Source: a virus
Virus record (IMG/VR): IMGVR_UViG_3300021600_000633
Span: 1 to 25,088 of that record
Length of the DNA: 25,088 bases
Direction: 5' to 3' (one strand)
Shown here: positions 1-25,088 of the stretch, in pieces
Position numbering within the stretch: position 1 is the first letter of the stretch
How the letters are laid out: each line of letters begins with the position of its first letter
Position numbers and translations under genes: made by a program
The notes under the pieces: model-generated
What the model saw: only the letters and a program-made list of their open reading frames with translations
The model's database searches: none
What the model was told of the DNA's origin: nothing

Positions 1-507
1 CTATTCAACCAAAAGCAATAGAGACAAAGAATCCTTCACTTTGTCATTCATCCCACCCAAACTCCACTGCCTGATTTGATCAAGTGGATACTGGCTTTTG
101 TAATCATAGATCGTAAACAGCATATCCGCCTTGCCCTTAATTAGAAATGCCCACTCAACCCTGACTTTGCCATCACCCGATCGCCATCTGCCTTCCCCCG
201 TGCAATCATGTGGTTCGCCGAAAAGATTCTTGAGCTCCTCAAAACTTGCATAAACGGTACCGATCCTGCTTGATGTCATAGTTGCCTTGCGAGTTGCAGG
301 TTTTATTTTAAACTTTGCTAAAATCATATTTTTTAATTGAATATTTAGATCATCAATAACAATTTTGATAATTTCACTTTTTGTCCTATCTTTACCGACA
401 TAAAATTGATTGGCATATATTTCAGCATGCACATCTATATTTTCATCGATAATTTCCAATAGGCTCGTGCCGTTGCAAATATCATCCTTCAAGCTTCTCT
501 TCTTCAT
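1..507 (-). CDS. Conserved phage protein of unknown function
   Basis: A 168-residue protein with ATG at 507 and TAG at 1-3. The N-terminal half is mixed helical and has no recognisable motif. The C-terminal half (about residues 80-160) holds a block with FGEPHD, a following W/E-rich strand, FTIYDYK and a late W-x-x-GG. From memory this resembles a small domain common in tailed-phage accessory regions, whose function I do not know. The start overlaps the end of the preceding gene by 26 bases, so the two are co-transcribed and probably coupled. An AAAGG sits 3-4 bases before the ATG, one of the few purine-rich starts in the window. There is no signal peptide or membrane segment. The CDS call is secure; the family assignment is weak. 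Confidence 0.75.
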   Translation of the reverse strand: MKKRSLKDDICNGTSLLEIIDENIDVHAEIYANQFYVGKDRTKSEIIKIVIDDLNIQLKNMILAKFKIKPATRKATMTSSRIGTVYASFEELKNLFGEPHDCTGEGRWRSGDGKVRVEWAFLIKGKADMLFTIYDYKSQYPLDQIRQWSLGGMNDKVKDSLSLLLLVE

Positions 508-676
508 TTCCTTTAAATTTAAATTTTAACCTTAAATAATTTGTGATTATTTTTTTGACTGTTTTTTGAGTTATTTTTCCCAGCTTGGCAACCATACAAT
601 AATCAAACATATTAGTTTTACCCGAAAGCCTGACTTTTTCAAATGCCTCAAATTGTTCCTTTGTGATGTTTTCCAT
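482..676 (-). CDS. Small phage protein, DUF5049-like
   Basis: I take the ATG at 676, giving 64 residues beginning MENITKEQFEAFEKVR. A start at 787 is also open, but it would add residues that lie in another frame of the integrase 3' end. The N-terminal pattern, ITKEQFEAFEKVR followed by SGKTNMFD and a helix-turn-helix-like KITQKTVKKIITNY, matches my memory of small tailed-phage proteins grouped as DUF5049. No biochemical role is known to me. It lies 46 bases after the restored integrase stop and overlaps the next gene, so it belongs to the integrase transcript. The C-terminus is Lys/Glu-rich. Confidence 0.65.
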   Translation of the reverse strand: MENITKEQFEAFEKVRLSGKTNMFDYCMVAKLGKITQKTVKKIITNYLRLKFKFKGNEEEKLEG

Positions 677-722
677 ATTGTTGGCGATGTTAGCGTAGTA
701 AAAAATTAATGGCAAGTCCCAA

Positions 723-1589
723 TTAAGCAACAGCTCCAAATACATGCTGATGACTGACTTTAGCCTGTTCAATATTGACTCCCACATAAGCCCGAAGTGT
801 TGTTCTTTCGCTTCTGTGACGACAAAGCGTTTGCACCTCTTTGATATTTACGCCTCCCTGAATCAGTCAAGTGGCAAAAGTCTTTCTGAAAATATGATGT
901 TTGATATGCTTCTTTATTCCAATATTATCCAAATGAGTCCGCATGTAATTTCTTGAAGTTACTGTCAGTAATCGGCCACGCCCCGAAACAAAAAGATGGG
1001 GCAACCCATCCTTTCTTTTTTCCATATATTTCTTGAGCCAAAAAAAGCTACGATCCGTAAAGTAGACCACTTCTATATCCTTGCTTTTAGCGTTGACGAC
1101 TCGCACTTCTTTTTTATCCCAATCAATATCATTGATATCCAAAGAGCAAGCCTCGGATATTCTCATGCCAGTATCAAGCAGAACTTCGATCAATGCTCGA
1201 GTACGAAGATCAGGCAGATAATCAGAATTCAAAGTTTGTCTTATTTTTTCCAGTTCCTCAACAGTTAAATATTCAACGGGTTTGTGCGGAAGTTTTGGAA
1301 CTTCCAAATCACGCCAATCAAATGGCAATTTATATCCTGATTCTTTCAAAAATTTAAGCAGTCTGCGATAAACACAAATTGATCTTTGGGCACCAGTTTT
1401 TCCATGTTTTGATCCAGCCTCAAGTACATAGGCCATGTCAGTTATTCTCAAATCATCAAGTTCCTTGTCCTGAATTGAATGCGAGAGCGATCCATACAAA
1501 AATCGTTCATGTTCCACAATTGTCTTTTTAGACATGCCCTTCAATGCCAAATAATTGACATAACTCTCATACGTGTCTCCTAACCTCAT
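723..1589 (-). CDS. int: Tyrosine recombinase/integrase, interrupted by an in-frame TGA
   Basis: The ORF from ATG 1589 has a SAM-like core-binding domain (residues 1-100) and a catalytic domain with R143 (in GMRISEAC), K168 and H232-x-x-R235 (in HIFRKTFAT). Codon 241 is TGA (867-869). The same frame then stays open for 47 codons to TAA at 723. It encodes exactly the missing end of the family: LIQGG, then RH (H258), then TTLRAY with the nucleophile Y268. Ignoring the TGA gives 288 residues, the normal size for these enzymes. Without read-through the product lacks the catalytic tyrosine. Either the gene is freshly inactivated, or the TGA, which is followed by C (a leaky context), is read through. 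I choose 1589 because the upstream frame up to 1736, although open, runs through inverted repeats and resembles no integrase. The role would be site-specific integration and excision of the phage genome. Confidence 0.8.
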
Positions 1590-1595
1590 AAAATT

Positions 1596-1630
1596 GAGAC
1601 CCACCGTGATGCAACTCAACGGTGGGTCTC
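1596..1630. repeat. Conserved-loop hairpin A (loop GATGCAACTCA)
   Basis: A perfect 12-bp inverted repeat (GAGACCCACCGT with its complement) encloses an 11-base loop that contains GATGCAACT on the plus strand, so the minus-strand transcript reads AGTTGCATC. It is one of four exact GATGCAACT copies in the window, all of them loops. It ends 6 bases before the integrase ATG. Confidence 0.85.
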
Positions 1631-1633
1631 TAT

Positions 1634-1656
1634 ATGCCTTATACGAAATAAGGCAT
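1634..1656. repeat. Inverted repeat in the integrase leader, 9-bp stem
   Basis: ATGCCTTAT pairs with ATAAGGCAT around the loop ACGAA. There is no run of T after it on either strand, so it is not a terminator. It is the third fold of the leader in the direction of transcription. Confidence 0.75.
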
Positions 1657-1660
1657 GTGC

Positions 1661-1688
1661 GTGTTTCAACTTCGAAAAATTGAAACAC
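1661..1688. repeat. Inverted repeat in the integrase leader, 9-bp stem
   Basis: GTGTTTCAA pairs with TTGAAACAC around a 10-base loop, CTTCGAAAAA on the plus strand. It is the second fold of the leader in the direction of transcription and has no T-tract. Confidence 0.75.
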
Positions 1689-1707
1689 CCACAGTATAGC
1701 ATAGACC

Positions 1708-1757
1708 CCCATTGGTTGCATCATTTGCCTAAGCAAAGACCCTTTCGGGACAATGGG
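1708..1757 (-). other. Branched fold E with GATGCAAC
   Basis: On the minus strand a 7-bp closing stem (CCCATTG/CAATGGG) encloses two small hairpins. One is CCC-GAAA-GGG, which has a GNRA-type loop. The other is TTTGC-TTAG-GCAAA. A single-stranded TGATGCAAC follows, just before the closing arm. The GATGCAAC matches the loop motif of the four hairpins elsewhere. The fold starts about 23 bases from the predicted transcription start. Confidence 0.6.
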
Positions 1758-1786
1758 CGATTAAATTAATTACTTTGTTGGGTGAT

Positions 1787-1815
1787 AACTTAGGATACTC
1801 GGCGAGTATTGTCAA
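1787..1815 (-). promoter_or_regulatory. Sigma70-type promoter for the integrase leader
   Basis: On the minus strand a perfect -35 TTGACA (1815-1810) is followed by a 17-base spacer and a -10 TAAGTT (1792-1787; four of six consensus bases). Transcription would begin near 1780, in the gap between the lysis-gene terminator and the structured leader. This is where a separate integrase promoter is expected. Confidence 0.6.
1795..1809. promoter_or_regulatory. Palindromic operator candidate in the promoter spacer
   Basis: A perfect 7-1-7 palindrome, ATACTCG-G-CGAGTAT, fills 15 of the 17 spacer bases. A dimeric helix-turn-helix protein bound there would block RNA polymerase. No repressor gene lies in the window, so the binder is unknown. 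Confidence 0.5.
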
Positions 1816-1841
1816 ATCGGGAACTTGTGGACATCTTTTCA

Positions 1842-1873
1842 GCAAAAAAAGCTCTAAAATGAGCTTTTTTTGC
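1842..1873. terminator. Bidirectional intrinsic terminator after the lysis genes
   Basis: A perfect 13-bp inverted repeat has a GCTC/GAGC core flanked by seven A and seven T, around a 6-base AT loop. It lies 20 bases after the holin stop codon and ends the long structural and lysis transcript. The A and T tracts let it work from either side. Confidence 0.85.
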
Positions 1874-1892
1874 TTCAAGACAGCTTAGCAGA

Positions 1893-2078
1893 TTATTGCA
1901 ACTCCTTCAACCTTTTGTGGGCGTCATAATTGCCATAAATAGCAATTCCAAGCCCGATGATTTGAGAGGCCAAATCCAGCATTTGAGCAACCTGATCCTG
2001 CGTGACATATTTATACACGCCAGTGAATCCAAGCAAAGTGAGAATTAAACCGATCCATGTTTTGTAGCCTTGTAACAT
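1893..2078 (-). CDS. Holin (small, two membrane segments)
   Basis: A 61-residue protein with two hydrophobic stretches, about residues 7-25 (WIGLILTLLGFTGVY) and 35-51 (MLDLASQIIGLGIAIYG). A polar turn joins them, and the charged tail HKRLKELQ follows. This is the usual build of small class II-like holins, which form holes in the inner membrane and release the endolysin. It is the last gene of the late transcript and sits 10 bases after the cysteine peptidase gene, the normal order of a lysis cassette. The start ATG at 2078 follows an A/T-rich stretch without SD. The function rests on size, topology and position, not on a strong sequence signature. Confidence 0.75.
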   Translation of the reverse strand: MLQGYKTWIGLILTLLGFTGVYKYVTQDQVAQMLDLASQIIGLGIAIYGNYDAHKRLKELQ

Positions 2079-2088
2079 ATTGTTAAAA

Positions 2089-2538
2089 TTATTTGATTAA
2101 TATTGTTGAACCGCTGACACTGGATGCCAGCGCAATTCTTTTTCTGCCTCCCCATGGGTCAGCCACCCAATAACCACTCGGAATTTTATTCAGTGCCAAT
2201 ACCCAATGACTCTTTTTTATTTCCAGCAAACAAACTTTTCTTGGATTTTTAATTGCTTCAATGCAGGCTAGCTCGTTATAGGAAAAATACCTGAATTCAA
2301 ATTTGAAACACAAAACTTTTTCAATTGACTGCCAAATTATTTTTGCTCCGCCAAGTGGAGAATCATTGGTTGTAAATTGCAAATATTTTGCCATCCACCC
2401 AGGGTTCTGAAAACATTTGAAATAATCCGAAGCCATTGAAATGCAAGTGATCGTGCATCCCTTGTCTTTGATTAAAGTTTCCGTTTGTCCGATTGGTTTT
2501 GATCCCCAATGAGGATCGAGTTGTGATAAGATTTTCAT
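2089..2538 (-). CDS. C39-like cysteine peptidase, probable endolysin
   Basis: A 149-residue protein with the order of a papain-like C39 fold: Cys28 (KGCTITC), His111 (KSHWVLAL) and Asp127 (VADPWGG). The opening SQLDPHWG resembles the start of C39-like phage and surface peptidases. It has no signal peptide, so it would depend on the neighbouring holin to leave the cell. Its place directly before the holin suggests it cleaves the host cell-wall peptide. Peptide cleavage in phage assembly is a possible alternative. There are few other Cys residues near the active site. Confidence is good for the fold and moderate for the lysis role. Confidence 0.75.
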   Translation of the reverse strand: MKILSQLDPHWGSKPIGQTETLIKDKGCTITCISMASDYFKCFQNPGWMAKYLQFTTNDSPLGGAKIIWQSIEKVLCFKFEFRYFSYNELACIEAIKNPRKVCLLEIKKSHWVLALNKIPSGYWVADPWGGRKRIALASSVSGSTILIK

Positions 2539-2549
2539 TTTGTTTAAAA

Positions 2550-2918
2550 TTAATGATTACTTTCAATATTTTGCAGTGTGGTTAATCCTTTTTGTGTTGC
2601 TCTGACATGCTCCTCAAGCAATGTAAGCAATCTTTCCTGTGTTATGTCCCTTTGATTATTTTTTTCTTTTTCCAAACCTTGCTCTTGCCTTATTTCTGAA
2701 ATATCAGCCTCAATATGTTTAAGATGATTCTCCTTGATAAAAGTTATTTCATCTTGCGTTTTTATTTGATCTTCCCGCATCGAAACAAGATTCTTCTGCA
2801 ATTCCGTGGTCGGGCTGTTGATGTAATTATAAAAACCAAAAGCGGTTGAAATAATCGCAACCAAGAACACGGCTTTATTACTTATGATTTTATCTATTTT
2901 TGATTCTGTATTTTCCAT
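2550..2918 (-). CDS. Membrane-anchored coiled-coil protein in the lysis cassette
   Basis: A 122-residue protein. A short charged N-terminus leads into one membrane segment (about residues 15-33, AVFLVAIISTAFGFYNYI). A long polar helical region (about 40-115) is rich in Glu, Gln and Lys with coiled-coil spacing. It would sit in the inner membrane with the coil outside. Between fibre genes and endolysin, such proteins act as holin-associated factors, XhlA-like proteins or inner spanins, but no family signature decides between them. It is separated from its neighbours by about 10 bases on each side. Confidence 0.65.
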   Translation of the reverse strand: MENTESKIDKIISNKAVFLVAIISTAFGFYNYINSPTTELQKNLVSMREDQIKTQDEITFIKENHLKHIEADISEIRQEQGLEKEKNNQRDITQERLLTLLEEHVRATQKGLTTLQNIESNH

Positions 2919-2927
2919 GTTTTTTGA

Positions 2928-3155
2928 TCAAAGAATTATGTCGGAAAATTTGCGCATTTCATTCATTTGAACAACCTGCTTTAAATATTCCTTTAATTTT
3001 CTATCCACAAACTCCTCCCTAGTTTCAGGATTATCAATCATGACATTCGTCCCGCTGCCATCATCTATTTTTTCCTGATAATTTCCGACTTCCAAAATTG
3101 CACTGATAACTTTTTCATAATTTTCATCCGCAATTTCAATTTGTATTATTGCCAT
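2928..3155 (-). CDS. Hypothetical protein, 75 aa
   Basis: A small acidic protein that opens with MAIIQIEIADENYEKVISAI. It resembles a phage family in which a short beta strand and helix are followed by NPETREEFVDRKLKEYL. From memory such proteins lie beside tail-fibre and lysis genes in many tailed phages and have no known function. There is no membrane segment. It sits tightly between the last fibre gene and the membrane coiled-coil gene, so it is transcribed with the late operon. Confidence 0.7.
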   Translation of the reverse strand: MAIIQIEIADENYEKVISAILEVGNYQEKIDDGSGTNVMIDNPETREEFVDRKLKEYLKQVVQMNEMRKFSDIIL

Positions 3156-3159
3156 AACT

Positions 3160-3828
3160 TTATGTTTTAATGATAAAATTTATAACTAAATAAGGTTGTA
3201 AGTTATTATGTCCTGAATCCGTACCACTACTGCCAGAATTAAACACAGATATATCCGTAGTGTGATAATGCAAAGCATTTTGATTTCCGATCGAGGCATA
3301 GCCAAGTTCAGTTGTTCGATCAAGATATGTTTGTTGAGTCGCACTATTGAAAGAATTAGCGTCTCCGCCCGTGCCTGTATTTCTGCGCCAAATGCTGTGC
3401 CTATGTCCTGCATCCCCATGCTGATGCCATACGCTTTCAGTACCCGAATTTGTAGCTGGCGGATCAACAGTATGGTAATGACTCGGCAATTCCGCCACCA
3501 AAAGTTGATGAATCTTTTCTCCTCCGCTTTTCCCCAATGCGTTAAATTCAGTCTGCCCACTGTCCAATCCAGTCGGGACTCTACCTTTCAAATTTGGAAC
3601 ATTGAAATGTGTCCCGTCATCTGATCCATATTTTGTGCCGATTGTTGCAAACAAATCGGGATAATCAGCTCGCAAGTAACTCGCCCCATCACAAGTCAGC
3701 CAACCCGCAGGCGCAACATCTCCTCCATGCATCAGAATTTCGCCACTAAAACAGGCGACAGCAAAATTCTGATTTACCTTCACGCTTTCAATAATTGTTT
3801 TAGCTACGAATTGATTTGGTACGCCCAT
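3160..3828 (-). CDS. Tail fibre/collar-domain protein, copy 2
   Basis: A 222-residue protein from ATG 3828. An in-frame GTG at 3939 is open, but it lies inside the upstream paralogue. Residues 1-22 (MGVPNQFVAKTIIESVKVNQ) are nearly identical to the preceding gene. A Phage Tail Collar-type domain follows, with GWLTCDGASYLRADYPDLF and FNVPNLKGRVPTG. The last 100 residues are Gly/Ser/Asn-rich with clustered histidines (HYH, HQH, HRH). It ends in NNLQPYLVINFIIK, the usual collar-domain ending. Such proteins form trimeric fibre tips, and HxH clusters can bind metal ions as in the T4 long-fibre tip. It starts 1 base after the stop of the paralogue. The role is host receptor contact, by inference. 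Confidence 0.85.
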   Translation of the reverse strand: MGVPNQFVAKTIIESVKVNQNFAVACFSGEILMHGGDVAPAGWLTCDGASYLRADYPDLFATIGTKYGSDDGTHFNVPNLKGRVPTGLDSGQTEFNALGKSGGEKIHQLLVAELPSHYHTVDPPATNSGTESVWHQHGDAGHRHSIWRRNTGTGGDANSFNSATQQTYLDRTTELGYASIGNQNALHYHTTDISVFNSGSSGTDSGHNNLQPYLVINFIIKT

Positions 3829-3829
3829 C

Positions 3830-4489
3830 TTATGTCTTGATAATAAAGTTAACCACCAAATAGGGTTGCAAATTATTATGCGCTCCGCCCCCACCATTAC
3901 TCGCAACAGTGTGTGTATGCCTTGCACTCGCACCTCCAATATTCGACCATCCAGTGCTTACCCAACTTCTTCCACGACCTCCTTGTGTTTCGGTGTTCTG
4001 CCATAATGATGATCCTGAGTTTGACCATTTTTTTGAACCAGTCCAGTTCATCCATGTTTCCGGGTCAACATAATGATTATGTCCACTGTCATAATGAACA
4101 TGATCTGGAGTGTCTGTTCCTGTCGATCCATTATGGCTATGCGCTGGCATTTCAGTGACTGCCAAAGTATGAGTTTTTGCTCCTCCAAAATTACCAATGC
4201 TTTGAAATGCCACATCAGCTGAATCCTTACCAACAGGCACATTGCCTTTGAGATTTGGAACATTAAAATGCGTAGCATCAACTGACCCAAATCTTGCGCC
4301 GATTATTGCAAATAGATCAACATAATCAGCTCGCAAATAACTAGCGCCGTCGCACAAGAGCCAACCCAGCGGTGCATTATCGCTTCCGTACATTCGAATC
4401 TCTCCGCTAAAACACGCAATAGAAAAATTCTGATTCACCTTTGCGCTTTCAATAATTGTTTTAGCTACGAATTGATTCGGTACTCCCAT
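3830..4489 (-). CDS. Tail fibre/collar-domain protein, copy 1
   Basis: A 219-residue paralogue of the following gene. It shares the same 20-residue start and the collar block (GWLLCDGASYLRADYVDLF, FNVPNLKGNVPVG), and the same end, NNLQPYLVVNFIIK. Between about residues 120 and 200 the two proteins diverge. This copy has HSHN, HVHYDSGHNHY and HTHT clusters with Trp-rich segments. Conserved ends around a diversified middle are typical of duplicated receptor-binding tips. The gene follows a 67-residue protein by 4 bases, and the start has no SD. Confidence 0.85.
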   Translation of the reverse strand: MGVPNQFVAKTIIESAKVNQNFSIACFSGEIRMYGSDNAPLGWLLCDGASYLRADYVDLFAIIGARFGSVDATHFNVPNLKGNVPVGKDSADVAFQSIGNFGGAKTHTLAVTEMPAHSHNGSTGTDTPDHVHYDSGHNHYVDPETWMNWTGSKKWSNSGSSLWQNTETQGGRGRSWVSTGWSNIGGASARHTHTVASNGGGGAHNNLQPYLVVNFIIKT

Positions 4490-4493
4490 GTTT

Positions 4494-4697
4494 TTATAAT
4501 TTTGTTGCTACATACGGAAACTTTCCATAAATTATTCTTTCGCCTGTTGAGAATAAAATTATTATTTTTCCAAATAATAATTTTATGTTAACCACGCTCA
4601 CCTCCGTCTCGTTTCCTTCCTCATTTATTAACTTCTTTCCAACTTCCAAATATCCTTTTCCATCTGGACGATAGATTGTCACTGCTCTTATTTTCAT
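4494..4697 (-). CDS. Hypothetical protein, 67 aa
   Basis: A small protein predicted to be mostly beta strands (MKIRAVTIYRPDGKGYLEV, then a hydrophobic GKIIILFSTGERIIYGKFPY). It lies between two fibre genes with gaps of 4 and 19 bases. I recognise no family. It may be a fibre-associated or chaperone-like protein, but nothing beyond position supports that. Codon use and base composition match its neighbours. Confidence 0.6.
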   Translation of the reverse strand: MKIRAVTIYRPDGKGYLEVGKKLINEEGNETEVSVVNIKLLFGKIIILFSTGERIIYGKFPYVATKL

Positions 4698-4716
4698 TAT
4701 TTTTTAAAATTAAAAA

Positions 4717-5313
4717 TTAACTTTTCATAATATATGCGAGAGTAAAAAATGGCGGTCTGTTTTCCAAATTACTTGAATCGCTCGTCGTGCCATTGCTTGC
4801 TCCGCCAGTTTGCACAGCATATCCATAAGTCGAATTGAGCGTGTAACAATATCCGCCACGAGTTGCACCCCAAGTTTGAAACCAGTGATAATGATTATTG
4901 CCAGCCACCTCCCTATCGTTTGCTCCACTATCGTCAACTGTGTGAGTTTCTCCTGAAACTTCATTGGAATTTCCCTGATGAACATGATCGTCATAATGAT
5001 AATGATCATATGAATGCGTATGAGCGAGAGTGTGCGAATGAGATGACGAAGCATTGCCACCAACCAAGCCCACCGCAAATCCTGATCCAGCCCCTTGAAT
5101 AAATTTGCCGACAAGATTAGGCGTGCTATTGTTTCCATCGCACAAAAACCAGCCAGTAGGAATATTGGCAATTTCACCGCTCCAAAGAATAATCCCACCA
5201 CTTGGCATACCCTTGTTTGCATTCGCAATAGAATCAAGAAAATTCTGATTGATCTCACTCGACTTTATAATCGTTGAGGGTGAAAATGTGTAAGTTATAC
5301 TAGCCCAAGCCAT
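4717..5313 (-). CDS. Tail fibre/collar-domain protein, third type
   Basis: A 198-residue protein. The N-terminal segment (about 1-35) includes SSEINQNFLDSIANANKG. It is followed by the collar signature GGIILWSGEIANIPTGWFLCDG and NSTPNLVGKFIQGAG. A very His-rich stretch runs from about residue 90 to 115 (HSHTLAHTHSYDHYHYDDH) and is followed by more HxH, then by ENRPPFFTLAYIMKS, the classic collar-domain end. It is related to the two downstream fibre genes but clearly more diverged. It probably forms a trimeric, metal-binding fibre tip. Confidence 0.85.
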   Translation of the reverse strand: MAWASITYTFSPSTIIKSSEINQNFLDSIANANKGMPSGGIILWSGEIANIPTGWFLCDGNNSTPNLVGKFIQGAGSGFAVGLVGGNASSSHSHTLAHTHSYDHYHYDDHVHQGNSNEVSGETHTVDDSGANDREVAGNNHYHWFQTWGATRGGYCYTLNSTYGYAVQTGGASNGTTSDSSNLENRPPFFTLAYIMKS

Positions 5314-5317
5314 CTTT

Positions 5318-5701
5318 TTATTTTTTAATAATTACTTCAGCGCATGCCTTCTTTTGCAAATCCAATTTTTCATTTTGCTCAAGAATTCTATCGGCTCTCT
5401 TTTTCATAAATTTATCCTCTGTGCTATTTGGATCAACAATAATAAAATCCTTAAATCCTTTTGGCGCATATTGATCGTTTTCCCAATAATCCTTATGATT
5501 TTTCAGGATATTGTCAGCCGTTTCTTTCACTTTTGCGCCAGCAACTAATAGTATTTTGCAATTCACGCAAACTCCCACCCTCATGAGCGTCCCGTTACTC
5601 AGCTCGACAATATGATCACGATAATTATCAAGCAGTCTTTTTCTGCCACGCAGTTCAAGATCCATTATCTGTGTTTTGCAATTTGAGCATTTTCCTAGCA
5701 T
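5318..5701 (-). CDS. Zinc-finger-like protein of the tail module
   Basis: A 127-residue protein with C4-x-x-C (KCSNCK) at the N-terminus and a second CVNC near residue 48, forming a plausible four-cysteine zinc site across a 45-residue loop. The C-terminal half is charged and helical, with many Lys and Glu. It starts 2 bases after the tail-tip gene and ends 4 bases before a fibre gene, so it belongs to the tail operon. I do not recognise a named family. A structural or fibre-attachment role is possible. Confidence 0.65.
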   Translation of the reverse strand: MLGKCSNCKTQIMDLELRGRKRLLDNYRDHIVELSNGTLMRVGVCVNCKILLVAGAKVKETADNILKNHKDYWENDQYAPKGFKDFIIVDPNSTEDKFMKKRADRILEQNEKLDLQKKACAEVIIKK

Positions 5702-5702
5702 A

Positions 5703-7427
5703 TTATTGTGGTATTACTGGATTATCAGTGGTTAGACTTTCAACTAATCTTTTATTGATCTGCTCTATTCTTTGTGCCAAATCAGGCTGACGATTTGAAA
5801 TTTCAAGCAAGACATAATCGGGAAAATAATCGATTTTTTGAATCTGCAAAAGCGTGGCCGTTTCATTTGTAATATCGTAATCCCAAGCATCGATGTCCCA
5901 ACTGACCTCATCCCACATGTTGTAGCCCTTTTTGGTGGCATTAAATATTTTGCAAGTGTCGCCAACCTTGATGGATTCAATGTTATATCCCGATTCATTG
6001 ACTGCATTATTGCTGTCCAAAACTTTCAGCGTAACTCGAATTTCAGGTGCGCTTAATTTGTTCAAAATATTGTTGGCTATTATTGTTGCCGTGGCTACAT
6101 CTGGAACTTTGTCATCGACAATCTTCTGAACATACCTGCCATATGCGGAAACGGATCCAGTGTTGATGAATTTTTTATAAAAATTAGCACCAGTAAAATA
6201 GATATAATTGACAATATTCTCCAGTCTTTTTTCTTGCTTGTAATAGGTAACATTTTTACCGATTGTAAATTTGTGCATTGCGGTGCTGGCTTTTGGTTTC
6301 AAATAAATCAGATCATCTGCGCCGACTCGCAAATACCAATCTTGAGGGCAAAGATCCACAATCTTTTGCACAACTTCTTGGAATGTTGTTGTGTTAAATT
6401 CGTATTGCATCGATGTGCCAGTCAAATCAACTGTTCCTGTGGAATAATCGAGCTTCCCTCCTTGACCCGTGAATTTATCCAAAGCATCTTTTAAAATTGC
6501 ACTTGGATCTTGCAGGCGATATTTCAATTGCGTTGCGCCGAGTCTTGAAAATGCAACTCCCTCCATCATGTCGAGTTCAGCAACCACCACTAAAGTCGAG
6601 CCAAAATTTGCGCTGATATTCAAGCGGTAATAACGATAGGTGTTATAATTTTCAAAATCATATACGCGCTTCTCAGCCTCTCCCCAATATGACTCATTGC
6701 TTCTCGTATCAAGAATTGTCCAGTTTGCGTTATCATTGGAACCCTCAAAAGTCCACGCCTTGGGACATTGATCCTTCCATTGCGTTCTGTCATTTGCCAA
6801 TGCGACCATCACATAACGCTGAACCTGTTTTGCATTTCCTGCTCCAAAATCAACCTTGAGCCATCCCGTAGGGCTTCCACTGGCAGTCGCCCAAATATGA
6901 TTGTTGACTCCATTGGGATCATGCGTAAGACTGGCATCAAAAACTTTCCATGCATTGTAGGCCGCCAATTCCGAAGATGCTGAAATTGTAATTGTCCCTG
7001 ATGTGTAGCCTGCCATTATAGGCATCAAGCCATTTGAAAAACCATTCCCATAAATCAAGCTATCAATTCCTGTGCCCGTGCCTTCCAATAAATAACGATT
7101 GAGTTCCCACCACCAACTCACAATTGTGACTTCGATTGTTTCTTGCCTGCCATCAACAATAGGCTCGTAAGAATCAATAAAACCCGAATAAATACACACG
7201 CCATCTTGACCGCTCTCATTGTCAAAAACATACAGCCTCACCCAATTGCCATATTTGACATCCCCTCCCTCTCCATAATTATCAATTTCTCTTGCCAATT
7301 TTACTTTCAATTCTGAAAAGCCAAGATTGATCGTGGAAGTAAACTGCGCATCATTAACAACATCATTCCATGTGGTAAGATAAGCGCCATTTTTATCGTA
7401 AATTTTATAGATGAATCTTTTTGTCAT
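5703..7427 (-). CDS. Tail-tip/baseplate protein with a discoidin-like insert
   Basis: A 574-residue protein. Residues 1-120 look like the first domain of a tail-associated (Tal/gp27-like) hub protein. About 140-290 is a discoidin (F5/8 type C)-like module: WKVFDAS, GWLKVDFG, the GSNDNANW pattern, and YRYYRLNIS. From about 300 to the end the hub fold resumes (FTGQGGKLDYSTG, DWYLRVGADDLIYLKP). The C-terminus has NRQPDLAQRIEQINKRL, typical of the hub family. The gene follows the distal tail gene by 3 bases. The insert probably binds surface carbohydrate. I see no peptidase motif. Confidence 0.8.
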   Translation of the reverse strand: MTKRFIYKIYDKNGAYLTTWNDVVNDAQFTSTINLGFSELKVKLAREIDNYGEGGDVKYGNWVRLYVFDNESGQDGVCIYSGFIDSYEPIVDGRQETIEVTIVSWWWELNRYLLEGTGTGIDSLIYGNGFSNGLMPIMAGYTSGTITISASSELAAYNAWKVFDASLTHDPNGVNNHIWATASGSPTGWLKVDFGAGNAKQVQRYVMVALANDRTQWKDQCPKAWTFEGSNDNANWTILDTRSNESYWGEAEKRVYDFENYNTYRYYRLNISANFGSTLVVVAELDMMEGVAFSRLGATQLKYRLQDPSAILKDALDKFTGQGGKLDYSTGTVDLTGTSMQYEFNTTTFQEVVQKIVDLCPQDWYLRVGADDLIYLKPKASTAMHKFTIGKNVTYYKQEKRLENIVNYIYFTGANFYKKFINTGSVSAYGRYVQKIVDDKVPDVATATIIANNILNKLSAPEIRVTLKVLDSNNAVNESGYNIESIKVGDTCKIFNATKKGYNMWDEVSWDIDAWDYDITNETATLLQIQKIDYFPDYVLLEISNRQPDLAQRIEQINKRLVESLTTDNPVIPQ

Positions 7428-7430
7428 AAC

Positions 7431-8183
7431 CTATAGCCATTTTTTGTAATAATCTATTTCAATTTTCATGTTTCTTGCAGACGAGTTAACTGTGATTATG
7501 TAATTATTCAGACCAACATTAAATTTTGAAAATACGCCAGTATAATCCTTTTCTGATCCGTTCAATGTCACTTTTTTGTTTTGAATATCAAACACCACTA
7601 CATCATTGGCCACCAAAGAATTCGTGAGTGTAATTTTGTCACCATTACATTGAAAACTGATATCAGTTCCTGCAGTAATTGAATTGATCGTTATTTTTAT
7701 TTGTGGTGTAGGATAGGCACTGCCACCGATAGTAAACGACCCATTATAAGGGCTGGCCGTCACTCCATTTTGAATTAATACTGTTTGAGTGATATCCTCG
7801 CCAACTCCACTCGGAACAAGAAAGATGACTTTGAAAGGAACGAATGATAAATGAAAATATTTCCGATCGATATCGACTTCAATCGGAGTCGCAACATACC
7901 GCCTTGTTCCGCTCGCATAATCGAGATCAAGATTCTTGTTGAATCTTGCCATCAATTCCTTGAAAGAATCGACATTTGCTTCAAGCGCATTTTTATCATC
8001 CCCAACAATTCTGCCGGTAATGACAACCTCCTTGGGTTTGTAATTGTCACCTACAATAACTCCGCCACGCTCTCGGGCAAGATCATACATAAAAGTTTCA
8101 CGAGGCGCTGTTTTCTCATGATCCAATTCCGCAAATTCATACGGGCTATTATTCAAGCTGACATTGTCAAAAGCTATGTTCAT
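7431..8183 (-). CDS. Distal tail protein (Dit-like)
   Basis: A 250-residue protein lying between the tape measure and the tail hub, the fixed place of Dit in siphoviruses. The N-terminal half has the Dit-type core ending in VVITGRIVGDDKNALEAN with a DSFKELMARF helix. The C-terminal half is beta-rich with short Gly/Ser turns (GTDISFQCNGDKITL). Dit forms a hexameric ring that joins the tail tube to the tip. The start ATG follows an A-run 4 bases after the tape-measure stop. Confidence 0.75.
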   Translation of the reverse strand: MNIAFDNVSLNNSPYEFAELDHEKTAPRETFMYDLARERGGVIVGDNYKPKEVVITGRIVGDDKNALEANVDSFKELMARFNKNLDLDYASGTRRYVATPIEVDIDRKYFHLSFVPFKVIFLVPSGVGEDITQTVLIQNGVTASPYNGSFTIGGSAYPTPQIKITINSITAGTDISFQCNGDKITLTNSLVANDVVVFDIQNKKVTLNGSEKDYTGVFSKFNVGLNNYIITVNSSARNMKIEIDYYKKWL

Positions 8184-8187
8184 TTTT

Positions 8188-10272
8188 TTATCTTATGCCT
8201 AATTTATTAAGCTCCTGTTCTCTAGCGATAACCCTTTGAATTTCCTTGATAAGCGAGCTTCTGTCACCAATCATTGCCCCTGCAAAATTAAAATTGAAAG
8301 TGTTTGAAATGGATTTTGAAAGACCTCCATTTTTTTCAATCGATCCGCTTTGAGTTGGCCTGAAAATTTCAGCCCCATGCTCGCCAACCAAATACTCCTG
8401 ACCAGCCATAACACTGCCACCGACTGCTCGCTGACTTTTTGAATTTTTATTATTCTCGCTATCAATACTTATGGTTGCCTTGATTTTTATCGTGTCCAAT
8501 CCTTCTTTTTTCAATTCATCTTTCAATTCTTTCAGTTTCTTTTTATATTCTTTTTTTACCTCATCAAGATGATCCTTGAGTTCTGACATTTTCGTTTGAT
8601 AATCAGCCAAGCGTTGCGCTTTTTCCTCAATATATTGCTCCTTTAAAAGTTCAATTGAATCAAGCGAAGCTTTGCGTTGCTCTTCAATAATTTGAGCCTG
8701 ATATTGTTTCTCATCGCCTAAATGCTTATCCAAAAATGCTTGAATGTCGCTTATTTTTGTTTGCAAGGCTGCCTTATTATTTTCATCGGTTTCATTATTG
8801 AGTTGCTGTTCAAGGTCAGCTTTTTCTTTTTGTTTTTCAATAATAGCTTTGGCAATTTCAGTTCCCAGCTCTCCTTGTTTTTCAACTTCTGTTTTATTGA
8901 AATCAGAAGTCAATTTTTTCATTTCTTCTTTGGCTGATTTGGCGGCGTCAGAAAATTCTTTTTTCAGGTCTTTTATTTTTTTTGTAGCTTCCTGAATTTT
9001 GCTAGCCATACCTTGCGCAGTCTTTCCGACATAGTCCTGTGTTTGTGCGATGCCATTGCCAACGGATTTTATATTTTCTCCGTTCATCTTCCACGCTTTG
9101 TTCATTGAATCAATTGCGCCATTGGTGTCGGTAGAAAAAGAGCCGATATCGCTTTTCATGTTTTGCATATTTTCCTGAATCGTGGCGCTCGTAACTGCCA
9201 CGCCATCCTTGGTCATAGCGACCATATCACTCCAAGCTCCTTGAAAATCCCCATGGATAGCCTTGTTTATAGCACCAAAAAATATCTCAAAATTACTGCC
9301 AAGATTTTGAATATTACGAATGATGTCAGCCCCAAATGCAATGACTGTGCTGACTATGCTGTAAATAAATTGATAAACCACTTTGCCGACATCAATAACC
9401 ATTTGCCCAAACCATTTAAGCCCAACCACAAAAGCAGGAATCCACTTCATCAAAAAATCCCTGAAATTTGTAAGCGTTTCTTTGGCTTTTTCAGTTGATA
9501 GATCAGCCCCACTTAACGCAACAGTCAAAGAATTCACAATAGCTTTACCGATTCCTTCTTGCGCATCTTCGATTTGATTTTGAAGCCATTTCATCCTGCC
9601 CCCGAAAGTTTCAAGGGCTGCTCTGGCTTGACCGCCAAATTCTTTTTGCAGTTCTTGCAAAATAATTTTTTGACCTTCCATTGCTTTACCAGTTTCATAT
9701 AAATGCTTGATTGTATTGACTTGCTCATCATTAAAACTCACCCCTGATTTTCGAAGCATCATAAGTCCTCGCTCCGGGTCTTGCATGGCTTTGGCAACCT
9801 GCATAGTTGCGCCTTGCAAATCACCGCCCATCATTTGCGCCAAATCCATGATGCTTTCTGTCACTTGCGGAATAACATCTTTGCCCATTTGATTGAAAGT
9901 CAAAATAAGATTTTCAGTATGCAAAATAGCCTCATCATCAAAAGTTGAAACATTCTGCAAGTCGCTTGAAAGTTTTGTCATCGATTCAGAAGTCATGCCA
10001 GAAACTCCGCCTGTCGACTTCAAAACAGCATTCATTTCGGCTATCACTTTTTCACTCTCACTAAACGCTTTGACGCTATCAATCACTCCTTTTTTCACGA
10101 AAGCATAAGCACCGCCAAGCATTGCCAAATTAGGTAGCAAACCACTGAATGATTTGTTTGAATTTTGCGCACTTTGCGACAAGCCCTGCACATCCTTATT
10201 GAGCTTGGACAATTCATTCATCGCCTTATTTTGCGCAGTGATGATAAGTTGTAGTTCAGTTTGATTCGCCAT
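8188..10272 (-). CDS. Tape measure protein
   Basis: A 694-residue protein, the longest in the window. The N-terminus is helical (ELQLIITAQNKAMNELSKL). A TMP domain (about 70-240) contains DPERGLMMLRKSGVSFNDE, typical of tape measures. Hydrophobic helices follow at about 270-330, then a long Lys/Glu coiled coil (420-600). Near the C-terminus is the common VGEHGAEIFRP motif. The protein sets tail length and reaches the host membrane at DNA entry. At about 0.15 nm per residue it predicts a tail near 100 nm. The ATG overlaps the TAA of the chaperone -1 extension (TAATG), an arrangement that couples the two. Confidence 0.9.
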   Translation of the reverse strand: MANQTELQLIITAQNKAMNELSKLNKDVQGLSQSAQNSNKSFSGLLPNLAMLGGAYAFVKKGVIDSVKAFSESEKVIAEMNAVLKSTGGVSGMTSESMTKLSSDLQNVSTFDDEAILHTENLILTFNQMGKDVIPQVTESIMDLAQMMGGDLQGATMQVAKAMQDPERGLMMLRKSGVSFNDEQVNTIKHLYETGKAMEGQKIILQELQKEFGGQARAALETFGGRMKWLQNQIEDAQEGIGKAIVNSLTVALSGADLSTEKAKETLTNFRDFLMKWIPAFVVGLKWFGQMVIDVGKVVYQFIYSIVSTVIAFGADIIRNIQNLGSNFEIFFGAINKAIHGDFQGAWSDMVAMTKDGVAVTSATIQENMQNMKSDIGSFSTDTNGAIDSMNKAWKMNGENIKSVGNGIAQTQDYVGKTAQGMASKIQEATKKIKDLKKEFSDAAKSAKEEMKKLTSDFNKTEVEKQGELGTEIAKAIIEKQKEKADLEQQLNNETDENNKAALQTKISDIQAFLDKHLGDEKQYQAQIIEEQRKASLDSIELLKEQYIEEKAQRLADYQTKMSELKDHLDEVKKEYKKKLKELKDELKKEGLDTIKIKATISIDSENNKNSKSQRAVGGSVMAGQEYLVGEHGAEIFRPTQSGSIEKNGGLSKSISNTFNFNFAGAMIGDRSSLIKEIQRVIAREQELNKLGIR

Positions 10273-10831
10273 TATTTTGAATGTTTATTTTGCAATTCTT
10301 TATATTCCTCCTCTGAAACTTTCATCATCTTCATTCTTTCTATAAACCAAGCGGGCTGGCTCATATATTCCTCATAAGTCCAGCCCATGAATCTGCAAAA
10401 GTATGCAACATTTAATTCATCGCTTAATTCTGACTCTCCGATATTGATGAGTCGCCAGTAGTCTTCGGCGTCTCGCTCACAGTTTTTTTTTCGAGCTTGA
10501 TTTCACGATTAATGAAATCAACCACTTCTCGAAATTCCTCTTTTCTCAAATCCTTTAATCTTTCGCAAATATTATTCGTGTCGCCATCCAAGGAATAAAC
10601 ATACGCCTCGGTTAAAACATCGTAATATTCCAAAATTGCAGACGGGCTATTCGTGATATCAATTTTCACATCCTCGTCCTTTATGTCTTCAGGTCTGATG
10701 TCTGATGATATTTTTGTCTGACTTGCCCAAAACCGCTGTATGGGACGATTTTCTCTTTCAGTTAGCCACGACTTCATGACAACACTGTGGCCATCAATTG
10801 ATGTGATAAATTCTCTAGTTTCTCTGTTCAT
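10272..10831 (-). CDS. Tail assembly chaperone, frameshift product (gpGT-like)
   Basis: This is the long form of the chaperone, produced by a -1 slip on nine A residues (10491-10483). After GAA AAA AAA the shifted frame reads NCERDAEDYWRLINIGES and continues for about 70 codons to TAA at 10274-10272, overlapping the tape-measure ATG. The extension is clearly protein-like (FCRFMGWTYEEYMSQPAWF). It has no start codon of its own. Size and position fit lambda gpG/gpGT: the short form coats the tape measure and the extended form recruits tube subunits. The predicted fusion is about 186 residues. The slip itself is inferred from sequence. Confidence 0.75.
10424..10831 (-). CDS. Tail assembly chaperone, short form (gpG-like)
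   Basis: A 135-residue protein starting at ATG 10831, opening MNRETREFITSIDGHSVVMK. It lies directly after the tube gene and before the tape measure, the invariant place of tail chaperones. The fold appears mixed, with helical NNICERLKDLRKEEFREVV and a Lys-rich end that contains the slip site. Upstream, 18 AT-rich bases separate it from the tube protein. Normal termination at 10424 gives the abundant short form; the frameshift gives the long form described separately. Confidence 0.8.
   Translation of the reverse strand: MNRETREFITSIDGHSVVMKSWLTERENRPIQRFWASQTKISSDIRPEDIKDEDVKIDITNSPSAILEYYDVLTEAYVYSLDGDTNNICERLKDLRKEEFREVVDFINREIKLEKKTVSETPKTTGDSSISESQN
10483..10491 (-). other. Slippery run for the -1 frameshift
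   Basis: Nine A in a row on the minus strand, read GAA AAA AAA A in frame 0. This allows tandem slippage by one base. The -1 frame then stays open to the tape-measure start. I did not find a strong pairing just downstream by eye. Confidence 0.75.
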
Positions 10832-10849
10832 TTTTTTCAGCTTAAATTA

Positions 10850-11818
10850 TTAATAATTTACTTGTGTGTTAGTGAGAACTGCCTCCAACATTTTTGCATC
10901 ACTCAAACTATAATGAGCTTTGAACTTTATGGTTTGAGTAACAATGTCATTATTGCCACTTTTTCTTGACCAATCCTGCAATGAAACTGATGCCAAATCT
11001 ATCTTGAGTTCAGAGTTTGAAGCCGTGCCTATAATTGCATCGCTTTTGATATCGATTCTTATAGCCTTCAAAATTCCTTCTTCAAAAACATTCTTGAAAG
11101 TATCCAGATCCTCAAAAACAGCTTCGATATTTCCATCAACCGAAAATTCCTTATTGGCATAATCGACTGGTTCCATTGAGCCGAGAACATCATGCTCCTC
11201 AATGTTTTTATTGATAGAAATTTCAATACTTTTGACATTAACAGCCTCTGCCAAATCCAATCCCACAAGATCTGATGCAATTTTCAAAGTTGCATGCTTG
11301 CTAATAAATTCATTTTCCGAGGTATAAACAACTCCATTGGTTGAAGCCGATCCTTTTTTTGCCTTAAAGGCACAAGCAAATTCAACAAATTTGCCGACAA
11401 TTGCAGTAATCTTCAGAGATGAAACCACCCCAAGCGCATATTTAAGTTGCTCAAGTTCATTTTTTACCTCAAGCGTAAGCGATTGATGAGCATTCGTATT
11501 AGCGACTGAAAAAGTATGGTCATAAACCAGCGTTTCTGATTCGTGCAATGCCGAACTCACACTCCCGAATGATCCTAGCAAGAGCAAACCGAAAGATTTG
11601 TCTCTGACTTTTCCGGTAACTTCACCCTCCGACCATTCCTTCACAATCCTTGCGTCATTCGAATCATGAATAACTCCCATCGATGAATCGTTATTCACAT
11701 ATTGCTTTTTATTATCCACAGTCACATCTTCCTTTGGTAGCCAAAATGAAGGTGCAACCGCAATACCTCTGCTAGATTCCTTGCCAATACCGACTTGATA
11801 TTTTCTTCCTCCAAACAT
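10850..11818 (-). CDS. Major tail tube protein
   Basis: A 322-residue protein opening MFGGRKYQVGIGKESSRG, a start often seen in tube proteins of siphoviruses with large tubes. It is beta-rich throughout with few Cys. It has acidic central stretches (NEFISKHATLKIASDLVG) and ends in KFKAHYSLSDAKMLEAVLTN. It lies after the tail completion gene and before the chaperone, as expected for the tube. At this length it probably has an extra surface (Ig-like) domain compared with 170-residue tube proteins. The family assignment is by position and general features. Confidence 0.75.
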   Translation of the reverse strand: MFGGRKYQVGIGKESSRGIAVAPSFWLPKEDVTVDNKKQYVNNDSSMGVIHDSNDARIVKEWSEGEVTGKVRDKSFGLLLLGSFGSVSSALHESETLVYDHTFSVANTNAHQSLTLEVKNELEQLKYALGVVSSLKITAIVGKFVEFACAFKAKKGSASTNGVVYTSENEFISKHATLKIASDLVGLDLAEAVNVKSIEISINKNIEEHDVLGSMEPVDYANKEFSVDGNIEAVFEDLDTFKNVFEEGILKAIRIDIKSDAIIGTASNSELKIDLASVSLQDWSRKSGNNDIVTQTIKFKAHYSLSDAKMLEAVLTNTQVNY

Positions 11819-11837
11819 ATATTTTTTGTTAAATTAA

Positions 11838-11993
11838 TTATTTATTCTTAAATTTTTCCTCAATAATTTTGTCCGCTTCCTCTTTTGAGTTAGCCTCGAT
11901 AGTCACTTGATAATCTGGATAAAAGAATTTATCCTTTTTCACGATTGAATCATTCTCACTGCCGACCATTTTATTTTTTGATAATTTTTGCAT
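11838..11993 (-). CDS. Small hypothetical protein, 51 aa
   Basis: An ORF from ATG 11993 to TAA 11838, short but protein-like: MQKLSKNKMVG, then FFYPDYQVTIEANSKEEADK, ending in EEKFKNK. The strand-helix pattern, with a V-x-I-E-A strand followed by a KEEADK helix, is seen in many tiny phage proteins that lie between the tail terminator and the tube. The gaps to its neighbours are 14 and 19 bases. It fills a stretch that would otherwise be empty in a tightly packed operon. The function is unknown. Confidence 0.65.
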   Translation of the reverse strand: MQKLSKNKMVGSENDSIVKKDKFFYPDYQVTIEANSKEEADKIIEEKFKNK

Positions 11994-12007
11994 ATGATTG
12001 ATTAAAA

Positions 12008-12436
12008 TTAATTTGTTATATCAACACTTTTATCCGCCTCCAATTTCATCTCCGCATATAGAACCAAGCCTGCACCTTCTTCATAAACGCCCCACATGAG
12101 TGGCACAGCTTTGCTCATATCAGCAGATCCACCCAAAGTGTCGTCCTTGTCAAAGTCATCCATAAGCTGATCAAGCACATCGCACAAAATATCAATTGCC
12201 TTGCTTCGCCCTACCTTTTCAATTTCCTGATGAATCACTATGCGGAAAATGTGCTTGCGAAAGTTTTGTGTGCTCGTTTCGTAATCGCTCAATACTTCGC
12301 TTGGTTCAAATGTCGCAGATGGGTATCCGCTGAATCCTGTTTTGTGATAATCAAACACATCAACCAACGGCTGTCCTTCACCTTTTTTCGCTTCCAACTT
12401 TTCCTTTATTTTTGATCGTATATTTGCCAAGCCCAT
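12008..12436 (-). CDS. Tail completion/terminator protein
   Basis: A 142-residue protein, the fourth of the connector series and directly before the tube region, where the tail terminator (lambda gpU-like) stands. The fold is alpha/beta, with the central HIFRIVIHQEIEKVG strand and helix and an acidic DQLMDDFDKDD helix. It starts 1 base after the HK97 gp10-like gene. The pattern of a helix, then SGYPSATFEPSEVLSDYETS, then beta strands is common in this family. Confidence is moderate because the family is defined mainly by structure. Confidence 0.65.
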   Translation of the reverse strand: MGLANIRSKIKEKLEAKKGEGQPLVDVFDYHKTGFSGYPSATFEPSEVLSDYETSTQNFRKHIFRIVIHQEIEKVGRSKAIDILCDVLDQLMDDFDKDDTLGGSADMSKAVPLMWGVYEEGAGLVLYAEMKLEADKSVDITN

Positions 12437-12437
12437 A

Positions 12438-12887
12438 TCATTTAATCAATTCCTTTATTGTTTTATCGAGCGCCTTTTGAAATTCATCATCAGCGATTAC
12501 TTGCCCTACCGATACAGCATTATCAAAAAATGGATTTGCCTTTGTGCCTTTTCTGGCTATCGACCTTGCTACCAAAAATGGCGGTATGCCTTTTCTATTT
12601 GCCCATTTGGTGATCGCTTTGATTGGTGGCCAGTGAGGCTTTGTACCCTTGGCCACAAAAATTGCATACTCTGTTGTATTGACCAATTCTCCTCTGAGCA
12701 TTTGTACCGATAATCGCCAATTTGACCTCAGTCTTCCCGTATCAACTGGAGCGCCCATGATTGCATATCTTTCAACTGCAATGAGTGTTTTAGTGATTGC
12801 CTCATTGAAATTCATGGCACTCTGCATTGGATAACTCATGATGAGTTTTTGAATTTTATCCAAATTGTTGATTTTGATTTCCCACAT
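12438..12887 (-). CDS. HK97 gp10-like head-tail joining protein
   Basis: A 149-residue protein with the family's hallmark, residues 55-65: APVDTGRLRSNW, then a strand and NTTEYAIFVAKGTKPHW. The C-terminal part has WANRKGIPPFLVARSIARKG followed by the NPFFDNA that usually ends the fold. These proteins (HK97 gp10/SPP1 gp17-related) help build the tail terminator or connector. It overlaps the previous gene by one base, so the genes are translated in series. Confidence 0.85.
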   Translation of the reverse strand: MWEIKINNLDKIQKLIMSYPMQSAMNFNEAITKTLIAVERYAIMGAPVDTGRLRSNWRLSVQMLRGELVNTTEYAIFVAKGTKPHWPPIKAITKWANRKGIPPFLVARSIARKGTKANPFFDNAVSVGQVIADDEFQKALDKTIKELIK

Positions 12888-13192
12888 TATGTCTTGCTTT
12901 TAACAAGTAACAATTCTTTGAATGAAAGCGACCCCATGTTTTCACTCTTTACGCCTCGTACCTCAAATTCATCCGCACCAATAATCACCCTATCCGTTAC
13001 TGCAACATCCTGATTCAAATCAATAGTCAATTTGAAGCCCTCTCCATACTGAATATTATTCAAACTTGATGCACGATCATCCAACTGCCTCAAATGTCCC
13101 GATCCAACAACGCTAGTAGCAACATAATCGGATTTATTGCCATCTTGCGTCAGCCTTTTTGTCGAATATTCCACTGTTGCGAAACTTCTCAT
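12887..13192 (-). CDS. Head closure/head-tail adaptor protein
   Basis: A 101-residue beta-rich protein: MRSFATVEYSTKRLTQDG, a polar central segment, and DRVIIGADEFEVRGVKSEN, the small beta-barrel pattern of head closure proteins (HK97 gp7/SPP1 gp16-like). It is the second gene of the connector series. The ATG overlaps the TGA of the preceding connector gene (ATGA), and its end overlaps the next ATG by one base. The protein closes the portal channel after DNA packaging. The assignment rests on fold pattern, size and fixed order. Confidence 0.7.
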   Translation of the reverse strand: MRSFATVEYSTKRLTQDGNKSDYVATSVVGSGHLRQLDDRASSLNNIQYGEGFKLTIDLNQDVAVTDRVIIGADEFEVRGVKSENMGSLSFKELLLVKSKT

Positions 13193-13770
13193 AATGGAAA
13201 ATGAGCATAATTGTCCAAAATTATTTTTTGCTCTTTTGTTAATTCATTAATCCAATCAATTCTTGCTCCTCCTAAACTTTCCGATGACTTGCCTTGCGCC
13301 TTCCTTTTTTCAAATAATTTAGCAACCAATTCCGTTGCAACCATTGCAATATCCGCTGGCGCTTCGTCAAAACCACCATTATATGTGACTTTGATATTTT
13401 GCCTTAACCCAACTGGAAACTTTCCATAAAGATGCACAATCCCACCCTGCCAATAAATCACATACCTGCTAGGCTCAAGCTCAACCCACAAAGGATCATC
13501 TTGAGTCCGAGAATTATATTCAACCTTAAGCAATGTTCTGACTGGATAATTCCTAAGCATCAATTCCTCATTGGCATCACTGTCAAAATATTCCTCATAA
13601 AATGCTTGCTCTGCGTCAGGCTCGGTCGGCGCAGGAATGGTCAAAATATCTCTGTCGCAATATGTGACAATAAATTGACTGATTCCAGCACACAAATCAT
13701 CAAAGAGATCATCATGTGACTCATCAGAAATTCCCAAATAGTTTTTTACTTTTGATTTTTCAGTCAACAT
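13189..13770 (-). CDS. Head-tail connector (gp6-like)
   Basis: I take ATG 13770 (MLTEKSKVKNYLGISDESHD), giving 193 residues; an upstream TTG at 13806 lies inside a hairpin loop. The N-terminal helices, with DDLFDDLCAGISQFIVTYCDR and then RNYPVRTLLKVEYN, match the gp6/gp15-like connector family that forms the ring below the portal. The C-terminus is a helix (ATELVAKLFEKRKAQGKSSE) followed by the short WINELTKEQKIILDNY. The 5' leader contains conserved-loop hairpin B 17 bases before the ATG. That hairpin may regulate the whole connector and tail block. Confidence 0.8.
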   Translation of the reverse strand: MLTEKSKVKNYLGISDESHDDLFDDLCAGISQFIVTYCDRDILTIPAPTEPDAEQAFYEEYFDSDANEELMLRNYPVRTLLKVEYNSRTQDDPLWVELEPSRYVIYWQGGIVHLYGKFPVGLRQNIKVTYNGGFDEAPADIAMVATELVAKLFEKRKAQGKSSESLGGARIDWINELTKEQKIILDNYAHFPL

Positions 13771-13787
13771 AAATAAATTTCTTATTC

Positions 13788-13820
13788 CTGCCCGATAAAG
13801 ATGCAACTCTTATCGGGCAG
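13788..13820. repeat. Conserved-loop hairpin B (loop AGATGCAACTC)
   Basis: A perfect 11-bp inverted repeat (CTGCCCGATAA with its complement) around an 11-base loop holding GATGCAACT on the plus strand (AGTTGCATC in the mRNA). The stem sequence is unrelated to hairpin A. No T-tract follows on the minus strand, so it is not a normal terminator. It lies between the small KE-rich gene and the connector gene. Confidence 0.85.
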
Positions 13821-13830
13821 TTTAACCAAT

Positions 13831-14013
13831 CTATTTCTCCTTCTTCTCTTCCTCCTCTTTTTCTTTTTCTTTCTTGGTTTTTTTCTCTTCAATTGGCTCG
13901 AGATATTCATCGCCGATCGCTTTGACTTCTTCTTTCGTCAAATCGTATTCTTCACCAGCAGAAAAATCTTTATAGCCAACCGAGATGTTTGCTTTGACTT
14001 TATATTTCGGCAT
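13831..14013 (-). CDS. Small capsid-linked protein, Lys/Glu-rich tail
   Basis: A 60-residue protein. The first 40 residues (YKVKANISVGYKDFSAGEE, then YDLTKEEVKAIGDEYLEPI) form the small beta-plus-helix pattern that many phages encode right after the major capsid protein. The last 18 residues are only Lys, Glu and Thr. It lies 34 bases after the capsid gene, with no SD. The role is unknown; a head decoration or accessory protein is possible. Confidence 0.7.
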   Translation of the reverse strand: MPKYKVKANISVGYKDFSAGEEYDLTKEEVKAIGDEYLEPIEEKKTKKEKEKEEEEKKEK

Positions 14014-14047
14014 AACTTTGCAATTAATTGATTAACTCCGCTGATGC

Positions 14048-15214
14048 TTAGGCGGCTGCAGTTTTCAGACACGCAAATGCCTGACCAAGCGCAACTTTGA
14101 ATCCGATTCGTTCTGTGATTCTCACAGCAGACATGTTGCTCTCAAACAAATTGGTAGTTCCAATTGTTGCCTCTTCTGAAACAGCCATCGTCATTTGCTT
14201 TCTGTCGCCCAAATAAGCAAACTGCAGATTTCCGAACAAAATAAACTTCTTGCCAGCACCTGAAACGCTGTCCATTTTTTCAGGCAAATACACTGGATAT
14301 CCCCACACATAACCAACAATCCCTGTGCCTTTTGAAGCATCTCCCGTAACAATCGGGTTCTGGAAAGTCGAAATGTGCTGTCCGTTTTCTGTCAGTTTCT
14401 GCACAATATTCCAAACGCCACGATGCATATAAAACCCAGCACCGCTAAGCGCCAACGGCTTGACCTTCGAAATGACATCCCTCAGATAATCAACTGTGAT
14501 ATCGGTAAAATCAGTTTTTCCTGACTCCATCGTCACAATGTTGATATCCGAATCATTAAGCACTCCTTCAAAAGGAGATCCGTCTCCTACAAGACCCTGC
14601 GCATCTTCTTCACCCGCAATTGCTTCAGCAAAGAGTTCTGCCAGCATGCTCACTGTGTCCACATCAGCATCCTCCAGCAATTCATTTGAAATCGGAGTCA
14701 AACCAACAAGAGTCTTAGCAAGCAATTGAACCTGCCCCAATACTGGCGCACTTACTGTTCCAGCATTGGTTTCCCCAGGCCAGTAAACTGAAACTGAAGT
14801 AGTTATTTTTGGAAGATTAAGCGTGTCCCTTTTCATCGGAATGACACGACATTGATTGCGCACGATTCCAAAAGATTCTGCAAGCCTCACAACTTCAGCT
14901 CTAAATTCTTCAGGCACCAAATATCCACCTTGACTATCAGTACCCTCAGTCATCGCCTTGCCACTGATTGCTCGTGCTGTTTCTTTGTCACGATTGAAAA
15001 CAGCTTTGACAAAGCGAGCAATTTTTTCCTTGCCTTCAAGACCCTCAACTTCTTTAGCAAAACCAAAAATCTTTTTTTCAATTTTGTTATAGCCTTTCTC
15101 TTCAAATTTTTTCTCAATTGCCTCGCCTGTCTTTTCCAAGATTGCGGGCATAGTTTTTTCAAGTGCTTGAGCAAAGACCTCGCCCACCTGTTCTAAATCT
15201 TTTTGTTCCAACAT
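14048..15214 (-). CDS. Major capsid protein, HK97 fold
   Basis: A 388-residue protein. Residues 1-90 are a charged coiled-coil delta (scaffold) domain, which the neighbouring protease would remove. The body starts near the segment AMTEGTDSQGGYLVPEEF, the typical entry to HK97 capsids. Other landmarks are RNQCRVIPMKRDTLNLP, TPISNELLEDAD, FYMHRGVWNIVQKL and the late SAVRITERIGFKVALGQAF. Several hundred copies form the icosahedral shell. It follows the protease gene by 4 bases, the standard order. The A-rich leader has no SD even though this is one of the most abundant products. Confidence 0.95.
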   Translation of the reverse strand: MLEQKDLEQVGEVFAQALEKTMPAILEKTGEAIEKKFEEKGYNKIEKKIFGFAKEVEGLEGKEKIARFVKAVFNRDKETARAISGKAMTEGTDSQGGYLVPEEFRAEVVRLAESFGIVRNQCRVIPMKRDTLNLPKITTSVSVYWPGETNAGTVSAPVLGQVQLLAKTLVGLTPISNELLEDADVDTVSMLAELFAEAIAGEEDAQGLVGDGSPFEGVLNDSDINIVTMESGKTDFTDITVDYLRDVISKVKPLALSGAGFYMHRGVWNIVQKLTENGQHISTFQNPIVTGDASKGTGIVGYVWGYPVYLPEKMDSVSGAGKKFILFGNLQFAYLGDRKQMTMAVSEEATIGTTNLFESNMSAVRITERIGFKVALGQAFACLKTAAA

Positions 15215-15218
15215 AAAT

Positions 15219-16100
15219 TTATTTGATAGTTTTTAATTTCTGATTGACTTGATTGACGATCGTATCAATCAACTGCGTTTTTTTCTGAACATCATCCAAG
15301 ACCTCAGTTATTTTCGCAGATTTTATATCGTCATTTTGACTTTCGTTTTTGACGACTAATCCGTGAAGCTCGACCAACTTCTCAGTTAGATTTTCCTGTA
15401 TACTCTTAATCTCATTTGCCATCAATTTGAATCCCTCTCTCATTGCCTCTTTCAATTTGTCCTGACTTTCTTTGATTGCCTGCATGTGTTTTTCAATAGC
15501 CTCCTCTTCTTTTTCCTCCGAAATAAATTCTTCCAATGGTTCACTCAATTTGATTCCTGACTTCTGCATTGATTTCAGTACCATTGCATATTCCTTCTGA
15601 AGCCCTCGCTCTTTAACTAAGCTTAAAACTGAAAGCGCCTCAGGATTGGCCGGAACTGGCACAAAAGAAAGCTCCAATAATTCGCTTTTTGTGATCTGAT
15701 TGCCGTTATATTCCTTGGGTATAAACCCTATAGAAACAGCCTTCAAAATACCCTCCTCGTAGAGCTTTCTGACCTGCTGTGCCAATGGATTAGCCTCGGC
15801 ACTCGCAAACACGCCCCTGACGACGGTTTTGCCAGCCTGTCGCACGATTTCGGTAGCCTTTCCTATTGGCAAAGACCAATAATCGTGGCCAAATAGAATA
15901 ACTGGGTTATTCATGTAATTTTTGATATCAATGCCTTCCTGCATCACAATTTCACCCTGCCGATCCACGCTTTCGCTTGAAGCAATAACCTCAAATGTGC
16001 CGAAATCTCCTGCATCTTTAATGTTGGCCAAAAACTCCTTTTTTTCCTCAAGAGCTTTCATAACTTCACCTTTTATTTTTTCGCTGAATTTTTTTAGCAT
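15219..16100 (-). CDS. Prohead protease with C-terminal scaffold-like coil
   Basis: A 293-residue protein. Residues 30-165 are an HK97-family (U35/S78-like) serine protease, with ASSESVDRQGE, catalytic His72 (FGHDYWSLPIG), Ser123 (AVSIGF) and E143 in ELLELSFVPVPANPEAL. The remaining 130 residues are a Lys/Glu coiled coil that looks like an internal scaffold. The capsid protein also carries a coil at its N-terminus, so assembly may use both. The enzyme matures the procapsid by cleaving the delta domain and itself. It lies between the portal and capsid genes. Confidence 0.9.
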   Translation of the reverse strand: MLKKFSEKIKGEVMKALEEKKEFLANIKDAGDFGTFEVIASSESVDRQGEIVMQEGIDIKNYMNNPVILFGHDYWSLPIGKATEIVRQAGKTVVRGVFASAEANPLAQQVRKLYEEGILKAVSIGFIPKEYNGNQITKSELLELSFVPVPANPEALSVLSLVKERGLQKEYAMVLKSMQKSGIKLSEPLEEFISEEKEEEAIEKHMQAIKESQDKLKEAMREGFKLMANEIKSIQENLTEKLVELHGLVVKNESQNDDIKSAKITEVLDDVQKKTQLIDTIVNQVNQKLKTIK

Positions 16101-16122
16101 AGTTTTGAATAAATTATTTTAT

Positions 16123-18063
16123 TTACTGCATGATTGGAAGCAATACACATCTGCAATTTGCATGAAGCGGTGGCTCGCCGATATCCCTAAAGTCAATTGC
16201 CATTCCCATGAATTCATCGCCTTCATAAAAATATGCTTCGTTTAATTCGGTAGTTTGTCCGTCCATTTCAGCGCACGCCTCGCATGTTCTTTCGTCCTGC
16301 GCCGTGTACCATTCTTTGCCCGAAACTATGCCTGACTGATTCCATGCGCTCACCATTCCTGCATTGCTTGTTCTGATCGTTTCAGTTCTTGCTATCCTTT
16401 CAGCTCTAACCTCATCTGCAAAATCAAAATACTCATTTACTTTTTCAGTTATCGCACTTATTCCAAGTCCTTCATCGCTTGCCTCACTAATCAGCTTGCT
16501 CAATTCTTCCTCTGTAGTTTTTGCCACGCTTTCAGCCAGCATCAGATCGTATTCATCCAAGCCATCGCTGACATCTTGTGAAAAATCAAAATCATTCTCC
16601 AAGCCAAGCCTAATCAATGCTAGTTTTCCTGACTTTTCCAACAACTCTCGTTGCATTGGCGTAAGCAAATCAATTATCATTCCAACTTCTTTGTCTTTTT
16701 CAAAAATTCCCTTTTTTTGAATTGATTTCTCGCTTATATTTTTTAATGTTCTCCCTCTTAATCCGTGAAAATATTTGCGAATTTCATTCTTATATTTTTC
16801 TTCAAATGGCGACTGCATTTTTATCATCACTTCCCATGCTTTCTCCCCTCGCATAATTCGTTCATCTTGATTTTGAGGTTTTTTTTTAACATTCAACTGT
16901 TGCGGTATCGGACTAATTGAAGCCCTCATCTCATCTCCACCATCCAATTCAGGCAATCCCTCTTCTCTTCTGATGTCATTAGTGGTGAGCCATTTATTCC
17001 AGCCTTGCGCATACTCACTAACAATTTCAGCCCTATCCTCTGGAACTGGATTGTCAAATTCCAAATAATAATCAGCTCCATATTCCGAAACCAATGATGC
17101 ATTAAGTGCATCCTGAATTTTTTTCAATCGGGGCTTAACAGTAAATCTAGTGAAAGACCAAAGTGCCATCTTTGCATTGGCAAGATTCACATCCTCGCTC
17201 ATCATCAAACCCTTTGGAATTCCAAACATCAGAAAAATATCATCACGATCCAACTTGCGCTGATCAATGAATGCCAACTCTCGCTGATTGAATTGCGTTT
17301 TGTTGTATTTAAGTCCGCCATGCAATATCGGTGTTTTGTTTGCGTTTTCAATTCCCTCCTGCTGTTTTTTCCAGTTTGATTCAATCCTGCGCTTTTGCTG
17401 TTCATTCAACTTGCCGTCAAACTCAAGCACACCTCCAACAAATGCTCCGTTTTCAAAAAACTTTTTATTCCACTCTCTAATAGTTTCATCTTCATCAATA
17501 AAGCTGATGCTTGCTTGCACTGTCCCGATTCCTTTGAATGGCCTAACTCTGTCAAAATATTTCGGGTTGTAATTGCGAATATGAATAACCTCCTCAGGCA
17601 TCAAATCAACATTGATTTCACCATTGAAATAAATGAATTTTTCAATCAGCCTTTCTTTGTCATTACTTGGCGCAATCTTTACCCAATCAGCCCTAAGGGG
17701 CCACAATTCCTTTGTTTTATTTCCAGCCTTTGCCTTGAAAATGTAAGCGTTGCCGTCAATATCCAGCGAAGCTGAGATATGCTCGAAAATATCAGCTCTG
17801 GTCATTTCAGGATTTGGATTATTAAACAGCTTCAACAGCTCATGATCGACCTGCTCTTTGTCGTTATCACCGCTGACTTTTTTATAAAGCCTGAGATTTG
17901 CTGATCCAACTTCTTGAGCAATGAGATTAATGCATCGATAAACCCAGCTGTGATATTTATCCGCAAAATCATTATTCCTGCCCAAGACCTTGCCAAAAAA
18001 GAAGTTCTTGATTGCTGAAATTCCGGGTGTAAATTCTTTTTTTCGGAAAAGTTTTTCAAACAT
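16123..18063 (-). CDS. Portal protein fused to a MuF-like domain
   Basis: A 646-residue protein from ATG 18063. An upstream TTG at 18081 lies in the terminator hairpin and is rejected. Residues 1-400 are an HK97-type portal (HSWVYRCINLIAQEVGSANL, then MFGIPKGLMMSE and IRREEGLPELDGGDE). The last 150 residues form a Mu gpF-like minor head domain: RIARTETIRTSNAG, Cys pair RTCEACAEMDG, then PPLHANCRCVLLP. Usually these are two adjacent genes. The fusion fixes the MuF domain at a ratio of twelve per portal. The portal forms the DNA entry channel and docks the terminase. Confidence 0.9.
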   Translation of the reverse strand: MFEKLFRKKEFTPGISAIKNFFFGKVLGRNNDFADKYHSWVYRCINLIAQEVGSANLRLYKKVSGDNDKEQVDHELLKLFNNPNPEMTRADIFEHISASLDIDGNAYIFKAKAGNKTKELWPLRADWVKIAPSNDKERLIEKFIYFNGEINVDLMPEEVIHIRNYNPKYFDRVRPFKGIGTVQASISFIDEDETIREWNKKFFENGAFVGGVLEFDGKLNEQQKRRIESNWKKQQEGIENANKTPILHGGLKYNKTQFNQRELAFIDQRKLDRDDIFLMFGIPKGLMMSEDVNLANAKMALWSFTRFTVKPRLKKIQDALNASLVSEYGADYYLEFDNPVPEDRAEIVSEYAQGWNKWLTTNDIRREEGLPELDGGDEMRASISPIPQQLNVKKKPQNQDERIMRGEKAWEVMIKMQSPFEEKYKNEIRKYFHGLRGRTLKNISEKSIQKKGIFEKDKEVGMIIDLLTPMQRELLEKSGKLALIRLGLENDFDFSQDVSDGLDEYDLMLAESVAKTTEEELSKLISEASDEGLGISAITEKVNEYFDFADEVRAERIARTETIRTSNAGMVSAWNQSGIVSGKEWYTAQDERTCEACAEMDGQTTELNEAYFYEGDEFMGMAIDFRDIGEPPLHANCRCVLLPIMQ

Positions 18064-18068
18064 AAAAT

Positions 18069-18120
18069 AAAAAAAGCCCAAATGGCATTTAATCTCGTAA
18101 GACTAAATATCATTTGGGCT
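18069..18120 (-). terminator. Terminator-like structure directly before the portal gene
   Basis: On the minus strand a 10-bp stem (AGCCCAAATG/CATTTGGGCT) is capped by a second stem, ATTTAGTCT-TACG-AGATTAAAT, and followed by TTTTTTTATTTT, which runs into the portal ATG. It has the form of an intrinsic terminator inside a gene cluster that should continue, so it may act as an attenuator for the late genes. Its inner loop is one of three TACG loops in a row. Confidence 0.7.
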
Positions 18121-18161
18121 CGTAAGCCTCACAGCCAACACCTCGTAAGATGCTATGCTGT
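18087..18161 (-). repeat. Three hairpins sharing a CTTACGAG core
   Basis: CTTACGAG occurs at 18149-18142, 18126-18119 and 18101-18094 (spacing 23 and 25 bases). Each copy is the TACG loop and closing bases of a hairpin with different outer stems: ACAGC..GCATCT/AGGTGT..GCTGT, GGCT/AGCC, and ATTTAGTCT/AGATTAAAT. Wobble pairs fall mainly on the minus strand, so the RNA is likely read there. The first hairpin includes the stop codon of the zinc-ribbon gene. Confidence 0.7.
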
Positions 18162-18389
18162 TATCATTTTTAATTTTGCATTTTTATCGTATTCGCTTTT
18201 TTTCATTTTGTCAATACCTGAAAATCCATAATCATTATTTTTTTCATCCAATGTCTTGAATTTCAAATCATAAACGCACAAAACAGCCTTGCAATTAAAG
18301 CATTTTAATGTGAAGTCATCAAAGGCTCCCATATTTCTAATTTCCATTAATTTTGATCCGCATTTCGGACAGTGCGCAAGATGTTTCAT
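18153..18389 (-). CDS. Zinc-ribbon protein between terminase and portal
   Basis: A 78-residue protein from ATG 18389; a longer frame overlaps the terminase and is not needed. It opens MKHLAHCPKCGSKLMEI and has a second CFNC about 20 residues later, giving a classic CPxCG...CxxC zinc ribbon. The rest is charged. It starts 13 bases after the terminase stop. Similar small ribbons sit beside terminase genes in other phages. A role in late transcription or packaging is possible but not shown. Its last codons form part of the first TACG hairpin. Confidence 0.75.
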   Translation of the reverse strand: MKHLAHCPKCGSKLMEIRNMGAFDDFTLKCFNCKAVLCVYDLKFKTLDEKNNDYGFSGIDKMKKSEYDKNAKLKMITA

Positions 18390-18402
18390 ACTGGTTTTTT
18401 CG

Positions 18403-19761
18403 TTAAATAAAATCAACCCCAGGCTCAATGAACTCATTAAATGTAAGCGAGCCTGCATCCGCAATATCAGGGCTTTTAACTCCTCGCTTAAACATTTCAT
18501 CTTTCGGTTCAAGCTGTGTTCTTCCGCTTGAATTTCTTTTATATTTCACCTCAAGCAACTGTCTCCAATCCTGATGCCTTAAAATCTTACCGCCTTTATT
18601 GATCCAGCGCTTAAATTCAAAATAATTCTCAGCTTTTATGTTTGCAAAAATATCACTATTATTCGCACTTGATCCTTCCCTGATTCCAATCACATTATAG
18701 CCGATCTCATTTGCCCTATCAGTCACACCACCTCCAACGCCAACATCGTCAATAAATATTTCATCGCCTTTGATTCTTGCAAGTTCATCAACCTGCGTCA
18801 TCAAATTTGAGCTTTGATTCTTAGACTCAAGCCACATGACATTATCGTACCTGATAACAAATGCCGAATAATTACTACCCCTTCCAACATCCACACCCAA
18901 ACGCCTAGACCCCATAAAATCAACAGGAAGTTCATCAATGAATGCTTCTTCGAGTTCCTGCTCGCTTATCAAAAATCTATAACCCCTATCATCAATCTCA
19001 TCCCGACTTGGAAACTTGCAACCATAAAGAATATCAAACATTGGATTCTCTTTTGCCTCTTCAATGAATTCCTCGGTGTATCTTCCCTCGCGGAGTGCCT
19101 GCTGATAATCAATAAATATCTTTTTATATCTGTCCTTGTGCCAAGTCTTATAAAAATGATTGAGATAAAAAGGATTGCCGATTTTGCAATAAAAAGCATC
19201 CGCACCTTTTCCAGCAATCATACGAAATGTTGTCGCTTCAATCTGATCAGGAATAAGACTTGCCTCATCAAGAATAACAATCCTAGCGCCAGCACCCATC
19301 GCACTCTCAACACCTTTGCGAGAATTGCCAGCTTGCACCGAAACAACAAAGATTCCTCCGCCACGCTTCAAAACAATGCGCTCTTTGTTTTCTTCTTGTC
19401 TTAATCTTTCAAGTTTTGTTTTTGCTTCCAACTGAGAATAAAACAAAACATTGTCGCCAATATGCTCAAGATAATAGCGCATGATTATTTTGGCCATTTC
19501 ATTTTTTGGTGCAAGAATCGCAATCTTTTCATCTTGAAAACAGCTAACAACAATACACGCCAAAGCAACTATCAAGCTTTTACCATATTGTGTGCAAGTC
19601 AGAATCTGCAAACGATTATGCGGGCGAAAAACAATACTGTAAAAAATCATCAATTGTCCCTCGCTTACAGCCTGATCGCCACTCTTTCCATCAATCTTAA
19701 ATAGACTCAATAGTTTCAAGCATATTTCTCTTTTTTCTTTTGGTATTTGTTGATCCAACAT
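18403..19761 (-). CDS. terL: Terminase large subunit
   Basis: A 452-residue packaging motor. The ATPase half has Walker A TCTQYGKS (residues 55-62), Walker B IVILDE (161-166) and the coupling region after it. The nuclease half has the acidic cluster of an RNase H-like fold: D291 in LGVDVGRG and the D338/D339 pair in IFIDDVGVGGGVTDR. It cuts the concatemeric genome and pumps it through the portal. The ATG lies within the small-subunit gene (65-base overlap), a typical pairing. It has no SD. Confidence 0.93.
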   Translation of the reverse strand: MLDQQIPKEKREICLKLLSLFKIDGKSGDQAVSEGQLMIFYSIVFRPHNRLQILTCTQYGKSLIVALACIVVSCFQDEKIAILAPKNEMAKIIMRYYLEHIGDNVLFYSQLEAKTKLERLRQEENKERIVLKRGGGIFVVSVQAGNSRKGVESAMGAGARIVILDEASLIPDQIEATTFRMIAGKGADAFYCKIGNPFYLNHFYKTWHKDRYKKIFIDYQQALREGRYTEEFIEEAKENPMFDILYGCKFPSRDEIDDRGYRFLISEQELEEAFIDELPVDFMGSRRLGVDVGRGSNYSAFVIRYDNVMWLESKNQSSNLMTQVDELARIKGDEIFIDDVGVGGGVTDRANEIGYNVIGIREGSSANNSDIFANIKAENYFEFKRWINKGGKILRHQDWRQLLEVKYKRNSSGRTQLEPKDEMFKRGVKSPDIADAGSLTFNEFIEPGVDFI

Positions 19762-20170
19762 TGCCTATAAAATATATTTTCATTTCGTTATGGAATGCTT
19801 CAATGTGGTTTTTGAATATATCCGGGAGTTCGGCGCTTGCGCCAAATTCGTCCTTTTTCTTTCGCTCAAGATACCTGAAAGCGATGTCGGGATTGCTAAG
19901 ATTCTTAACAACAGTCTCCCTAGCTTTCAAAATCGGTTTCTCCTTTAATTTGTTGCGTAATTCCTCAACATCAGGATGAGTATCCAAATAGCGACTGAGC
20001 GAAAATTTGCTTATATCAGCGTAATAACACGCTTCAGCATCAGATCCGCCCAGTCCCCAAACGACTTTCAATTTCGCAACAACATCACTCTCTGTTTTTC
20101 CGTCAAACCACTTCCTGCCAGCCTTATTTTTATTCAATTTTTTCGGCTTTTTTACCTGTGTAGTCTTCAT
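19697..20170 (-). CDS. terS: Terminase small subunit
   Basis: A 157-residue protein. The basic N-terminus KKPKKLNKNKAGRK is followed by a helix-turn-helix-like block (SDAEACYYADISKFSLSRYL) and PDVEELRNKLKEKP, the usual pattern of small subunits, which bind pac/cos DNA. The C-terminal region is helical with a Lys/Arg-rich stretch before the end. It overlaps both the methyltransferase gene (41 bases) and the large subunit (65 bases). The start at 20170 keeps the basic arm. Confidence 0.85.
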   Translation of the reverse strand: MKTTQVKKPKKLNKNKAGRKWFDGKTESDVVAKLKVVWGLGGSDAEACYYADISKFSLSRYLDTHPDVEELRNKLKEKPILKARETVVKNLSNPDIAFRYLERKKKDEFGASAELPDIFKNHIEAFHNEMKIYFIGNVGSTNTKRKKRNMLETIESI

Positions 20171-21356
20171 AGCGTTTTATTATCACATCAACATATTTAG
20201 GATCCAATTCGATAAGTCTGGCTTTTCTGGCCATCTGTTCGCAAGCCATCAGCGTACTACCACTACCGCCAAAAGCATCCAGGACAATGTCGCCATTGAA
20301 TGTGCTTCGGCGAAGTGCTATCTCGCAAAGCCTGAGTGGCTTTTGAGTGGGATGCACATATTCTGTCGTGTTATCCCGATTCACATACCAAACATCAACC
20401 ATCTCGGCCAGCTCGTCTTTTTTGATATCCCAAATATCCTGAATGTTTGAAAATTCTTTATTCTTCTGATATTTGTTGTCCTTGATTCCAATCATGCAAG
20501 GTTCATAAGCTCGATGAAATAAACATCCCATTGAAAAAACAAATCTATCCTTAACCCAAATAACATCCTGCAAATATTTGAATCCTCCAGCAATTAATCC
20601 CTTCTTGAAAAACTCATGATTCTTTGATGCATACCACATATACAGCGATGCTTTTTCATCTGAAAACAAAAAACAATTTGCAGTCATGACACTTATAAAT
20701 TCCATAAAATCGGAATCACTTTTGTTGTCGTTAAAAATCTTATTGCCATCTCCATATTTTCCCCCAGCATATGAATTGCCAGCTGATGATTGATAGTCGA
20801 CATTATACGGCGGATCAGTAAAAATTAGTTGCGCCTTTTCTTTGCCCATCAGTTTTTCATAAACACTCACATCAGTTGAATCGCCACAAATAATTCTGTG
20901 GCCTCCGAGTTGATAAACATCGCCGACCTTTGTTTTTGGTTCAATGATTTTTTCATACTCCTCCTCCGCATTAAAATCATCTTCTTCAACTTCCAAATAA
21001 CTCATATCAAAACCAGTGAGCTGTACCATTTCATCGCTTAATCCCTTAAGTTCATCAAACACCAAATCCATATCCCAATCAGACTCATTGAGCTTATTAT
21101 CGGCCAGCCGATATGCTTTGACCTGATCCTCAGTCAGATTTTCTTTGCGCACAATCGGAACCTCCTTGAGTCCCATTTTTTTTGCGGCCAAATACCTGCC
21201 ATGCCCAACGATTATCTCGTCATTTTGATCAATTACTATAGGCTGATTGAAACCAAATTCACTTATAGAATCAGCTATCTTTTTAATCTGATTCTCCGGG
21301 TGCTTCTTGGCATTTTTTTCGTACATTTTTATTTTCCCGATAGGGTAGTTTTTCAT
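20130..21356 (-). CDS. ParB-like nuclease domain fused to a DNA methyltransferase
   Basis: A 408-residue fusion. Residues 1-90 are a ParB/Srx-like domain (ENQIKKIADSISEFGFNQP, then GHGRYLAAKKMG with GHGR at 51-54, and YRLADNKLNE). The methyltransferase half has motif IV DPPY (181-184) before motif I DAFGGSGS (about 360), the beta-class order typical of N6-adenine or N4-cytosine methylases. ParB-methylase fusions are common in phages. They can protect phage DNA from restriction or mark it. There is no restriction enzyme in the window, so it acts as an orphan methylase. It overlaps the RusA gene by 4 bases. Confidence 0.9.
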   Translation of the reverse strand: MKNYPIGKIKMYEKNAKKHPENQIKKIADSISEFGFNQPIVIDQNDEIIVGHGRYLAAKKMGLKEVPIVRKENLTEDQVKAYRLADNKLNESDWDMDLVFDELKGLSDEMVQLTGFDMSYLEVEEDDFNAEEEYEKIIEPKTKVGDVYQLGGHRIICGDSTDVSVYEKLMGKEKAQLIFTDPPYNVDYQSSAGNSYAGGKYGDGNKIFNDNKSDSDFMEFISVMTANCFLFSDEKASLYMWYASKNHEFFKKGLIAGGFKYLQDVIWVKDRFVFSMGCLFHRAYEPCMIGIKDNKYQKNKEFSNIQDIWDIKKDELAEMVDVWYVNRDNTTEYVHPTQKPLRLCEIALRRSTFNGDIVLDAFGGSGSTLMACEQMARKARLIELDPKYVDVIIKRYEDYTGKKAEKIE

Positions 21357-21730
21357 AGTTTTTCGTTTATTGAAATTATTATTTTATCGCTTGGCATGTT
21401 CCTTTTGGCACTGAGCGTAAGCGATTCAATGACATCCCCATTGTCGTCATAGAATAATCCGACTTTCACCATCGCATCCAAAAACGGCTTAACAAAAAGG
21501 TTGTCGGGATCTCGCCTATGATTATTTTTAAAGTGAGCTTCTATGCTCACCTGAATCGGCTTTTTGATCTGCGCTGTAATTCTTCTGAATGATCCCTTGA
21601 ATTGTTTTGTAATCGCCTCATACACAAAATCCTGCAACTCTTGGCGTTTGGCCGCTCTGACCGCCCAGTGGACGCTTCGATTGAATTCATTCCAGCTGGG
21701 ACACTTGCAATTTTCAATTGTAATTTTCAT
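21353..21730 (-). CDS. rusA: RusA-type Holliday junction resolvase
   Basis: A 125-residue protein with the RusA landmarks: RDPDNLFVKPFLDAM, then GLFYDDNGDVIES. The conserved acidic residues (in DPDN, D of FLDAM, and the DD of YDDN) bind magnesium and cut four-way junctions. In phages, RusA resolves recombination and replication intermediates before packaging, which fits its place just upstream of the terminase. It overlaps the methylase gene by ATGA. Confidence 0.9.
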   Translation of the reverse strand: MKITIENCKCPSWNEFNRSVHWAVRAAKRQELQDFVYEAITKQFKGSFRRITAQIKKPIQVSIEAHFKNNHRRDPDNLFVKPFLDAMVKVGLFYDDNGDVIESLTLSAKRNMPSDKIIISINEKL

Positions 21731-21736
21731 ATGATT

Positions 21737-22003
21737 TCATCCCCCTAACTTTTTATTTATTCTTTGTATTTTCGCATTGCCACGATTTCTCATCTCGTAA
21801 ATCTTCCCGTATATCTCACGCAAGACAACATCAATCTCCTCAATTTTAAAACCATTCATCAAGACTTTTGCTTGTGACATTTTGCCTTTTTTATAAACAG
21901 CCAAAACAAAGACTCCCTCTTTTATGGAATCTTTTTTGCCTCTGTTCTCCTCAATTATTTTTTCAACTGATTTATACAACTGCTGATTTTTTGGAGTTTT
22001 CAT
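21737..22003 (-). CDS. Hypothetical protein, 88 aa
   Basis: A small basic protein. It opens MKTPKNQQLYKSVEKIIEE and contains VLAVYKKGKMSQAKVLMNG, a possible strand-helix pair. It ends in a Lys/Arg-rich helix, RNRGNAKIQRINKKL. Its ATG overlaps the stop of the next-upstream gene (ATGA). I see no known domain. Basic charge and the early-gene place suggest nucleic acid contact, as inference only. Confidence 0.65.
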   Translation of the reverse strand: MKTPKNQQLYKSVEKIIEENRGKKDSIKEGVFVLAVYKKGKMSQAKVLMNGFKIEEIDVVLREIYGKIYEMRNRGNAKIQRINKKLGG

Positions 22004-22284
22004 TTGGGTTGTTTCTTATATTTCCGCTTATCAAAAATTGAAACTGTCTTGAGCTTCGGATAAATACGCATCTCTGCATGCTTATCATAAAAAAATGCTT
22101 TGTCTTCAATCTCGCCATTTTCAATCAGCATACTGATCTGCTCCTGCGCCTTAAAATTTGCTCGCATTTCCATTTCCTGAAGTTTGAAGTGGCGCTTCAA
22201 AATTGCACCATGCTGACGCTCAAACTCTTTCAACTTCTGAAGCTTTGCCGAATAGGTATTAAATATTTTTCTTGCTCTTTCCAT
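22000..22284 (-). CDS. Hypothetical helical protein, 94 aa
   Basis: A protein that is largely one long charged helix. It opens MERARKIFNTYSAKLQKLKEF, continues with KLQEMEMRANFKAQEQISML, and finishes in a strand-rich tail with IYPKLKTVSIFDKRKYKK. It resembles small coiled-coil early proteins of phages. It overlaps the next gene by ATGA and follows the replication gene by 8 bases. The function is unknown. Confidence 0.65.
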   Translation of the reverse strand: MERARKIFNTYSAKLQKLKEFERQHGAILKRHFKLQEMEMRANFKAQEQISMLIENGEIEDKAFFYDKHAEMRIYPKLKTVSIFDKRKYKKQPK

Positions 22285-22292
22285 AAATTTGA

Positions 22293-23105
22293 TTATTTCT
22301 TAATTCTCATTTTTTCCCTTAGCGCATCAATAGATTTCTGCACGCTCTTTTTTCTTTCAGGATCGACCTCTGCCTGATTAGTATAAATCTGTGTATTCTT
22401 CCTTAACTCAAGATCTCTTTTTTTAGCCAGCACTTCTTCATCAATCTTTGAATTCCCTAGCCAATTAGCGAAAGCCAATATTGGCTTTTTCCAACCCTTG
22501 CGAGGATATCCAAACCACCACTCTCTGCATTTAAGAGCCTGAAGCTCATAATCCCTGCTTGGATATTTCTCAATTAATTTTTTAATGGTTTGTACCTGAC
22601 TGGTTTTGAGTTCTTCAATTTCCAAAGCGACCAAAGCCTTTGCGAAATTATCCTGATCAATCCCCTCTCCTAAAATTTTAATTTCGTCATCGCTGTAAAT
22701 ATATTTCTTTTCATTCTTTTCATTCTTGTTTGTTCTTATTTGATTCTTGTTTGTTTCCTGATTTGATTCCGATTTGTTTCCAACATCCTGATACTTATCC
22801 CAATTCTTTATCGTTATAATGCTGTATTTGTTCGTTTTTTTGATTCCAATCATTCCCTCCTTCTCAAGAAAATTCAGCCAATACCATATCGTTGATTTTG
22901 CAAGCCTTAATTTCTCCTCCGCCGTCAGACTTCCCATGATAAACTGACCCCTCTTGACTCTCACTTTTTGCCTCCCGATCAGCGACAAATTTTCACAATG
23001 ATTTGTCTTGGCCAAACACCATATCCAAATCTTCAGGCATTTATCGCTCTGAAAGACCACACTGTCAATTATTTTTCTGTGCGTTTTAAACCATCCGCTA
23101 TTCAT
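22293..23105 (-). CDS. Replication initiator/DnaD-like winged-helix protein
   Basis: I choose ATG 23105 (270 residues); an in-frame GTG at 23123 lies inside the leader hairpin. The start MNSGWFKTHRKIIDS is typical of phage replication proteins with an N-terminal winged helix (VKRGQFIMGSLTAEEKLRLA, then STIWYWLNFLEKEGMI). The middle is charged. The C-terminal part (about residues 170-230) has WWFGYPRKGWKKPILAFANW. Such proteins open the origin or load helicase. No helicase or loader is visible in this window. The 164-base leader before it is strongly structured. Confidence 0.75.
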   Translation of the reverse strand: MNSGWFKTHRKIIDSVVFQSDKCLKIWIWCLAKTNHCENLSLIGRQKVRVKRGQFIMGSLTAEEKLRLAKSTIWYWLNFLEKEGMIGIKKTNKYSIITIKNWDKYQDVGNKSESNQETNKNQIRTNKNEKNEKKYIYSDDEIKILGEGIDQDNFAKALVALEIEELKTSQVQTIKKLIEKYPSRDYELQALKCREWWFGYPRKGWKKPILAFANWLGNSKIDEEVLAKKRDLELRKNTQIYTNQAEVDPERKKSVQKSIDALREKMRIKK

Positions 23106-23116
23106 ATTTTTAATTA

Positions 23117-23165
23117 CTTTCACCTGCCTCCCTAACCACTTAAAGAGGCATGTGAAAGGTGGTTA
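23117..23165 (-). promoter_or_regulatory. RBS-hiding leader switch G2, before the replication gene
   Basis: On the minus strand TAACCAC (23165-23159) is followed by CTTTCACA-TGCCTC, the loop TTTAAGTGGTTAGG, and GAGGCA-GGTGAAAG (ending 23117). The 14-position stem has a single A-G mismatch. Alternatively, TAACCAC pairs with GTGGTTA in the loop, which would displace the arm facing GGTGAAAG. The GGTGA lies 15 bases before the ATG. The same plan recurs at 24863-24921 with different stems. Confidence 0.75.
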
Positions 23166-23177
23166 TTTCGCCTAACA

Positions 23178-23218
23178 GGAAATGATGAGCAGTTGCATCG
23201 ATTAAGCTCACCATTTCC
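23178..23218 (-). repeat. Conserved-loop hairpin D (GATGCAACT)
   Basis: On the minus strand a 13-position stem (GGAAATGGTGAGC with GCTCATCATTTCC) surrounds the loop TTAATCGATGCAACT. The one non-Watson-Crick pair is G-U on this strand and would be A-C on the other. It is a tandem copy of hairpin C, two bases away. Confidence 0.85.
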
Positions 23219-23220
23219 AA

Positions 23221-23258
23221 GCGATGATGGGCAGTTGCATCAATAAGCCCACCATCGC
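23221..23258 (-). repeat. Conserved-loop hairpin C (GATGCAACT)
   Basis: On the minus strand a 12-position stem (GCGATGGTGGGC with GCCCATCATCGC) surrounds the loop TTATTGATGCAACT. It has the same G-U position as hairpin D, while the pair G-C of one stem is A-U in the other. It starts 11 bases after the SSB-like gene stop. Confidence 0.85.
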
Positions 23259-23269
23259 TCGCTAATCTT

Positions 23270-24010
23270 TTAAAATGGCACATCTTCAATGTTTATTTCT
23301 TCATCCTCATATCCACCTCCCAGCGCCTTTGTTTCCTTTGGAGCTTCCAATTGCGGTGCGCTTCTGAATGACCCTAGGATGTCTTTGGCTTTTCCAAGAT
23401 TTGCGACATAGTCAACTTTTTCGCCTTTGGAAAATGAAGCATAATAGGTATCGTTTTCAGGATCCTCCTTGATTTCGCAAATCGTTTCAAATCCCAAAAG
23501 ACTACTATCAACATTTACCAAATTGCTATATTGAAACCATTCTGATTGCGACTTTCCCATCAGCTCAAGTTTCACAATATCCTCGCCAAGCGCAACATAC
23601 AGCACACTTCGATAATTGAAATTATTGGTCGTTGTACCATCAGCCTCCTTGATTGAAAACATTGCTTTGAGGCTCTTGTAATTGCCAGTCCAAACAATGT
23701 TCTTTTTCTTGAAAACCTGAATGGTTTCGTTTTGATTTGAAGGATTGAATTCTGCCGAAATCCACCATTCGACATCCTTCTTGAATTTTGAGCTGACCTT
23801 GGCTCGAGTAAGAACAACTACGCCCTTAAGCACCTTGCTAAATTGTTCACGCACAAATGCACCTTGTTCATCTTTTGTTTTGCAAACAAACTCGCCCGTT
23901 TTATTTGTGCCTTTTTTGTCATCGCCATTGTCGACTCTGAGCGTTTTATAGGTTTTAAATTCTCCGCTTCTAAGTCCCAATGCGATCTCTAATTCTTTGT
24001 TAAGATCCAT
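23270..24010 (-). CDS. SSB-like single-stranded DNA-binding protein
   Basis: A 246-residue protein. The body is beta-rich with many Lys and aromatic residues (VEWWISAEFNPSNQNETIQV, KKKNIVWTGNYKSL, NFNYRSVLYVALGED). The C-terminus has a flexible Gly/Glu segment ending EEINIEDVPF, the acidic tip with a final Pro-Phe that SSB proteins use to bind partner enzymes. There is no classical bacterial SSB signature at the N-terminus, and length exceeds bacterial SSB, so it would be a phage-type SSB or a recombination mediator. Its place between a nuclease and the replication gene supports this. Moderate confidence. Confidence 0.6.
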   Translation of the reverse strand: MDLNKELEIALGLRSGEFKTYKTLRVDNGDDKKGTNKTGEFVCKTKDEQGAFVREQFSKVLKGVVVLTRAKVSSKFKKDVEWWISAEFNPSNQNETIQVFKKKNIVWTGNYKSLKAMFSIKEADGTTTNNFNYRSVLYVALGEDIVKLELMGKSQSEWFQYSNLVNVDSSLLGFETICEIKEDPENDTYYASFSKGEKVDYVANLGKAKDILGSFRSAPQLEAPKETKALGGGYEDEEINIEDVPF

Positions 24011-24030
24011 AAGTTTATAATTAATTTAGA

Positions 24031-24852
24031 TTAAGCTTTTCTTCTGGTTACCCTATATTTTCTCTTTTTAACTTCTTTTTTCTCCTCTTCCTTTTTTGGA
24101 AGATCGAGTTTCAATTTGATTGGAAAATCTTTTTGCGATGGCTTTTGACCCGCAGTTTCGTTGATCCAAATTTTTTGAGCAGACAAGAATAAATCGAATT
24201 TATCCTCAAGCTCCGTAAATTTGTACTCATTTTTATTGCGTTTATAGCCAATCTGCAAAATAGCAATCTTGTACGGCTGACCAGTAAGATCCTCCATCGC
24301 TTTTTTGTAAGCTGAGAGTTGAAGTTCATACTCTGGCCAAATATACTGCGAAGTTTTAAAATCGATGATCCAATTTTCATTTCCAATTTTGCAAATGAAA
24401 TCGATCGTACCAGCAAAATTATTTTTCTCGGAAAAAATAGTTGTTTCCGCTTTGATAATTTCTGGCTTTACCGATTCAAACCATTTCGTAAACGCCATCA
24501 CGCAAGCATACTCATCTGCCGAAAGTTCTTCAGTTTTTCCTTCAAACCCGTCAAATTGAGCACCAAGCCTGACCTCTTCTCCATTAAGCAAATTCTCAAT
24601 TGCTTTATGGACTCTTGATCCCTTGTCGCCTGCCGATTGTTTCAAGGATTCAGCCTCGTCCCAACCTTTGCCTGCGAGCCATTTGTAAAATGCAATTCCC
24701 TTAGGATAGTGACCAGCAACCCAAGTTACTGACGGAACAAATACCACTTTGGGTATTCCCTCGTCGTCCTTGATTGCCTTCACATACCACCTTTCATCAA
24801 CGGTTGTAATTTGAACAATGCCGTCTTTGACTTCCCTAATTTCCTTCTTCAT
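24031..24852 (-). CDS. PD-(D/E)XK nuclease, RecB/Cas4-like
   Basis: A 273-residue protein with the RecB-family order: His82 in GSRVHKAIE, E136 in AETTIF, D151 in GTIDFICK, D164-x-K166 in IIDFKTS, and Q178 in ELQLSAYKKAM. These residues bind magnesium and cleave DNA ends. The C-terminus is a basic tail (KKREYRV-like, with RRK). In phages such proteins take part in recombination with an SSB. No four-cysteine iron-sulfur cluster is visible, so it is not a typical Cas4. The start follows leader G1 by 10 bases. Confidence 0.88.
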   Translation of the reverse strand: MKKEIREVKDGIVQITTVDERWYVKAIKDDEGIPKVVFVPSVTWVAGHYPKGIAFYKWLAGKGWDEAESLKQSAGDKGSRVHKAIENLLNGEEVRLGAQFDGFEGKTEELSADEYACVMAFTKWFESVKPEIIKAETTIFSEKNNFAGTIDFICKIGNENWIIDFKTSQYIWPEYELQLSAYKKAMEDLTGQPYKIAILQIGYKRNKNEYKFTELEDKFDLFLSAQKIWINETAGQKPSQKDFPIKLKLDLPKKEEEKKEVKKRKYRVTRRKA

Positions 24853-24862
24853 AAGTTTAAGG

Positions 24863-24921
24863 CTTTCACCGCCGTCCTCGCATCGCTCAACACGAGAAAA
24901 GACGGCTGTGAAAGGAGCGAT
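24863..24921 (-). promoter_or_regulatory. RBS-hiding leader switch G1, before the PD-(D/E)XK nuclease
   Basis: On the minus strand ATCGCTC (24921-24915) is followed by CTTTCACA-GCCGTC. The loop region contains CTCG..CGAG with GAGCGAT inside, then GACGGC-GGTGAAAG (ending 24863). The stem has 13 pairs and one A-G mismatch at the same place as in G2. ATCGCTC matches GAGCGAT exactly. The TAA of the upstream gene overlaps the first base of ATCGCTC, so a terminating ribosome would cover this switch. Confidence 0.75.
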
Positions 24922-25088
24922 TAGTCTTCATATTCTTTCAATAACATTAGCTCATCAACTTGGCGTTCAATTTCCATGTCGTGAGCATCTTGTTTTTGAT
25001 CGATCCACTCAGTCAACAGACTAATGCCTGTGGCTTGGCAAATATAGATAATATTGCCTAATGTGTTTTTGAGCGATTGTGCCGACAT
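24921..25088 (-). CDS. Small hypothetical protein, 55 aa (5' end at window edge)
   Basis: An ORF from ATG at the last three bases to TAA 24923-24921. It reads MSAQSLKNTLGNIIYICQA, a helical middle with LLTEWIDQKQDAHD, and the acidic end LMLLKEYED. The real start may lie beyond the window. It has no recognised domain. Its stop codon touches leader G1, so its translation probably influences that switch. Confidence 0.6.
   Translation of the reverse strand: MSAQSLKNTLGNIIYICQATGISLLTEWIDQKQDAHDMEIERQVDELMLLKEYED

Follow-up and report, generated by a model that had tools for sequence, protein, structure and literature searches.

To our knowledge, most of what is known about structured leaders in the control of phage replication genes comes from T4 and a few models. 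The early RNase III sites of phage T7 are hairpins that lie between early genes, near the next start codon. In T4, the gene 32 operator, which precedes the SSB gene, consists of a pseudoknot of ∼28 nt and, after it, >40 nt of UUAAA repeats with less structure (PMC535899); the gene 43 operator is an 18-nt hairpin with a UAAC loop that lies ∼40 nt upstream, with an additional contact at the ribosome site, and is bound by gp43 (PMC3014915). Transient pairing that gives way to a stable fold, closing the start region, has been described for hok and for aapA3 of H. pylori (PMC6733600).

The 25,088-base stretch analyzed here, referred to as the window, is a viral contig, and its main genes are all found on the minus strand. 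These include a small ORF and genes for a PD-(D/E)XK exonuclease, an SSB-like protein, a DnaD-like helicase loader, and a RusA-like resolvase; further genes encode ParB/methyltransferase, terminase, portal, and tail proteins and an integrase. The gene starts of the window lack a Shine-Dalgarno motif and show A at −6/−5 and T at −1 instead. A genome collection scanned with the helicase loader and the portal gave zero relatives, so no host was assigned. The intergenic gaps held no promoter-like site above chance, and a search of 22900-25088 for a terminator-like site (a hairpin plus U run), as expected of a transcription attenuator, gave none. Two copies of a hairpin element, G1 and G2, precede the exonuclease and helicase loader genes, respectively.

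23165-23117, minus strand: G2, whole element, segment A plus hairpin, ending 11 nt before the helicase loader ATG at 23105
23159..23165, minus strand: G2 segment A (TAACCAC), complementary to A' and identical in related contigs
23117..23158, minus strand: G2 hairpin, 7 bp (CTTTCAC/GTGAAAG), an A.G mismatch, 11 bp, and a GUGG tetraloop
23133..23139, minus strand: G2 segment A' (GTGGTTA), the alternative partner of A
24915..24921, minus strand: G1 segment A (ATCGCTC), overlapping the stop codon end of the preceding small ORF
24863..24914, minus strand: G1 hairpin, the paralogue of that in G2; the exonuclease ATG follows after 10 nt (12-13 nt in relatives)
24882..24888, minus strand: G1 segment A' (GAGCGAT), the alternative partner of G1 A
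22293..23105, minus strand: DnaD-like helicase loader gene (PHROG 2514, E 4e-32), 11 nt 3' of G2
24031..24852, minus strand: PD-(D/E)XK exonuclease gene (PHROG 298, E 2e-36; Pfam PDDEXK_1), 3' of G1
23270..24010, minus strand: SSB-like gene, with an acidic C-terminal tip (...EDVPF) and without a family match

The structure model of the SSB-like protein (pLDDT 48.7) was too poor for use, and the leader of its gene is plain and A/T-rich, with no G element in front.

G2 reads A-TAACCAC-CTTTCACATGCCTC-TTTAA-GTGGTTA-GG-GAGGCAGGTGAAAG, followed by 11 nt and the ATG. The first-pass annotation had picked out this element from its letters; its sequence, coordinates, and distance to the ATG are confirmed, and so is the A.G mismatch that follows the outer stem of 7 bp. 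Also confirmed are the compensation at three inner pairs and the 7-bp alternative helix, which is perfect and flanked by an A.G pair. The first-pass annotation had also placed GTGGTTA in a loop; the pairing holds, but the supposed loop folds further, and the segment comprises the tetraloop and the 3 nt with which the 3' arm begins, as does GAGCGAT in G1. The predicted fold of G2 has an energy of −25.0 kcal/mol (z −4.3), and G1 folds on the same plan (z −4.0); shuffles were never as good in either case. Each element is found on the coding strand, at 10-13 nt from an ATG, and folds better in the sense than in the antisense direction (−23.6 versus −17.7 kcal/mol for the G2 hairpin); the G.U pairs of the fold are used on the sense strand only. 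The outer arms, CTTTCACA/GGTGAAAG, are shared, with 16 arm bases and the A.G mismatch identical between G1 and G2, and a search for the exact arms at the G1/G2 spacing gives two sites in the window and zero in 100 shuffles. A GTG in the G2 stem, in frame with the gene, was considered as a start codon and rejected; it is retained in the G2 copies but lies outside the shared design, because it is out of frame in G1.

Comparison of the two copies gives the best evidence for a real A:A' helix, within the limits of two paralogues. The two competing helices have 20 pairs, every one of which is retained between G1 and G2, and eight of them are changed on both sides (5/7 pairs in the alternative helix and 3/6 in the inner stem). 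Pair retention and covariation of this order were matched by 1/500 shuffles, and slid versions of the alignment gave 0-1. The chance that the 7 nt adjacent to a hairpin complement its interior is 4e-4 for G2, 1e-3 for G1, and ∼4e-7 for both. The architecture by itself is weak evidence of function, however, since tail-complementary hairpins number six genome-wide on the sense strand of the window, against 1.8 in shuffles, and eight on the antisense strand. The covariation claimed at first pass is thus present, in the form of the two-sided changes, but it is confined to one paralogue comparison, because all copies in relatives are identical.

Conservation was assessed in related contigs. All 59 letters of G1, A included, are unchanged in relatives, between flanking genes that are 77-83% identical; at 80% identity this would occur by chance with a probability of 2e-6. 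G2 is likewise unchanged (49/49 letters). The stretch upstream of it, which contains two tandem hairpins, D1 and D2, is 74-83% identical, and the downstream gene is 94-96% identical; against that adjoining gene the conservation of G2 is unexceptional (0.96^49 = 0.14). As judged from the alignments, the conservation argument is strong for G1 and weaker for G2 alone. At both loci the invariant block runs, within one or two bases, from A through B' to the end of the hairpin, which argues that A is part of the element, and the distance from G1 to the ATG differs between contigs (10, 12, and 13 nt). Recurrence in related genomes, with conserved arms and covarying stems, had been expected at first pass: every closely related contig that reaches the region has the element, but the stems in these copies show no new covariation.

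Further copies were sought by a scripted pairing scan. A tight pattern with the exact outer arms, applied to 2.9 million viral contigs of one viral collection, recovered the known clade and chance matches only and gave no further independent copy. The open pattern CTTTCACA...GGTGAAAG gave 121 matches in the viral stretches fetched plus the window, and a pairing filter showed nearly all of them to be chance. Among distant exonuclease relatives (L127-L131, 46-54% identity), the G element was not seen upstream of the gene. Rfam gave no match at the gathering score in the window or relatives, and chance matches only at E up to 10. The clade carrying G1/G2 is a small group of uncultured phages. What the analysis shows is the element itself, its conservation, the covariation between copies, and a predicted order of folding; the first-pass picture, in which a structured and conserved RNA occurs twice, each time ahead of a replication/recombination gene, and can form two exclusive helices, is upheld.

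The order of folding was examined by equilibrium folding of the growing transcript. A:A' is predicted to dominate once A' emerges, with a probability of 0.92 for G2 and 0.96 for G1; in both elements it is followed a few nucleotides later by the inner stem and then by the outer stem. Its dominance is predicted in nascent RNA only; by the time the start codon is transcribed, A:A' has already been displaced. For the full-length RNA, the predicted energies of the hairpin and the A:A' helix are −25.2 versus −6.1 and −33.5 versus −17.4 kcal/mol, a gap of 16-19 kcal/mol, and because of it almost no A:A' is expected at equilibrium. A translational riboswitch has two folds of comparable stability, of which a ligand stabilizes one; here they differ by that gap, so a "switch," as the element was called at first pass, would require active opening, or else A:A' is a folding intermediate. 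The two mutually exclusive helices thus stand, but not a ligand-driven equilibrium between them. A full pseudoknot of both helices would be sterically unlikely, as A abuts B without a linker. A partial pseudoknot, with the outer stem and A:A' formed and the inner stem open, is conceivable, because both 7-bp helices lie on one continuous strand and each is limited by an A.G pair at its outer end.

These features set G1 and G2 apart from the described systems. As with T4 gene 32, an RNA structure stands upstream of a gene and the phage encodes an SSB-like protein, and the A-B-A'-B' order formally fits a pseudoknot; the A-B linker is absent, however, and the hairpin has by far the greater stability. 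The T4 operator precedes the SSB gene, whereas G1 precedes the exonuclease and G2 the helicase loader, and in place of >40 nt of UUAAA/UAAA repeats there is a gap of just 10-13 nt between hairpin and ATG. The gene 32 operator family is therefore excluded on these two defining features, and the precedent cited at first pass fails: a long hairpin ends close to the start codon here, and the G elements do not precede the SSB-like gene. The accompanying suggestion of SSB as a ligand is unsupported, and nothing points to any ligand. T4 gene 43 also offers a likeness, since a hairpin stands in front of this replication gene too and its loop is conserved in related phages (PMC3014915). Here, by contrast, the hairpin is 42-52 nt long, lies 10-13 nt upstream, is present in two copies, and has an alternative helix; the gene 43 operator is excluded by gene identity, since that gene encodes DNA polymerase and the genes downstream of G1 and G2 encode an exonuclease and a DnaD-like loader. 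The metastable leaders provide a precedent for transient pairing, although hok and aapA3 are single toxin messages whose Shine-Dalgarno sequence stays masked until the RNA matures, and G involves neither a Shine-Dalgarno sequence nor a toxin.

A distant relative of the helicase loader, in contig L157 (52% identity over residues 1-130), has a leader of its own (L157:1978-2096), in which a sigma-70-type promoter-like sequence is followed by a terminator-like (attenuator-like) hairpin, with the same gene downstream. Two segments upstream of the hairpin, of 8 and 10 nt, complement its loop (6e-4 by chance for any 10-mer of the loop), and stepwise folding gives three successive, mutually exclusive pairings. 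The leader is unrelated to G2 in sequence and like it in the A-B-A'-B' order; it is possibly an attenuator. A 36-codon ORF spans this leader and overlaps the gene start (ATGA).

Our preferred reading, to which we give about an even chance, is that G1 and G2 are a cis-acting RNA element of the early transcript, with a closed start region and with A:A' as an ordered intermediate or a captured state. During RNA synthesis, upstream A would pair first with A', holding the 5' arm, until the inner and then the outer stem displaced it. The finished RNA would form the long hairpin, with its 3' arm ending 10-13 nt 5' of the start codon. Because these genes have no Shine-Dalgarno motifs, open sequence before the ATG should matter, and the hairpin would keep the ribosome landing zone closed. 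It would then have to be actively opened by the ribosome, a helicase, or a shared binding protein; A:A' could be an ordered folding intermediate and possibly also the state captured upon such opening. The outer arms and A.G mismatch, shared by both copies, suggest one common factor for both genes. Transcription of the element, repression of translation, the common factor, and any role of A:A' are steps that we infer.

The invariance of the element bears on several other readings. A phage or host protein could bind the CTTTCACA/GGTGAAAG stem and its A.G mismatch, repressing or activating both genes in the manner of T4 gp43 or the RNA-phage coat operators, with A:A' only guiding folding; this would be a more specific form of our best explanation, and we consider it plausible while rating it somewhat short of even. 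Both the identity of 16 arm bases and the mismatch in otherwise different copies and the invariance among relatives favor such binding, but relatives show the same invariance in the inner stem and loop, where G1 and G2 differ from each other, and the protein is hypothetical. G1 and G2 may instead be RNase III processing signals, at which a cut would split the messages and free the downstream start region. The early-type operon, the intergenic position, the gaps free of promoter-like sites above chance, and the near-perfect hairpins (18 bp plus mismatch in G2) agree with processing, hairpin length being the only compatible feature of the element itself. RNase III sites need little sequence identity, yet the loops and tail are invariant in all relatives; cutting does not account for the covarying A:A' pairing, and the alternative helix and strict sequence conservation distinguish the G elements from the T7 sites. 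We regard processing as unlikely; it and the protein operator are nonetheless live rivals.

Another possibility is that the operon is coordinated by base pairing between the loop segments of G1 and G2 and the sequence around the start of the first early gene. In relatives that gene reads TAACCACTATG...AATCGCTC, with both A motifs flanking the start codon (chance 3e-5 over 33 genes, in a post hoc test), and AATCGCTC occurs in the window copy too. The window ends at that ATG, however, so that only half of the arrangement is visible, and the closed G2 hairpin exposes only 4 nt of A' in its loop; such pairing seems to us quite improbable. Least probable of all is an element acting as DNA, such as a replication origin or a recombination or binding site: inverted repeats near a helicase loader gene, with an invariance that exceeds structural need, would suit it, but the coding-strand bias, the sense-only G.U pairs, and the location just before the ATG of two different genes argue against it. 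Phage N4 uses DNA-hairpin promoters with a giant virion polymerase; a promoter of this type was set aside, as no giant virion polymerase gene was seen in the window.

The loops of D1 and D2 are complementary to hairpin loops in other leaders.

23220..23259, minus strand: D1 hairpin, first of the tandem pair upstream of G2, with loop ...GATGCAACT
23178..23218, minus strand: D2 hairpin, second of the tandem pair, with the same loop (GATGCAACT)
23165..23172, minus strand: C' (GGCGAAAT), which can replace the 5' arm of D2 as partner of the D2 3' arm (suggestive only)
1596-1630, minus strand: integrase leader hairpin with a AGTTGCATC loop, 7 nt before the integrase ATG
13788-13820, minus strand: head-tail adaptor leader hairpin with a AGTTGCATC loop, ∼20 nt before the adaptor ATG

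Across six D copies, 12/12 stem pairs are kept, four with two-sided change, and the GATGCAACT loop stretch is invariant. Its reverse complement, AGTTGCATC, occurs twice on the sense strand (0.07 expected), and both sites form the loops of strong gene-leader hairpins, those of the integrase and the head-tail adaptor. In relatives, the adaptor hairpin has its loop kept (one base altered) and its stem changed, and the integrase hairpin is retained in the one relative that reaches it. Duplexes between the D and AGTTGCATC loops are predicted at −13 to −14 kcal/mol. This loop complementarity may be a larger find than G1/G2. We more tentatively envisage an RNA-RNA network, which we doubt more than we believe, in which two-state G1 and G2 would be tied to the start of the first early gene and the D1/D2 loops would pair with the AGTTGCATC loops, the early transcript setting integration and late expression. 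A 47-aa ORF running through D1/D2 into G2 was rejected, as the alignment shows its frame to be lost in relatives.

Several neighboring features were also recorded. In the alignment, the C':D2 pairing is kept with different letters in relatives (GAAAT/ATTTC; AGGCTG/CAGCCT). A copy of GATGCAAC at 1715-1730 (minus strand), near a promoter-like stretch before the integrase and inverted relative to the integrase leader hairpin loop, is a possible DNA operator. The portal leader (18069-18154, minus strand) contains three hairpins sharing a CTTACGAG loop, conserved in two relatives; the last has a long stem, and a T run comes after it, directly before the ATG. At the first early gene (24921-25088, minus strand, and L135), TAACCAC and AATCGCTC are found around the start codon in relatives. 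Upstream of that gene, a long, structured, strongly conserved stretch (L135:215-449 and approximately L138:210-460) is absent from the window, which is cut off there; an Rfam search of the L135/L138 stretch gave no match.

In our judgment, G1/G2 is a new RNA element acting in cis, which masks the start region and needs active opening. The paired, matching hairpins with two folds suggest, at the level of sequence, a form of on/off control not described before. G1/G2 would be a case unrelated in sequence to the known leaders, in uncultured temperate phages without Shine-Dalgarno initiation, and what is distinctive is one element before two genes, with a covarying competing helix. The analysis supplies exact base pairs for testing. 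Together with the complementary leader loops, G1 and G2 point to RNA-based timing in a phage group that has not been grown.
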